From assembly GCF_027451485.1 (NCBI RefSeq), contig NZ_DAIDJE010000156.1, positions 62,001 through 126,000 on the forward strand: a stretch of 64,000 bases of DNA, in the 5' to 3' direction. Below the pieces are notes generated by a model, which was given only the letters and a program-made list of their open reading frames with translations, searched no databases and was not told the origin of the DNA. The translations under genes and the position numbers were made by a program. How positions within the stretch are numbered: position 1 is the stretch's first letter; each line of letters opens with the position of its first letter. Of this stretch, positions 1-64,000 are shown piece by piece. Source of the DNA: Bradyrhizobium sp. GTDB lineage: Bacteria > Pseudomonadota > Alphaproteobacteria > Rhizobiales > Xanthobacteraceae.

Positions 1-40
1 CGCTAACGCTCCTCGCAATGACGAGAAGAAAGGAGTAAGA
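1..40. repeat. edge of a dispersed intergenic repeat
   Basis: The first bases (CGCTAACGCTCCTCGCAATG followed by ACGAGAAG) resemble the end of the short palindromic repeats common between Bradyrhizobium genes; similar ACGAGAAGAA text recurs at 5089 inside uvrD. The element is cut by the window edge, so its full structure cannot be seen. Confidence 0.4.
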
Positions 41-84
41 GTCAGGCAACGATACAGTTTGTTCAATGACCTTGGAGGTAAAAG

Positions 85-462
85 ATGGCGCTGGGTGTCA
101 AGCATATGATGGAAGCCGCAAATGCCGCGGTGCCGAAGATCTCGGCGGCCGAGGCACGCGAGAAGCTTGCAAAAGGCAACACGCTGCTACTGGATATACG
201 GGACGGTACCGAAGTTCAGGCGAGCGGCAAGGCTGCAGGCGCCATCCATGTCTCGCGAGGCCTCCTGGAATTTCGCGCGGACCCGGATTCGCCGACCCAC
301 GACAAGAATTTTTCAAGGGAAAAGGTCGTCCTGATCTATTGCGCATCCGGCGGCCGCGCCGCGCTCGCCGGCAAGCTGCTCAAGGACATGGGCTACAACG
401 AGGTCTACAATATCGGGGGCTTCAAGGACTGGTGCGAATGCGGCGGCGCGGTCGAGAAGTAG
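85..462 (+). CDS. rhodanese-like domain protein
   Basis: A 125-residue single-domain rhodanese. The domain covers about residues 18-120. The active-site loop is YCASGGR with the presumed persulfide-carrying Cys at residue 86, and the family's LLDIRD strand lies near residue 36. Rhodanese-fold proteins transfer sulfane sulfur, but the physiological donor and acceptor cannot be told from sequence. There is no signal peptide, so it is probably cytoplasmic. The start is well supported: GGAGG lies 7 bases before the ATG. It is a lone plus-strand gene converging on the minus-strand operon that ends at 470. Confidence 0.88.
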   Translation: MALGVKHMMEAANAAVPKISAAEAREKLAKGNTLLLDIRDGTEVQASGKAAGAIHVSRGLLEFRADPDSPTHDKNFSREKVVLIYCASGGRAALAGKLLKDMGYNEVYNIGGFKDWCECGGAVEK

Positions 463-469
463 TCACCGG

Positions 470-850
470 CTACTGCGCCAGCAGCGGATGATCCCTCAGC
501 ACCTCCTCGCGAATTGACGGCGCCTGGATTGCGCGAAACAGAATTCGCGCTGTCCGCTGATCGTCCGCCATCAGGCACAAGTCGACGATCTGGCGCACGG
601 CGGAATCGCGCAACAGGTCGTCGCCGATCTTCATCGCTGTCTCCATGGCGGCGCGCGCGGCGCGCTCGTAACGGTGAAACTCGTCCTGCCGGTTCTCGCT
701 TTCGGGAGCGCCGGACTTTGTCGCGCTATCTGCGGCCGTGCGGCAGATGTCGCGAATGCGGTGCGCGGCCTCGATATCGCCGAGCGGCCAGACAACAGGC
801 TCTTCCCATATCTCCTTGGGCTTGGGCTTGTTGAACCAGCGCAGCGCCAT
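470..850 (-). CDS. conserved hypothetical protein, 126 aa
   Basis: I do not recognise a family. The protein is soluble and mostly helical, with no signal peptide or membrane segment. It starts MALRWFNKPKPKEIWEEP and is rich in Arg, Glu and Ala. Codon use and GC bias match neighbouring genes. It is the last gene of a minus-strand run after the exported protein at 870-1526, 19 bases downstream of it. A weak GGAAAG lies about 9 bases before the ATG. Function unknown. Confidence 0.65.
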   Translation of the reverse strand: MALRWFNKPKPKEIWEEPVVWPLGDIEAAHRIRDICRTAADSATKSGAPESENRQDEFHRYERAARAAMETAMKIGDDLLRDSAVRQIVDLCLMADDQRTARILFRAIQAPSIREEVLRDHPLLAQ

Positions 851-869
851 CGCGTATTCTTTCCAAGGC

Positions 870-1526
870 TTAACCCTGCCCGCGGATGGTCGGTGCAGAT
901 GGATTCACCCGCCGCACCGTGATCGGCGAGCCGTCGGATTCGAAACGCAACTCATATTTCTTTCCGCTCTTGTCGGTGGCGGAGCACACCACGCTCGTGA
1001 TGTGGAGGGTAGCGAAATTGCCGAGCTGCACGCAGCGCCCCGCCGATTTCACGACCGCCGGCACCGGCAGGCCGTCGGACTTCGGGTGGTGCACCGAATT
1101 GAGCAGCATCCGGTCGACCGTCAGGTCATACAGATTTTCATTGGTCCGCCGGCCGTTTTCGCCGGAGAAAGAAATGATGTGACTTTGATCGGCGGGGTCG
1201 TCGAGCGCGATGGTGAAATAGGCGCGGCCGTTCACACTATGGGCATAGGCAACCGTGCGGCAGGCAAAATCACGCCCGGCCACCTTCAACGTGCTGCATG
1301 TTCCCGTCATCAGCGCGAACAAATCGGTGTCCGGCGCCTGCGGCTTCAGTTCGCCTGTCACATCACCGGCGTTGCCGGTCGTGGGCAGTGGCTGATTCTG
1401 CGCAGCGTCCATCGTCGAAGCCGGCAGGCGTTCGTCGGCGACCGCCGGTATCGGCGCGAGCATGAGAATGAGAGCAACGGCAATATTCCGGCACTGGCGC
1501 ATCGTCATAACCGTCAATGATCTCAT
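870..1526 (-). CDS. exported hypothetical protein, 218 aa
   Basis: The N-terminus (Arg-containing, then NIAVALILMLAPIPAVADE) is a Sec signal peptide with likely cleavage after AVA near residue 30, so the mature protein should be periplasmic. The mature part has four Cys, which could form disulfides, and no domain that I recognise. The ATG overlaps the stop of the upstream flavoprotein gene by 4 bases (ATGA), suggesting translational coupling. In-frame ATGs at 1508 and 1502 would give a more typical signal-peptide n-region and are plausible alternatives. Confidence 0.7.
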   Translation of the reverse strand: MRSLTVMTMRQCRNIAVALILMLAPIPAVADERLPASTMDAAQNQPLPTTGNAGDVTGELKPQAPDTDLFALMTGTCSTLKVAGRDFACRTVAYAHSVNGRAYFTIALDDPADQSHIISFSGENGRRTNENLYDLTVDRMLLNSVHHPKSDGLPVPAVVKSAGRCVQLGNFATLHITSVVCSATDKSGKKYELRFESDGSPITVRRVNPSAPTIRGQG

Positions 1527-2947
1527 CCAAATGAGGCCGGAATTATTTTTCCCGGATTGAAGATGTTTTTGGGATCGAGCGCCTGCTTGATCGCGCGCAT
1601 CGCATCGATCGCTGCGCCGCCAAGTTCGCCTTCCAGATATTTTTGCTTGCCCTGCCCGATGCCGTGTTCGCCGGTGCAGGTGCCGTCCATCGCCAGCGCC
1701 CGCTCGACCAGGCGGTGCATGAATTCCTCACCGCGCGCCATTTCGTCGGCATCATCGACATCGCAGAGCAGCGAGCAATGGAAATTGCCGTCCCCGACAT
1801 GGCCGACGATCGGCGACTGCAGGCGCAGCCGCTTCAGATCGTCCTCGGTCTCCGTGACGCAATCGGCGAGGCGGGAAATCGGCACGCACACGTCGGTTGC
1901 CACCACACCGGATCCGGGACGAAGCGCCTTGACCGCCCAGTAGGCGTCATGCCGCGCCTGCCAGAGCTTGGTGCGGTCCTCGGGCCGCGTGGTCCAGGTA
2001 AAACCGAGGCCGCCGCATTCCTTGGCGATCTCGGCAAAATTCTTCGACTGTTCGGCGACGTCAGCCTCGCTGCCGTGAAATTCCAGGAGCAGCAGCGGCG
2101 TTTCCGGCAAGGTCAGCTTCGAATAGGAATTGCAGGCCTTCACCTGCTCGGCGTTCAACAGTTCGATACGCGCGACCGGAATGCCGGTCTGGATCGCCAT
2201 GATCGTCGCCTGGCACGCGCCGCGCACGGTCTCGAACGAGCAGGCCGCCGCCGCAATGGTTTCGGGAATGCCGCGCAGGCGGATGGTCAGTTCGGTGATG
2301 ATGCCGAGCGTGCCTTCGGCGCCAACGAAGAGGTGGGTGAGGTCATAGCCCGCGCTCGATTTCTTCGCCCGTGTGCCGGTCGTGATGATCTCGCCATCCC
2401 CCCGGACCACCTTCAGCGCCAGCACGTTCTCGCGCATGGTGCCGTAACGCACCGCGTTGGTGCCTGAAGCGCGGGTCGAGGCCATGCCGCCGAGCGAGGC
2501 ATCGGCGCCGGGATCGATCGGGAAGAACACGCCCTGGTCGCGCAGATGTTCGTTGAGGGCCTTGCGGGTGACGCCGGGCTGGATCACGCAGTCCAGATCT
2601 TCGGCATGGACCGCAAGCACCTTGTTCATGTCGCGGAAATCGATGCAGACGCCGCCGGCGGGCGCATTGACCTGCCCCTCCAGCGAGGTGCCGGTGCCGA
2701 ACGCGATCACGGGAACACCATGGGCGGCGCAGACGCGCACCACGTCCTGCACGTCGGCGGCCTCCTGCGCGAACACCACCGCATCCGGCGACTGCGATGG
2801 CAGCCAGGTGGTGGTATGGGCGTGCTGGTCGCGCACGGCCTGCGAGGTGACGAGGCGATTGCCGAAGCGGGCGGCGAGATTTTCGACGACAGCCGCGACC
2901 GCCTTGGGCTCGGCACGCTTCGGATTATTGGTGATAGTCATTCCCAC
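1523..2947 (-). CDS. FAD-linked oxidase, GlcD / D-lactate dehydrogenase family
   Basis: A 474-residue flavoprotein of the FAD_binding_4 plus FAD-oxidase_C type. The N-terminal half has the PCMH FAD-binding fold (FGTGTSLEGQVNAPAGG, then DASLGGMASTRASGTNAVRYG). The C-terminal half has the family motifs HVGDGNFH and GEHGIGQGKQKYL. Family members oxidise D-2-hydroxyacids such as D-lactate or glycolate, often passing electrons to cytochrome c or quinone; the exact substrate is open. The GTG start is chosen because AGGAGG (2956-2961) lies 8 bases before it; the ATG two codons later is too far from that site. First gene of a three-gene operon, preceded by a strong inverted repeat. Confidence 0.88.
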   Translation of the reverse strand: MGMTITNNPKRAEPKAVAAVVENLAARFGNRLVTSQAVRDQHAHTTTWLPSQSPDAVVFAQEAADVQDVVRVCAAHGVPVIAFGTGTSLEGQVNAPAGGVCIDFRDMNKVLAVHAEDLDCVIQPGVTRKALNEHLRDQGVFFPIDPGADASLGGMASTRASGTNAVRYGTMRENVLALKVVRGDGEIITTGTRAKKSSAGYDLTHLFVGAEGTLGIITELTIRLRGIPETIAAAACSFETVRGACQATIMAIQTGIPVARIELLNAEQVKACNSYSKLTLPETPLLLLEFHGSEADVAEQSKNFAEIAKECGGLGFTWTTRPEDRTKLWQARHDAYWAVKALRPGSGVVATDVCVPISRLADCVTETEDDLKRLRLQSPIVGHVGDGNFHCSLLCDVDDADEMARGEEFMHRLVERALAMDGTCTGEHGIGQGKQKYLEGELGGAAIDAMRAIKQALDPKNIFNPGKIIPASFG

Positions 2948-2959
2948 TATGGAATCCTC

Positions 2960-3027
2960 CTAGTGGTCCGCTTCTAACATTCGCGCTCCGATGCAGCGAA
3001 CATTATTGTAAATGTTAGAACCACTAG
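2960..3027. repeat. inverted repeat upstream of the GlcD-like gene
   Basis: CTAGTGGT-CCGCT-TCTAACATT at 2960-2981 pairs with AATGTTAGAACCACTAG at 3011-3027. The 17-base match is perfect except that one arm carries five extra bases. The loop is about 29 bases. The proximal arm overlaps the Shine-Dalgarno sequence of the minus-strand gene by two bases, so the hairpin could affect its translation. It could equally be a copy of a dispersed repeat. Confidence 0.75.
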
Positions 3028-3182
3028 CAAATACGAGTTTCTCGTGGAGTTTTCGATGTGACATTCGCTTTCCGAGTCCTCGCGGCCAGCCGCGTCAGCG
3101 AATATCAGACCCACTCCACCCCGGGGAAATACCGTGGCAAAGGATATATAGGGGGTCAAGGGATGAGACGTAACGAGGAAAA

Positions 3183-3698
3183 ATGGACACCATGACGACA
3201 CATTCCGCCGCCGCCGAGGCCCAACAGGGACCATTTTTGTCCTCGGTGATGAGAATTGAGCCGCAATGGATTGATTACAACGGCCATCTCAATATGGCCT
3301 ATTACAACGTCATGTTCGACCGGGCGATCGACGAGCTGTGGCTCGTGCTCGGCATCGGCCCCGACTACAAGAAGGCGCGCGGCAATTCGACGTTTACGGC
3401 CGAGTGTCACGTGCGCTATTTGCGTGAGATTCATCTGGGCGACCCCGTGCAGGTTGCCGTTTACCTGCTCGGCGCTGACGAAAAGCGCCTGCATTTGTTT
3501 GAGGAGCTGCGACACGCCACCGAAGGCTGGCTGTCGGCGACCTCGGAAACCATGACGCTGCACATCGACATGGAGCTGCGCAAGACCGCGCCCTTCCCGA
3601 GCGACGTCCGGGCCACGATCGATGCAGTGGCCCGCGCCCACGCGCAGCTGCCGAGGCCCGAGGGGATCGGCCGCAGCGTGAGCATGCCGAAGCGCTAG
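3183..3698 (+). CDS. thioesterase family protein (hotdog fold)
   Basis: A 171-residue acyl-CoA thioesterase-like protein of the 4-hydroxybenzoyl-CoA thioesterase class. Residues about 18-145 form the hotdog domain, with the N-terminal signature WIDYNGHLNMAYY whose Asp is the usual catalytic residue, followed by the long hotdog helix. It should hydrolyse an acyl-CoA in the cytoplasm; the substrate is unknown. GAGG lies 4-5 bases before the ATG. It is divergent from the GlcD-like operon and shares a 235-base intergenic region with it. Confidence 0.83.
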   Translation: MDTMTTHSAAAEAQQGPFLSSVMRIEPQWIDYNGHLNMAYYNVMFDRAIDELWLVLGIGPDYKKARGNSTFTAECHVRYLREIHLGDPVQVAVYLLGADEKRLHLFEELRHATEGWLSATSETMTLHIDMELRKTAPFPSDVRATIDAVARAHAQLPRPEGIGRSVSMPKR

Positions 3699-3705
3699 TT
3701 GGCTC

Positions 3706-3879
3706 TCAGACCCGCGTTCGGCCCCGCACGACCCCGACGACAGCGGAAATGATGAACAGCACCACCGCGATGAAGAAGATTGCCTTGGCGATCTCGATCG
3801 AGGCACCCGCGACCCCGCCGAAACCAAGAATGCCGGCGATCAGCGCGATGATCAGGAAGGTAACGACCCAGCCCAACAT
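3706..3879 (-). CDS. DUF1328 small membrane protein (YtjA-like)
   Basis: A 57-residue protein, MLGWVVTFLIIALIAGILGFGG..., with two hydrophobic segments (about 4-22 and 29-50) and a basic C-terminus (VRGRTRV). It matches the DUF1328/YtjA family of tiny inner-membrane proteins of unknown function, often stress-induced. A longer reading frame reaches 4056, but GGAGG lies 6 bases before the ATG at 3879 and the family length fits only the short form. It converges with the thioesterase gene (7 bases apart). Confidence 0.85.
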   Translation of the reverse strand: MLGWVVTFLIIALIAGILGFGGVAGASIEIAKAIFFIAVVLFIISAVVGVVRGRTRV

Positions 3880-4178
3880 GACAGCCTCCGATTCAAAGTC
3901 GTAACTCCGGCGCGGCGCTTCTGGGCGCCGGCGGGGTATTGAAATAATCCTCTCCCGGAACATAGGTTCCCGCTCGCGCCGCGCTGTGATCAAGATCAAA
4001 TCCTGCCGAGCGAGGCCAATGGCGGAGTTGCTTCGGGGCGGGATAACTCCTGTCAAAAAGGCCTCCCAAGCCCCATATGTCAGCCATTCCTGCTATGAAG
4101 GCTCCCCTTCGAGCGGCCTTAACTCCCCCCTCGAATCCTGTATTTGCTAGGGATGGTTAAGCGGAGACCGAACGCGAG

Positions 4179-6743
4179 ATGACCGAGCCGAACCACCTGC
4201 CCCGCCATCACGTCCCGGACCACCAGCCAGTGGCTGGCGGGATTGCCGCGCGGGCACGGGCAGCGGCCACCCCGGCCTATCTTTCCCGCCTCAATCCCGA
4301 ACAGCGCGAGGCGGTGGAAACGCTCGACGGCCCGGTACTGGTGCTGGCGGGGGCCGGCACCGGAAAGACGCGCGTCCTGACCTGCCGGATCGCCCACATC
4401 CTGAGCCAGGGACGGGCACGGCCCGGTGAAATCCTCTCTGTGACCTTCACCAACAAGGCCGCGCGCGAAATGAAATCGCGGCTGGCGGAGATGCTCGGCC
4501 AGGCGGTGGAAGGCATGCCGTGGCTCGGCACCTTCCACTCCATCGGCGGTCGCATCCTGCGCACCCACGCCGAGATGGTGCAGCTCAAGTCCAATTTCAC
4601 CGTGCTCGATACTGACGACCAGGTGCGGCTTCTCAAGCAGCTCCTGCAAGCCGAAGGCATTGACGACAAGCGCTGGCCGGCGCGAATGCTGGCCAACCTG
4701 ATCGACGGCTGGAAGAACCGCGGCCTCGGTCCGACCCAGGTGCCGTCGGGCGAAGCGGCCGTGTTCGCCAACGGCAAGGGCGGCAAGCTCTATGCTGCCT
4801 ATCAGGAACGCCTGAAGATTCTCAACGCCGCCGACTTCGGCGATCTGCTGCTGGAAAACATCCGCCTGTTCCGCGAACACCCGGACGTGCTGCGTCAATA
4901 CCAGCACCGTTTCAAGTTCATCCTGGTCGACGAATACCAAGACACCAACGTCGCTCAGTACCTGTGGCTGCGGCTGCTGGCTCAGGCGCCGTCGAAATCG
5001 TCATTGCCGGGCTTGCCCCGGCAATCCGTCGCTCCTGCTCAGGACGACGGATCACCGGGTCTCGATACTGCGCGTCGGCCCGATGACGACGAGAAGAATG
5101 TGGTCGGGCAGAGAGAGAGCAGCGCGCCAGCTCCCGCGCCCCGCAACATCTGCTGCGTCGGCGACGACGACCAGTCGATCTATGGCTGGCGCGGCGCGGA
5201 GGTCGACAACATCCTGCGTTTCGAGCACGACTTCCCCGGCGCGAAGGTCATTCGGCTCGAGCGCAATTATCGCTCGACCGGTCACATCCTTGCCGCCGCC
5301 TCGCACCTGATCGCGCACAATGAAGGCCGGCTCGGCAAGACCTTGCGCACCGAGGACGTCGACGGCGAGAAGGTCACGGTAACCGGCGCGTGGGACTCGG
5401 AAGAGGAAGCGCGCGCGATCGGCGAGGAGATCGAGCAGCTTCAGCGGGCCAAGGAAAACCTGAACGAGATCGCGATCCTGGTGCGGGCCTCGTTCCAGAT
5501 GCGCGAATTCGAAGATCGCTTTGTCACGCTCGGACTGCCCTATCGCGTGATCGGAGGTCCGAGGTTCTATGAGCGCGCCGAAATCCGCGATGCGCTCGCC
5601 TATTTGCGCGTCGTCAATTCGCCAGCCGACGATCTCGCCTTCGAGCGCATCGTCAATGTGCCGAAACGGGGCCTGGGCGATGCCACCGTGCAGATGCTGC
5701 ACGACCACGCCCGCAAGCGCCGCCTGCCGCTGTTCGAGGCGGCCCGTGCCGTGGTCGAAACCGACGAGCTGAAACCGAAGGCACGCGGCAGCTTGCGCGA
5801 TCTGCTCGCGAGCTTCGACCGCTGGCGCGCGCAGGCCGAGGTGGCCTCGCATACGGAGCTCGCCGAAACCGTGCTCGACGAAAGCGGCTACACCGACATG
5901 TGGCAGAAGGACCGATCGGCGGACGCCGCGGGCCGGCTGGAGAATCTCAAGGAGCTGGTGCGCTCGATGGAAGAGTTCGAGAACCTGCAGGGTTTTCTCG
6001 AGCACATCTCCCTGGTGATGGACCGCGACGGCGGCGCCGAAGAAGAAGCGGTGTCGCTGATGACGCTGCATTCGGCCAAAGGGCTCGAATTCGACAACGT
6101 TTTCCTGCCCGGCTGGGAGGAAGGCCTGTTTCCGAGCCAGCGTACCCTCGACGAACAGGGCCGCGCGGGCCTTGAGGAAGAGCGCCGCCTCGCCCATGTC
6201 GGGCTGACGCGCGCGCGACGGCGCGCCAAGATCTATTTCGCCACCAACCGCCGCATCCACGGCACCTGGTCGACGACGATCCCCTCGCGCTTCCTCGACG
6301 AATTGCCGGCGCACAATGTCGAGATCACCGAATCCAAGGGCGGCTCGGGTTGGGGCGGCGCCGGCGGCTACGGCGCCTCGCGCTTCGACAACCTGGAATC
6401 CTTCGGCTCGAGCTACGCCACGCCGGGCTGGCAGCGCGCACAGGCCAACCGCGCGCGCGGCAGCGGCGGGCGCCAGAACTACGGCTTCGAGGAACGGCAG
6501 TCGTCCTACGGTTCACGTGACGCGGGCGGCTTCGCCAGGCAAAAGCGGGGGCCGCTGGTGATCGAAGGCGAACTGATCGCCAAGTCCACCGGAACGACCT
6601 CGGAGTTCAGTCTCGATGACCGGGTGTTTCACCAGAAATTCGGCTACGGCAATGTGGTGAAGATCGACGGCAACAAGCTGACGATCGCTTTCGAGAAAGC
6701 CGGCGAGAAGAAGGTCGTCGACAGTTTTGTGGAACGGGCGTGA
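4179..6743 (+). CDS. uvrD: ATP-dependent DNA helicase, UvrD/PcrA family
   Basis: An 854-residue superfamily 1 3'-5' helicase used in nucleotide-excision and mismatch repair. Walker A GAGTGKT is at 58-64, DEYQDTN (Walker B) near 250, GDDDQSIYGWRGAE (motif III) near 328, and LMTLHSAKGLEFDNVF with VGLTRARRR (motifs V/VI) in the last third. The C-terminus (FHQKFGYGNVVKID...) is the PcrA/UvrD Tudor-like tail. Between Walker B and motif III lie about 50 extra residues (270-322), where other family members have only a few. The DNA encoding part of this insert (about 4999-5096) is a palindromic intergenic-type repeat read in frame. The Gly/Ser/Arg-rich stretch at about 710-785 is a flexible linker. 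Confidence 0.93.
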   Translation: MTEPNHLPRHHVPDHQPVAGGIAARARAAATPAYLSRLNPEQREAVETLDGPVLVLAGAGTGKTRVLTCRIAHILSQGRARPGEILSVTFTNKAAREMKSRLAEMLGQAVEGMPWLGTFHSIGGRILRTHAEMVQLKSNFTVLDTDDQVRLLKQLLQAEGIDDKRWPARMLANLIDGWKNRGLGPTQVPSGEAAVFANGKGGKLYAAYQERLKILNAADFGDLLLENIRLFREHPDVLRQYQHRFKFILVDEYQDTNVAQYLWLRLLAQAPSKSSLPGLPRQSVAPAQDDGSPGLDTARRPDDDEKNVVGQRESSAPAPAPRNICCVGDDDQSIYGWRGAEVDNILRFEHDFPGAKVIRLERNYRSTGHILAAASHLIAHNEGRLGKTLRTEDVDGEKVTVTGAWDSEEEARAIGEEIEQLQRAKENLNEIAILVRASFQMREFEDRFVTLGLPYRVIGGPRFYERAEIRDALAYLRVVNSPADDLAFERIVNVPKRGLGDATVQMLHDHARKRRLPLFEAARAVVETDELKPKARGSLRDLLASFDRWRAQAEVASHTELAETVLDESGYTDMWQKDRSADAAGRLENLKELVRSMEEFENLQGFLEHISLVMDRDGGAEEEAVSLMTLHSAKGLEFDNVFLPGWEEGLFPSQRTLDEQGRAGLEEERRLAHVGLTRARRRAKIYFATNRRIHGTWSTTIPSRFLDELPAHNVEITESKGGSGWGGAGGYGASRFDNLESFGSSYATPGWQRAQANRARGSGGRQNYGFEERQSSYGSRDAGGFARQKRGPLVIEGELIAKSTGTTSEFSLDDRVFHQKFGYGNVVKIDGNKLTIAFEKAGEKKVVDSFVERA
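4999..5096. repeat. palindromic repeat element inserted in frame in uvrD
   Basis: Two hairpins follow one another. TTGCCGGG (5004-5011) pairs with CCCGGCAA (5017-5024). Then ATCCGTCG plus TCCTG pairs with CAGGA plus CGACGGAT (5024-5052, one bulged base). A CCGGG...GGCCCGATGACGACGAG tail follows. This is the usual architecture of REP-like repeats between rhizobial genes (CGTCATTGCCGGG... motif), here lying inside a conserved coding sequence with the frame kept open. Confidence 0.75.
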
Positions 6744-6774
6744 GTCCGCGCGATTATTTGCTTGCGGAAAAGAT

Positions 6775-7638
6775 ATGGATCACACCCTGCAAGGCGGCCG
6801 ACTTTCAGCGACCATCAAGGCGGACGGCGCCGAACTTTGCTCGCTGAAAAACGTCGAAGGACTCGAATTGTTGTGGCAGGCCGGCCCGGCCTGGCCGCGG
6901 CATTCGCCGATCCTGTTTCCCATCGTGGGGCGGCTGAAGAACGACGAGCTGCGGCACCGGGGAAAGACTTACCCCATGACCCAGCACGGATTTGCCCGCG
7001 ACCAGACGTTCGACTGGCGGGAGCGCGGATCACGATCCTGCACCCTTGCCCTCACGGACAACCCGGCAAGCCGCCGGTGCTTTCCGTTCGCGTTTCGGCT
7101 GGCCGTGACCTACGCGGTGGAGGACGTCCATCTGGACGTGCACTTCGAGATCACCAACACGGGCGGCGAAACGCTGCCGGCTTCGCTCGGCGGTCATCCC
7201 GCATTCAATTGGCCGCTTTTGCCGGGACTGCCAAAGCAAGCCTATGGAATCCACTTCTCGAATGAGGAGCCCGCACCCATTCGCCGCCTGAAGGATGGGT
7301 TGCTGCGCGAGAAGCCGGAGCCGACGCCGGTCACGGGCAAATATCTTGCCCTCTCCGAACAGCTTTTCACCGACGACGCCGTGATTCTGGATCACCCGGC
7401 AAGTACCAGCATACGCTACGCCGCCGACCGCGGCCCGGCGATCACGATGCAATGGCAAGGCTTTCGCGAGCTCGGCATATGGTCGAAACCAGCCGGCGCG
7501 CCCTTTCTCTGCCTCGAACCGTGGCGCGGGTTCGCCTCACCGCTGGACTTTGGGGGCGAATTTGTCGACAAGCCCGGCATCATGAAAATCGAGCCCGGCA
7601 CGAGCGAAGTCCTCTCCTATCGCATTTCGGTTGGTTGA
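6775..7638 (+). CDS. aldose 1-epimerase family protein
   Basis: A 287-residue galactose-mutarotase-fold enzyme of the YeaD/LacX type. The general acid/base pair is His71 (MTQHGFARD), with His141 (LGGHPAFNW) and the catalytic Glu248 (LCLEPW). It should interconvert sugar anomers in the cytoplasm; the sugar is unknown. The frame is open from 6727 inside the end of uvrD, but the alignable protein begins at the ATG at 6775, preceded by GGAAAAG. It lies 31 bases after uvrD on the same strand and may be co-transcribed. Confidence 0.85.
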   Translation: MDHTLQGGRLSATIKADGAELCSLKNVEGLELLWQAGPAWPRHSPILFPIVGRLKNDELRHRGKTYPMTQHGFARDQTFDWRERGSRSCTLALTDNPASRRCFPFAFRLAVTYAVEDVHLDVHFEITNTGGETLPASLGGHPAFNWPLLPGLPKQAYGIHFSNEEPAPIRRLKDGLLREKPEPTPVTGKYLALSEQLFTDDAVILDHPASTSIRYAADRGPAITMQWQGFRELGIWSKPAGAPFLCLEPWRGFASPLDFGGEFVDKPGIMKIEPGTSEVLSYRISVG

Positions 7639-7691
7639 ACAGACGGCTCGAACGCGCGCTTGTCTGATCCCGTGCTGCAAAGACGATGAGT

Positions 7692-9371
7692 TCAACCCTG
7701 CGCCGTCAGGACTACGTCGTCCATTATCAGCGCGTCGATACCGGACTTGCGGAAGGTGACGATCGCGTCGGTCGGCGTGCAGACAATCGGTTCACTGTCG
7801 TTGAAGGACGTATTGACGACGATCGGCACGCCGGTCAGCTCGTGGAAACACGAAATCAGCTCGTGATAGCGCGGATTGAGCTTGCGGCTCACGAGCTGCA
7901 CGCGGGCCGTTCCGTCCTTGTGCACGACCGCAGGGATGCGATTGAGCTTGTCGGACTTGACCCTCGGCGTGAACAGCATGAACTCGTGGCTTGCCGAACG
8001 CGGCCCGACGTCGAACCATTCGTCGGCGTGTTCGGAGAGCACGCTCGGCGCGAAGGGACGAAAATCCTCCCGGTGCTTGACCTTCTGGTTGAGGATATCG
8101 CGCATCTCCGGCCGGCGCGGATCGGCCAGAAGCGAGCGGTTACCCAGCGCGCGCGGCCCGAATTCCATGCGACCCTGAAACCAAGCTACGATCTTGCCGT
8201 CGGCGATCATTTTCGCAGCGTCACGCGCCGGTGACTTGCTCTGCCGTGCTTTCAGGCCCGCCGCCTTCACCGCCTCGAGGATTTCGCGCCGCTTGAAAGA
8301 CGGCCCGAGATACGGCGTCGAATAGCCGCGCTGCGGCGGCTTTTTCTGGGTGTCGACATGCGCCATAAAAGCGGCGCCGATCGCCGTGCCTGCATCGTGC
8401 GGGGCGGAAGGAATGAAGAGATTGGCGAACTCGCCGGATTTCTGCACCACTTCATTGGCCACACAATTCAGTCCGACACCGCCGGCGATGCACAGATTTT
8501 CGACTGGCACCATGCGCTTGATGCGACGGACGAGCGCCATGACGGCTGCATCGGTCGCCTCCTGCAGGCTTGCGGCGATGTCGGCATGCCGAGGCAGAAA
8601 TTCGGAATCGGGCTGGCGTGGCGGTCCGAACATCTTCTCCATCGTGGCGGCCTGGTTCGGATGAGAACCAAGAACATCCTGCGCGATGCCATAGTTTTCC
8701 TTCTCGGCGCGCAGGATCGAGTGAAAGGTCTCGCGGTAGACTGCCGGATTGCCGTAGGCGGCCAGCCCCATGGTTTTCGACGCGTCGTAGTGCGAGAAGC
8801 CGAGATAGGAGCTGAACACTTCCCACAGGAAACCGATGGAATGCGGATAGTCGAAAACCTCGATTTCCTTGACCTCGGCGCCAACGGCCTTGGCCAGCGA
8901 AGCGCCTGCGGTCTCGCCGATGCCGTCGATGGTAAGGATAGCCGCGCGATCAAAGCCGGACGGGAAGTAGGCCGAGGCGGCATGCGCCAGGTGGTGGGAA
9001 ACGAAGTGCAACCGCTTGCCGAGCGTGCGTCCCAAGAGCTCGTCGAGCGCCCCGGGCACCTGAGCGACCCTCAAGCGGAAGGTTTCCTCGAGCCGCGGAT
9101 CCCACCATTCCGCGCGGTATGATTTTCGCCGCCGCCTGGGATCGAACGAAAAACCGACATGGTGTATATCGCGGGCGGAGAGCCCGGCGGTCTTCAGGCA
9201 GTGGCGGATTGCGCGTTCGGGGAGCTGGTGAGGGTTGTCGAAGCTTGCCTCCTTGCCATGCTTGATGCGGTTGAACCGCTCCTCCTCGACGGCGGCCACA
9301 AGCTTGCCGTCGACGAGCACTGCCGCGGCTGACTCGTGGTAGACCGAGTTGATTCCAAGGACGTTGACCAA
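7692..9371 (-). CDS. carbamoyltransferase, NodU/CmcH family
   Basis: A 559-residue carbamoyltransferase. The N-terminal Kae1/TobZ-like half begins VLGINSVYHESAAAVLVDG and carries HHLAH (126-130), the metal-binding His motif. It continues with LTIDGIGE and VGLNCVANE, and the C-terminal domain contains WFQGRMEFGPRALGNRS. Such enzymes transfer a carbamoyl group from carbamoyl phosphate, via an adenylate, to a hydroxyl on a sugar or antibiotic. NodU acts on Nod factors, but no nod genes are nearby, so the acceptor is unknown. The start appears to be TTG at 9371, with AGGAG 9 bases upstream. No glycosyltransferase lies beside it. Confidence 0.88.
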   Translation of the reverse strand: MVNVLGINSVYHESAAAVLVDGKLVAAVEEERFNRIKHGKEASFDNPHQLPERAIRHCLKTAGLSARDIHHVGFSFDPRRRRKSYRAEWWDPRLEETFRLRVAQVPGALDELLGRTLGKRLHFVSHHLAHAASAYFPSGFDRAAILTIDGIGETAGASLAKAVGAEVKEIEVFDYPHSIGFLWEVFSSYLGFSHYDASKTMGLAAYGNPAVYRETFHSILRAEKENYGIAQDVLGSHPNQAATMEKMFGPPRQPDSEFLPRHADIAASLQEATDAAVMALVRRIKRMVPVENLCIAGGVGLNCVANEVVQKSGEFANLFIPSAPHDAGTAIGAAFMAHVDTQKKPPQRGYSTPYLGPSFKRREILEAVKAAGLKARQSKSPARDAAKMIADGKIVAWFQGRMEFGPRALGNRSLLADPRRPEMRDILNQKVKHREDFRPFAPSVLSEHADEWFDVGPRSASHEFMLFTPRVKSDKLNRIPAVVHKDGTARVQLVSRKLNPRYHELISCFHELTGVPIVVNTSFNDSEPIVCTPTDAIVTFRKSGIDALIMDDVVLTAQG

Positions 9372-9569
9372 TTCGCTACACTCCTGTCGCCGTTCAGCTC
9401 GTCAAAGCGTGGTTGGCCGTGACTGAACGGTTCATGACCATGAATCAGATGGGACGCATTTTAACGAATTTTGATCGACAATACTTCGCAGGCATTTTTA
9501 CCGAAAACTTGCGCGTGCCCTGTATGGTCGCTCACAGATGAGGTTGCGCCGAAGGATTTGGCTGCTCAA

Positions 9570-10712
9570 ATGAGCTTACAATTCAAGACGGTCAAGAAGG
9601 CAGAATCGAACTCGTTCATCGACGAGCTCGAGGAAGCGGTTTCGCGCGGGACGCCGGCAAGCCGCGCGCGGGCGCTGTGGCATACGACTGACCTGATGAT
9701 CGCGGGCAACTTCAGCGAGGATGAGATCTGGACTTTCGGCGAAGTCGTCACGCGCCTGGCCGACGAAATCGAGGTCGCCGCCCGTGCGCAGTTGTCCGAG
9801 AAGCTGGCGCACTTCGACCAGGCTCCGGTCAATATCATTCACAAGCTGGCCTTCGATGACGCAATCGAAGTCGCCGGCCCCGTGTTGCGAGAATCGAAGC
9901 AGCTTGAGACCTATGCGCTGGTGGCCAATGCCTGCACCAAGAGCCAGGCGCACATGCTCTCGATCTCGCAGCGCGAGACGCTCGAAGAGCGCGTGACCGA
10001 CGAACTGGTCAAGCGCGGCGACCAGGAAGTCGTCAAATCGGTAGCCAGCAACAGCGGCGCCAAATTCTCCGACTTCGGCTTCCTGAACATGGTCAAGCGC
10101 GCCGAGGGCGATTCCATCCTCGCCGAACAGCTTGGCCTGCGCAAGGACATCCCGCGGCACGTCTTCCAGCAACTGATCGCGAAAGCGACTGACGATGTGA
10201 AGAAACGGCTGGAGCGCGAGCGTCCGGATATGGCGCGGCAAATCCAGTCCTCAGTGAGCGACCTCGCCGGCGAATTGCAGTCGAAATTCGGCCCCTCCTC
10301 GCGCGGCCATTTCGTCGCCAAGCGCGTGGTGACGACGCAGCACCGGCTCGGCAATCTGAACGAGTCCTCGATCTCGGGCTATGCCCGCTCGCACCGCCTC
10401 GAGGAGGTCACCATCGGCATGTCGCTGCTCTGCTCCCTGCCGACCGACATGGTCGAGCGCGTGCTGCTCGACAAGAATCGCGAGATGCTCCTGATCCTGT
10501 GCAAGGCACAGGATTTCTCGTGGGACACGATGATGGCGCTGCTGTTCCTCGGCGCCAAGGATCACCGGATCACCGCCAGCGAGCTCCGAACTCTCGAAAA
10601 TGATTACGGCCGGCTCAACATCGAAACGTCGCGCAGCGTGCTGGCCTTCTGCCAGTCGCGCAAGGGCGGCACGGCGGCCGATGCCGGCCTCAAGGCCGCG
10701 CTATACGCCTGA
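9570..10712 (+). CDS. DUF2336 domain-containing protein
   Basis: A 380-residue soluble helical protein (MSLQFKTVKKAESNSFIDELEEAV...) matching the DUF2336 family, found mainly in alphaproteobacteria and predicted to form HEAT-like helical repeats. Function unknown. The frame is open from a TTG at 9471, but the added residues look non-coding and the ATG at 9570 gives the usual start; the Shine-Dalgarno is weak (AAGGA, 14 bases away). The small gene at 10728 follows after 15 bases and is probably co-transcribed. Divergent from the carbamoyltransferase. Confidence 0.8.
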   Translation: MSLQFKTVKKAESNSFIDELEEAVSRGTPASRARALWHTTDLMIAGNFSEDEIWTFGEVVTRLADEIEVAARAQLSEKLAHFDQAPVNIIHKLAFDDAIEVAGPVLRESKQLETYALVANACTKSQAHMLSISQRETLEERVTDELVKRGDQEVVKSVASNSGAKFSDFGFLNMVKRAEGDSILAEQLGLRKDIPRHVFQQLIAKATDDVKKRLERERPDMARQIQSSVSDLAGELQSKFGPSSRGHFVAKRVVTTQHRLGNLNESSISGYARSHRLEEVTIGMSLLCSLPTDMVERVLLDKNREMLLILCKAQDFSWDTMMALLFLGAKDHRITASELRTLENDYGRLNIETSRSVLAFCQSRKGGTAADAGLKAALYA

Positions 10713-10727
10713 TCATGGGAGGCTGGC

Positions 10728-11000
10728 ATGAACGCTATACCGTTTGGCAAGGGTGTACCCGCTTTCGGCAAGGCCGCGGGGCAAGGCTTTGGCCGCAAGG
10801 GCGGCGCCACGACCGAGCGATCCGATGTTCCGAAGCAGGACGGCGGTGCGCTCGATACCGCGCGCACGGTGCTTGAAGCGGCCAACGACTTCAAGGACGA
10901 GGCGACCGCCGAAGTCTGCCGCCGGGTGATCGAGGCGAGCATGAACGGTCAGCAGCCGAAGCTCTCGGATCTGCGCATCATCAATAACTATTTTCAGTAA
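10728..11000 (+). CDS. hypothetical protein, 90 aa, downstream of DUF2336 gene
   Basis: A 90-residue protein with a Gly/Lys-rich, probably disordered N-terminus (FGKGVPAFGKAAGQGFGRKGG) and a helical C-terminal half ending LSDLRIINNYFQ. I know no function. GGAGG lies 6 bases before the ATG, and the gene sits 15 bases after the DUF2336 gene, so the two are likely an operon. Its stop codon is the first triplet of an exact tandem 15-base repeat. Confidence 0.72.
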   Translation: MNAIPFGKGVPAFGKAAGQGFGRKGGATTERSDVPKQDGGALDTARTVLEAANDFKDEATAEVCRRVIEASMNGQQPKLSDLRIINNYFQ

Positions 11001-11027
11001 GACTGCAGGCTCTAAGACTGCAGGCTC
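10998..11027. repeat. 15-bp exact tandem duplication at a stop codon
   Basis: TAAGACTGCAGGCTC occurs twice in a row (10998-11012 and 11013-11027). The first copy begins with the stop codon of the 90-residue gene. It looks like a recent slippage duplication with no effect on the protein. Confidence 0.9.
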
Positions 11028-11079
11028 ATTGTTCTCGCCGTCTCCGCGCACGCCGGGAGCGACGATTTCCAGAGGCGGC

Positions 11080-12270
11080 CTACTTCTCTCCCAGCACCTC
11101 GCCGAACAGTACCCACGACTTGCCGTCGAAACGCGCCATCTGGATCTGACGGATGGGCGTGACATTGTTCGGATCGGTGTAGACCTTGATGCCGGGCAGC
11201 AGCATCGGCATTTCCACCCCGTTCAGCGATTTGGCCTGCTTGAGAATGTTCTCGCGGGAAAGATCGTCGCCGCAATTCTTCAACACCAGCGCCATGATCT
11301 GCGCCACGGTGTAACCCTGCACGTTGTAGAGATCGCCGGTCGAGGCATTCGCCTGGTACTTCTTCATCCAGACGAACCAGTCCTTCAGCGCGGGATCGTT
11401 GGCCCAGCGCGCATCGTTGGGGTCCTTCAGATAAAGCCCGGTCACGACGCCGACCGAATTTTCCAGGCCCGCTGGCTCGAGCACCGCCGAAAACGAATTC
11501 GACACCGAGGGCAGGATGATCAGCGGCTTCCAGCCCATGCTCGCGGCCTTCTTGATCGCCTGGGCGGCGAATTTCGGAGTCGCTTCCGCAAAGAAGACGT
11601 CCGCACCGGATTCGCGCATCGTCACCATTTGCGAATCGATGGTTGGGTCGGCCGTAAGGTAAGTCGTCTCCGAGACGAGCTGCTTGATGTGCTCGCCGAG
11701 CCCCTCCTTGAAGCCGCGCACATAATCCTTGCCCGCGTCTTCATTCGGGGCAATCACCGCGATCTTCGCGTCGGGCCTGGTCTTCAGGATATATTGCGCG
11801 TAAAGCCTGCCTTCCAGTTCGTAGGTCGGGTTGAAACCCACGGTCCAGGGAAAATGCGCGGGATCGTTCCAGCGTGTCGCGCCCGAGGACACGAAAATCT
11901 GCGGCACGTGCCTGGCGTTGAGATATTTCTGCACCGAGATGTTCGGCGCGGTGCCGACCGACGAGAACATCGCCAGCACCTCGTCCTGCTCGACCAGCTT
12001 GCGGGTCTGCTCGACCGTCTTGGCCGGCGAGTAGGCGTCGTCCAGGGTGATAAATTCGATTTTGCGGCCGTTGATGCCGCCCTGGTCGTTCAGCATCTGG
12101 AAATAGGCGGCCTCAGCGCGGGCGATGGTGCCATAGGCGGAAGCCGGCCCGCTATAGGGCGCGGTGTTGCCGAGCTTGATGGTCGCTTCGGCCGCGTGGC
12201 CCGCGCGTGGCAGCGCCGCAAACATCGCGAGCAGCGAAACGGCGCACAAATTCCTACATGCTGACATCAT
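11080..12270 (-). CDS. ABC transporter substrate-binding protein, LivJ/LivK type
   Basis: A 396-residue periplasmic binding protein (type 1 fold, Peripla_BP_6). A signal peptide ([26 protein letters not shown]) is followed by [20 protein letters not shown], the usual start of branched-chain amino acid or amide receptors. Further typical blocks are [35 protein letters not shown] and [28 protein letters not shown]. The ligand is unknown. No liv permease or ATPase genes adjoin it, so it is an orphan receptor here. The frame extends to 12411, but the signal peptide and a GGG-type Shine-Dalgarno favour 12270. Divergent from the ABC exporter. Confidence 0.87.
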
Positions 12271-12493
12271 GCTGACAAAGCCCTGGCGTTTCCGAAAAAC
12301 CGGCCATTTGACCGGCTGTTTTGATTCATTTCCTGTTACAAGGATAAGCGCCGGCCGCCCGCGGACAACCGCCAAAAGCGCCTCACGGGATTGCGCAAAA
12401 ATTCCTTTCACTTATCTGAGGTCCGGTGTACGTCCCGCCCCGCCTTTTTCTCCGGCTCCCAAAAACCTTCACGAGACCTGCCCCTCGGCCGCC

Positions 12494-13417
12494 ATGCCTT
12501 CCATCATTTCCATCTCCAACGTCTCCAAGACCTACGGCTCCGGGTTCAAGGCCCTGAAGGACATCAATCTGGAGATCATGAAGGGCGAAATCTTCGCGCT
12601 GCTGGGGCCGAACGGCGCCGGCAAGACCACGCTCATCAGCATCATCTGCGGCATCAACAATCTCTCCAGCGGCCGCATCACGGTCGGCGGCCACGACATC
12701 ATTTCCGACGCGCGGCCTGCGCGCACCATGATCGGGCTTGTGCCGCAGGAATTGCACACCGATGCCTTCGAGACGGTCTGGGCCACCGTGAGCTTCAGCC
12801 GCGGTCTGTTCGGCAAGCCGAAGAACCCGGCCCATATCGAAAAGGTGCTGAAGGACCTTTCGTTGTGGGACAAGAAGGATTCCAAGATCGTCACACTGTC
12901 CGGCGGCATGAAGCGCCGGGTGATGATCGCCAAAGCGCTGTCGCATGAGCCGCAGGTGCTGTTTCTCGACGAGCCGACCGCCGGCGTCGACGTCGAATTG
13001 CGCAAGGGCATGTGGGAAGTGGTGCGGGCCCTGAAAGCTGCCGGCGTCACCATCATCCTCACCACCCATTACATCGGCGAAGCCGAGGAGATGGCCGACC
13101 GTGTCGGCGTCATCAACAAGGGCGAGATCATCCTGGTCGAAGAGAAAGCCCAACTGATGCAGAAGCTCGGCAAGAAGCAGCTCAGGCTTCACCTGCAATC
13201 GAGCCTCGGCGCAATCCCGCCGGCGCTCGCCTCCTACCAGCTTGAGCTCTCGAATGCCGGCGATGAGCTGATCTTCAATTACGATACCAGGGGCGACCGC
13301 ACCGGCATTACCAGCCTGCTTGCCGATCTGCGCAATGCCGGCATCCGCTTCGCCGATCTCGAGACCAGCCAGAGCTCGCTGGAAGATATCTTCGTGAGTT
13401 TGGTGCGACAGCCATGA
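12494..13417 (+). CDS. ABC transporter ATP-binding protein (exporter, ABC-2 type)
   Basis: A 307-residue ATPase. Walker A GPNGAGKT is at 38-45, the signature is [15 protein letters not shown], Walker B is [12 protein letters not shown], and the switch His is in [14 protein letters not shown]. The C-terminal 80 residues form the extra domain usual in DrrA/NodI-like exporters. It energises the permease encoded next, which overlaps it by 4 bases (ATGA). The open frame reaches back to 12164 through the divergent promoter region, but homology begins at 12494 ([17 protein letters not shown]). The transported substrate is unknown. Confidence 0.9.
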
Positions 13418-14175
13418 ACTTCCGGGCCATCCGCGCAATCTATCGGTTTGAAATGGCGCGCACCTGGCGCACGCTGCTGCAGAGCATCGTGTCGCCCGTG
13501 GTGTCGACCTCGCTCTATTTCGTCGTCTTCGGCGCTGCGATCGGCTCGCGCATCACGCAGGTCGAAGGCGTGAGCTACGGCACATTCATCGTACCCGGAC
13601 TGGTGATGCTGTCGGTGCTGACGCAAAGCATCACCAATGCGTCATTCGGGATTTACTTCCCGAAATTCGTCGGAACTATCTATGAGATTCTCTCCGCGCC
13701 GATTTCCTATTTCGAGATTGTGCTGGGCTATGTCGGCGCGGCGGCGACCAAATCGATCATCCTCGGCCTGATCATTCTCGCCACCGCCGGCCTGTTCGTG
13801 CCGCTACATATCCATCATCCCATCTGGATGCTGGCCTTCCTGGTGCTCACCGCCGTCACATTCAGCCTGTTCGGATTCATCATCGGCATCTGGGCCGACG
13901 GATTCGAGAAGCTTCAGATGATCCCGATGCTGGTGGTGACGCCCCTGACCTTCCTCGGCGGCAGCTTCTATTCGGTCAACATGCTACCATCGGGATGGCG
14001 CACCGTTACGCTGCTCAACCCCGTGGTCTATCTGATCTCGGGCTTTCGCTGGAGCTTTTACGAAATCGCCGACGTCAGCGTCACCGTAAGCATCGGTATG
14101 ACGCTGGCGTTTCTCGTCACTTGCATGGTCGTGGTGGCCTGGATTTTCAAAACGGGATACCGGCTGAAGAATTGA
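13414..14175 (+). CDS. ABC-2 type transporter permease
   Basis: A 253-residue integral membrane protein with about six hydrophobic segments and the ABC-2 signature near the C-terminus ([26 protein letters not shown]... [12 protein letters not shown]). It is the membrane partner of the preceding ATPase, with overlapping stop and start codons. Related pairs (NodIJ, DrrAB, YadGH) export lipids, polysaccharides or drugs; the cargo here cannot be named. Confidence 0.9.
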
Positions 14176-14193
14176 CCGGTACGTCATTTCAGC

Positions 14194-14333
14194 TCACCTC
14201 GCCCCGCGGAGGGGAGACGCCGGATCAGACCAGCGATCCGGGTGAGAGGCAACTCGTGACGGTCGTGGGTGGGTTTAATCCCCCAACCGCAGCCTCCTCC
14301 CCGCAAGCAGGGAGAAGGAGCGGATATCCTCAA
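14194..14333. repeat. REP-like intergenic element
   Basis: This GC-rich stretch between the permease and the next gene carries CTCACCTCGCCCCGCGGAGG near its start and CTCCTCCCCGCAAGCAGGGA near its end. It has the CTC(T)CCC...GGGAGAG pattern shared with the elements at about 15748, 18450 and 63379. Confidence 0.55.
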
Positions 14334-14665
14334 TATCGATAGCAGCGCCAGTGGCCATAGCGATTGTAGTAGCCGCGGCAACGGGGACCGGGGATGCCGA
14401 GAATGCCGTCGACCGCACCCACGGCGCCGCCGACGCCGGCGCCGACCGCACCACCAACTGCGGCTCCCACCGGACCCGCGGCGCGGCCACCGTCGTAAGA
14501 ACCTTGCGCGGCGCCCCGCTCCATGCCGCCGACCAGGCCTTGCGCATGCGCAAATTGGGGAATGGCGAGCAGCGCCAGCGCAGAAGCGAGGACTGCCAGC
14601 CCGCGCATAGTTCCAATTTCAACGGCATGCCTCGCTGCCGTGACTGCCCCTTCGTTCTTCGCCAT
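14330..14665 (-). CDS. small exported glycine-zipper-like protein, 111 aa
   Basis: The hydrophobic stretch AVLASALALLAIPQFAHAQ is a signal peptide with cleavage after AHA near residue 41. The mature part has a run of GxxxG-spaced glycines (VGAAVGGAVGAGVGGAVGAV), as in glycine-zipper outer-membrane proteins, and ends in an aromatic/basic tail (CRGYYNRYGHWRCYRY) common in small exported rhizobial proteins. The upstream ATG at 14665 is used because GGAGGA lies 8 bases before it. The alternative ATG at 14608 gives a shorter, more typical signal peptide but has no Shine-Dalgarno. Function unknown. Confidence 0.68.
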   Translation of the reverse strand: MAKNEGAVTAARHAVEIGTMRGLAVLASALALLAIPQFAHAQGLVGGMERGAAQGSYDGGRAAGPVGAAVGGAVGAGVGGAVGAVDGILGIPGPRCRGYYNRYGHWRCYRY

Positions 14666-14925
14666 CGTCGAATTCCTCCAGCCATGAATGGTACGCTGAT
14701 AACGCCGGCGTGAGGTTCGGGTTCCCGTCCTCCATCAATGCGCTGTCGCGACCACGACCATAAAGGCAGATCCTCGAGCTTTGCCGCGTGGTTAATGACG
14801 GCGCGATGCGCCAAACACGTTTCGGCGATGCGAAAGCCATGGTGGAACCAGCAGCGGAATTCCGGCATATTAAGGCGGTGGGATGGGGTGCGGTGCGAAA
14901 TCGAGGCCTGTAGGCCGGAGGTAAA

Positions 14926-15726
14926 ATGCGTTCCCTTCTCGTTGCTGCGACGACCCTGGTGCTGTTTGCCGCGAGTGCCGCACAGGCCAAAGTTTCAATC
15001 ACGGTGGACAAGGATGCCCAGATGATGACCGTCGCCGTCGACGGTGTCACGCGCTATCACTGGCCGGTCTCCACCGGCAATCCATCGCACGAGACGCCGA
15101 ACGGCACCTTCCGCACCTTCCGCATGGAAGCGGATCACTTCTCCAAGGAATTCGACGACGCGCCGATGCCGCATTCGATCTTCTTCACCAAGATCGGGCA
15201 TGCGATTCATGGCACCGAATCCGAAAGAAGTCTCGGCATGCCGGTCTCTCACGGTTGCGTGCGGCTGTCGCGCGCCAACGCCTCGACGCTCTACGCGCTG
15301 GTCGAACAGCAGGGCGTGCTCAACACCACTGTGACGCTGACCGGCTCCTCCACGGTGGCGATCGCCCGCAAGCGCGGCAACACCGCGATCGCGCGCGCCG
15401 AACCCTCGCAGCCCGACCAGCAGTATCAGCAGCCATATCAGCAGCAATATTCGAATTCCGGACAGCCGATCATGCTCACGCCGCAGCCGCAGTTCTTCCC
15501 CGGCCGCCATCCTGTGCAGCAGCAGGCCGACGACGGCTATATCTATCCGGCCGATGGCAGCTCGACCGACCAGCGCTATCCGGCGCCTCGCGGCGTGCGA
15601 CGTTCTTATGACAGGCAGGCCGATTACTATCAGCAGCAGCCGCAGGGTTATGACGCCTGGGGAAATCCCTACCAGCAGCAGCGCAGCTACTATCAGCAGC
15701 AGCAGCGCTCCTATTATTCGAACTGA
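14926..15726 (+). CDS. L,D-transpeptidase (YkuD domain) with Q/Y-rich tail
   Basis: A 266-residue exported protein: a Sec signal (MRSLLVAATTLVLFAASAAQA), then a YkuD domain (about 24-145). The catalytic motif is HGCVRLS with Cys111 and His109. YkuD enzymes form 3-3 peptidoglycan crosslinks or attach proteins to meso-diaminopimelate in the periplasm. From about residue 165 the C-terminus is low complexity, rich in Gln, Tyr, Pro and Ser with repeated YQQ and SYYQQQQ blocks, and is unlikely to be catalytic. GGAGG lies 4 bases before the ATG. Confidence 0.88.
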   Translation: MRSLLVAATTLVLFAASAAQAKVSITVDKDAQMMTVAVDGVTRYHWPVSTGNPSHETPNGTFRTFRMEADHFSKEFDDAPMPHSIFFTKIGHAIHGTESERSLGMPVSHGCVRLSRANASTLYALVEQQGVLNTTVTLTGSSTVAIARKRGNTAIARAEPSQPDQQYQQPYQQQYSNSGQPIMLTPQPQFFPGRHPVQQQADDGYIYPADGSSTDQRYPAPRGVRRSYDRQADYYQQQPQGYDAWGNPYQQQRSYYQQQQRSYYSN

Positions 15727-15747
15727 CGATCACGCTGGAAAGCAATT

Positions 15748-15855
15748 CACCTCTCCCGCGGGAAGCGGTCGGCGCGAAGGCGGGTGAGAGCGAAAGAAGC
15801 CCGATGCAGCGTATCCCTCGCCCCAACCCTCTTGCCAAAGGGAGAGGGAGCACAT
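15748..15855. repeat. REP-like intergenic element
   Basis: It starts CACCTCTCCCGCGGGAAGCG and ends near CCCTCTTGCCAAAGGGAGAG, forming an outer CTCTCCC/GGGAGAG inverted repeat with a GGTCGGCGCG block shared with the element at 63379-63520. It lies between convergent genes. Confidence 0.65.
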
Positions 15856-15892
15856 CACCATTGCGGCGCTATTGAACTCGATCCCGCTAACC

Positions 15893-16282
15893 TTAAAGCT
15901 GCGAGGCGTCCTTCAAGTCCCGCTTGATGGAGGCCAGCAGCGCTTGCAGCGTTTCGGTTCGATCCGCGCGAGGCGACGCTGGCGCTGAAGGTGCCGCAGA
16001 CGAGGATGTGGACGGCATCGCGGCGGGGACGGGCTTTGCGGCAGCAGACCTCGCACCGACACCATTGATCGCAGCTCGCGGGGCCGCTGAACGCCTGATC
16101 ACAGGCCTCGGAGGGAATGGCGGCCGCTCCGCGGGCTGATCCGATGGTTCGGGTATCCCCAAGGTGTCGTCGGCATGCACGAAATCGCCATGCAGGACGT
16201 CGTCATGACGGCTCATCAGCCAAAGGGTAACCCAATAGCCGGCCGCCAGAACAATGATACTAATAATACCAATCTCAAACAT
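15893..16282 (-). CDS. membrane-anchored hypothetical protein, 129 aa
   Basis: A single N-terminal membrane segment (FEIGIISIIVLAAGYWVTLWLM, about 2-23) is followed by a proline/alanine/serine-rich, probably disordered stretch. It ends in a short amphipathic helix (ETLQALLASIKRDLKDASQL). I do not recognise a family. Start is uncertain: ATG at 16282 or GTG at 16306, neither with a clear Shine-Dalgarno. Confidence 0.6.
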   Translation of the reverse strand: MFEIGIISIIVLAAGYWVTLWLMSRHDDVLHGDFVHADDTLGIPEPSDQPAERPPFPPRPVIRRSAAPRAAINGVGARSAAAKPVPAAMPSTSSSAAPSAPASPRADRTETLQALLASIKRDLKDASQL

Positions 16283-16418
16283 CTTGGGGCTTACGCCTGA
16301 AAGCACGAATGATTCAATGCCTCGGCAGGCCGGTCAAGGCCTGACTCAGGCGCGGGCCGGGCTTTGCGGCGTTAACCCAAATGACACCCGAGTCTCCTTC
16401 CCTTGGAGCGAGCGAGGT

Positions 16419-16640
16419 CTAGCTCGCGCCGCGCAGCCGGCACGAGGTGTTGCAGGTCACCACGTTGCCCTTCATGCAGACGCGGCACACATCGACACAT
16501 TGGTTGAGCTGCCGGGCGTCGTAGGCGGCATAGCGCGAGGCAATGCAGAGCTTCTGCTCAGGCGTATAGTCCGGCTCCTGACAGGCCGACAGACCTGCCG
16601 CAAGTGCTATCAGGCAAAGCAGATCTCGCCATCGCACCAC
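16419..16640 (-). CDS. small cysteine-rich lipoprotein, 73 aa
   Basis: A lipobox, LIALAAGLSAC, follows an Arg-containing n-region, so the mature protein should be lipid-anchored at the Cys. The mature part has six further Cys (CIAS, CVDVCRVCMKG, CNTSC), suggesting disulfides or metal binding. The start is one of two adjacent GTG codons (16640 or 16637), preceded by GAGGAG. The longer ATG frame to 16796 adds residues with no signal-peptide logic. Function unknown. Confidence 0.62.
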   Translation of the reverse strand: MVRWRDLLCLIALAAGLSACQEPDYTPEQKLCIASRYAAYDARQLNQCVDVCRVCMKGNVVTCNTSCRLRGAS

Positions 16641-16989
16641 CCGCTCTCCTCGCACCAGATGGACCAAACTGCCGATTCCACAATCCCCGATGGGTCCAGC
16701 CGGTTCTGCACAGCACCATCGTCGGCCGTCATTACGAACCTCCACGACGAACCCGATTCCGCAAGCACCAACGTCGTTCATCCCGATATAGTACAAATGT
16801 CAGAGCCCGGCCATCAGCGGCGCAGAAAATCCGCTTCTCTGATCGCGACATTCGCAAAGGTGCAGGCTTGCAAATGACGCGAATGCTAGCCCCCGGGATA
16901 GCGGGGCGTGCTAGGATAATCCAGCGCATCCTGGAGGCGTCTGGCGATTGCCGGGCGTCTCATTTCATCTTGGCGGCGGAATGCCTGTA
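16641..16989. other. divergent intergenic region
   Basis: 349 bases between the small lipoprotein gene (minus) and the TAXI-protein gene (plus). It must hold both promoters. An imperfect hairpin (CTAGCCCCCGGG paired loosely with GCGGGGCGTGCTAG, about 16888-16915) is the only structure I see. No convincing small gene. Confidence 0.4.
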
Positions 16990-18393
16990 ATGGACCGTGT
17001 GAACGCAAACCTGGCTTCCGGAGCGAGGAAAAGAGGGTCGCCTTTTTTGCTCATTGCCGCCGCGCTTCTGATCTTTGCGGCGATCGGCGGCGCGACATTC
17101 CTGCTGTGGCGGCCGACCACCTTGCGCATCGCGGTCGGGCCTGCCGGAAGCGAGGACCAGAAACTGATCCAGAATCTGGCACAGACGTTCATTACCGAAG
17201 GAAGTCCGGTCCGCCTGACGGTGATCACGACCGCCGGCCCGGTCGAAAGCCTCGGGCTTCTCGCAGCCCATGAGACCGATCTCGCGGTGGGCCGTGCCGA
17301 CGAGGACATGCCGAAGGGGGCAGGATCGCTTGCCATCCTGCGCAAGAACGTCGTGGTGCTGTGGGCGCCTTCAGGCGCGCCGAAGAAGGGCGGCAAGAAA
17401 GACAGCAAGCCGAAGATCAAGGAGATCGCCGATCTCGAAGGACATCATATCGGAATTCTCGGCCGTACCGCCGTCAACGTCACGCTTCTCAAGGTGATCC
17501 TGAGCGAATCCGGCGTCAATCCCGCCAAGGTGGCGATTTCATCATTCTCCGTTTCGCAGATCACCGACATGGTGAAAGATCCCAGCATCGACGCCTTCAT
17601 GACGGTCGGCCCGCTCGACAGCAAGATCACCACGGATGCCATCGTCACGACGGCGCGGCTGCGCGGCGAGCCGGCCTTTCTCGCCATCGACGTCTCCGAG
17701 GCGATTGCCCACAAGCATCCGCTCTATGAGGCCGAGGAAATTCCAGGCAGTTCGTTCACGACCTCCCCTGCCCGCCCCGACGATCAGGTCGATACCGTCG
17801 GGGTCAACCACCTGATCGTCGCGACCAAGTCGTTGTCCGACACGGCGGCCGGAGCATTCACGCGGGCGTTGTTCAACGTGCGGCCGGCGCTCATCAGGGA
17901 GAACCCGGCCGCCTCCAAGATCGAGAAGCCGGACACCGACAAGGATGCGGCGATCCCCGCACATCCGGGCGCGGCGGCCTATATCGACGGCACCGAACGC
18001 ACCTTCCTCGACAAATACAGCGATTATATCTGGGGCGGCGTCTTGCTACTCTCGGTGCTCGGTTCGGCATCGGCGTGGTTGCGCCATTACCTGAAGCGCA
18101 ATGAGCGGTCACTCACCGGTGCACACCGCGACAAACTGCTGGCGCATATCGCACAGGTGCGAAAGACGGACTCTCCTGAAGAACTTGATGCCCTTCAGGA
18201 GGAAGCCGACGAATTCCTGCGCGAAACGCTTGAAGGCTACGACGACGGCGCGATCGATGAAGGCGATCTGTCCGCCTACAGCCTCGTGCTCGAACAATTT
18301 CATCGCGCAGTCGCCGACCGCCGCGCGATGATCAACGTCAGCTCGGCCAGAGCTCCCATCCAGAAGCTTGCAAACTACGGCGGCGATCACTGA
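16990..18393 (+). CDS. TAXI-family solute-binding protein, membrane anchored
   Basis: A 467-residue protein of the TRAP-associated extracytoplasmic immunogenic (TAXI) family. A membrane segment lies at about 18-40 (LLIAAALLIFAAIGGATFLLW). The periplasmic binding domain starts LRIAVGPAGSEDQKLIQNLAQTF. A second membrane segment (YIWGGVLLLSVLGSASAWL, about 344-363) is followed by a roughly 100-residue acidic, helical, probably cytoplasmic tail. Classical TAXI receptors are free periplasmic proteins next to a TRAP permease; here there is no permease and the receptor is anchored at both ends. Starts at 16981 (ATG) and 16948 (TTG) are also possible; 16990 has GGCGGA at reasonable distance. Confidence 0.82.
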   Translation: MDRVNANLASGARKRGSPFLLIAAALLIFAAIGGATFLLWRPTTLRIAVGPAGSEDQKLIQNLAQTFITEGSPVRLTVITTAGPVESLGLLAAHETDLAVGRADEDMPKGAGSLAILRKNVVVLWAPSGAPKKGGKKDSKPKIKEIADLEGHHIGILGRTAVNVTLLKVILSESGVNPAKVAISSFSVSQITDMVKDPSIDAFMTVGPLDSKITTDAIVTTARLRGEPAFLAIDVSEAIAHKHPLYEAEEIPGSSFTTSPARPDDQVDTVGVNHLIVATKSLSDTAAGAFTRALFNVRPALIRENPAASKIEKPDTDKDAAIPAHPGAAAYIDGTERTFLDKYSDYIWGGVLLLSVLGSASAWLRHYLKRNERSLTGAHRDKLLAHIAQVRKTDSPEELDALQEEADEFLRETLEGYDDGAIDEGDLSAYSLVLEQFHRAVADRRAMINVSSARAPIQKLANYGGDH

Positions 18394-18449
18394 AAGACCC
18401 GCGGGACGCTTCGCTGAAGAAAGCTCTCATCCGGATCGCCAAATATGCT

Positions 18450-18479
18450 TCACCCCTCCCCGCGAGCGGGAGAGGTGAA
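18450..18479. repeat. short REP-like palindrome
   Basis: CACCCCTCCCCGCGAGCGGG followed by AGAGGTGAAG forms a CACCTCTCCCGC-type hairpin between convergent genes. It is a short relative of the elements at 15748 and 63379. It could act as a bidirectional terminator-like structure but has no clear T-run. Confidence 0.55.
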
Positions 18480-18492
18480 GCGAGTCCGCGTT

Positions 18493-20346
18493 TCAGAACC
18501 CCATCAGACGGCGGATGATACCAGCCGCACTGGCGTGATAGCGATGGCGGTAGTGGTGGCGCGGCGCAGGGCTCGTCCCCTCATCCGAAGCCGAGGCCTG
18601 GACATCACGCGACGGCCCGATCGATTCGAACTGCGCCTTCTGTTCGTCACTCAGTTGGGCGTAGAAATCGTCGAGCGCCGGCTTGACGGTTTCGACTGCC
18701 TGCAACATCGCATCCAGCCGTTTGGCTGCGGCCGCGAGCCGTGCCGGCGGCGTCAGCGCCTCGTTGGGCTCGCAGGTGTCCTTGAGCATGTCGGCGGCCC
18801 TGGCAGTGGCATCCTTCAGATTGTTCAGGCTCGCCTGCTGGGCCGCGGTTGGATGCACCTTTCGCTCGATCTCGGCCGCCGGCCAATCGGTCGCGCCCGG
18901 TTGTCCGCTGCCGCAGGACTGCGCCATCGTCCCCTGGTTCTCGCGGCCACGACGCTGTTCTTCGCCAAGAGCGTTCAGCCGCGACTTCTGCTCGTCACCG
19001 AGCAGGCCCCAGAAATGATCGAGCGGAGGCTCGACGATGTTGATCGCAGAGATCATCGCCTCGAGTCGCGTTTGCATCGCGGCCAACCGGCCGGGCGCGG
19101 TGGATGCGACCTGTGATGGACAGGCGTCCTTGATCAGCTGGGCCGCTTTCACGGACGCATTGGCGAGATCGTCGAGCGCCTTGCGCTGCTCGTCATTCGG
19201 ATTGACGGCTTGCTGGATCTTGTCGATCGGCAGACCGGCAATGTCCTGAGTGTCCTGGCCGCACATTTGCGCCACTTCGTTCGGCTGGCTCGGCGCGGCT
19301 GCGCCTCCGGACGACGATGCGGTACCGCGACCGGCATAACCGCCAGCATATCCGCCGCCAGCATAGCCGCCGTAACCACCATATCCGCCGTCGCCGTAAG
19401 GCAGATAACCAGCAAGATCCTCATAGTCGTAGGGCGAGAAGATGCCGGCATAGATGTCGCCATAACCGTAATCCCAGAACGAGGGGCCGTAGCCCCACAT
19501 CGCGTAGTCGTACATATCGTCGTAGGCGAACGGCCAGAACAGCGGACCGACCCAGCCGTAGCCGCCGTTGCCGTGCTGCCACCAGCCGCCATTCCAGGCG
19601 CCATGATTCCACCCGGCATTGCGGCCGCGCCAGCCGGCCGTCGCCGCTGCCGCTGCGATCTGCGCGCGGTTACCCGGATTGTTCAGCGCATTGTGGTTAC
19701 GCATGGCACCGGCAACGTTGCGGCCGGCAAGCGCGTTATGAACGGCGTTGGCGCGCATCGCGCCCTGATGATTCAGACCCCCATGATTTAGACCGCCGGC
19801 AACATTGTGGCCAATCGCGGCGTGACTGTTGCGGAAGCTGCTGCCGCCCGCCGCCCGCGAAAATGCGGCTCGGGTGCCTGCTCCGCCAACGGTTCGCCCG
19901 GCGACGCCGCGGCCGCCGCGTCCGCCGCCCGCGAAATGCCCGCCACCGCGTGCACCAGCGAAGTGCCCGCCACGCGCACCCGCGAAGTGTCCCCCATGCG
20001 CACCGCCGAAATGACCACCGCGCGCACCGGCGAAGTGTCCACCGCGCGCACCACCGAAATGACCACCACCAAAATGCCCGCCGGCGAAATGCCCTCCGCC
20101 ACCATGGAAGCCGCCAAAGTGTCCGCCGCCGCCGTGGAAGCCACCAAAGTGCGCTCCGCCGCCGCCGAAATGCGCGCCGCCACCGCCGAAGTGTGCACCA
20201 CCGCCATGGAAGCCTCCCCCACCACCGTGGAAGCCGCCTCCGCCACCACCATGAAAGCCACCTCCGCCGCCGTGCGGACCTGCATACGCAGCGGCTGATA
20301 GTCCAACGGACAACACAACGACCGACAACCATCTAACGTTAGACAT
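18493..20346 (-). CDS. exported His/Gly-rich protein with two LTXXQ-like domains
   Basis: A 617-residue exported protein. Residues 1-22 are a signal peptide (cleavage after AYA). Residues 23-147 are almost only Gly, His, Phe, Ala and Arg in HGGGGxF / GGHFAGARGG repeats. Then comes an Asn/Ala-rich stretch and a Tyr/Gly/Asp/Trp-rich part. Two homologous domains (about 362-477 and 478-582) each begin with CGxx, continue with an LIKDAC/LKDTC block, and end in LGDEQ or LSDEQ, a version of the LTXXQ motif of Spy/CpxP-like periplasmic proteins. The tail is RHHYRHRYH. The His density suggests metal binding, which is an inference. GGAGG lies 6 bases before the ATG. The open frame continues to 20616 without homology. 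Confidence 0.8.
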   Translation of the reverse strand: MSNVRWLSVVVLSVGLSAAAYAGPHGGGGGFHGGGGGGFHGGGGGFHGGGAHFGGGGAHFGGGGAHFGGFHGGGGHFGGFHGGGGHFAGGHFGGGHFGGARGGHFAGARGGHFGGAHGGHFAGARGGHFAGARGGGHFAGGGRGGRGVAGRTVGGAGTRAAFSRAAGGSSFRNSHAAIGHNVAGGLNHGGLNHQGAMRANAVHNALAGRNVAGAMRNHNALNNPGNRAQIAAAAATAGWRGRNAGWNHGAWNGGWWQHGNGGYGWVGPLFWPFAYDDMYDYAMWGYGPSFWDYGYGDIYAGIFSPYDYEDLAGYLPYGDGGYGGYGGYAGGGYAGGYAGRGTASSSGGAAAPSQPNEVAQMCGQDTQDIAGLPIDKIQQAVNPNDEQRKALDDLANASVKAAQLIKDACPSQVASTAPGRLAAMQTRLEAMISAINIVEPPLDHFWGLLGDEQKSRLNALGEEQRRGRENQGTMAQSCGSGQPGATDWPAAEIERKVHPTAAQQASLNNLKDATARAADMLKDTCEPNEALTPPARLAAAAKRLDAMLQAVETVKPALDDFYAQLSDEQKAQFESIGPSRDVQASASDEGTSPAPRHHYRHRYHASAAGIIRRLMGF

Positions 20347-20516
20347 CGTATTCCTCCCACCCAACGGCGGTGCTGGCATCGCACTAGCCAGATCGCGAGG
20401 CCGCACAGCGGCACAATTTCGACAATATCTCAGCAAACGCGGAGATTGCCGGGCGGGTTCCGGCTGACTGTGGCGGAAGGCTAAAATCGATTTCAGAATC
20501 GAGTTCTGTTCAGGCG

Positions 20517-22787
20517 CTATTCGCCGTCGCGAAGGCGGCGATAGACCGCGCCGAGCACATTGCAGTAGTCGTCGGTCCAGACCCGCTGGTCCGCCTTGGC
20601 ATCGGTCGCTTCCCATTTGTCGGAAGCAGCGAGCTTGCCAACATCAGCATCCGCCCGTGCGGACACCACGACATTTGTCGCGAAGATATAGTCGTCGTCG
20701 CGGCCGGAATCTTCGTCATAGACCCAGCTCTTCATCCCGTTCGCGTCCGCAATCCCGACGACGACGCTTGCGAGTTCCAGATGACGGTTCGAGACATGCA
20801 TCAGCACCACGCCTTGCGGCGCGAGCTTGTCCTTGTAGATCTTCATCGCCTCTTGGGTGGCGAGATGGATCGGGATCGCGTCCGATGAATAAGCATCGAC
20901 GATGATCAGGTCATAGAGTCCGTCCGCCTCGCGCGCAAATGTCAGCCGCGCGTCGCCGATGACCGGCCTGAAATCAGGCTGGCAGTTCTGGACGTAAGTG
21001 AAATATCTGGAATCGCGCGCGGTATCGACCATGGTCTGGTCGATCTCGAAGAACTTCCAGGCTTCGCCCGGCGCGGCCGAGCAGGCCAGCGTGCCGGAGC
21101 CGACGCCGATCGCGGCGACGCGCAACGGCGCCCCCTTGCGCTCGCGCACCGCGGTGATCGCCTGACCGATGCCGCCGTCCTTGTGATAGTAGCTGATCGG
21201 CTCGGGCCGTCCCGCGACCGGCGTGCCGTCGACATTGAGAAATTTCTGCGCACCGTGGATCGTCGTGCCGTGCATCAGGACATGGTAACGGCCGCCCGGC
21301 GTCGTCACGATCTTGTGGACGCCGAAGAAGCTGCGCACCGTATCGACCCGCCCGTCATCGGCGGGATAGACGCGCACCAATACCAGCGCCAATGCCGCGA
21401 TAGCCGCAAGCTTGAGCCGCGCGGTGTCGAACACCAGTGCCAGCAACATGCCGAGAACCGCGACGCCGCCCGCGAGATAAACGCGATGCGCCTCGAACCA
21501 TTCGAACATCTCGCCCCTCATCTGCGACGGCACGATCAGGAGGAGCGCGATCGCGACTGCAAGCGGCCACAGCCAGCGGCTCAGGCCTGGCCAGCGTTCG
21601 TTGCCGATCGGGCGGCACAACGCGGCGAGCACGATCAGCACCGGATATTCCGCGATCCAGGAAAACACATTCGGCGCGATCAACCCGGCGAACAGCCCGC
21701 CGACCATGCCGCCGAACGACAGCGCCACATAGAAGCCGGTGAGGTATCTTGCGGGAGGCCGCGTACGCGCGAGTTCGCCGTGGCAAGCCATCGCAATGAC
21801 GAAGAAGCCGAGCTGATGTCCGCCGAGCGTCAGCAGCAGATTCTGCTCGCCGCCCACGGCGAGCAGCACGATGACGCCCGCGATCGCAACCGGCTGCGCC
21901 CGCAGCATCCATTTGTGCGGCAATAACGGGCGTGTCTGGAATACCAGCACCCAGGTCAGCAGATAAAGCGAGAGCGGCAGCACCCACAGCAAGGGCGCGG
22001 CAGCGACGTCGGTCGAAATATGCGCAGTCACCGCGATCAGCAGGCCGGAGGGCACCGCGGCCAGGAACACCCAGCGCGCCCGCGTCGCGAGAGATGGCGG
22101 CGGTACCTCGCTTTCGGCCACGACCCTATCGGGCACCAGCGCCGGAGACCGCCACAGCAACAGGCCGCAGGCCGCGATCAGGGCGATCAGGAGGCCGTAG
22201 CCGCCGGTCCAGAGCAGGTTCTGCATCCTGAGTGTGAAGATCGGCTCGAACACGAATGGATAGGACAACAGCGCCAGGAAGCTGCCGATATTGGACGAGG
22301 CATAGAGGAAATAAGGATCGGTGCCATCGGGATGGCCGGTGCGAACGAACCAGGCCTGCAGCAGCGGGTTGTTCGCCGCGAGCGCGAAGAACGGCAGGCC
22401 GATCGAGGCGACAAATAGCCCGAGCAGCCAGATCGCGTAGCCTGAGGTCGGCGGTTCGCCCCAGCGCACGGCAATCGCAAGCGGCAGCGTCGCGAACGCC
22501 AGGACCAGGACCGCCACGTGCACCAGGATCGGGATCAGACGGTTATTGATCCGCATCAGAAGATGGGCGTAGACATAGCCCATCAGCAGCAGCGACTGGA
22601 AAAACACCATCGCCACGGACCATACCGCCGGCGAGCCGCCGAGCCGCGGCAGCACCATTTTGGTGAATAGCGGCTGCACCGAAAACAACAGCAAGGCGCT
22701 GACGAAGATCGCCGCCGTATAGACCGGCAGCACCAGGCGGTTGCGCGAGACCGACGGCTGGCCTGTCTTCGATTCGGCAGCGGGCAT
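20517..22787 (-). CDS. fused transporter-like membrane domain / spermidine synthase
   Basis: A 756-residue protein. The N-terminal half has about 12 or more hydrophobic segments (from LVLPVYTAAIFVSALLLFSVQPLFTKMVLPRLGG). The C-terminal 250 residues resemble spermidine synthase/SAM-dependent methyltransferases (VAAIGVGSGTLACSAAPGEAWKFFEIDQ, then YDLIIVDAYSSDAIPIHLATQEAM). Such fused-MFS/spermidine-synthase proteins are widespread, but few have a proven reaction. The ATG at 22787 is preceded by GGAG at 6 bases; an in-frame ATG at 22862 lacks support. The His/Gly-rich gene follows 170 bases downstream on the same strand. Confidence 0.85.
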   Translation of the reverse strand: MPAAESKTGQPSVSRNRLVLPVYTAAIFVSALLLFSVQPLFTKMVLPRLGGSPAVWSVAMVFFQSLLLMGYVYAHLLMRINNRLIPILVHVAVLVLAFATLPLAIAVRWGEPPTSGYAIWLLGLFVASIGLPFFALAANNPLLQAWFVRTGHPDGTDPYFLYASSNIGSFLALLSYPFVFEPIFTLRMQNLLWTGGYGLLIALIAACGLLLWRSPALVPDRVVAESEVPPPSLATRARWVFLAAVPSGLLIAVTAHISTDVAAAPLLWVLPLSLYLLTWVLVFQTRPLLPHKWMLRAQPVAIAGVIVLLAVGGEQNLLLTLGGHQLGFFVIAMACHGELARTRPPARYLTGFYVALSFGGMVGGLFAGLIAPNVFSWIAEYPVLIVLAALCRPIGNERWPGLSRWLWPLAVAIALLLIVPSQMRGEMFEWFEAHRVYLAGGVAVLGMLLALVFDTARLKLAAIAALALVLVRVYPADDGRVDTVRSFFGVHKIVTTPGGRYHVLMHGTTIHGAQKFLNVDGTPVAGRPEPISYYHKDGGIGQAITAVRERKGAPLRVAAIGVGSGTLACSAAPGEAWKFFEIDQTMVDTARDSRYFTYVQNCQPDFRPVIGDARLTFAREADGLYDLIIVDAYSSDAIPIHLATQEAMKIYKDKLAPQGVVLMHVSNRHLELASVVVGIADANGMKSWVYDEDSGRDDDYIFATNVVVSARADADVGKLAASDKWEATDAKADQRVWTDDYCNVLGAVYRRLRDGE

Positions 22788-22932
22788 GAAAACTCCGGTA
22801 ATCGGCGCGGCAGGGCGGCGCAATGGAGCATAGAGCGGGAATGCGGGCAATGCGAACTGCAATCAAACCGCTGTGCTGGTCGCCAGCGGTTCGCTATGTA
22901 ACTCATCGTGACAAATTCTGTTTGAAGCCCAC

Positions 22933-24534
22933 ATGAACGAAACCGACGTCGTCATCATTGGAGCCGGCCATAACGGGCTCACCTGCGCAGCCTATCTCGC
23001 GAAAGCGGGACTCAGGGTGCGCGTGGTCGAGCGCCGCAAGGTCGTGGGCGGCGCTGCGGTGACCGAAGAGTTTGTCCCGGGTTTCCGCAATTCGGTCGCC
23101 GCCTACACCGTGAGCCTGCTCAATCCGAAAATCATTTCCGACCTGAAACTCGCCGAGCATGGGCTGAAGATCGTCGAGCGCCGCGCGCAGAATTTTCTCC
23201 CGGCGCCGGACGACCGTTACCTTTTGACCGGCGAAGGCCGCACCAAGGACTCCCTGGCAAAGCTCAGCCCGCGGGACGCCGAAGCGCTCGATGGCTTCAA
23301 CCGCAGACTGGAAGAGATCGCCGACGTCTTGCGCGCTTTCGTCCTGCGTGCGCCGCCGAACCTGGTCCACGGCTTCGGCGTGGGCGCGATCCGCGAAAGC
23401 TTCAACGCGCTCGGCACCGCCAATATCCTGCGCGGCCTGTCGCTGGAGCAGCAACGCATGCTGCTCGACCTGTTCACCCGCTCGGCCGGCGAGATGCTGG
23501 ACGAGGTGTTCGAGAGCGACCTGATCAAGGCGCTGTTCGGCTTCGACGCCATCGTCGGCAACTATGCTTCGCCCTACGCAGCGGGCTCGGCCTATGTGAT
23601 GCTGCACCACGCCTTCGGCGAGGTGAACGGCAAGAGGGGGGTCTGGGGCCATGCCATCGGCGGCATGGGCGCGATCGGCCAGGCAATCGCGCATGCGGCC
23701 AAAGCGGCCGGCGCCGAAATCACGTGTGAAGCCGGCGTGCGCGAGGTGATCGTCGAGTGCGACCGCGCGGCGGGCGTCGTACTTGACAACGGCGAGACGA
23801 CGCGCGCGCGATACGTCGTGTCCGGCGTCAATCCAAAGCTTCTCTACACCCGGCTCGTGCCGTCAAACGCGCTGCCGGAGGATTTTCGAAGGCGCATGCA
23901 GCACTGGCGCAACGCCTCTGGCACCTTCCGCATGAATGTGGCGCTGAGCGCCCTGCCGTCTTTCACCGCGCTGCCGGGCGACGGGGATCACCTCACCTCA
24001 GGCATCATCCTGGCGCCAAGCCTTGCCTACATGGACCGCGCCTGGCTGGACGCACGCGAACACGGCTGGAGCCGCGCGCCCGTGGTCGAGATGCTGATCC
24101 CCTCGACGCTGGACGATAGCCTCGCGCCGTCGGGCCAGCATGTCGCCAGCCTGTTCTGCCAGCATGTCGCGCCGGAACTGCCGGACGGCCGCTCCTGGGA
24201 TGACCGCCGCGACGAAGTCGCCGACCTCATGATCGCAACCGTCGACAAATACGCGCCGGGCTTTGCGGCCAGCGTGATCGGACGCCAGATCCTCTCGCCG
24301 CTGGACCTCGAGCGACAGTTCGGTCTGCTTGGCGGTGACATCTTTCACGGCGCGCTCACGCTGAATCAGTTGTTCTCAGCGCGCCCGATACTCGGCCACG
24401 CCGACTACCGCGGCCCCCTGAAGGGGCTCTATCACTGCGGCTCGGGCGCTCATCCCGGCGGCGGGGTCACCGGCGCACCCGGCCATAACGCCGCGCAAAT
24501 GATCCTGCGGGATCACCGGGGATTATTCCGGTAA
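22933..24534 (+). CDS. phytoene desaturase-like FAD-dependent oxidoreductase
   Basis: A 533-residue NAD(P)/FAD-dependent oxidoreductase of the phytoene dehydrogenase/PYROXD2-like family. The dinucleotide-binding motif is VVIIGAGHNGLTCAAYLAKAGLRVRVVE (residues about 4-31). The C-terminal FAD motif is GLYHCGSGAHPGGGVTGAPGHNAAQ. It lacks carotenoid-gene neighbours, so a role in carotenoid synthesis is not supported; the substrate is unknown. Divergent from the fused transporter/spermidine synthase gene, sharing a 145-base promoter region. Confidence 0.88.
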   Translation: MNETDVVIIGAGHNGLTCAAYLAKAGLRVRVVERRKVVGGAAVTEEFVPGFRNSVAAYTVSLLNPKIISDLKLAEHGLKIVERRAQNFLPAPDDRYLLTGEGRTKDSLAKLSPRDAEALDGFNRRLEEIADVLRAFVLRAPPNLVHGFGVGAIRESFNALGTANILRGLSLEQQRMLLDLFTRSAGEMLDEVFESDLIKALFGFDAIVGNYASPYAAGSAYVMLHHAFGEVNGKRGVWGHAIGGMGAIGQAIAHAAKAAGAEITCEAGVREVIVECDRAAGVVLDNGETTRARYVVSGVNPKLLYTRLVPSNALPEDFRRRMQHWRNASGTFRMNVALSALPSFTALPGDGDHLTSGIILAPSLAYMDRAWLDAREHGWSRAPVVEMLIPSTLDDSLAPSGQHVASLFCQHVAPELPDGRSWDDRRDEVADLMIATVDKYAPGFAASVIGRQILSPLDLERQFGLLGGDIFHGALTLNQLFSARPILGHADYRGPLKGLYHCGSGAHPGGGVTGAPGHNAAQMILRDHRGLFR

Positions 24535-24844
24535 AGGCAGTGGATAGCCTGGGGATGAGATGTGGATGGGCTGTGGATATCGAAAGATCACGCAGCCCGA
24601 GCGGCGCATCGACCACCCGTTGATGAATCTCGGGGAAAGGCCGGCAAGCGCTTGAGACGACAGCGAATGTTTGGCGTCAGCGCCTGTGGACAGCCGTTGC
24701 GTTCGTGGTGCTCCTGCTAGGTAGTGCGTCGACGCACTACCTCCTGCTATGATGGAAGCCGGCAGTGTCTCCATTTCCCCGCGGTCCCTACAAGAAGCGC
24801 GATGAGACACTACCGGGGCGGGCGGGTAACAAAAGGATCATCAT
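24535..24844. other. intergenic region with palindrome
   Basis: 310 bases with no convincing gene. It contains TGTGGAT-like words near 24560-24580, which are weak DnaA-box resemblances, and the perfect palindrome at 24719-24742 flanked by direct repeats. The ribosome-binding site of the next small gene (AAGGA) is at its end. Confidence 0.5.
24711..24749. repeat. 24-bp perfect palindrome bounded by 9-bp direct repeats
   Basis: The bases 24719-24742 form a perfect palindrome with half-site AGGTAGTGCGTC. CTCCTGCTA occurs at 24711-24719 and again at 24741-24749, overlapping the palindrome ends. It can be read as a 21-base palindromic insert bounded by a 9-base duplication, or as a dimeric repressor's operator. 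Confidence 0.85.
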
Positions 24845-25027
24845 ATGCGCACGCTTACGGCTTATGGGATCGGTGTCGTCATCGTTCTTGCCCTGCTGAA
24901 CGCTATTGCATGGCGTGCCGGACTGCCACGGTTGCACAGTCTGAACGTGTTTTCGCTGGGTTTCGTCCTCGGGATGCTCGGAACCTCTCTTTCTGCCTTT
25001 GTCAACGGGTATCGCCGGGTCGCCTGA
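24845..25027 (+). CDS. small membrane protein, 60 aa
   Basis: A 60-residue protein with two hydrophobic segments (YGIGVVIVLALLNAIAW and VFSLGFVLGMLGTSLSAFV) and a short basic end (NGYRRVA), likely an inner-membrane hairpin. I do not recognise a family. AAGGA lies 7 bases before the ATG, which supports translation. It converges with the exported-protein gene at 25055. Confidence 0.62.
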   Translation: MRTLTAYGIGVVIVLALLNAIAWRAGLPRLHSLNVFSLGFVLGMLGTSLSAFVNGYRRVA

Positions 25028-25054
25028 CCTCAATCGGGCTGTGATAGCGCAGGC

Positions 25055-25450
25055 TTACTTCCGGACGCATTCATATTGGCCGGTGACGATCCGGATCCGG
25101 TTATCCACGGTGAAGGGAACGCCGGGAACGTAACCGGCCGGACACGCCGTGAAGAGCCAGCTCGTCGTGTTGAGCGTCTTTTCGGGCAGCTTGATCTCGG
25201 ACCGTTCCTTCGGCTTGATCACGCGATCAAACCGGCGCAGGCCGTCGAGCTCGACGAAGATGATAGCCACCGGCTCGTGGCATTCGTTCGTAAACGCGAA
25301 GCCGCCTTTCTCTTCGGCCCATCTCGTGCAGGCTTCCAGGTGAAGCCTGGTATCGACCGGTCCCGTTGCGAGGTCGGTTGCCGCGCGAAGCTGCCCCGGG
25401 TTCGCGAACACCAGGGCACAGGCTGCAACACTTCCAAACAGGCGCTTCAC
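25055..25450 (-). CDS. exported hypothetical protein, 131 aa
   Basis: The GTG start at 25450 is chosen because GGAG lies 6 bases upstream and the product then begins with a proper signal peptide (MKRLFGSVAACALVFANPGQLRA). The mature protein has four Cys that could form two disulfides and ends TGQYECVRK. No known domain; probably periplasmic. The open frame extends to 25516, but those extra residues spoil the signal peptide. Confidence 0.72.
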   Translation of the reverse strand: MKRLFGSVAACALVFANPGQLRAATDLATGPVDTRLHLEACTRWAEEKGGFAFTNECHEPVAIIFVELDGLRRFDRVIKPKERSEIKLPEKTLNTTSWLFTACPAGYVPGVPFTVDNRIRIVTGQYECVRK

Positions 25451-25703
25451 AATTGGCTCCGCGTTGTCGCTCCGATTCCCGCGCCCATTTAGCCCGGGCG
25501 GATGGGAACCTGACAAGACGCGTGAAGCCGTTCAAACTTCAGGCGCGACGCAGGATCATGAAGGTGTGGAAAGTTCGCCTCGCGCGCCAAGCGGCCGGTA
25601 TGGCCGGGCGATCGGCAGCAAGGTCGGATGGCAGCTTCGGCGCCGCGATCGTACTCTCGGAAGGCCGATCAGTCAGCAAATTCAAAACGATGGAGCGCAG
25701 GGT

Positions 25704-25725
25704 TTAACCAACGCTTAACCAACGC
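25704..25725. promoter_or_regulatory. tandem TTAACCAACGC repeat, CtrA-like box
   Basis: TTAACCAACGC occurs twice in a row, so TTAA-N7-TTAA (25704-25718) matches the full CtrA consensus of alphaproteobacteria. It lies about 55-70 bases upstream of the 17-codon ORF. The match is exact, but such a short motif can occur by chance. Confidence 0.4.
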
Positions 25726-25775
25726 TGCGATGAAGGCTGCGAAGGAGAAGCTACATCGGTCGCTTGAGGCAACAG

Positions 25776-25829
25776 ATGAAACACCTCAAAGGATGGTTTG
25801 AGAACCACCGCTATGCCCTTGGTTATTAA
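25776..25829 (+). CDS. candidate 17-residue small protein
   Basis: ATG to TAA encodes MKHLKGWFENHRYALGY. GAGG lies 6 bases before the ATG. The peptide is basic and amphipathic with aromatic residues. An overlapping 23-codon frame from the ATG at 25730 (MKAAKEKLHRSLEATDETPQ...) is an alternative. Neither has known homologues to my knowledge; translation is unproven. Confidence 0.3.
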   Translation: MKHLKGWFENHRYALGY

Positions 25830-25988
25830 TCTGTTTTTAACGAACCGGCTACGCAGCGCTCATATCAGCGCCAAAACGCCGCGCGCGGACGTCTTGCTCC
25901 GCGAAATCTAGAGTAACGGGGTGAACGAAACCTTAAACTGCGCCATAGGAAACAAGCCCGTTTCCCGCTCCTCATTCCGAAGCTCGCA

Positions 25989-26885
25989 ATGACCTCCACA
26001 CTCACGCCGCAAACCCACCGCGCCACGCTTGCCATCGGCGACGAGGCGACCGCCCGCCGCATCTCCGACCTCCTCACCGAAACCCTCGACCAGGGCGAGG
26101 CCGCCGTCGGCGCCTTCGAGGGGCCGGGCGGACGCTGGGACGTGACCTTCTACTTTGCCGACACGCCCAATGAGACCGCAATCCGCCAACTGATCGCGTT
26201 GGCCACAGGTGAGGACGCCGGCCGGGCCGTGACGTTCGACACCGTCGCGGCCAAGGACTGGGTCAAGGCGACACTGGATGAGCTGGTGCCGGTCCATGCC
26301 GGGCGCTTCGTTGTCCATGGCCACCACGACCGCGCCAGGGTCGCCCCCAACAAGCTCGGCATTGAGATCGAGGCGGCGCTGGCCTTCGGCACCGGCCATC
26401 ACGGCACCACCCGCGGCTGTCTGCTGTTGCTCGGCCACGTCCTGAAGGCCTTCCGGCCACGCCGCCTGCTGGACCTCGGCACCGGCACCGGCGTGCTGGC
26501 GATCGCCGCGGCCAAGGCGCTGCGGAGCCCGGTGCTCGCGAGCGACATCGACTTCCTGTCGGTGAAAGTCGCTGCCGAGAACGCCCGCCACAACGGCGTG
26601 GGTCCGTTCGTGGAAGTCACCTGGGGCAATGGCTTTGCCGCGCCCGGCTTACGGGAAAAGCGGCCGTTCGACCTCGTGATGGCGAATATTCTCGCCAATC
26701 CGCTGCGGCAGATGGCGACGCCGATGTCACAGCACCTTGCCGGCGGGGCGCGCGTGATCCTGTCCGGGCTGTTGTCGGCGCAGGCACCGGCCGTCATCGC
26801 CGCCTACCGCGCGCGCGGGCTGGTGCTGGAGCAGCAGATCCGGATCGAGGGCTGGAGCAGCCTGTTGCTGCACAAGGTGCGGTGA
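25989..26885 (+). CDS. prmA: ribosomal protein L11 methyltransferase
   Basis: A 298-residue SAM-dependent methyltransferase that trimethylates ribosomal protein L11 in the cytoplasm. The SAM-binding motif LLDLGTGTGVLAIAAAK lies at about 160-176, preceded by the family signature ALAFGTGHHGTTRGC and followed by MANILANPL, the motif near the catalytic site. Its length matches the family. The Shine-Dalgarno is weak (GAAG). Monocistronic in appearance; the region downstream carries a degenerate repeat. Confidence 0.92.
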   Translation: MTSTLTPQTHRATLAIGDEATARRISDLLTETLDQGEAAVGAFEGPGGRWDVTFYFADTPNETAIRQLIALATGEDAGRAVTFDTVAAKDWVKATLDELVPVHAGRFVVHGHHDRARVAPNKLGIEIEAALAFGTGHHGTTRGCLLLLGHVLKAFRPRRLLDLGTGTGVLAIAAAKALRSPVLASDIDFLSVKVAAENARHNGVGPFVEVTWGNGFAAPGLREKRPFDLVMANILANPLRQMATPMSQHLAGGARVILSGLLSAQAPAVIAAYRARGLVLEQQIRIEGWSSLLLHKVR

Positions 26886-26889
26886 AGAG

Positions 26890-27080
26890 CTTTACTGCAA
26901 ATCCTCACGGTGAGGAGGTGCGTCGCCAAGCAGGACGAGGGTAAGCGAGGCTGCTAGCGAACGGCACAAAAGACAGCACCGTCGCTGGACGATGCTTCGC
27001 ATCGCCGGGAGAACCCATGAGGCTACTATCGCCTTCATCCTTGACGCGGCACAGGCGCCGCTCCTCGGCATGAGGGGCTA
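26890..27080. repeat. degenerate palindromic repeat
   Basis: The stretch contains TCCTCACGGTGAGGAGGTGC near its start and GCGCCGCTCCTCGGCATGAG near its end, with GAACCCATGAGG and CTTCATCCTTGACG between. This is the vocabulary of the CCTCATCCTGAGGAG-type rhizobial repeats, but with many mismatches. It looks like a decayed element. Confidence 0.5.
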
Positions 27081-27088
27081 ACCTTCGA

Positions 27089-27274
27089 TCACTTCTCCGG
27101 TTTGCGCGGCGCCGGCTGGCCGGATTTTTCCTGAGCGGCCGCGCGCCTGACGCGCGCTTCGACAAATCGATCCAGGAATTGAACAATCACGCTACGCGGC
27201 TTTTCGGCGTCAGGCGCGGCCGGGTCTACGCGATGGATCGGCGACGAAATCTTCTCAAAGGTGAAGACGGGCAT
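27089..27274 (-). CDS. small conserved hypothetical protein, 61 aa
   Basis: MPVFTFEKISSPIHRVDP... is a 61-residue soluble basic protein with a central helix (VIVQFLDRFVEARVRRAAAQEKSG). Small proteins with a similar MPVFTFEKISP start are, as I recall, conserved in Bradyrhizobium, with no known role. GAGGG lies 7 bases before the ATG at 27274; the upstream ATG at 27361 lacks such support. Confidence 0.65.
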   Translation of the reverse strand: MPVFTFEKISSPIHRVDPAAPDAEKPRSVIVQFLDRFVEARVRRAAAQEKSGQPAPRKPEK

Positions 27275-27492
27275 GGTTAATCCCTCGACGCTGGTTACGA
27301 ACGCCCTCGGAACAGCTTTGGAACTCCACCCGAAGATTTGTTCTTGAGCCCCCGTGACCATTACGTCACGAAACGTTCAAACCCGTCTAACGCAGGTGCA
27401 GCAATTCAATCACAATAAATTCCGAATCGGAAGCAAATTGAGTCGGTTACCCAAGTGTCCCTGTTCTTTCCGGAAGATGATACGATCGTCGA

Positions 27493-29322
27493 ATGTTCGA
27501 AGCCCTGTTCCAGACCTTTGAAGAACCCGAAACCGGCGTCGCACTGACCGCGCGCTTGTCCGCACTCCGCGAAGAACTGACACGGCGCAACCTGACCGGG
27601 TTCGTGGTGCCGCGCGCGGACCAGCAGCAGAACGAATATGTCGCTCCGTCTGAAGAACGGCTGGCCTGGCTGACCGGCTTCACCGGCTCCGCCGGCATGG
27701 CCATCGTGCTCGCCCGCGAGGCCGCCGTCTTTGTCGATGGGCGCTATACCCTGCAAGCCGGCAAGCAGGTCGACACCAAGGTGTGGAGCGTCCAGCCGCT
27801 GGTCGACCCGCCGCCGGAAACCTGGTTGGCGCAGCATCTCTCCGCCGGCGATCGCCTCGGCTTCGATCCATGGCTGCAAACGACCGCGGCGGCCGAAAAA
27901 CTCGGCGCGGCCTGTGCCAAGGCCGGCGCCGAACTGGTCGCGGTCGATGGCAACCCGATCGACGTCATCTGGACCGAACGCCCGGCACTGCCGCTGGCCC
28001 CGGTGTCGCTGCACGGAAAGCAATTTGCAGGCGAAATCGAAGCCGACAAGCTGAAGCGGATCGAGGGGGAGATCGCAAAACTCGGCGCCGATGCGCTGGT
28101 GCTGTCGGACAGCCACGCGGTTGCCTGGACGTTCAACATCCGAGGCGCCGACGTCGCGCATACGCCGCTGCCGCTGTCCTATGCGCTGGTGCCGAAAAGC
28201 GGGCGCCCGACGCTGTTCATCGATCACCGCAAGCTGTCGAACAGCGTGCGCGATCATCTGGAACGGACCGCGACCGTCGTCGACCCCGGCGCGCTGACGT
28301 CAAAGCTGGTCGAACTGTCAAAAAGCGGAGCCTCGATTGCGCTCGACAGCGCAAGCGCCGCCGATGCGCTGACCCGCCTGATCACCTCGGCCGGCGGCAA
28401 GCCGATCCGCGGCGCCGACCCGACGGCCCTCCTCAAGGCGGTGAAGAACGATACCGAGATTGCAGGGACGAAAACGGCGCACCGGCGCGACGCGATTGCG
28501 CTCACGCGCTTTCTCGCCTGGGTCGATCGCGAAGCGCCGACTGGCAATCTCACCGAGATCGACGCGGTGGAGGCGCTGGAAACCTTTCGCCGCGACACCG
28601 GCGCGCTGAAGGATGTGTCGTTCCCCACCATCTCCGGTACCGGGCCGAACGGCGCCATCGTCCACTATCGCGTCACCCGCAAGAGCAACCGCCGCATCGC
28701 GCCCGGCGATCTTCTGTTGATCGATTCCGGCGCCCAATATGAAGACGGCACCACCGACGTCACCCGGACCATTGCAGTCGGCGAGCCGACATCCGAGATG
28801 CGCGACCGCTTCACCCGCGTGCTGCGCGGCCATATCGCAATTGCGTGCGCGCTGTTTCCCGACGGCACCACCGGCGCGCAACTCGATACGCTGGCGCGGC
28901 AGTATCTCTGGCAGGCAGGCGTCGATTTCGAGCACGGCACCGGCCACGGCGTCGGCAGCTATCTCTCGGTACACGAAGGGCCGGCGCGGATCTCGAAGCT
29001 CGGCTCTACGCCGCTCAAGCGCGGCATGATCCTCTCCAACGAGCCCGGCTATTACAAGACCGACGCGTTCGGCATTCGCATCGAGAATCTGGAGCTGGTC
29101 GTCGCGGCCGAGGTTGCCGGCGCCGAGAAGCCGGTCAATGCCTTCGAGACGCTGACGCTCGCCCCGATCGACCGGCGTCTCGTCGATCTGAACATGCTGA
29201 CCGGCGAGGAATTGAGCTGGCTCAACCAATATCACGAGCGCGTCCGCCACGCCGTGCGTGGCCATGTCGACGACGCCACCAAGGCCTGGCTCGATGCGGC
29301 CACGGCGCCGCTGTCGCTGTAG
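27493..29322 (+). CDS. pepP: Xaa-Pro aminopeptidase (M24B, aminopeptidase P family)
   Basis: A 609-residue metallopeptidase that removes N-terminal residues preceding proline. It has the three-domain layout of the long aminopeptidase P type: two creatinase-like N-terminal domains (about 18-300) and the pita-bread catalytic domain (about 310-545). Metal ligands are visible in DSGAQYEDGTTDVTRT, GTGHGVGSYLSVHEGP and NEPGYYKTDAFGIRIEN. A short C-terminal extension includes WLNQYHERV, usual for this subtype. Likely cytoplasmic, as there is no signal peptide. The symbol is by family only. Confidence 0.9.
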   Translation: MFEALFQTFEEPETGVALTARLSALREELTRRNLTGFVVPRADQQQNEYVAPSEERLAWLTGFTGSAGMAIVLAREAAVFVDGRYTLQAGKQVDTKVWSVQPLVDPPPETWLAQHLSAGDRLGFDPWLQTTAAAEKLGAACAKAGAELVAVDGNPIDVIWTERPALPLAPVSLHGKQFAGEIEADKLKRIEGEIAKLGADALVLSDSHAVAWTFNIRGADVAHTPLPLSYALVPKSGRPTLFIDHRKLSNSVRDHLERTATVVDPGALTSKLVELSKSGASIALDSASAADALTRLITSAGGKPIRGADPTALLKAVKNDTEIAGTKTAHRRDAIALTRFLAWVDREAPTGNLTEIDAVEALETFRRDTGALKDVSFPTISGTGPNGAIVHYRVTRKSNRRIAPGDLLLIDSGAQYEDGTTDVTRTIAVGEPTSEMRDRFTRVLRGHIAIACALFPDGTTGAQLDTLARQYLWQAGVDFEHGTGHGVGSYLSVHEGPARISKLGSTPLKRGMILSNEPGYYKTDAFGIRIENLELVVAAEVAGAEKPVNAFETLTLAPIDRRLVDLNMLTGEELSWLNQYHERVRHAVRGHVDDATKAWLDAATAPLSL

Positions 29323-29562
29323 CAAGACGCGCTACGCTCATCCGTGGCGGGCCTTGCTGATCGGCCCGGGTATGACAGCAGAGCCTGTTTCTCGCAGCGA
29401 TTGCCGCCTTGCTCGCCATTCCCCCGCGACATCCCCGATTGCGCGCGGCGCATCCCGCAAAACGAATAGCCGCATTCCGAAACACCGCATTCCCACGCTC
29501 TGAAATAGCGCTAAACGAAAGAACCAGGGGCGCCCGCGCTTCGCATGGGAAACGGAGTTTCG

Positions 29563-30837
29563 ATGCACGGCGTCGTCGGCAGACCGGCCGAACAGTCCAG
29601 ACAAGGCGCGGCGAACGCGCGCATCATGCTGCTGCTGCTCGTTGCCATGACCGGCGTGGCGCCGATCTCGCTCTATATGCTGGTGCCGGCGCTGCCGCTG
29701 CTTGCCGCCAGCTTTGCGAGCGACATTTCCATCGCGCAGATGACGGTGTCGCTCTACATGGTCGGCATCGCCTGTTCGCAGATCCTGATGGGCCCGCTCT
29801 CCGACCGCTATGGCCGCCGGCCGGTTTTGCTGGCGGGCCTCGGCCTGATGGTGGTGGCGAGCGCGGCCTGTACCTTCGCGCAGTCGCTGCCGGCCCTGAT
29901 CGTTGCGCGGTTCTTCCAGGCGCTCGGCGGCGCCACCGGCATGGTGGTGAGCCGCGCCATCATCCGCGACCTTTATCATCGCGAGCGCATCTCTTCCATG
30001 ATCAGCCTCGTGATCGCAGTCATGATGATTGCGCAGATGCTCAGCCCCCTCACCGGCGGCCTGATCGAAGCCGCATTCGGCTGGCGCGCGATCTTCTACG
30101 TCATCACGGCAGCTTCGATCCTCGTCGCAGTCGCGATTGCGCTCGCCTTGCCGGAAACGCGCCGGGTCCGGCTCGTCACATCGAGCTTTCGCGGTGATGT
30201 CGGCAGTCTCGTCACTAGCCGCGCCTTCATCGGTTATGTGCTGTGCCAGGTGCTGGCCTCGCAGATCATCTTTGCCTTCGCCGGCGGCGGCCCCTACATC
30301 GTTGTCACGCATATGGGCCGCACCGGCGCCGAATACGGCGCCTGGTTTGCGACCACGGGCTTTGCCTATCTGATCGGCAATCTTTTCTGCGTGCGCTTCT
30401 CGCCGCGCTATCAACTCGAAAAGCTGATCTGGTTCGGGCTTGCGCTGCAATTCGCCGGCAGCCTGCTGAATCTCATCTGGGGACTGACCGGAATCAACCA
30501 GGTTCCGTCCTGGCTGTTCGGCACGCAGATGATCGTGATGTTCGCCAATGCCTTCGTGATGTCGAACTCCGCGGCCGGCGCCATCAGCGTCCGCCCGGAA
30601 GCCGCGGGCACCGCCTCCGGCGCCATGGGATTCCTGCAGATGGGGCTAGGTTCATTCCTGTCGCAGTTCGGCGCCTGGCTCGGCGACCACTTTGCGACAC
30701 CTGCACCGCTCAACGCCGCCGTATTCGCATTATCCGTCGCCTGCGCCTCGACGATGGTTTTCATCATTCCACGCCGAAACGTGGTGGTGAGCCAGGATTT
30801 GATCGAAAAGGCGGAAGAAGAAAGTGGAATTGTATAG
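29563..30837 (+). CDS. multidrug efflux MFS transporter, Bcr/CflA family
   Basis: A 424-residue major facilitator with 12 predicted membrane segments. MFS motif A is present as GPLSDRYGRRPVLLAG, and LYMLVPALPLLAASF and VARFFQALGGATGMVVSRAIIRDLY are typical of Bcr/CflA drug:proton antiporters. Likely exports drugs or small metabolites across the inner membrane. CGGAG lies 6 bases before the ATG at 29563, preferred over the ATG at 29545. Confidence 0.88.
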   Translation: MHGVVGRPAEQSRQGAANARIMLLLLVAMTGVAPISLYMLVPALPLLAASFASDISIAQMTVSLYMVGIACSQILMGPLSDRYGRRPVLLAGLGLMVVASAACTFAQSLPALIVARFFQALGGATGMVVSRAIIRDLYHRERISSMISLVIAVMMIAQMLSPLTGGLIEAAFGWRAIFYVITAASILVAVAIALALPETRRVRLVTSSFRGDVGSLVTSRAFIGYVLCQVLASQIIFAFAGGGPYIVVTHMGRTGAEYGAWFATTGFAYLIGNLFCVRFSPRYQLEKLIWFGLALQFAGSLLNLIWGLTGINQVPSWLFGTQMIVMFANAFVMSNSAAGAISVRPEAAGTASGAMGFLQMGLGSFLSQFGAWLGDHFATPAPLNAAVFALSVACASTMVFIIPRRNVVVSQDLIEKAEEESGIV

Positions 30838-30901
30838 CGTCAGCCGTGAGCGGCGCCTCTCCGCTCACGGCGTTATGTCGGCTGTTTCCGTTTGGGCGAC
30901 G

Positions 30902-31162
30902 TCAGTACCGCTTGTGCTGGTCGTTCATCCGGTCACCCGGAGAATTTTCCGAGGCACCTTTCGACTTGCCAACCGTTCCCTTGTCCTTCATCCGGTCGCC
31001 CGGACTATATTCCGATGCGCCTTTGCTGGTCGACGAGGACGAAGTGGAATTCTGCATCTGGTGACCGGGCGACATCCGCGAGGCGCCGCCGGTTTCCGCG
31101 GCGAAGGCAGCGGTGCCGGCGCCGAGCAGGAGAGCGGTGGTGTAAATGATCACACGTCTCAT
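30902..31162 (-). CDS. small exported protein with SPGxxM repeats, 86 aa
   Basis: The signal peptide MRRVIIYTTALLLGAGTAAFA is followed by a mature part of about 65 residues built of three repeats: RMSPGHQMQ, YSPGDRMKD and NSPGDRMND, the last two each preceded by (K)SKGAS(E). The mature region is hydrophilic and probably disordered. I do not know a function. GGAG lies 7 bases before the ATG. It converges with the Bcr/CflA gene and precedes ligA's end by about 110 bases. Confidence 0.72.
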   Translation of the reverse strand: MRRVIIYTTALLLGAGTAAFAAETGGASRMSPGHQMQNSTSSSSTSKGASEYSPGDRMKDKGTVGKSKGASENSPGDRMNDQHKRY

Positions 31163-31270
31163 CTGTCATCTCCATGATGATCGGTCGAGTGGCACGTCAA
31201 CCGCCTCGCCTGTGTGACGTTCCATGGAACTGTGCCGGAAAATGGGAGCCGACGTTGCGGCTGACCGATA

Positions 31271-33445
<2,175 letters not shown>

Positions 33446-33461
33446 CTACGGGAAAAGTGCG

Positions 33462-35135
33462 CTACGCCGTCGCCGATTTCAATAGCCGCTCGGCGGCGGC
33501 GCGTGCCTCCGCGGTGATCTCGGCACCCGCCAGCATGCGGGCGATTTCCTCGCGGCGGTGGTCGGCCGCGAGTGCATTGACGCGGGTGGCGACGCGCCTG
33601 CCCTTGTCCAGCGCATCCTTGGAAATCAGCAAGTGCTGGTCGGCACGGGCCGCGACCTGCGGCGCGTGGGTCACCGCCATCACCTGCACCTTGGAAGCGA
33701 GCCGCGCCAGGCGGGCGCCGATCGCATCCGCGACCGCGCCGCCGACGCCGGTATCGATTTCGTCGAACACAAGGGTCGGCGCCGAGCCGCGGTCCGAAAG
33801 CACAACCTTGAGCGCCAGCAAAAAGCGCGACAGCTCGCCGCCCGAGGCGACTTTCATGAGCGGACCGGGCTTGGTGCCGGGATTGGTCTGCACCCAGAAC
33901 TCAACGCGGTCATACCCCTGCGGGCCGGGCGACGCGGAATCCGATTCGACCTGCGTAGTGAACCTCGCGCGATCAAGCTTGAGCGGGGCAAGCTCCGCAT
34001 TGACCGCCTTGTTGAGTTTTTCGGCCGATTTTTTCCGCGCGGCGGAGAGTTTGGCGGCCGCTGCCGCATATCGTTCATCGGTCGCGCGCGCGGCCGCCTC
34101 CAGCTTCTTCAACTGATCGGCGCCCGCATCGATCAGTGCGACGTCGGCGGCGTATTTTGCCGCGAGTGCCGCCAGGCCATCTACCGGAGTCGAATATTTG
34201 CGCGAGGCGGCGCGAAGCGCAAACAGACGCTCCTCGATGCGCTCGAGCTCGGCGGGATCGAAATCCGCGGCGGCCAGCGCAGCGGTAAGGTGCTGATCGG
34301 CTTCTTCCAGCGCATTGATCGCGGTGTCGATCGCTTTTACCGCGGGTTCGACCAGGGCCGGCGAGTTCGCCGCGCGCCGTTCGAGCCGCCGCACGGCGGC
34401 GGAGAGGCCGGCGATCGGCGAGTGATCGCCGGAGACGGCTTCCTGCGCCTCGCGCAGGTCGGCTGCGATCTTCTCGCTCTGCATCATGGTGGTGCGGCGA
34501 GAGGCGAGCGCCGTTTCCTCGCCGTCTTTCGGAGCGAGCTGCTTCAATTCATCGGAGGCATGCCGCAAGTAATCGGCCTCACGCGCGGCCCGCTCCATCC
34601 CGGCGCGATGGTCGTCGAGCGCCTTGTTGGCCTCGCGCCGCGCTTCCCAAAGCTTTTCCAGCGCCGCGACATCCTTCTCGAGACCGGAGAAGGCATCGAG
34701 CAGGCGGCGATGGGTGGAGGCGTCGACCAGTGCGCGCTCGTCATGCTGACCATGGATTTCGACCAGCGCGGACCCCAGCGCCTTCAGGGTCTGCACGCTG
34801 ATCGCCTGATCATTGATGAAGGCGCGGGTGCGGCCATCGGCGAACTGGACGCGGCGCAGGATCATCTCGCCGGTGTCCTCCAGACCGTTTTCCGCCAGAA
34901 GGGCCGCGGCCGGATGTCCCTTCGGCACATCGAAGGTCGCCGTCACCTGACCCTGCTCGGCGCCGTGACGCACAAGGCCGGCATCGCCGCGGCCGCCCAG
35001 CGCCAGCGCAAAGGCATCGAGCAAAATGGATTTACCCGCGCCGGTCTCGCCAGTCAGAACGGCAAGCCCGCGGGCAAACTCGATATCGAGGCGTTCGATC
35101 AGGACGATGTCGCGGATCGACAGACGCGCCAGCAT
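33462..35135 (-). CDS. recN: DNA repair protein RecN
   Basis: A 557-residue SMC-like ATPase for double-strand-break repair. Walker A GETGAGKS is at 29-36. A central alanine-rich coiled-coil region spans about 150-380. The C-terminal signature [17 protein letters not shown] is followed by Walker [13 protein letters not shown]. An 8-bp inverted repeat (35167-35191) precedes it, but no canonical alphaproteobacterial LexA box (GTTC-N7-GTTC) is seen. It lies between bamD and ligA on the same strand. Confidence 0.96.
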
Positions 35136-35166
35136 GCGAGGAAGTTTCCCAGATCAGGTCGGCCTC

Positions 35167-35191
35167 GATGGAATCAGAACGCAATTCCATC
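35167..35191. promoter_or_regulatory. inverted repeat upstream of recN
   Basis: GATGGAAT (35167-35174) and ATTCCATC (35184-35191) are perfect inverted arms separated by 9 bases, about 30-55 bases before the recN start. This could be an operator or a hairpin. It does not match the LexA consensus. Confidence 0.45.
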
Positions 35192-35226
35192 TCCGCTTTC
35201 TAGCATAGTCGCTTCGGAAAAAAGGA

Positions 35227-36156
35227 CTATGCCTTGCCGAGGCCGAGCTTCCTGAAGGCCTTGGAAAGCCAGGACCCCTGATCCTCGGTCGGCTCATAGC
35301 CGCCGGACTTTACTAGATTATAGGCGTCCTTGTACCAAGGGCTGTCGGGAAAATTATGGCCGAGCACGGCGGCAGCGGTCTGCGCCTCGCTGACAATACC
35401 GATTGCCATATAGGCTTCGGTCAGCCGCTCCAAGGCTTCCTCGACATGGCGGGTGGTCTGGTACTGGGTGACCACGGTCTTGAAGCGATTGATCGCGCCG
35501 GTGTAGTTGCGCTTTTGCAGATCATACCGGCCGACATTCATTTCCCTGCCTGCGAGCTGGTCGCGCGCCGCCTCGAGCTTCTGCTTGGCGCTGACCGCAT
35601 ATTCCGACGTCGGATATTTGCGCACCACTTCTTCGAGCGCGGCGATCGCCTTCTCGGTGCGGCCCTGGTCGCGGGACACGTCGACGATCTGGTCGTAATG
35701 CGAGGCGGCAATCAGGTATTGCGCGTAAGCGGCGTCCGAGCTGCCCGGATGCAGCGTGACGTAGCGGGTCGCAGCGCCGATGCAGCTGTCGTAGTCGCTG
35801 GCCTGATAGTAGGCGTAAGCCGACATCAGAAGCGACTTGCGCGCAAGATCCGAATAAGGATGCTGGCGATCGACTTCCTCGAACTTCTTCGCGCCGCCCT
35901 TCGGGTCGTGCTTCTCGTTGGTCAGGTAAAGTCCTTCGTTGTAGAGCTTTTCAGCGGGCTCCTCGACGAAGGTGTCGTCCTTTTGGGTCACCTTGTCCCA
36001 CAATTCACTGACCCCGTTGCCGCCCCCGCTGCAAGCACTCAACAGGGTAGCGGCGACGGCAAGAGCGGCCGCCACGCCCAGCGGCCGCACCAGAGCTGCA
36101 AGGCCCCAATGATTCGAAAGTCGCCGGTATGCGGGCGTCGCACGCTTTATCGACAT
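35227..36156 (-). CDS. bamD: outer membrane assembly lipoprotein BamD
   Basis: A 309-residue lipoprotein of the BAM complex that inserts beta-barrel proteins into the outer membrane. A lipobox (LAVAATLLSAC, lipidated Cys near residue 42) is followed by SGGG. Five TPR-like repeats start at PAEKLYNEGLYLTNEKHDPKGGAKKFEEVDRQHPYS. The start at 36156 is chosen from the signal-peptide layout (MSIKRATPAYRRL...); the frame is open to 36270 without homology. Standard position between lpxC and recN in Bradyrhizobiaceae. Confidence 0.95.
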   Translation of the reverse strand: MSIKRATPAYRRLSNHWGLAALVRPLGVAAALAVAATLLSACSGGGNGVSELWDKVTQKDDTFVEEPAEKLYNEGLYLTNEKHDPKGGAKKFEEVDRQHPYSDLARKSLLMSAYAYYQASDYDSCIGAATRYVTLHPGSSDAAYAQYLIAASHYDQIVDVSRDQGRTEKAIAALEEVVRKYPTSEYAVSAKQKLEAARDQLAGREMNVGRYDLQKRNYTGAINRFKTVVTQYQTTRHVEEALERLTEAYMAIGIVSEAQTAAAVLGHNFPDSPWYKDAYNLVKSGGYEPTEDQGSWLSKAFRKLGLGKA

Positions 36157-36382
36157 GGAGTTCAGACCTGACGCCTTTCGTGCATCGTCCTGAAGGGCGC
36201 AGCAAATTCGGGACCGGCACATAGCTGCCCTCGCCCGGCCCTGCTTATCCAAAACAAGCCCCTCGTCCAACCGGATACGTAGCCATTTCGCCCGGATTAA
36301 GGCGGAAAGTAATCGGGAAAAACACGTAATTCGGCGCGTCGAAGCGCCAGACTAAGACGTGAGGAGCAAAAGAGGACGTTTT

Positions 36383-37345
36383 CTAGGAAACGTCGGGACC
36401 GTAGGCAGGAGCCACCATGCCGCCGACCATGCTCCCGCTGCCGACCTCGGCATAGGCGCGGGGACGACGGGCGCTCTCGGCCTCAACCACCCGATAAGCG
36501 GTGCGATCGGCCAGCAGCGCCGTCAGCACGGCATGGTTGAGTTTATGGCCGCCACGGACCGAGCGATAGGTGCCGAGTAGCGGCAGACCAGCCAGCGCCA
36601 GGTCGCCGATCACGTCCAGGACCTTGTGGCGCACGCATTCGTCGGCATAGCGCAGGCCCTCGGCGTTGAGCAGGCGGGTCTCATCGAACACCACCGTATT
36701 CTCAAAGGAGGCGCCGAGCGCGAAACCGGCGCTCCACAGGCGCGCAACGTCATTGACGCAGCCGAAGGTGCGGGCGCGGGAAATCTCGCGGCGGAAGCAC
36801 TCGGCGCTGAGATCGATGACGTAGCTCTGCCGGCCGATCACCGGGATCGAAAAATCGATGTCGACTTCAGCGCGGAAGCCGGAAGCGTTCGGCCGAAGTT
36901 CGCCGAAGGAATCGCCGATCGAGACCTGGACCGGCTTGGTCACCTGGATGTAACGACGCGCCGCCGACTGGCTGACGATACCGGCCTGTTCGATCGCGGC
37001 AACGAAAGCCGCCGCGCTGCCATCCATGATCGGAACTTCGGGCCCATCGACTTCGATGGTGGCGTTATCCACACCCATGCCGCGCAAGGCAGCCAGCACA
37101 TGCTCTGCGGTTGAGACCAGCGGTCCATCGCGGTCGCCAAGCACGGTGGCAAATTCGGTGGCAATCACGGATTCGGCGACGGCCCGGACCTCGCGGTCGC
37201 TTCCATCAAGGCCAGTGCGGACAAAAATAAAACCTGCATCAACGGATGCAGGTCCGATGGTCAGATTGACCGGTAGCCCCGAGTGGACACCGACGCCCGT
37301 CACGGTAGCTTGCCCACGCAGCGTTGTCTGCCGACCGATTTTCAT
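36383..37345 (-). CDS. lpxC: UDP-3-O-acyl-N-acetylglucosamine deacetylase
   Basis: A 320-residue zinc deacetylase that commits UDP-GlcNAc to lipid A synthesis in the cytoplasm. Zinc ligands are His82 (STAEHVLAALRG) and the His/Asp of RHKVLDVIGDLALAG; the catalytic His is in GGHKLNHAVLTALL. Length fits the family. It follows ftsZ as in other alphaproteobacteria, but an intrinsic terminator lies between, so lpxC probably has its own promoter in the 350-base gap. No Shine-Dalgarno is evident before the ATG. Confidence 0.96.
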   Translation of the reverse strand: MKIGRQTTLRGQATVTGVGVHSGLPVNLTIGPASVDAGFIFVRTGLDGSDREVRAVAESVIATEFATVLGDRDGPLVSTAEHVLAALRGMGVDNATIEVDGPEVPIMDGSAAAFVAAIEQAGIVSQSAARRYIQVTKPVQVSIGDSFGELRPNASGFRAEVDIDFSIPVIGRQSYVIDLSAECFRREISRARTFGCVNDVARLWSAGFALGASFENTVVFDETRLLNAEGLRYADECVRHKVLDVIGDLALAGLPLLGTYRSVRGGHKLNHAVLTALLADRTAYRVVEAESARRPRAYAEVGSGSMVGGMVAPAYGPDVS

Positions 37346-37376
37346 ACAGAAAAGCCCACACCGACTTACCGTGAGA

Positions 37377-37405
37377 GGACTGACTTCCCCTTTTGACGTC
37401 AGTCC
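37377..37405 (-). promoter_or_regulatory. inverted repeat in the lpxC leader
   Basis: GGACTGAC (37377-37384) and GTCAGTCC (37398-37405) form a perfect 8-bp inverted repeat with a 13-base pyrimidine-rich centre, about 30 bases upstream of the lpxC start. It may be an operator or an mRNA hairpin. Confidence 0.45.
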
Positions 37406-37633
37406 GACTCAATGGTTCCCCAAGTCACGGCTGAGAATAATCGCTGCCATATTAGGCGCCAACTCACGCTTTTTTACCGATTGTTACCCCATCTCTGCCG
37501 CATTCGCGCCCAAGGTTACCCCCAATCGGGGATCGAAAAGGGTCGCCAGGCGGCCGTCATCCGAATTCCAGCAAAGCTGTTAAACATCTACGTTTCAACG
37601 GCTTGAGCCCGTTTCGGAAGCTCCATGGGCGAC

Positions 37634-37667
37634 AAACGAAAGAGCCCCGGTGATCCGACCGGGGCTC
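37634..37667 (-). terminator. intrinsic terminator after ftsZ
   Basis: On the minus strand, GAGCCCCGGT and ACCGGGGCTC form a perfect 10-bp GC-rich stem with a 6-base loop, followed by TTTCGTTT. It lies about 30 bases after the ftsZ stop and is the clearest Rho-independent terminator in the window, marking the end of the dcw transcription unit. Confidence 0.85.
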
Positions 37668-37695
37668 CATGGCAGCGCCTAGATTGTAACAAGCT

Positions 37696-39495
37696 TCAGT
37701 TCACCTGCCGGCGCAGGAAAGCGGGGATATCCAGATGATCGTCGCCCTGTGGCGCCGGGGTCACAGGTGCCGGACGGCCATGGGCGTCCAGCCCTTGCGG
37801 CGCCTGGCGCGGAGCATACTCTGATACCGGAGGGCGGCTTGCCATTTGCTCGGCGACGGACTTCTGAGGCCGGCGCTCGGGCAGGGGCGGCATCGCGGGC
37901 ATTGCCGGACCGGAGGCACGGGCCGCGATCGGCGGCTCGCTTTCTTCGTCGCGGCGGCCGAGACCGACATTGGCCAGGCGCTGCAACAGCGACATTCGAC
38001 TCTTTTGCGGATGCTCCTCCTCCGCTTCGCCGCGGGCTTGCCGGATTTCGTTCTGGGCCGGCATCGGCAATTCCTCAAACTTCGGCATGCGAGGCGCCCG
38101 CACCGGCGGGCGCTCGGCCGCTTGCGGGATGAAAGTCTCGGGCGGGGTCGGCTCGGGTGCGGGGGCCGCCGCTACTTCCGGATCGGGAAACAGCGAGGGT
38201 TTCTGCACGATCGGCCGAACCGTCACGTCACCATAGGCCGCCGGCTGCAATGGTGCAGCCGCCGCGGCAGCCTGCGGCTCGGTCGAAACGGCAGCAGCAA
38301 TGGCCGCGAGCGCCGCGCGTTCGACCGTGTGGCCCGGACGCGGCGAGGTTGGCGAGACAGGCGCGGCTTGCGAGCTGTTCGAGTCAAGCTTCTGGGCGCG
38401 CTCGGCAAGGCGCGCATTGTCGGCGCGAAGCCGCGCGGTCAGCTCGGCCAGGCGCGTATCCGGAGAAGACGTCGGCGGGGTGATGCTCGCTGCCGGGGTC
38501 GGCGAAGCGCCGGTGGTGCGCGAAATCTGCGCCTGCTCGATGCCGGTGGCGACGACCGAGACGCGGATGATTCCGTCGAGGGCCTCGTCGAAGGTAGCGC
38601 CGACGATGATGTTGGCGTCCTGATCGACCTCCTCGCGAATCCGGGTGGCGGCTTCGTCGACCTCGAACAGGGTCAGGTCCTTGCCGCCGGTGATCGAAAT
38701 CAAAAGGCCGCGGGCGCCCTTCATCGACGAATCGTCGATCAACGGGTTGGCGATCGCGGCTTCCGCCGCGGTGAGCGCGCGCTTGTCGCCGGAAGCCTCG
38801 CCGGTGCCCATCATCGCCTTGCCCATTTCCCTCATCACCGCCCTTACGTCGGCGAAGTCGAGGTTGATCAGGCCTTCCTTGACCATGAGGTCGGTGATGC
38901 AGGCGACGCCCGAATAGAGCACCTGGTCGGCCATTGCGAAGGCGTCGGCAAAGGTGGTCTTTTCGTTCGCGACCCGGAACAGGTTCTGATTCGGAATGAT
39001 CAGCAGCGTGTCGACCACCTTGTGAAGCTCGGTGATGCCCGCTTCGGCCGTGCGCATGCGGCGCTGGCCTTCGAAGTGGAACGGCTTTGTCACCACGCCG
39101 ACGGTGAGAATGCCGAGGTCGCGCGCGGTCTTGGCGATGACCGGAGCTGCACCCGTGCCCGTGCCGCCGCCCATGCCGGCGGTGACGAACACCATGTTAA
39201 CGCCGGAGATATGATCGCGGATTTCGTCCAGGACCTCCTGCGCTGCGGCCGCTCCCACATCGGGCTGCGAACCAGCGCCCAGGCCCTGGGTCACCTGCGT
39301 GCCCATCTGGATGATGCGCTGCGCCTTCGACATCGTCAGCGCCTGCGCATCGGTGTTCGCCACCACGAAGTCGACCCCCTGGAGGCCGGCGGTGATCATG
39401 TTGTTGACGGCATTGCCGCCAGCTCCACCGACGCCGAAAACGGTGATCCGGGGCTTCAGCTCATGAATGTCAGGAGGAGTAATATTGAGTGCCAT
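37696..39495 (-). CDS. ftsZ: cell division GTPase FtsZ
   Basis: A 599-residue tubulin homologue that forms the Z ring. The GTP-binding loop [13 protein letters not shown] starts at 21 and the tubulin signature GGGTGTG is at 109-115; the globular domain ends near 320. A long Pro/Ala-rich linker of about 250 residues follows. The C-terminus [15 protein letters not shown] is the conserved peptide that binds FtsA. The long linker is normal for rhizobial FtsZ. GAGAGG lies just before the ATG. It is 87 bases after ftsA. Confidence 0.98.
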
Positions 39496-39582
39496 GGTTG
39501 CCTCTCGTTCACGCGCGCGTGGGTTCGCCCCGGCCTTCCGCCGCGGGTGTTGGTGAAAATTCGGATGTGCGGAAAAAATTCA

Positions 39583-40911
39583 TCAGAAGCCCTCTCGAAG
39601 CCATCGTCCGACTTTTCCGAAATAGCCGCCGCCGTCGGTCCCTGTCCGGAGCTGCCGCGTATGCCGCGGTTCGACATGTTCGAGATGAGCGTATTGCGGG
39701 TAGACCAGAAGGCCGGCTGGAACCGCGAAGGAAGCCCCCTTGGCTTCGCTGGGCAGCCGGCTGAAGCCGAGCGGGCGGCCGATCCGTACCGGGCGGTTGA
39801 GGATCCGTGTCGCCAGTTCGAGCGTGCCGGTGAGCTGCGACGCGCCGCCGCTCAAGACCACACGGGCTTTCGGCTCTGCCGCAAAGGGAGAATCCGCCAG
39901 CCGGTCCCTGACCATTTCAAAAATCTCCTCGGCACGGTGCCGGACAATGTTCGCAATCGTGGCGCGTGACACGACCTGCGGAACATCCAGCTCGTCGTCG
40001 CCGGCAGACGGCACGGACATCAACTCGTGTGCGTCAGACCCGCCGGTCAGCACCGTGCCATATAACGTCTTGATTCGCTCGGCATCTGCAATGCACGCCG
40101 AGAGTCCCCGGGCAAGATCCATGGTGATGTGGTGTCCACCCAGTGCAAACCCGGAAGCGTGCGTGAAGCGGCCGCCGGAATAGGTTGCAATCGTGGTCGT
40201 CCCCGCGCCCATTTCGACCACCGCCGCCCCCAGATCCGCCTCGTCGTCGGTCAGGACCGACAGGCTGGCCACATAAGGGCTCGCCGCCATCGCCTCGACA
40301 TTGAGATGGCAGCGCTCGACCACCAGCATCAGGTTCTTCACCACGGTCGTATCCGACGTGACGACGTTCATATCCACGCCGAACTGCCGCGCCACCATGC
40401 CCTTGGCGTCGCGAACCCCCTTCACGCCGTCGATGGAATATCCGATCGGCAGCGCGTGCAGCGCGGTGCGCCCGGGCCCCGTTGCATGGTGCATGCCGGC
40501 GGAAGTGACCCGCGCGACATCCGCAGACGTTACCGCTCCGCCCTTGATGTCGGCGGCGGCCTCGACCAGTTGTCCCTGCAACCGGCCGGCGGATACCGAC
40601 AGCAGGACCGATTCGACCCGCACCTTGGCCATGTCCTCGGCGGCGGCAACCGCCTGGCGGACGGCCTGCTCGCACGCGGCGAGATCGACGACGGCGCCGG
40701 CCTTGACGCCGCGCGACTGGATCTGACTGTAGCCGATCAGTTCGACCGCATGCGTGCGGCCGCGCAGCGTTTCGCTCGGCAGGCACGGTTTCAGCCGGGC
40801 GATCATGCAGGCGATCTTGCTCGTGCCGATATCGAGCGAAGCGACCAGAGCGGTGCGCTTGCCGGACATTGGACGCGTCTTCGGCGCCAGGTTGCGATCG
40901 AGGCCGCTCAT
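39583..40911 (-). CDS. ftsA: cell division protein FtsA
   Basis: A 442-residue actin-like protein that tethers FtsZ to the membrane. It has the ATPase phosphate-1 motif VASLDIGTSKIACMIARL near the N-terminus and the phosphate-2 region AAVVEMGAGTTTIATYSGG. The C-terminal amphipathic helix (GYFGKVGRWLREGF) is the membrane-targeting sequence. The ATG overlaps the ftsQ stop by 4 bases, so the two are translationally coupled. Confidence 0.97.
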   Translation of the reverse strand: MSGLDRNLAPKTRPMSGKRTALVASLDIGTSKIACMIARLKPCLPSETLRGRTHAVELIGYSQIQSRGVKAGAVVDLAACEQAVRQAVAAAEDMAKVRVESVLLSVSAGRLQGQLVEAAADIKGGAVTSADVARVTSAGMHHATGPGRTALHALPIGYSIDGVKGVRDAKGMVARQFGVDMNVVTSDTTVVKNLMLVVERCHLNVEAMAASPYVASLSVLTDDEADLGAAVVEMGAGTTTIATYSGGRFTHASGFALGGHHITMDLARGLSACIADAERIKTLYGTVLTGGSDAHELMSVPSAGDDELDVPQVVSRATIANIVRHRAEEIFEMVRDRLADSPFAAEPKARVVLSGGASQLTGTLELATRILNRPVRIGRPLGFSRLPSEAKGASFAVPAGLLVYPQYAHLEHVEPRHTRQLRTGTDGGGYFGKVGRWLREGF

Positions 40912-41894
40912 GCGTCGCCGACTTTCTTTTTCGGTTCTTTCTTCTTGAGCGCGTCTTCGCGAGCCTTCGCTGCCTCATCCGACAACTGCACGATCAGCCG
41001 GTCCGGCAGGCGCAGATCGATCGCGACGATGTCCTTGGAGAAGAGGTGCTCGTCCTTGTCGAGGTTGCTCAAGGAGGCAAGCGCATTGCTGACGTCGTTT
41101 TCCGGCAGGCGCACGTCGAGGCCGTCGTTGAGGAGCAGGTTCCAGCGCCGTTCGCCGACGAAGATGGCAGCCTTGGTCACGGCTCTGACCTGCGGATAAC
41201 GGGCCAGCAGGGTCAAAAAGTCCCTGGCGCGGGTCGCGGCGCCCTTGCCCACCACCAGCGGCAATTTGAGCAAGCGGTCCGGCACGTAGTTCTGCAATAC
41301 CGCGCCGTCCTCCGAAATCACGAACAGACGGCCGTCGTGCTGCCACAGCGCAAACGGCGCCCGCTCGGTGATGTCGATGCGCAGCTGCCCGGGGTAGAGC
41401 TTCAGCACGGTCGCGTCGCTGATCCACGGATCGGCTTTCAGCTTCTCGCGAACCGCCGCCGCATCGAGGAACAGCAGCGAGGAGCGGCCATTGACGCCGC
41501 CGATCGCCAGCACCTCGTCCTGGGAAAGCTGCTTGCGGCCATTGATGGCGACCGACGTGATCCGGAACCCGGCCGAATTGGCCAGCGCATTGCGCGTGTC
41601 GCTCAAGCTGGTGAGGAACGCTTCGAGATGGCCGCCCTTGACGATGCCGAGACCAGCGCTGCCGGCAAGCAGCAGAAGCGTTGCCATGAGTCCGGCGCGG
41701 CGGGGCAGACGTTCGACGAAGGCGATCAGGCGGGGCGAATGCTCATCGCGGACATTGCGGGGCGATTTGGCGGCAGACCGGGCAGGACGCAGCCGCGCGC
41801 GCAAGCCGGCGGCGGCGCCAAGGACGGCGTCCATCAGACCAATCTGTTGCCTCGGCGATCGCGGCGACCGGGCGAGACGTCCTCCACCATCCAT
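40908..41894 (-). CDS. ftsQ: cell division protein FtsQ
   Basis: A 328-residue bitopic divisome protein that links FtsB/FtsL to the rest of the machinery. A long basic cytoplasmic N-terminus is followed by one membrane segment (AGLMATLLLLAGSAGLGIV, about 67-85), the POTRA domain (FRITSVAINGRKQLSQDEVLAIGGV) and the beta domain. The C-terminal tail is Lys/Glu-rich. The start is preceded by a 304-base gap after ddl, so an internal ftsQAZ promoter is likely. Confidence 0.95.
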   Translation of the reverse strand: MDGGGRLARSPRSPRQQIGLMDAVLGAAAGLRARLRPARSAAKSPRNVRDEHSPRLIAFVERLPRRAGLMATLLLLAGSAGLGIVKGGHLEAFLTSLSDTRNALANSAGFRITSVAINGRKQLSQDEVLAIGGVNGRSSLLFLDAAAVREKLKADPWISDATVLKLYPGQLRIDITERAPFALWQHDGRLFVISEDGAVLQNYVPDRLLKLPLVVGKGAATRARDFLTLLARYPQVRAVTKAAIFVGERRWNLLLNDGLDVRLPENDVSNALASLSNLDKDEHLFSKDIVAIDLRLPDRLIVQLSDEAAKAREDALKKKEPKKKVGDA

Positions 41895-42198
41895 TACTCG
41901 AGCTCGTCAACGGTTGTGTCCGCACGAATTGCGGTGCGAGCGCATCTGGCGGCTCGGCCGTGCCGGGCTTGAGCGTTGACCCCCACTCAGGAAGATCGCG
42001 ATCTCCGCGGGCGCTGAAAGTTCCCCAAACAGCACACGCCCCGGCGGCCAAGCGCAGACGCGCCGCCGGCGTTAACCTTCGGACTTCCTGGTAAACAAAA
42101 GGTAAATGCGGGCCGCTAGCGGCTCGATTTGTCGTGTTTCGATAAGGCTTTGGTAAGTAACGTTAGGATTGTCGTAACGCTTGAAGGGGTTCCGCCGG
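41895..42198. other. ddl-ftsQ intergenic region
   Basis: 304 bases, the largest gap inside the cluster. It contains a 12-bp palindrome (GCCGCTAGCGGC, about 42112) and AT-richer text (GGTAAACAAAAGGTAAATGC) that could hold an ftsQAZ promoter. I see no TTAA-N7-TTAA CtrA site and no gene. Confidence 0.45.
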
Positions 42199-43218
42199 TC
42201 AATCGACGGCCCGACCCAAGGTTTGCGTCCGGCGCCTCTCGGCGATGGCAATCTGGCCTTTGAGAAAATCGGCGAAGTCGATTCCTTGCGCCGTCAATGC
42301 CTTCGGATACAGCGACGCCTTGGTGAGGCCAGGCAGGGTGTTGGTTTCCAGATAGACCGGCCCCTTGTTCGGTACGATGAAATCAGTTCGGGAATAGCCG
42401 GAGCACGACAGCGCGAGATGCGCCCGCAAGGCCATGTCCTTGATGGCTGCGCTGATCTCGGGCGAAAAGCGGCCGGGGCAGATTTCCTGGGTCGCTTTCG
42501 CAAGATATTTTGCATGATAGTCGAAGCCGAGTCCGTCGGCCGGAACGATCTCGATCGGCGGCAGGGCGATGATCGAACCATCCGCCTGCTCCAGCACGCC
42601 GCAGGTCGCTTCCGTGCCGGCGACGAACGGCTCGATCACATATTCCTCCGTTCGAGCCGCGTTGCGGACGGCGACGATATCCTGCTTCGAATTCACGAAG
42701 ATCAGCCCGTAGCTTGAGCCGTCGCGTGCAGGTTTTGCGATCAGTTTGCCGTGTGCCGCGAAGGCGGTCTCGATATCGTCAAGCGCGATGCCATCAGGCG
42801 AATTCACGCCGGCAAGCGCCGCAAAGCGCTTGGCCGCGACCTTGTCGAAGGCAAGATTGGACGAGGCCGAACCCGAGCCGGTGAAGGCTATGCCGCGCAG
42901 TTCGCACATCGCCTGCAATTCGCCATTCTCGGCGCGTCCGCCGTGCAGCCCGAGCACCAACAGACGGCCATCGGCCTTGGCGCGGTCCATCGCCTGCTCG
43001 ATCGCGGAACTTAGACGCGCGCCATCCGGCTTGAAGGGATCCTCGAACGGGCGCACGTGGCCGAGCAGCGCCTTGCCGCTCGTCTCGTGCACGCTGTCGT
43101 CCGCCTCCCAGAACCACAGATCGGCCTCGGGCAGCGCGGTATGCAGCGCCTGGGCGCTCGCCACCGACACCAGTCGCTCCTTGTTGGTGCCGCCGAACAG
43201 AATGGTGATCCGCATCAA
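42199..43218 (-). CDS. ddl: D-alanine--D-alanine ligase family protein, divergent
   Basis: A 339-residue ATP-grasp enzyme in the ddl position of the cluster, expected to make the D-Ala-D-Ala dipeptide for MurF. Conserved features are Glu14 in GGTNKERLVS (where most Ddl have EREVSL), KPARDGSSYGL around the catalytic Ser, and ETNTLPGLTKASLYPKAL at the metal site. Several blocks deviate from typical Ddl: LHGGRAENGELQAMCELRG instead of HGxxGEDGxxQGxLE, and GSSYG instead of GSSVG. It is also longer than most Ddl (about 305-315). Function is inferred from position and fold. Confidence 0.85.
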   Translation of the reverse strand: MMRITILFGGTNKERLVSVASAQALHTALPEADLWFWEADDSVHETSGKALLGHVRPFEDPFKPDGARLSSAIEQAMDRAKADGRLLVLGLHGGRAENGELQAMCELRGIAFTGSGSASSNLAFDKVAAKRFAALAGVNSPDGIALDDIETAFAAHGKLIAKPARDGSSYGLIFVNSKQDIVAVRNAARTEEYVIEPFVAGTEATCGVLEQADGSIIALPPIEIVPADGLGFDYHAKYLAKATQEICPGRFSPEISAAIKDMALRAHLALSCSGYSRTDFIVPNKGPVYLETNTLPGLTKASLYPKALTAQGIDFADFLKGQIAIAERRRTQTLGRAVD

Positions 43219-43231
43219 GTTCTCGCTCTTG

Positions 43232-44161
43232 TCACCTAACAGAAACCCCGATCCGCTTGATTTCCCATTGTAACTCGATTCCGCAATTTTCCTTTACCCG
43301 GCTGCGAACCGTTTCACCCAGCGTTTCAATGTCGCTTGCGGTGGCGTCGCCGGCATTGATGAGGAAGTTGCAGTGCATTTCCGAAACCTGCGCGCCGCCG
43401 ACGCGAAGACCGCGACAACCGGCCGCGTCGATCAGCTTCCAGGCGCTGTGGCCGGGCGGATTCTTGAAGGTCGAGCCGCCGGTCTTTTCGCGGATTGGCT
43501 GCGCAGTCTCGCGATGGGCCTGCACCTCATTCATCCGCGCTCGGATCGCTTCAGCCGCTGCCGGCTTTCCATGGAAGCGCGCCGAAGTGAAAATGATGGA
43601 AGGATCAACACCGGAATTGCGGTAGACGAATTTCATTTGAGCGTTGCTGAAGACGTGCCTCCGGCCGTCGCGGCCGATACCGGTTGCCTCCAGCAGCACA
43701 TCCTTGGTCTCCGCACCATTGGCGCCGGCATTCATGCGCAAAGCGCCGCCGATCGTGCCGGGAATGCCGAAGTAAAATTCGAGGCCGGCCAGATTGGCAG
43801 CGGCGGCGACTTCGGCCACGCGCTTGTCGAGCGCGGCCGCGCCTGCACTGACGATATCGCCGCGCGCGGCTGCCTCGCCAAATCCCCGCGGCGCAAGGCG
43901 AATGACGACGCCCGGCAGTCCGCCATCGCGCACGATCAGGTTGGAGCCGACTCCGACGACTGAGACTGGCAACTCTGCCGGAAGATGCGCAAGCAAGTAC
44001 GCAAGATCATCTTCATCTGCGGGCGTGAACAGGACTTGCGCCGGGCCGCCGACTCGAAACCAGGTGAGTTCAGCCAACGACTGGTTTGCCACAAGCCGCC
44101 CCCGCAAGTCCGGCATCCCGGCTTTGAGGTCGGCGGTGAGGTCGGGGAAGCTCACACTCAC
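43232..44161 (-). CDS. murB: UDP-N-acetylenolpyruvoylglucosamine reductase
   Basis: A 309-residue FAD enzyme that reduces UDP-GlcNAc-enolpyruvate to UDP-MurNAc. The FAD-binding block [25 protein letters not shown] is followed by [22 protein letters not shown]. The catalytic Ser lies in [26 protein letters not shown], a type II MurB. The GTG at 44161 overlaps the murC stop (GTGA) and has GAAGG upstream, so it is preferred over the longer frame to 44200. Confidence 0.96.
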
Positions 44162-45561
44162 CCCAGCGCCTTCAATTCGCCCGGCAGCGCGTAAGCCCAT
44201 TGCGTGATACTGCCGGCGCCGAGGCAGACGACGAGATCGCCGCTGGCCGCAAGCCCCTTGACGATGCCGGCAAGGGCGGCGGCATTCGGCAGCGGGATCA
44301 CCTCGCGATGGCCATGGGCGCGCAAGCCAAGCACAAAATGATCGCGGTCGATGCCTTCGATCGGCGCCTCGCCCGCCGGATAGACTTCGGCCACGATGAC
44401 GGCGTCGGCATCATTGAAGCAGGTGCAGAATTCCTCGAACAAGGATTGCAGCCGCGTGAAGCGATGCGGCTGCACCACCGCGATGACCTTGCCGCCGGTG
44501 GATTCGCGCGCGGCCCTGAGCACGGCGGCGATCTCGACCGGGTGATGGCCATAGTCGTCAATGACGGTGATGCCGTTCCATTCACCGGTCCTGGTGAAAC
44601 GTCGCTTCACGCCGCCGAAACCGGCCAGCGCCTTGCGGATTGCCGCATCGGAAATGCCTAGCGCATGCGCGACGGCGATCGCCGCCGTGGCGTTCGAAGC
44701 ATTGTGACGGCCCGGCATCGGCAGCGTGATATCGGCAATCTCGTGCGCCGCATCGCTTTTGCGGTCGCGGATCACGACCTTGAACGTCGAGCCGCCGCCG
44801 ACGGCCGCGAGATCGACCAGCCGCGCGTCGGCCTGCGGATTCTCGCCATAGGTGATGATGCGGCGATCCTCGATCTTGCCGACCAGCGCCTGCACCACCG
44901 GATGATCGATGCACATTACGGCGAAACCGTAGAACGGCACGTTCTCGATGAAATTGCGAAACGCTTCCTGGATCGCGTCGAAGGTTTTGAAGTGATCGAG
45001 ATGCTCGGGATCGATATTGGTGACGATGACGACATCGGCTGGCAATTTCAGGAAGGTGCCGTCGCTTTCGTCGGCCTCCACCACCATCCAGTCGCCGGCG
45101 CCGAGGCGCGCGTTGGACCCGTAGGCGTTGATGATGCCGCCATTGATGACCGTGGGATCGAGATCGCCGGCGTCCAGCAGCGTGGCGACCATGGTCGTCG
45201 TCGTGGTCTTGCCATGGGTACCGGCGATCGCCACGCAGCTTTTCAGCCGCATCAATTCGGCCAGCATTTCGGCGCGCCGCACCACGGGAATGCGCTGCGC
45301 ACGGGCGGTCATCAATTCCGGATTATCTCGCTTGATCGCAGTCGAAACGACGACGACGTCGGCGCCATCGACATTCTCTGCTTTGTGGCCGACCGTGACC
45401 TTGATGCCCTTTTCGCGCAGCCGCACGACATTGGCGCCCTCGGAGGCGTCGGAGCCCTGCACCGTGTAGCCGAGATTGCCTAGGACCTCGGCGATACCGC
45501 TCATCCCGATACCCCCGATGCCGACGAAGTGGATGGGGCCGATCTCGCGCGGCAGTCTCAT
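44158..45561 (-). CDS. murC: UDP-N-acetylmuramate--L-alanine ligase
   Basis: A 467-residue Mur ligase adding L-Ala to UDP-MurNAc. The N-terminal Rossmann motif is [18 protein letters not shown], the ATP loop is [19 protein letters not shown], and the C-terminal domain begins near [25 protein letters not shown]. The ATG at 45561 has a GGGGGAA ribosome-binding site; the frame continues to 45648 without homology. Coupled to murB by overlapping codons. Confidence 0.97.
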
Positions 45562-45666
45562 TGATGTTCCCCCGACAGCAGCATCCGCGAGGCGCAAATC
45601 AGCCCGCGCCGTACTGGATGCCCCGCTTTCGCGTGGCAAGACAAGCATCTTTTTGGCGGTGATTGC

Positions 45667-46767
45667 CTAAATCCCGGCGACTTTTACCACCAGATCGGCG
45701 AGCCGCATCGCGGCATCGAGCCGGCCGGCATTCTTGGCTGCCCGCGCCATGTCAGCCAGCTTTGACGGTTCGGCGGCAAGCGCGAAGATTTCGGCAGCCA
45801 GACGATCGGAGGTGAATTCTCCTTGCGGAATGCGCAACGCGCCCCCCGCCTGCGCCAGCACGCCGGCATTGGCGAATTGGTCCTGGTCGATTGAACCCGG
45901 CAGCGGCACCAGGATCGATGGGCGGCCGATGGCGGCGAGTTCGGACACGGTTCCGGCGCCCGAACGCGACACGACCAGATGATTGGCCGCAAGCCGCGCC
46001 GGCAGATCATTGAAAAACGGCGCGAGTTCAGCATTCACCTTGAGCCGGTCATAGACCGCGCGGACTCGCTTCATGTCCTCTTCGCGCACCTGCTGGGTCA
46101 GCAGAAGCCGGCTCAGAAGCGAAGGCTCGAGTTTCTCGATCGCGCCGGGAACGATGTCGGCCATGACGCGGGCGCCCTGGCTGCCGCCCACCACGAGCAG
46201 GCGGAGCGGCCCAACTGCGTCGGGCGCGGTGTATTTCACCGCGGCCGCGGCGAGGATCGCCGGACGCATCGGCATGCCGACGGTCGTGGTCTTTGACGCA
46301 AGCCCAGGATCTCGGTCGAGCACGCCAGGCAGTGAGGTCGCGATCGCACTGACACGACGGGACAGGAAACGGTTGGCGCGGCCAAGCACCGCATTGGCTT
46401 CGTGGACGATGGACGGAATGCCGAGCAGGCGTGCGGCGATCAGCGGCGGCAGCGTCGGATAACCACCGAAACCGACGACGGCGGCCGGCTTCAACTTACG
46501 CAGCAGATAGAGCGCGACCGTGATGCCCGCGGCGAGCGTCAGACCGGTGCGCGCAAGCAAGAGCGGATTGCGGCCGCGCACGGTTTCGCTCGGCACCACG
46601 TCGATGGTGTCGCGGGTGAACAGGCCGGAGTAGCGCAGCGCGCGGGCATCGGTGGCCAGCCGCACGCGCAAACCGCGCTTCATCAATTCCACGCCGAGCG
46701 CCTCGGCCGGAAAGAGATGGCCGCCGGTGCCGCCGGCGGCCAGCAGGATCAGGGAGTTTTGCTCCAT
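45667..46767 (-). CDS. murG: lipid I GlcNAc transferase MurG
   Basis: A 366-residue GT28 glycosyltransferase that converts lipid I to lipid II at the inner face of the membrane. The glycine-rich loop is ILLAAGGTGGHLFPAEALG, a second loop is LLVVGGSQGARVMADIVP, and the UDP-GlcNAc site is VVSRSGAGTVSELAAIGRPSILVPLPGSIDQDQFANA. Length fits the family. It lies between ftsW and murC, all on the minus strand. Confidence 0.97.
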   Translation of the reverse strand: MEQNSLILLAAGGTGGHLFPAEALGVELMKRGLRVRLATDARALRYSGLFTRDTIDVVPSETVRGRNPLLLARTGLTLAAGITVALYLLRKLKPAAVVGFGGYPTLPPLIAARLLGIPSIVHEANAVLGRANRFLSRRVSAIATSLPGVLDRDPGLASKTTTVGMPMRPAILAAAAVKYTAPDAVGPLRLLVVGGSQGARVMADIVPGAIEKLEPSLLSRLLLTQQVREEDMKRVRAVYDRLKVNAELAPFFNDLPARLAANHLVVSRSGAGTVSELAAIGRPSILVPLPGSIDQDQFANAGVLAQAGGALRIPQGEFTSDRLAAEIFALAAEPSKLADMARAAKNAGRLDAAMRLADLVVKVAGI

Positions 46768-46815
46768 GGCCGTCTCTTTAACGCCAAAGCCGCGTTATGG
46801 CGAGGCGCGAAAACC

Positions 46816-47964
46816 CTATGCATAGCTTGGCGCGGCCGAAGCGTTCATCGATTCCAGTTCCGTGCGCGGCCGCTGCCGGGTCAGCGCCAGCATCATGCCA
46901 ACCCCATAGGCCAGCGACACCATCGAGGAACCGCCATAGGAGATAAACGGTAGTGTCATGCCTTTGGCCGGGATCAGCTGCAGATTCACCGCCATGTTGA
47001 TCGCGGCCTGTATGCCGAACAGGATCGCAAGGCCGGATGCCGCAAAGCGCGCGAACATGTCCTCACTTCGATAGGCCCGCGACAAGGCGCGGAGCACGAT
47101 GAAGGCGAACAGCGCGAGCAGAATCAGGCACAGGATGATTCCGAATTCTTCCGCAGCCACCGCAAAGACAAAGTCGGTGTGGCTGTCCGGCAGACTGCGT
47201 TTGGCAATCCCCTCGCCCGGCCCAAGCCCGAACCATCCGCCATTGCTGAAGGCTTCCATCGCGGTATCGACCTGGAAGGTGTCGCCGGAAGCCGGATTCA
47301 TGAAGCGCTTGATGCGTCCGGCGACATGCGGCACCAGCAGGTAAGCGGCGAACAGTCCGGTGCCTGCAACGCCCGTAAGGCCGACCACCCAGATCATGCG
47401 CATGCCGGCGATGAAGAACAGCGAGCCCCACACCATCGAAATCAGCATCGTCTGGCCGAAATCGGGCTCCATCACGAGCAGCGAGACCAGCGTCAACAAA
47501 AGCACCAGCGCCATCGAGGTCGCCGGCATCTCCGGCTTCTTCGTCGATTCCGCAAACAGCCAGGCGGCGAGCACTACGAAGGCAGGTTTGGCAGATTCCG
47601 AGGCCTGGATGTTCACGCCGATCAGCGTGATCCAGCGACGCGATCCCTTCACTTCGGGTCCGACCAGGAGCGTGATCACGATGAGCGCAATGCTGACTGC
47701 AAAGACGATCAGCGCGGTGCGCCGGATCTGTCGTGGCGACAGGAACGATACCCCGATCAGCACCGTGAAAGACGGCAACAGAAACATCACGTGGTGATTG
47801 AAGAAATGAAAGGGATCGAGTCCGATCCGTGTCGCGACTTGCGGGCTGGCCGCCAGCGACAGGATCACCCCGCCCAGGATCAACGCGATGATCGCCGCCA
47901 GCTGCAGGCGGTCGACCGTCCACCACCAGTCGCTGAGGGGGTTGCGCTGTTCACGGGAGAGCAT
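46816..47964 (-). CDS. ftsW: peptidoglycan glycosyltransferase FtsW
   Basis: A 382-residue SEDS-family polymerase of the divisome with about ten membrane segments. Family motifs include MEPDFGQTMLISMVWGSLFF and SYGGSSMVSLAYGVGMML near the C-terminus. It works with the transpeptidase FtsI. The ATG at 47964 is preceded by TTGGGAA and gives the usual N-terminus (MLSREQRNPLSDWWWTVDR); the frame is open to 48114 through a repeat element. Confidence 0.96.
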   Translation of the reverse strand: MLSREQRNPLSDWWWTVDRLQLAAIIALILGGVILSLAASPQVATRIGLDPFHFFNHHVMFLLPSFTVLIGVSFLSPRQIRRTALIVFAVSIALIVITLLVGPEVKGSRRWITLIGVNIQASESAKPAFVVLAAWLFAESTKKPEMPATSMALVLLLTLVSLLVMEPDFGQTMLISMVWGSLFFIAGMRMIWVVGLTGVAGTGLFAAYLLVPHVAGRIKRFMNPASGDTFQVDTAMEAFSNGGWFGLGPGEGIAKRSLPDSHTDFVFAVAAEEFGIILCLILLALFAFIVLRALSRAYRSEDMFARFAASGLAILFGIQAAINMAVNLQLIPAKGMTLPFISYGGSSMVSLAYGVGMMLALTRQRPRTELESMNASAAPSYA

Positions 47965-48059
47965 GGTCGTTCCCAAGGGTAAGAGATACGCCCATTGGTC
48001 GCCCATGATGGTTGCCAAGGGGTTAATGGATTCGTTCTCTCTTGACGCGCATTTCATGC

Positions 48060-48150
48060 GCCATGCCCGGCCTGTGCCCGGGCATCCAGGCCTTGAAAGG
48101 GCCTGCTGTAACAAAGAGGTGGATGGCCGGGACGAGCCCGGCCAAGACGG
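48060..48150. repeat. REP-like double hairpin between murD and ftsW
   Basis: ATGCCCGG (48063-48070) pairs with CCGGGCAT (48078-48085), and GGCCGGG (48125-48131) pairs with CCCGGCC (48137-48143). The words GGCCGGGACGAGCCCGGCCA are typical of rhizobial palindromic repeats. It sits inside the dcw operon. Confidence 0.75.
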
Positions 48151-48151
48151 G

Positions 48152-49552
48152 TCACACCACCGGCTTGACGCCCGGAAGCGCCTGCACGAGGTCGCGGAAT
48201 TTTGTCCCGCGGATTTCGAAGTTGCGATACTGGTCGAACGACGCGCAGGCCGGCGACAGCAGCACCACCGCCTCCTTTAATCCCGAGGCCTGCGCATCAC
48301 GCGCGGCGTCCTCGACCGCGACATCGAGCGTCTTTGATATCTCATGGGCGACCGCCGAGCCGAGCGTATCGGCGAATTCGGTCGCCGCTTCGCCGATCAG
48401 GTAAGCCTTGCGGATGCGCGGAAAATACTCAGTGAGACTGGTGATGCCGCCCGCCTTCGGCTTGCCGCCCGCGATCCAGAAGATGTCGGCGAAGGACGAC
48501 AGCGCATGCGCCGCAGCGTCCGCATTGGTGCCCTTGGAATCGTTGACGAACAGCACGTTGTCGCGGCGGCCGACCTGCTCCATCCGGTGAGCGAGCCCGG
48601 GAAAGCTTCGCAAACCCTTCTGCAGGACATCGCCAGCAACGCCGAGCGCAAGCGCTGCGGCCGAAGCGCAGGCGGCGTTTTGCGCATTATGCAGGCCGCG
48701 CAGCGAACCGATGTCGCCGATCCCGGCGATCTCGTTGCGCACCCCGCCGGAGACGCGCCAGATCACTTCGTGATCGACATAAATACCGTCGGGCAACCGG
48801 TTTCGCACCGAGATGCGAACGACGCGCTTTCCTGCCTGCTCGATGCGATCCGCCGTGGCACGGCACCAGATATCGTCGACGCCGACGATCGCGGTGCCCT
48901 CGTCTTGAACGCCGGCGACGAGACGCTCCTTCACCGCGGCATAATGTTCCAGCGTGCCGTGGCGATCGATGTGGTCCTCGCTGACATTGATCAGAATGCC
49001 GACGGTCGGATCGAGCGAGGGCGTCAGATCGATCTGATAGGATGACATTTCGATCACATGCACGCGGCCCTTGCACGGCGGCTCCAGCGACAGAATCGCG
49101 GTGCCGATATTGCCTCCCATCTGGGTATCGTATCCGGCGACGCGCATCAGATGCGCGATCAGCGCCGTGGTGGTCGATTTGCCGTTGGTGCCGGTGATCG
49201 CGACGAAGGGCGCGTCCGGCGCGTGACGTTGCCGCTCGCGGCAGAACAGCTCAATGTCGCCGATCACCTGGACGCCGGCCGCGCGCGCGGCAACCACACT
49301 CCAGTGCGGCGCAGGATGGGTCAGCGGCGCGCCGGGCGTCAGGACCAGTGCGGCGAAGCGCGACCAGTCAACCGTTCGCAAGTCGGCGGTAATGAAACCG
49401 GCTTTCGCCGCTTCCGCGAGTCTGTCGGTACCGTCGTCGCCGGCGATGACTTCGGCCCCGCCGGCTTTGAGCGCATGACAGCTCGCAAGACCCGAGCCCC
49501 CGAGACCGAACACCGCAACCGTTTTACCCGCAAAGGACGTGACGGGGATCAC
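48152..49552 (-). CDS. murD: UDP-N-acetylmuramoyl-L-alanine--D-glutamate ligase
   Basis: A 466-residue Mur ligase adding D-Glu. The N-terminal domain begins [21 protein letters not shown], the ATP loop is [20 protein letters not shown], and the C-terminal domain has [22 protein letters not shown]. The start is GTG at 49552, 4 bases after the mraY stop, so the genes are tightly coupled. Confidence 0.97.
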
Positions 49553-49556
49553 TGGA

Positions 49557-50660
49557 TCACCGCAGCTTCAGCGTCGAGAGGCCGGCGAGCGCCAGCATCA
49601 CCGCGATGATCCAGAAGCGGATCACGATCTGCGGCTCGGTCCAGCCCATCTGCTCGAAATGATGATGGATCGGCGCCATCTTGAAAATGCGCCTCCCCGT
49701 GAGCTTGAAGGAGGCGACCTGCACGATCACCGAGACCGCTTCCAGCACGAACAGGCCGCCGATCACTGCAAGCACGATCTCGTGCTTCACGGCCACCGCG
49801 ATCGAGCCCAGCATGCCGCCGAGCGCAAGCGAACCGGTATCGCCCATGAAGATCGAGGCCGGCGGCGCGTTGAACCACAGGAATCCCAGACCCGCGCCCA
49901 GCACCGCGCCGCAAAGCACCGCAAGTTCGCCGGTGCCTGCCACGTAATTGATCTGCAGATAGTCTGAAAATACCGCGTTCCCGACCAGATAGGAGATCAT
50001 GCCGAAGCTCGCCGCCGCAATCATGACCGGCACGATGGCAAGACCGTCAAGGCCGTCGGTCAGGTTCACCGCATTGCCGGCACCGACAATGATGAAGGCA
50101 CCGAACACCGCGAAGAACCAGCCCAGGTTCAGCGCCACGTCCTTGAAGAAGGGAATGACGAGCGAGGTCGAGAACGGCTCGCGGCCAAGCCTGACCAGCG
50201 CGTAGCAGGCGACCAGCGCGACGATGCCTTCGAGCAGCAGGCGGATGCGGCCGGCGAAGCCGCTGTGGCTCTGCTTCGTGACCTTCAGATAATCGTCGTA
50301 GAAGCCGATGAAACCGAAACCGAGCGTAACCGCCAGCACGATCCATACATACGGATTGAGCGGATTGGCCCACAGCACGGTCGCCACCACGAGTCCGGAC
50401 AGGATCATCAGCCCCCCCATCGTGGGCGTTCCCTTCTTGCTGAGATGGGATTGCGGGCCGTCGGTACGGATCGGCTGGCCCTTACCCTGACGCAGCCGCA
50501 GATGATCGATGATCCAGGGCCCGAACAGGAACACGAACAGCGCGCCCGTCACCATCGCGCCGCCGGTGCGGAACGTGATGTAGCGGAACACATTCAGGAT
50601 GCCGTGCAGCCCTGACAGGCCGGGAACGGTGTTGGACAGGTCGATCAGCCAGTAGAACAT
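49557..50660 (-). CDS. mraY: phospho-N-acetylmuramoyl-pentapeptide transferase MraY
   Basis: A 367-residue integral membrane transferase with about ten segments that attaches phospho-MurNAc-pentapeptide to undecaprenyl phosphate, giving lipid I. Conserved motifs are [27 protein letters not shown] (the Asp cluster), [13 protein letters not shown] and [13 protein letters not shown] (the His motif). Start follows murF by 11 bases. Confidence 0.97.
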
Positions 50661-50671
50661 TAAGGGTCCGC

Positions 50672-52111
50672 CTATACCGCGGCTTCGTCGAGTGCGGCTT
50701 TGCCGGGGAAGCGCTTTTCGAGCGCAGAGACAATGGTTTTCATCTTCGAGCCGAACGAACCCTTGATCATGACAGCGTCGCCGGCGCGAAGTGCGGCCAG
50801 AACCTGTGCCTCGAGATTCGCCGCGTTATCGGCATAGCCGCCCCGCTTGCCGGTGGAAAGAGCATCCCACAGGTTACGCATCAGCGGACCACAACAATAA
50901 ACGAGATCGACATGCTCCGCCTTGATGGCTTCATTCAGGCCGGCATGCAATTTGGCCCCGGTCGGTCCCAGTTCGAGCATATCGCCCAGCACCGCAATCC
51001 GGCGTCCCTGTGCACCCACCGGCATGCGGCCAAGCACGCTCAATGCAGCCGCCATCGACGCTGGATTGGCATTATAGCTTTCGTCGATCAGGATGATTTC
51101 GCCACCGGGAACAAGAAGAGTCTGGCGAACGCCGCGGCCGGCCGCCGGCACGAGTTGAGACAGCGACAGCGAGGCGAGCGCGAGATCGGCGCCTGCGAGC
51201 GAAGAAGCGGCAAGCACGCCAAGCGAATTCATCGCCATGTGCCGCCCGGGCATGCCGAGCTTGTAAGTGACTTCGTGACCAAGGATGTCCGCATGCACCG
51301 CCGAGCAGGTCGCATGCAGTGAAAGATCAAGCAGCCGCGCCTCGGCTCGTTCGTTCGCGCCAAAGGAGACAATGCGCGAAATGCCGCATTCCCTTGCGCG
51401 GCGGCTGAGCCTTGCGAATTGTGCGTTGTCGCGATTGAGCACGACCGCGCCGCCCGGCTCGACGCCCTCGAAGATTTCCGCCTTCGCATCCGCAATCGCC
51501 TCGATGCCGGTGAAGAATTCCAGATGTACCGGCTCTACGGTGGTGATGATCGCCACATGCGGCCGCACCATTTTCACAAGCGGGCTGATTTCTCCGGCGT
51601 GATTCATTCCGATCTCGAACACCGCATACCGCGCCGCGGCCGGACAGCGCGCCAGCGACAACGGTACGCCCCAGTGATTGTTGAACGATGCCGCGGACGC
51701 ATGCGTCTGCCCTTGCGCCGAAAGCACATGCAACAGTGCCTCCTTTGTCGAGGTCTTGCCGACGGATCCGGTGACTGCAATCACCTGCCCTTCGAGCCGC
51801 GCACGCGAAGCCCGCGCGAGATCGACGAGCCCCGCAAGCACCTCGTCCACCACGAGCAGCGGCGCGTCAGCTGCGAACTTGCCGACCTGGGCCTTTTCCA
51901 CGACGGCCAGCGCCGCACCGGCCTTCAGCGCGGCGTCGACGAAGTCATGTCCGTCATGCACTGCGCCTTTGATCGCAAAATACGCTTCGCCCGGGGCAAC
52001 CGTACGGCTGTCGATGGAAATACCCGTGATCGCTTGTGGCGGCGCGCCTTTGGCTTCGGCGCGCATCGCGGCCTGCATGGCATCCAACGTCCATAACGGC
52101 AAAGCGTTCAT
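50672..52111 (-). CDS. murF: UDP-MurNAc-tripeptide--D-alanyl-D-alanine ligase
   Basis: A 479-residue Mur ligase joining D-Ala-D-Ala to the tripeptide. ATP loop [21 protein letters not shown]; the central domain has [16 protein letters not shown] and [11 protein letters not shown]; the C-terminal domain has [17 protein letters not shown]. The ATG at 52111 has GAGGG 4-5 bases upstream; the frame runs on to 52153 without need. Confidence 0.97.
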
Positions 52112-52219
52112 GCTACCCTCTGCATTACTGCCCACTTCCGAAGTTCGTGCCACGCCTCAGCACCCATCTTTCACGAAGTTCGGAAAGCTATGGACACTAA
52201 CAAAATCATCGATACCAGT

Positions 52220-52287
52220 GCCGCCCTTCCATTTGAAGTTCCTAAACGAGGTTGCCGCTCGTGGTATAGGAATTTCAAATGGGCGGC
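52220..52287. repeat. long stem-loop across the murE stop / murF leader
   Basis: The left arm GCCGCCC-TTCC-ATTTGAAGTTCCTA (52220-52244) pairs with TAGGAATTTCAAATGGGCGGC and its neighbours (52267-52287), with one mismatch and a 4-base bulge. Inside the loop ACGAG (52246-52250) pairs with CTCGT (52258-52262). The right arm contains the last codons and the stop of murE (52275-52277). Confidence 0.8.
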
Positions 52288-53738
52288 GCCAGCGCGGAAG
52301 CCACCGCATCATGATCGCTGAACGGCAGCACGCGATCACCGACAATCTGTCCGGTCTCGTGACCCTTGCCCGCGATAAGGAGCACATCGCCCTCGGCGAG
52401 CTCAGCAATCGCCTTGACGATCGCCTCGTTGCGATCGCCGATTTCCTTCGCGCCTTTCGCGGCTGCCAGGATCGCCGCACGGATCGCCGCCGGATTTTCG
52501 CTGCGCGGATTATCGTCGGTGACGATGACCTCATCGGCATGTTCGGAAGCGATCGCGCCCATCAGTGGACGCTTTCCCGCGTCGCGGTCGCCGCCGGCGC
52601 CGAACACAACGATGAGCTTTCGCTTGGTGTAGGGCCGCAAGGCTTGCAGCGCCTTGGTCAGCGCATCCGGCTTGTGGGCGTAGTCGACAAAAATCGGCGC
52701 GCCGTTATGTTCGCCAACCCGCTCCAGACGGCCTTTCGCACCTTCGAGCCGTTCGAGCGCGGCAAAGACCTGATCGGCTGCGCTGCCGGTGCCGATCGCA
52801 AGGCCCGCGGCGACCACCGCGTTCTCGATCTGGAACTCGCCAACCAGTGGCAGGCGAACCATGTAACGGCGTCCGCAATGTTCAAGCTCGAGCAACTGGG
52901 CAAAACCGTCGATGCTATTGGCGGCGACGCGTATCCCCTCGCCTGCACCATCGGCCCTGGTGCCAACCGGGATCATCCGAAGCTTCCGCTTTGCAGCTGC
53001 CTCGATCACCTGGCCGGAACAGTCATGATCGACCGAGATCACCGCCGCACCGCCGTCCACGACGAGATCGCGGAAGAGCCGAAGCTTGGCGGCGAGATAA
53101 TGCGCGAGGTCGGGATGGTAATCCATGTGGTCGCGGGAGAGATTGGTGAAAGCCCCCGCATTCACGCGCACGCCGTCGAGCCGGTGCTGATCGAGCCCGT
53201 GCGAGGAAGCCTCGAACGCAAGATGCGTGACACCTTCGCGCGCGATCTCGTCAAGTTGCCGGTGCAAGGCGATCGGATCCGGAGTGGTCAGCGAGCCATA
53301 GACGGTGCGCTTTGGCGACACCAGACCGATGGTGCCGATGCTGGCTGCTTCAAAGCCAAGCTGTTGCCAGATCTGGCGCGTGAACGCGGCAACGGACGTC
53401 TTGCCGCTGGTCCCGGTGACGGCCGCAATCGTCGCGGGTTGCCCGGGAAAGAATTTTGCTGCCGCCAGCGCCAGGGCGCGGCGCGCATTGGAGGTCGTCA
53501 CAAACGGAACGTGGCATCCGCCGGCCGGCGGCTGGTTGCCCGCGATCGCAACCGCGCCGCTCGCGATCGCGGCGTCGATGAAGCGCGTCCCATCGGTCTT
53601 GGCGCCGGCAAGTGCAAAAAAAAGGTCACCCGGCTTGACCGCGCGGCTGTCGATGGCGAGCCCGGAAATCTCGATCCCGCCGGCCTTGGCGTGGGTGTCG
53701 ATGATGGCATCATCGCCGAAAAGATTGGAGAGCTTCAT
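52275..53738 (-). CDS. murE: UDP-MurNAc-L-Ala-D-Glu--meso-diaminopimelate ligase
   Basis: A 487-residue Mur ligase adding the third peptide residue. ATP loop AAVTGTSGKTSVAAFTRQIW. The motif DDNPRSENP (DNPR) marks specificity for meso-diaminopimelate. It has FEASSHGLDQHRLDG in the central domain. The last three codons and the stop lie in the arm of a hairpin, so the C-terminus (ALAPPI) may have been shaped by that element. Confidence 0.97.
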   Translation of the reverse strand: MKLSNLFGDDAIIDTHAKAGGIEISGLAIDSRAVKPGDLFFALAGAKTDGTRFIDAAIASGAVAIAGNQPPAGGCHVPFVTTSNARRALALAAAKFFPGQPATIAAVTGTSGKTSVAAFTRQIWQQLGFEAASIGTIGLVSPKRTVYGSLTTPDPIALHRQLDEIAREGVTHLAFEASSHGLDQHRLDGVRVNAGAFTNLSRDHMDYHPDLAHYLAAKLRLFRDLVVDGGAAVISVDHDCSGQVIEAAAKRKLRMIPVGTRADGAGEGIRVAANSIDGFAQLLELEHCGRRYMVRLPLVGEFQIENAVVAAGLAIGTGSAADQVFAALERLEGAKGRLERVGEHNGAPIFVDYAHKPDALTKALQALRPYTKRKLIVVFGAGGDRDAGKRPLMGAIASEHADEVIVTDDNPRSENPAAIRAAILAAAKGAKEIGDRNEAIVKAIAELAEGDVLLIAGKGHETGQIVGDRVLPFSDHDAVASALAPPI

Positions 53739-53809
53739 CGTGTTCCAATTCGCACGGCGCCCTTGGGGTCGTTTTCCGAATCCACGCGGCAGTGTACGCG
53801 CAATACGGC

Positions 53810-55558
53810 TTACTGGCTTGTCTTCGATGCCGCAAGAATAAGGCGCTCGGGCGGCGGCAGATCGAAACGCGGCTCGATATCCAACAGCGGCGCAATGCGG
53901 GAAATCACGTTGCCGGCGGTCGGCACCGCGTTCCAGCCCGAAGTGATGAAGCCGTAGGTTTCCTTCAGGGGCTGCGGCTCGTCCAGCATGATCAGCACCT
54001 GATAGCGCGGCTTGTCGGCCGGCAAAATCGCGGTGAAAGCGGTGAGCACGCGCTTCTTGGCATAGCGGCCGTTAATGACCTTCTCGGCCGTTCCGGTCTT
54101 GCCGCCGATGTAATAGCCCTTGACATCGGCCTTGCGCGCGGTTCCGACCTCGGCGTTGAGCCGCATCAGGAACCGCATCTTCTCCGACGTCTCCGGCTTG
54201 ATCACCCGTTTCGCCAGTTGCATCGCCTCTTCCTCGCTGCGCTTGAGGAAGGTCGGCGGAATGAGATAGCCGCCATTGACGAGTGCGCTGACGCCCATCA
54301 CCGCCTGCAAGGGCGCAACCGCCATGCCGTGGCCGAAGGCGATGGTGATGGTGTTCAAGTCGCCCCAGTGACGCGGCACGATCGGCGAGGCACTCTCCGG
54401 CAATTCGGTCCGCAAGCGATCGAGCTGACCCATCTTGCGCAGGAACGCCTTGTGCGCCTCGACGCCCTGTGACAGGGCGATGCGCGCAGCGCCGACATTG
54501 GAGGAGAAGGTGAACACCTCCTTCATGGTGAGAAACCGGCCTTTCGGCTCGTCGTCGTGGATCGCGAACTTGCCGTAATGCAGCGGCCCGCGCGCATCCC
54601 ACAGCGAATCCAGCCCGTACTTGCCGGTGTCGAGCGCCATCGCCAGCGTAAACGCCTTGAAGGTCGATCCCATCTCGTACACGCCGGTGGTCAGGCGGTT
54701 GATACGGTCGGGATCATGCGCTTCCTTCGGATTGTTCGGATCGAAGTCCGGCAGCGAGACCATCGCGATCACCTCACCGGTCCTGACGTTGGTGACGAGT
54801 CCGCTTGCCGCCTTGGCGTGGAACTTTTCCTTTGCCTTTTGCAATTCGTCCCGCAGCGCGTGCTCGACCCGAAGGTCGATGGACAATTCGATCGGGCGTT
54901 GCAAGCGATCGGTGGCAAATCCCGCGCGATGCAGATCGGCAAGACCGTTGTTGTCGAGCCACTTCTCCATCCCGGCGATGCCCTGGTTATCGATATTGAC
55001 GAGACCGATCAGATGCGCGACTTCGTTGCCATCAGGATAGACGCGCTTGTTCTCGCGCAAGAAGCCGATGCCGGGAATGCCGAGGCGGTGAATTTCCTGC
55101 TGCTGCTTCGGAGTGATTTCGCGCTTGAGCCACACAAAGCCCTTGCGCCCCGACAGGCGTTCGCGCACCTCCGATGTGTCGAGGTCGGGCAGGGTCGCGG
55201 TCAGGAGTTCGATCGCCTCGTCCTTGTCGATGATGCGCCGCGGTTCGCCGAACAGGCTCGGCGCCTTGACGTCGGTGGCGAGGATTTCGCCGTTGCGGTC
55301 GAGGATGTCCGGCCGCGCGGTTGCGATCGCATCCTGGCTTGCACTGTGGCGGGCGCTGCGGCTGTCGGCGCCGGTCGCAAACATCACGAGCCGCCCGCCG
55401 ATCACGACATAGACGGCGATAAACGCCAGCATCACGAAGCCGACGCGGGCGCGCGCCTTGGCTGCCCGATCGACATTGCGCCCGTAAAGAAGGCTGCGGA
55501 TCAGGCGTTGCCGCCAGGGCTCCTGGGATTTTTGGGTGGAAGGGGCGCGATCGGTCAT
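53810..55558 (-). CDS. ftsI: septal peptidoglycan transpeptidase FtsI (PBP3)
   Basis: A 582-residue class B penicillin-binding protein. One membrane anchor lies at about 38-58, then the pedestal domain (ATARPDILDRNGEILATDVKAPSLF). The transpeptidase domain has catalytic Ser298 (GSTFKAF), the SSN motif (FSSNVGAARI) and KTG (GGKTGTAEK). It crosslinks septal peptidoglycan together with FtsW. The ATG overlaps the ftsL stop (ATGA). Confidence 0.97.
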   Translation of the reverse strand: MTDRAPSTQKSQEPWRQRLIRSLLYGRNVDRAAKARARVGFVMLAFIAVYVVIGGRLVMFATGADSRSARHSASQDAIATARPDILDRNGEILATDVKAPSLFGEPRRIIDKDEAIELLTATLPDLDTSEVRERLSGRKGFVWLKREITPKQQQEIHRLGIPGIGFLRENKRVYPDGNEVAHLIGLVNIDNQGIAGMEKWLDNNGLADLHRAGFATDRLQRPIELSIDLRVEHALRDELQKAKEKFHAKAASGLVTNVRTGEVIAMVSLPDFDPNNPKEAHDPDRINRLTTGVYEMGSTFKAFTLAMALDTGKYGLDSLWDARGPLHYGKFAIHDDEPKGRFLTMKEVFTFSSNVGAARIALSQGVEAHKAFLRKMGQLDRLRTELPESASPIVPRHWGDLNTITIAFGHGMAVAPLQAVMGVSALVNGGYLIPPTFLKRSEEEAMQLAKRVIKPETSEKMRFLMRLNAEVGTARKADVKGYYIGGKTGTAEKVINGRYAKKRVLTAFTAILPADKPRYQVLIMLDEPQPLKETYGFITSGWNAVPTAGNVISRIAPLLDIEPRFDLPPPERLILAASKTSQ

Positions 55559-55977
55559 TGCGGCGCCTCCTGTGGTTCGGATTGAGGCTGTGCTTGCTGT
55601 TGGGGCGGGATCGAACCTGTTGTCGTCGGTGCCTCGGTCGACGCCTCGATGGTCTGGAGCATGGAGCCGATCGGATCAGGATCGCCCGGCTTGACCAGGC
55701 TCGGCGGACGGTCAGGCAAATTCTTCAGCTGATCGTACTGATTGGCGTTGAGCGGCTTGAGCGGCAGGTGACGTTCGACCAGGCCCTGCAGCCGCTGCGG
55801 CGAGTCGAGCTTGGCCCATTCGGCGTGCAGCGCCGCGATCGCGTCGCGCTCCTGGCGTATTTGTGCGCGCAAACGCAGCACGCGCTCGGTGCGGTCGGTC
55901 GAGTCCATCTTGATCCGGTAGACATAGGCGGCCGCAAACACCAGCACACCGATCACGAGGAGATGGATGATGCGCAT
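55555..55977 (-). CDS. ftsL: cell division protein FtsL
   Basis: A 140-residue bitopic protein: a membrane segment (IIHLLVIGVLVFAAAYVYRI, about 2-21), then a short coiled coil (RTERVLRLRAQIRQERDAIAALHAEWAKLDSP). A Pro/Gln-rich C-terminus with PPQQQAQPQSEPQEAPQ extends it beyond most FtsL. Sequence conservation is low; the call rests on topology and its place between rsmH and ftsI, 3 bases from rsmH. Confidence 0.9.
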   Translation of the reverse strand: MRIIHLLVIGVLVFAAAYVYRIKMDSTDRTERVLRLRAQIRQERDAIAALHAEWAKLDSPQRLQGLVERHLPLKPLNANQYDQLKNLPDRPPSLVKPGDPDPIGSMLQTIEASTEAPTTTGSIPPQQQAQPQSEPQEAPQ

Positions 55978-55980
55978 GCC

Positions 55981-56985
55981 TCAGCCTCCCCTCATCACGG
56001 TGTCGAGGGTCGGCCATCCCGGCAGGTCGGTCGATGGATGAGCCGGTGCATTGCTGCGCTCGGCGGCACGAAGCTTCGCCGAACGCGCCCGCGGATTGGT
56101 CGTAACTTCGTCGTCCTGCGCCGTCACCGGCCGCTTGGTGAGAATGGTGAAGCTGGGCGGCCGCTGGGCCGTCTCCGGCTGGTGCCGGGAGGCGCCGCTC
56201 ACCTTGGCGCGCTCGTTCAGAAAATTCTTGACGATGCGGTCTTCCAGCGAATGAAACGACACCACGACCAGCCGACCGCCGGGCTGTAGCAACTGTTCGG
56301 CGGCGGAAAGCGCAAGCAGCAACTCGTCAAGTTCCTGGTTGACGAAAATTCTCAATGCCTGGAACGTCCGTGTCGCCGGGTGGATATCACCCGGCTTGCC
56401 GCGGACGATCCTGGCAACGAGATCGGCGAGAGCACGCGTGGTCGCAATCGGCGCCTCCTTGCGCGCGGCGACTATCGCGCGTGCCACGGCGCGCGAGTGA
56501 CGCTCTTCGCCAAAGATATAGATGATGTTGGCGAGATCGGCTTCGGACGCCTTCGCGATCACGTCGGCTGCCGTCAGGCCGCTTGGCCCCATCCGCATGT
56601 CGAGCGGACCGTCGGCGCGAAACGAGAAGCCGCGCGCGGCTTCGTCCAGCTGCATCGAGGACACACCGATATCCATCACGACGCCGTCGACGGCGGTGAC
56701 GCCTTGCGCGTGACAGATGTTGGCGAGGTTCGAGAAGCGGTCCTCGACCAGGGTCAGGCGGCCGTTCGAGCGATCGACCAGTTCGAAGCCGCCCGAAATC
56801 GCGGTGCGATCGCGGTCGATGCCGATGACACGGGTGTTCTCGATGTCGAGGATGGCGCGGCTGTAGCCACCGGCGCCGAAGGTCGCGTCGACATAAATCC
56901 CGCCTGCCCGCGGTTTGAGCCACGCGAGCACCTCCCGCCCCAGAACCGCGATGTGGCGCGGGTGGCTTGGTACCGGCTGCGTCAT
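55981..56985 (-). CDS. rsmH: 16S rRNA (cytosine1402-N4)-methyltransferase
   Basis: A 334-residue SAM-dependent methyltransferase (MraW) that modifies 16S rRNA C1402. SAM motif [18 protein letters not shown] lies at about 29-46. Also [33 protein letters not shown] and [17 protein letters not shown], which are family hallmarks. The ATG at 56985 has GAGGGCGGG upstream; the frame extends to 57132 without homology. First gene of the cluster here; mraZ is not adjacent. Confidence 0.96.
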
Positions 56986-57568
56986 GCCCGCCCTCGCGGC
57001 GAAAGCCGAGAGGCGATGTGGAACTCGGATGCGAAGGGGCCCATGGCGCCTCAAAGATACGCTTTTCGCCGGTCTTTCCGGTTGCTGCGGCCGGCGCACG
57101 ACAGGAATTCGAGCTGGGACTCCAAAGGACACGTCAAACCTATGCTTCCCGCGTGCCCTCCGGCAGAGGTTTGCGACCCGGCCCCGAAGCGCACCCCCAA
57201 CGCAGAAACGGCGGCACTAACCGACCCGAAAAATCGGGCACAGTTCTTCACCACTTAGTAACGACAGGTAGCGTTAAGAAAGGGTTGAAGATCGTCAAAC
57301 TCCGGCGCCTTAGGACCGAGCGGGCCAAAGCCCCGCCCTCCGGAAACGGCCAAGTGATGCGTTCCGCACACACCGAACCAAAATGCTCGTCGGAAGCGCG
57401 TCAGTCGATTGCGCTGCGGACAGCGACGGAGAATAGTGACGGCAGTTCCTTTGAAAAAATTTGATTGCCGTTGTCTTGCCGGGTTTGAGTATTGATATGT
57501 CACCTGGTTCGTTCGCAACTGCTGATTCGAAGCGGCGTGCCATCCCGCTGCCCCGGCCATTTTCGAAC
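56986..57568. other. divergent region at the head of the dcw cluster
   Basis: About 580 bases between rsmH (minus) and the amidase (plus). It must carry the promoter(s) for the cell-wall cluster. I see no mraZ ORF or MraZ-like protein on either strand, and no clear CtrA box. The stretch around 57240-57300 is somewhat richer in A/T and is the best place to look for the promoter. Short overlapping ORFs look like noise. Confidence 0.45.
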
Positions 57569-58345
57569 ATGCAGACCTTCACGCCAGACTCCTCGATCGC
57601 CTCCGACGTCATTCCATCCGCGAACTTCGGCGAACGAAACAAGGGCCGCGTGCCCGACATGATCCTGCTGCACTATACCGGCATGCCGGATGCGGAGGGC
57701 GCGATCGCACAGCTCTGTACCGCTGGAACCGACGTCTCGGCGCATTACATCGTTCTGGAAGACGGCCGCATCGTTCAGTGCGTACCGGAATCCAAGCGCG
57801 CCTGGCACGCCGGCGTTGCTTCGTGGGCCGGCGAGGATGACATAAATTCCTGCTCAATCGGCGTCGAAATCGTCAACCGCGGGCATGACTGGGGTTATCC
57901 CGAGTTCCCGCTGCGCCAGATCGCCGCGGTGATCGCGCTGTGCCGGGGCATCATGCTTCGCCGCAACGTGCCCTCGCACCGGGTGCTGGCGCATTCCGAC
58001 GTCGCGCCGTCGCGCAAGAAAGATCCGGGCGAGAAATTTCCCTGGCATTCCCTGGCCAATTCCGGCGTCGGTCATTGGGTCCAGCCTGCGCCGGTCGTAC
58101 GCAGCGAAGGATTGAGGCTGGGCGCGATCGGCGAGGAAGTTCGCGGCCTGCAACAGGCCCTCGCCCATTATGGCTATGGCCTTTCAATCACCGGCAAGTA
58201 CGACACCACGACCATGGAGGTGGTGACGGCTTTCCAGCGCCATTTCCGCCCCGCCAAGGTCGACGGCATCGCCGATCACTCGACCTTGGTGACGCTGCAA
58301 GCGTTGCTCGCAAGCCTGCCGGCGGAGACCGCCACGGCCACCTAG
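57569..58345 (+). CDS. N-acetylmuramoyl-L-alanine amidase, AmpD/AmiD-like
   Basis: A 258-residue amidase_2 protein followed by a peptidoglycan-binding domain. Zinc ligands are expected in MILLHYTGM (His), and in VLAHSDVAPSRKKDPGEKFPW (His and Asp). VSAHYIVLEDGRIVQCV and NSCSIGVEIVN are typical. The C-terminal 70 residues (RLGAIGEEVRGLQQALAHYGYG...) form the PG_binding_1 fold. It cleaves the amide between MurNAc and L-Ala during recycling. Start is uncertain: 57569, 57497 (ATG) and 57461 (TTG) are all open and none has a Shine-Dalgarno; 57569 gives the usual N-terminus. No signal peptide is evident with it. Confidence 0.88.
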   Translation: MQTFTPDSSIASDVIPSANFGERNKGRVPDMILLHYTGMPDAEGAIAQLCTAGTDVSAHYIVLEDGRIVQCVPESKRAWHAGVASWAGEDDINSCSIGVEIVNRGHDWGYPEFPLRQIAAVIALCRGIMLRRNVPSHRVLAHSDVAPSRKKDPGEKFPWHSLANSGVGHWVQPAPVVRSEGLRLGAIGEEVRGLQQALAHYGYGLSITGKYDTTTMEVVTAFQRHFRPAKVDGIADHSTLVTLQALLASLPAETATAT

Positions 58346-58429
58346 CAATCCATCGAGTCCAACGCTGCGGTTGACCGGTCTGGATCGGCGTAAAACAATT
58401 GCGCCGTTGGATAATCGAGGACTCCCGCT

Positions 58430-58735
58430 GTGATCATTCGCGAATGGCGCGGCCGCGCCGCCAGATCCAATCCCGACGCCTACCCCGATCATTTTCGCTC
58501 GAAAGTGACAACTGAGCTTGGCGCCCTGCCCGGTTTTCTCGGGGCGCATCTTTTCAGGCAATATCTCGGCGGCACCATCGAGTTTCTCGTGCTGACCGAA
58601 TGGCAGTCGATGGACGCCATTCGGGCGTTTGCCGGAGAGGACGCCGGCAAGGCGATTGTCGAGGCCGAGGGCGTTTCCGCGCTCGTCGATTTTGATAGTC
58701 GCGTGCAACATTACGAGACGATCGACGAGATTTGA
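58430..58735 (+). CDS. antibiotic biosynthesis monooxygenase-fold protein, 101 aa
   Basis: A 101-residue single-domain ABM-type (dimeric alpha/beta barrel) protein: MIIREWRGRAARSNPDAYPDHF..., then GFLGAHLFRQYLGGTIEFLVLTEWQSMDAIRAFAGEDAGKAIVEAE. Family members include small monooxygenases and stress proteins; no cofactor site can be named here. The GTG start has GAGG 10 bases upstream. It converges with the sigma-factor gene. Confidence 0.78.
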   Translation: MIIREWRGRAARSNPDAYPDHFRSKVTTELGALPGFLGAHLFRQYLGGTIEFLVLTEWQSMDAIRAFAGEDAGKAIVEAEGVSALVDFDSRVQHYETIDEI

Positions 58736-58772
58736 GCTTGGAAACAAAGAACCCGCGTTGAGGTAGCGAGGG

Positions 58773-60008
58773 TCAACCGAGTTCGGTCAAACGCCGCGCG
58801 TAAAGCCGGCGAAGCGGTTCGAGCTGCGTCGCTGCGGTGGCGGCAAGATAGGCCTCCCGCGCCGGCTGGTGCCGGCCGAGCCGGCGCAACAGATCTGCGC
58901 GGACGGCAGGAAGCAGTTCATAGCCCTTGAGGCCGCCGCGCACTTCCAGCGCATTGACGAGGTCGAGTGCACGGGCCGGACCGTCCACCATGGAAATCGC
59001 GGCAGCATGGTTGAGTTCGATCACCGGCGAGGGGCTGATGCGGAGCAGCACCTCATAGAGTCCGGCGATCTGCTTCCAGTCGGTATCCTGAAAATTGGGT
59101 GCGCGCGCATGAAGCGCCGCGATCGCGGCTTGCACCGCGTAAGCCTCGGGAGGTCCCGGCAGCCGCAGGGCCTCTTCGACGAGTTTGAGACCTTCAGCGA
59201 TTTGGTACCGATCCCAGAGCGTGCGGTCCTGTTCTTCCAGAAGAACGATGTCGCCGGCCTCGGTCTGCCGCCCGGCACGCCGTGCGTCGTGCAACAGCAT
59301 GAGAGCGAGCAGGCCCTTGATCTCGCGGCGGTTCGGCATCAGCGCATCGAGCAGACGCGCAAGGCGGATTGCTTCGCGGGCAAGGTCCGGCCGCATCAAC
59401 TCTTCGCCGGAAGTGGCGACGTAACCTTCCGTGAAGACGAGATAGATCACCGCCAGCACGCCGCGCAGCCGCTGGCCAAGTGCATCGCGGCCAGGCACTT
59501 CGTAGGCGATGCCGGCGAGCCTGATCTTCTGCTTGGCGCGGACGAGGCGTTGGGCCATCGCTTCCTCGTTCACCAGGAAGGCGCGCGCGACCTGCGCGGT
59601 GCTCAGGCCACAGACGGTGCGCAAGGTCAGCGCGACCTGGACCTCCGGGGCAAAGGACGGATGACAGCAGGTAAATATCAGCCGCAGCATGTCGTCAGCG
59701 ACCGCCTCGTCGTCCTCCTCCACGGCAGCTTCGGCGTTGAGCAGGATTTCATGCGTCAACGCTTCCTGCTTGCCGCGAAACGAGATTTGCCGGCGAATGC
59801 GGTCGATCGCCTTGTTGCGGCCGGCATTGACGAGCCAGGCGCGAGGATTGGAAGGCGCCTCGGTGCAGGGCCAGCGTTCCAGCGCGGCCGCGAAAGCCTC
59901 CTGCAGCACGTCTTCGGCAAGGTCAAAATCGCCGACGAGACGGATCAGCGTGGCCAGCGCCCTCGCCGCCTCGCAGCGAAAGATCTTGTCGATCTCGACC
60001 GGCTGCAT
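58773..60008 (-). CDS. RNA polymerase ECF sigma factor, ECF42/SigJ-like, with C-terminal extension
   Basis: A 411-residue ECF sigma factor. Sigma2 (about 9-85) has [25 protein letters not shown] and [20 protein letters not shown]; sigma4 (about 105-165) has [37 protein letters not shown] roughly 240-residue helical TPR-like extension (DUF6596 type) follows. ECF42 factors lack an anti-sigma factor; the extension is needed for activity, and they pair with a YCII/DGPF protein, present here just upstream. No anti-sigma gene is adjacent. Confidence 0.9.
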
Positions 60009-60016
60009 CTTCGCCG

Positions 60017-60370
60017 TCAGTTGTTATAGACCCAGATCGGACGCACCTCGATCGATCCGTCGCGGGCGCTCGGAATGCGCGCGGCAATGCCGATGGCGGT
60101 GTCGAGATCTTTCGCCTCGATCAGGTAATAGCCGCCGAGTTGTTCGCGCGTTTCCGCGAATGGGCCGTCCGTGGTCAGGATCTTGCCATCGCGGACGCGC
60201 ACCGTGGTCGCGGTCGATGTCGGCCGGAGCCGGTCTGCGCCCTTGAAATTGCCGCTCTGGATAATCGACTGGGTAAAGGCCTGGTACTCTGCCGTGGTCT
60301 TTTCGATGGTCGCGGCATCGCGGTTCGCGTACTCGACTTCGTTGGTATAGATCATCAGCAAATACTGCAT
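60017..60370 (-). CDS. YCII (DGPF) domain protein, partner of the ECF sigma factor
   Basis: A 117-residue YCII-related protein: [11 protein letters not shown]..., with the DGPF motif in [31 protein letters not shown]. Such proteins sit beside ECF42 sigma factors and are usually in the regulon. The ATG at 60370 has AGGGAA upstream; the frame runs to 60514 without homology. Its stop is 8 bases before the sigma-factor start, so the two genes form an operon. Confidence 0.9.
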
Positions 60371-60482
60371 GTCACTTGTTCCCTGTGTGCGGCTGGATCG
60401 CCGACAACCAGTCGGATCGACCTGCCACCAAACGACATCTTCACAATAATTATTTTTGGACCTCCGGTCTCTCCGCTGACGA

Positions 60483-60518
60483 CTTGACGCAGGCGGCCAT
60501 AACCCCCATGCCATGATC
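60483..60518 (+). promoter_or_regulatory. putative rnpB promoter
   Basis: CTTGAC at 60483-60488 matches the alphaproteobacterial -35 consensus exactly and lies about 35 bases before the likely 5' end of rnpB. The -10 region (CCCATGCCATGAT, 60505-60517) is weak and cannot be fixed by eye. Confidence 0.4.
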
Positions 60519-60923
60519 GTCAGTCGGCCGGACGGCCGCTCCCTTCAAGGAGAGGAAAGTCCGGGCTCCATCGACATACGGTGCCGGATAACTTCCGGCA
60601 GGGGCGACCCTAGGGAAAGTGCCACAGAGAACGAACCGCTTTCTCCTTCGGGAGGCAGCAAGGGTGAAAAGGTGCGGTAAGAGCGCACCGCGGGTCCGGC
60701 AACGGAACCGGCATGGTAAACCCCACCGGGAGCAAGACCGAATAGGGACGGCAACGCAGGTCATTCGCGAAGGCGATAATGCCTGCGGGAGCGATGTCAG
60801 GCTCGCCGTCCGGGTTGGTTGCTCGAGGCCGCGCGCAAGCCCGGTCCCAGAGGAATGGCCGTCGCGTCTTGTCTGCGCAAGCAGGCAAGGCCCTACAGAA
60901 CCCGGCTTACAGGCCGGCTGATG
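60519..60923 (+). ncRNA. rnpB: RNase P RNA
   Basis: Bacterial type A RNase P RNA, the catalytic subunit that trims the 5' ends of tRNA precursors. The conserved core is present: GAGGAAAGTCCGGGCTC (60552-60568), AGGGTGAAAAGGTG, AGAGGAATGGCC (about 60849) and ACAGAACCCGGCTTACAG (60895-60912). Flanking GTCAGTCGGCC (from 60519) and GGCCGGCTGATG (to 60923) pair as helix P1 and define the ends. About 405 nt, normal for alphaproteobacteria. Open reading frames through it are not genes. Confidence 0.95.
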
Positions 60924-61057
60924 CTGATAATGAGGGGTTCGGCCAGACGCGCCGGACCCCTCGCCAGTTTGGACGTGCCTATCCCGGACGACAAAGGCTT
61001 GCCTTGCAGGCGCCATATCCTGCCTTTATTGCTTGGGTGAAGGACAGGGGAAACAGC

Positions 61058-61582
61058 GTGAACCGCGCATTGACTTGCATCCGGACTGCCACTGCGCTGG
61101 CCGCAGCAGCTCTCGCTGTCGCCGGCTGTGCCGCGGCGAACAATACGACCTCGGCCCAGGCGCAAGGCGAGCAGCCGTACAGGACCATGTATGGCCTGAC
61201 CAGCGATGGCCCGACCACAGATCTCTACACCGAGTTCTTCGGCCCGCGTGAGCCGCCGCCCGCGCCCGCGACGAGTGTTGCTTCGGTTCAGCCGGTTACC
61301 GGCCAACCAATGACGCCGGCTCAGCAAGCCCCGCAATATCAGCCGGCGCGCCAGGGTCAGGCCGTCGCAACGACCGCAGGGCGGCCGAACCAGGCGCAGA
61401 CCGCGGCGGTGGCGCAATCCGCTTCCGTCCAACCCGCACCGGTGCAGGTCGCGCAACAACCGGCGCCGCCTGCGCCTCCGTCGGAGCCAAGCGCGCCGGT
61501 CGCCTACGGCATCAGTGCCAACGGCCCCACCACCGATCTTTACACAGCGCTCTTCGGATCCCGGCATAGCGACGGCCAATAA
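61058..61582 (+). CDS. lipoprotein with duplicated GPTTDLYT motif
   Basis: A 174-residue protein. The N-terminus (CIRTATALAAAALAVAGCAAANN) is a signal peptide with a lipobox (VAGC). Two copies of an 18-residue motif, YGLTSDGPTTDLYTEFFG and YGISANGPTTDLYTALFG, lie at the start and end of the mature protein. They are separated by a low-complexity Pro/Gln/Ala-rich linker of about 95 residues. I do not know the family. GTG at 61058 is used because AGGGGAA lies upstream; the GTG at 61037 and the longer frame through rnpB are unlikely. Confidence 0.78.
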   Translation: MNRALTCIRTATALAAAALAVAGCAAANNTTSAQAQGEQPYRTMYGLTSDGPTTDLYTEFFGPREPPPAPATSVASVQPVTGQPMTPAQQAPQYQPARQGQAVATTAGRPNQAQTAAVAQSASVQPAPVQVAQQPAPPAPPSEPSAPVAYGISANGPTTDLYTALFGSRHSDGQ

Positions 61583-61611
61583 TCTCGTCGCGACAATGCC
61601 GCCACGCCTGT

Positions 61612-61812
61612 TTGCGGGCAGACTCCGGGCTGGTCAAGCGCGAGACGCTTTGGCTCGCATTGCTTGTGTTTCCAGCCACGGTTGGCGGTGCCTGGCTAGG
61701 CGCGCGCGCCTATCGCGTGCTGAGTGACCATTATTTCCGCGACATCTTGCCGGGGCTTCTGCTTCTGTCCGGCGTGACCCTGGTGTTGCGCAGTCTTGAT
61801 CAAATCTTTTGA
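61612..61812 (+). pseudogene. 3' fragment of a TauE/SafE (TSUP) permease gene
   Basis: The 66 codons encode VKRETLWLALLVFPATVGGAWLGARAYRVLSDHYFRDILPGLLLLSGVTLVLRSL, which matches the last two membrane helices of TSUP-family anion exporters: the GxWLGxR(A/L)xxxLSxxxFR motif, then LLLLSGVTL. The roughly 200 residues before it are absent; upstream is the unrelated lipoprotein gene. The start at 61612 is TTG without a ribosome-binding site. This looks like a remnant left by a deletion, though a short functional product cannot be excluded. Confidence 0.7.
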
Positions 61813-61820
61813 GCACCGGC

Positions 61821-63320
61821 TCAGAACTGGAAGTACAGAAATTCCAGCCGCTGCCACATGCCGAACAGCGAGATCGCGAACGCCAGCGCCGACAACAACG
61901 CCCATGCGAGGCCGGGCCGCCATTGCGGCCATCGCGAAGCTTCGGGCGCTCGGCGATATTCGCGGTAGCGGAAGATTTGCGGAACGTTGGGCAGACAGAG
62001 CGCGATCGCCAGCGCGAGGATGACCGCGCCGCTGCCGATCAGGAGCAAGTCTTCCGCACCAATCCGTACGGGTAAGTCCATCACCCGCAGGATACCGGAC
62101 GAAACATAGGCGGAACTTCCCCCGCCAAATCCGAACAGCGCGCCCAGCATGGCCCAGGCGCCGGCTGCAGTCTTCGCGCGGAAGAACACCCAGGCGATGA
62201 CAACCGCGAAAAACGTGAGCGCCCATGAAATGACAGCGGCAAGGTGATCGGCAGTGGGGGCCTTCGCTGCGCCGCGCCATTTCTGCCAGAGGTGATTGAC
62301 GCTGAGATAGACGCCGTGCAGGCCACCCCAGATCAGGAAATTCCACCCTGCCCCGTGCCAGAGCCCGCCGAGCAGCATCGTCAGCATCAGATTGAGATAA
62401 CGGCGCGGTTCGCCCTGGCGGTTGCCGCCGAGGGGAATGTAGAGATAGTCGCGCAGGAAGCGTGACAGCGTGATGTGCCAGCGTCGCCAGAAGTCGATGA
62501 TCGAGGCGGCCTTGTAGGGCGAGCGGAAATTCACCGGCAGACGAATGCCAAACAACAGCGCCAGCCCGATCGCCATGTCGGAATAGCCGGAAAAGTCGAA
62601 ATAGATTTGCAGCGTATAGGCCAGCGTCGAAAGCCACGCCCACGACATGGTAACATTGCCGCCCGCGTCGAGATGCGCGAACACCGGCGAGACGAACTGC
62701 GCCAGGTTATCGGCGATCACCACCTTTTTGAACAGGCCCGCGGCAAAGATCGCCAGTCCCCTCGCCGCCAGCAGGCTGGAGCGTAGCGTCCGCGCGCGCT
62801 TGAACTGCGGAATCATTTCGGCATGATGAACCAGCGGCCCCGCAATCAGATGCGGAAAGAACGACACGAACAGCGTATAGCTGACGATGTCGCGCTCGAC
62901 CCTGGCGCCGCGCATCACGTCGACGAGGTAAGCGATCTGCTGGAAGGTGAAGAACGAGATGCCTAGCGGCAGCACGACATTCACGAGCGGCACCGGCGCG
63001 CCGGTCAGCGCATGGACGCTGTCGAAGACGAAGTTCGTGTATTTGAAATAGCCGAGCAGCGCGAGATTGAGCGCCACGCCGAGCATGCCGATCCTGCGGC
63101 GACGATGTGGCTTCTCCATCAGCAGGCCGAGCGAGAAATTCGCGCCGATCGAAGCGACGAGGAGCAGGAGATAGACCGGCTTCCACGCGCCGTAGAAAAA
63201 CAGCGAGGCGCCGACCAAAACCAGAATGCCGGCACGCGGCGAATGGCGGCGGGCGGCCGCGAAGGCCAGCAGCACCGCGGGCAGGAACTGAAAGATGAAT
63301 GTGTAGGTGGAGAACAGCAT
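61821..63320 (-). CDS. MBOAT family O-acyltransferase (AlgI-like)
   Basis: A 499-residue membrane-bound O-acyltransferase with about eleven hydrophobic segments. The MBOAT catalytic His is His322 in LLGGLWHGAGWNF, with WRRWHITLSRFLRDYLYIPLGG (His282) and QIYFDFSGYSDMAIGLALLFG before it. AlgI/DltB-like enzymes move acyl groups across the membrane to exopolysaccharide or other acceptors. The following upstream gene encodes an SGNH-like protein, the usual partner, so the two probably form an acylation pair. The acceptor is unknown. Confidence 0.92.
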   Translation of the reverse strand: MLFSTYTFIFQFLPAVLLAFAAARRHSPRAGILVLVGASLFFYGAWKPVYLLLLVASIGANFSLGLLMEKPHRRRRIGMLGVALNLALLGYFKYTNFVFDSVHALTGAPVPLVNVVLPLGISFFTFQQIAYLVDVMRGARVERDIVSYTLFVSFFPHLIAGPLVHHAEMIPQFKRARTLRSSLLAARGLAIFAAGLFKKVVIADNLAQFVSPVFAHLDAGGNVTMSWAWLSTLAYTLQIYFDFSGYSDMAIGLALLFGIRLPVNFRSPYKAASIIDFWRRWHITLSRFLRDYLYIPLGGNRQGEPRRYLNLMLTMLLGGLWHGAGWNFLIWGGLHGVYLSVNHLWQKWRGAAKAPTADHLAAVISWALTFFAVVIAWVFFRAKTAAGAWAMLGALFGFGGGSSAYVSSGILRVMDLPVRIGAEDLLLIGSGAVILALAIALCLPNVPQIFRYREYRRAPEASRWPQWRPGLAWALLSALAFAISLFGMWQRLEFLYFQF

Positions 63321-63378
63321 GCTCGGCGGCTAGGGCGCGATGGAGTTTGGTCGAACCGATCCGGAAGCAGCGCAATTC

Positions 63379-63520
63379 TCCTCTCCCGTGGGTCGAGGTC
63401 GGCGCGCCCGGATCGGCGCTTTGCATCGTCCGAGCACATGCTCCGGGCCGGATGAGGGAGCGAGGGTTAAAGAGAAACCGTACCCCCTCACCCCGATCCT
63501 CTTCCGAGGGGAGAGGGCGG
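63379..63520. repeat. REP-like intergenic element
   Basis: CTCCTCTCCCGTGGGTCGAG at the start and CCTCTTCCGAGGGGAGAGGG at the end form an outer CTCTCCC/GGGAGAGG inverted repeat. GGTCGGCGCG is shared with the element at 15748-15855. An inner GCATCGTCCGAGCACATGCTCCGG-like block, also hairpin-forming, lies between. The element sits in the gap between the SGNH-like gene and the MBOAT gene on the minus strand. Confidence 0.65.
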
Positions 63521-63556
63521 ACGTCACCATCGCTGCACCATTCGGACTTAGCCTCA

Positions 63557-64000
63557 TCATGCTCCAGGGCTTAGCCGCGACACGAGATAGCGGGTATAGA
63601 TCGGCACGCCGGAGGCATTGACATGCATCTCGTCGGCGTAATTGCCCTGCTGCAATCCGGGAACGGACGGAATATTCAGGACCTCAAAACCGCACCTCCG
63701 ACCGGCGTCTGCCAACAGTGCCGCAACCTGATCCGCCTTCTCCCGCCATGCCGCGTCGTGCGAACGGTCGTAGCGGGGCGCCCAGGGCGGAATGACGACG
63801 GTCACCTTCCGCGCCCGTTTCACCATGTCGCACAGCGCGCGGACCTCGAGGCGGGCCTTGGGCCCCGCGATGTTCCAATTGGCATAATGCGGGTGAGAGC
63901 CGATGTCCTTTGGCCACTTCGACTCTGGCTGCGTGCGATCGATGAGGCTCACGCCAAAAGACGCAGGAAACGGCGCATCGGCCACGTGCTGTCCGGCGGC
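63557..64000 (-). CDS. SGNH-hydrolase-like protein, C-terminal part (runs off window)
   Basis: The last 148 residues of a larger protein; the frame is open to the edge of the window with no start needed. Near the C-terminus, YADEMHVNASGVPIYTRYLV has the Asp-x-x-His layout of SGNH/GDSL block V. VTVVIPPWAPRYDRSHDAAWREKAD resembles the rest of that fold. With the MBOAT gene next on the same strand, it is likely the extracytoplasmic acyl-transfer partner (AlgX/AlgJ-like role), an inference from context. The N-terminus and the other catalytic residues are outside the window. Confidence 0.72.
   Translation of the reverse strand, partial: AAGQHVADAPFPASFGVSLIDRTQPESKWPKDIGSHPHYANWNIAGPKARLEVRALCDMVKRARKVTVVIPPWAPRYDRSHDAAWREKADQVAALLADAGRRCGFEVLNIPSVPGLQQGNYADEMHVNASGVPIYTRYLVSRLSPGA

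Follow-up and report, generated by a model that had tools for sequence, protein, structure and literature searches.

Within the 64-kb window, by which we mean the whole stretch of DNA analysed here, the minus strand carries a gene for a protein of 617 amino acids, whose parts are collected in Table 1 together with a promoter-like site that precedes it. Read mechanically, the frame gives a longest ORF that starts further upstream, at 20616. We placed the start at the ATG at 20346, where, judged by eye, a GGAGG lies six bases ahead and a signal peptide follows directly. The original prediction had called the architecture unusual, and in this respect it is borne out: namely, one open frame joins a signal peptide, a Gly/His/Phe tract, an aromatic middle and two homologous LTXXQ domains. 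Neither NCBIfam nor PHROGs assigns a family to the 617-residue protein. An antisense ORF of 339 amino acids over the repeat (19317-20336, plus strand) was also considered and set aside as probably a shadow of the low-complexity, repetitive frame.

Table 1. Positions in the window of the gene, the parts of its product and the site upstream.
Feature	Coordinates	Strand	Basis
Gene, 617 aa + stop	18493..20346	-	Frame open; ribosome-binding site; conservation among relatives
Signal peptide, residues 1-22, ending AYA	20281..20346	-	Translation; cleavage site by eye
Gly/His/Phe low-complexity tract, residues 23-147	19906..20280	-	Composition; imperfect DNA repeats
Basic, acid-free linker, residues 148-257	19576..19905	-	10 K/R, no D/E
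Aromatic, acidic module, residues 258-318	19393..19575	-	Conservation; profile searches
LTXXQ domain 1, residues 358-465, Cys 362 and 409	18952..19275	-	Pfam, hhalign, Cys counts
LTXXQ domain 2, residues 474-580, Cys 478 and 525	18607..18927	-	Pfam, hhalign, Cys counts, Spy match
EcfG-type promoter-like site, GGAAC-N17-CGTT	20436..20461	-	Bases -115 to -90 from ATG; comparative enrichment

A family scan of three neighbouring genes shows that they encode a TAXI-type solute-binding protein, a spermidine-synthase-like protein and an L,D-transpeptidase. The L,D-transpeptidase (YkuD; 14926-15726, plus strand) has a Gln/Tyr-rich C-terminal tail, and the large protein that matches a fused MFS/spermidine synthase lies directly upstream on the same strand (20517-22862, minus). 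A function based on an operon with this last gene was dropped, since among the loci examined the neighbours are shared only with L008 and L009, the matches at L088 and L094 being the genome's own. A synteny scan over ORF clusters was dominated by wrong-frame ORFs in the GC-rich DNA and was likewise set aside.

The protein scores 144.5 bits with Pfam family PF07813 (LTXXQ), where the cut-off is 24.3, and the match falls into two stretches; the two domains score 84 and 69.4 bits in a search of the genome, which holds five further LTXXQ matches elsewhere. The same family is matched by all 43 of the 43 relatives scanned. What is more, hhalign finds 38% identity between domain 1 and domain 2 across 106 aligned columns (E 4.2e-31, probability 99.9). 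The proposed tandem of homologous domains is thus supported by Pfam and by profile alignment, and weakly by the structure comparison described below; a lack of relation between the two domains, which the original prediction had named as grounds for abandoning it, was not seen. The LTxxQ motifs themselves are degenerate, reading PNDEQ and LGDEQ in domain 1 and PTAAQ and LSDEQ in domain 2. LTDAQ and LTDEQ are kept in some single-domain relatives, which ties the degenerate motifs of the tandem protein to the LTXXQ family. The cysteines are a further constant: in 139 of 148 distinct cores each domain has exactly two, and 136 of the 148 have none elsewhere in the core. The exceptions are eight cores with one cysteine in domain 2, one with three in domain 1 and 12 with an extra core cysteine. 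This conservation suggests one disulfide per domain.

The structural models lend weak support to a Spy-like fold. When the tandem is modelled alone, AlphaFold2 returns nothing but helices, with a mean pLDDT of 81.5 and a pTM of 0.79; with the module included, the mean pLDDT is 67.4 and the module itself is poorly determined. Foldseek gave no match in the PDB at E <= 0.001 for either model, phmmer found nothing there, and a profile search of the PDB produced only implausible matches, with E of 0.12 or worse. VIA-align matched Spy (5wo2_B) to domain 2 with Z 4.8, an rmsd of 3.2 and 81 of 89 residues aligned, a result that ranks 37th, among unrelated helical bundles whose Z is equal or higher. 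Spy is absent from the best 50 structural matches listed for the larger model of module and domains. In other words, the comparison yields an all-helical tandem and a moderate match of Spy to domain 2 that does not stand out from unrelated helical bundles, and no significant Foldseek match. The relation to Spy is supported by Pfam together with this one structural match, which agrees with Pfam and by itself proves nothing.

A scan of a species-level genome collection confirmed 104 relatives, 80 loci of which were kept, in records named Bradyrhizobium, Afipia or Tardiphaga, or else Xanthobacteraceae, Hyphomicrobiales or Alphaproteobacteria. We extracted 78 proteins from 77 of the 80 loci; L026, L034 and L064 were missed in this first extraction and are therefore absent from the 79-row alignment used below. 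Most of these proteins have a signal-peptide-like start and a low-complexity arm; their start codons, chosen by a hydrophobicity rule, may be misplaced. Across 38 selected relatives, the module and both domains are kept in frame at 53-84% identity. Disruption of the frame in relatives, the other finding that had been named as telling against the gene, was accordingly not seen, and a few single copies (L149, L150) look broken. Among the genomes sampled, a profile of the aromatic module finds matches in 132 of 146 from the genus and in 71 of 198 from the family. In the order and class samples, where the best 15-16 candidates per genome were scored and rare distant copies may be missed, it finds them in at least 12 of 297 genomes and in at least one of 289, the latter being the genome analysed here.

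The aromatic middle, mentioned only in passing in the original prediction, turns out to be the hallmark of the family. Its 61 residues include 20 Trp, Tyr or Phe and eight acidic residues, and none that are basic. In the 79-sequence alignment, mean column conservation over residues 261-300 is 0.88-0.95, which is like that of the best parts of the LTXXQ domains. By eye, the module resembles two copies of a unit FW-x-[FY]-x-Y-x-D-[IM]-Y. We found 159 ORFs that contain both the module and LTXXQ, a count that includes repeats of one gene under several locus identifiers, and 156 of them have two LTXXQ domains. The three with a single domain are L126, L149, where a second match sits in another frame, and L150, which has part of a domain only; in L158, at a contig end, the module stands without LTXXQ. 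For the converse search we took a tandem LTXXQ profile to 61 genomes from the family and read 30 of the resulting loci, some of which repeat genes already counted. The module was present in 18 of 18 two-domain ORFs and in none of 12 single-domain ORFs, one of which (L214) has a stop within its match; L224 combines the module with three partial LTXXQ matches. The constant unit of the family is therefore the aromatic module plus two LTXXQ domains, and the fact that the module is tied to the pair in nearly every readable ORF suggests that they function jointly.

The N-terminal arm behaves quite differently. Its 125-residue tract contains 69 Gly, 19 His, 17 Phe and 13 Ala and no acidic residue. 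The His/Gly repeat is real, yet it is the least conserved part of the protein: over residues 101-180 the 79-sequence alignment becomes gappy and conservation drops to 0.04-0.28. To compare arms, we left out five of the 148 cores because of a short arm and defined a His/Gly arm as one with at least 8% His and at least 25% Gly. By this measure 80 of the remaining 143 distinct proteins have a His/Gly arm, 16 a Gly-rich one and 47 neither, so that the His-rich tract is not conserved together with its domain in 63 of the 143. Most of the 47 are enriched in Ala, Pro, Arg or Gln, and homologues with the same core bear Gly/Arg, Pro/Ala/Arg/Gln or short tracts in place of His/Gly. What persists is positive charge, the net charge of the arm being positive in 140 of 143 distinct proteins; the median Asp/Glu content is 0% in His/Gly arms and 4.7% in those that are neither His/Gly nor Gly-rich. 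On a tree of the cores (the 143 thinned to 101 rows, computed by a quick method, with several long branches and a midpoint root), the His/Gly state requires eight changes, at least seven of which are forced by well-supported branches. In particular, a clade of 13 paralogues without a His/Gly arm (support 93) is nested within Bradyrhizobium proteins that bear one. L016 and L065 each have two adjacent paralogues of the family (L016:4752-7522 and L065:4659-7471), of which one has the His/Gly arm and the other, a member of this clade, does not.

This turnover bears directly on the original prediction, in which the low-complexity region could bind metals or phase separate, and it weakens the idea of that region as the functional heart of the protein: the region is gappy, is replaced in homologues with the same core and is missing from the nested paralogue clade. 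One can still picture a periplasmic metal buffer or sensor in which the 19 histidines would serve as ligands for Cu, Zn or Ni, with LTXXQ domains that act as they do in ZraP or CnrX. LTXXQ relatives with metal roles exist, so dense a run of histidines is what such a protein might carry, and more than half of the distinct proteins do have a His/Gly arm. However, a tract that is the least conserved part of the protein, gives way to neither His/Gly nor Gly-rich sequence in 47 of 143 cases and changes state so often on the tree argues against a His-based core function of the family, and the three neighbours scanned include no metal genes. We therefore consider this reading unlikely, and any metal binding by the His/Gly arm would be a lineage-specific addition.

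We regard as about equally unlikely a second possibility, namely that the protein is structural: its module and cationic arm would attach to the outer membrane, to LPS or to peptidoglycan, and the pair of LTXXQ domains would serve for assembly. The strong conservation of the module and the near-universal positive charge of the arm are what one would expect of such a protein. Against it stand the coupling of the module to two LTXXQ domains, with the joint function that this suggests, and the translation of the 617 residues, in which no lipobox or other anchor was seen by eye.

A feature that had gone unnoticed in the original prediction is the site upstream of the gene. Promoters of EcfG, the sigma factor of the general stress response in alphaproteobacteria, have a form in which GGAAC is followed, after 16 or 17 bases, by CGTT. 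Work on Sphingomonas gives the EcfG motif derived there as GGAAC-N17-20-GTT (PMC6599016). We first spotted the motif by eye upstream of the window gene, and in the window alone the pattern is as frequent as chance predicts (2 found, 2.13 expected); genome-wide, too, there is no excess, with 99 matches where the control has 136. The evidence for it is comparative. The strict form, GGAAC-N16/17-CGTT, occurs in 24 of 145 distinct upstream regions against one on the reverse strand, or in 13 of 52 upstream clusters against none. The form GGAAC-N16/17-[CG]GTT, which was picked after the strict one, occurs in 81 of 145 against one on the reverse strand and, by cluster, in 20 of 52 against none, leaving 32 of the 52 clusters without a site; it precedes 22 of 1510 other ORFs of the same loci. 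Spacings of 12-15 and 18-22 give at most one at the cluster level. A looser GGAAC-N17-GTT is found 71 times on the forward and 50 times on the reverse strand, the latter because 50 upstream regions of one 71-member cluster hold an inverted repeat, GGAAC-N-GTTCC. In this cluster, the largest and composed of Bradyrhizobium sequences (e.g. L027, L037, L042), the site is mostly part of an inverted repeat GGAAC-N17-GTTCC, and a dyad-binding regulator is possible there. The inverted-repeat type is absent from 19 of the 20 clusters with a site, including that of the window, and from every strict CGTT site. The genome encodes NepR, the anti-sigma factor of EcfG, and the NepR locus examined has no site of the GGAAC-N16/17-[CG]GTT type. 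Taken together, the enrichment in relatives makes the upstream site a candidate EcfG-type promoter.

The simplest reading, in our opinion, is that of a stress-induced periplasmic chaperone, since the protein has the same domain as Spy, doubled in one secreted chain, and is preceded by a site of the general-stress type. We give this reading, with both chaperone activity and EcfG control, a probability of roughly one half. The protein would be secreted to the periplasm and belong to the LTXXQ (Spy/CpxP) superfamily, its helical domain being duplicated and probably stabilised by disulfides. Having both domains in one chain probably gives the protein an internal equivalent of the Spy dimer, and the pair probably keeps hold of envelope proteins as they unfold, with no need for ATP. 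The aromatic module, conserved and acidic, would work with the pair, be it as a lid, as an internal pseudo-client or as an extra surface that contacts clients. The N-terminal tract, in turn, may be an interchangeable, cationic and disordered arm that serves as a tether to anionic envelope material or for solubility, its His/Gly make-up being one lineage's version. Finally, the EcfG-type promoter, in the window and in many relatives, would drive production during the general stress response. That said, the degenerate LTXXQ motifs, the absence of a significant Foldseek match, a Spy match no better than those of unrelated bundles and the poorly predicted module all count against such a chaperone under EcfG control, as do the chance-level frequency of the promoter pattern in window and genome, the 32 clusters that lack it, the inverted repeat in the 71-member cluster and the NepR locus that has no site; regulators and metal proteins, besides, are found among the LTXXQ proteins. 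Most of the remaining likelihood is shared by the metal and envelope-binding roles discussed above and by a signalling role. In the last, the tandem would not fold clients but detect misfolded protein and control a kinase of the envelope stress response. It can draw on the shared superfamily with CpxP and, from work on Sinorhizobium, on a CpxP-like LTXXQ protein encoded beside a Cpx-like pair and strongly induced in a tolC mutant (PMC2912261). Against it, the three neighbours scanned include no recognised kinase or response regulator, and the neighbourhood itself is rarely shared; we think it slightly less probable still than the other two.

A more speculative version of the chaperone reading, which we hold to be similarly improbable, is that of a condensate-type general-stress chaperone of the periplasm. 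Here the double Spy-like unit, locked by disulfides, would be brought together with its clients in the envelope by two opposite stickers, the cationic low-complexity arm and the acidic aromatic module; drift in the sequence of the arm would be tolerated provided that it remained basic. For the stress-induced chaperone as such, the coupling of module and tandem, along with the stress-type promoter, would offer a handle on how soil bacteria protect envelope proteins against heat, salt and drying in a compartment free of ATP. Nature, moreover, has swapped His/Gly, Gly/Arg and Pro/Ala/Arg arms on the same core, which amounts to a ready-made experiment on what such disordered arms would do for a chaperone.

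How does this protein compare with known systems? Spy of E. coli is an ATP-independent periplasmic chaperone that forms a cradle-shaped dimer (PMC4791398). The tandem protein resembles it in having an LTXXQ domain well above the Pfam cut-off, in being helical and secreted, and in the alignment of Spy to domain 2. It differs in its two domains per chain, the cysteine pair in each, the aromatic module, the long low-complexity arm and the degenerate motifs, and it is known here from sequence and models. CpxP and ZraP, LTXXQ relatives with signalling and metal roles, belong to the same superfamily, but their architecture is different, and no Cpx- or Zra-type partner was recognised in the scanned neighbourhood of the tandem gene. 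Closer at hand, single-domain LTXXQ proteins of the same bacterial family (e.g. L215, L220, L222) share the domain and the cysteine pair, and some of them LTDAQ or LTDEQ, but they have one domain, no aromatic module and, in these three, a Met/Gly-rich N-terminus. Such N-termini (GMMGPGMM-like), perhaps related to copper, are also seen in the single-domain proteins of L002 and L006 in the genome analysed here. A further LTXXQ protein of the same genus, bll6433 of B. diazoefficiens, is raised in nodules of Aeschynomene (A. afraspera) according to PMC8125078, which also reports that the PhyR/EcfG regulon is not activated in A. afraspera bacteroids. If bll6433 belongs to the tandem family, this would argue for a control other than EcfG, or for an additional one. 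No paper on the combination of the module with tandem LTXXQ domains was among the matches listed in a search of the open-access literature. LTXXQ proteins as such are well known, and what appears new here is the architecture that joins the module to a doubled LTXXQ domain.
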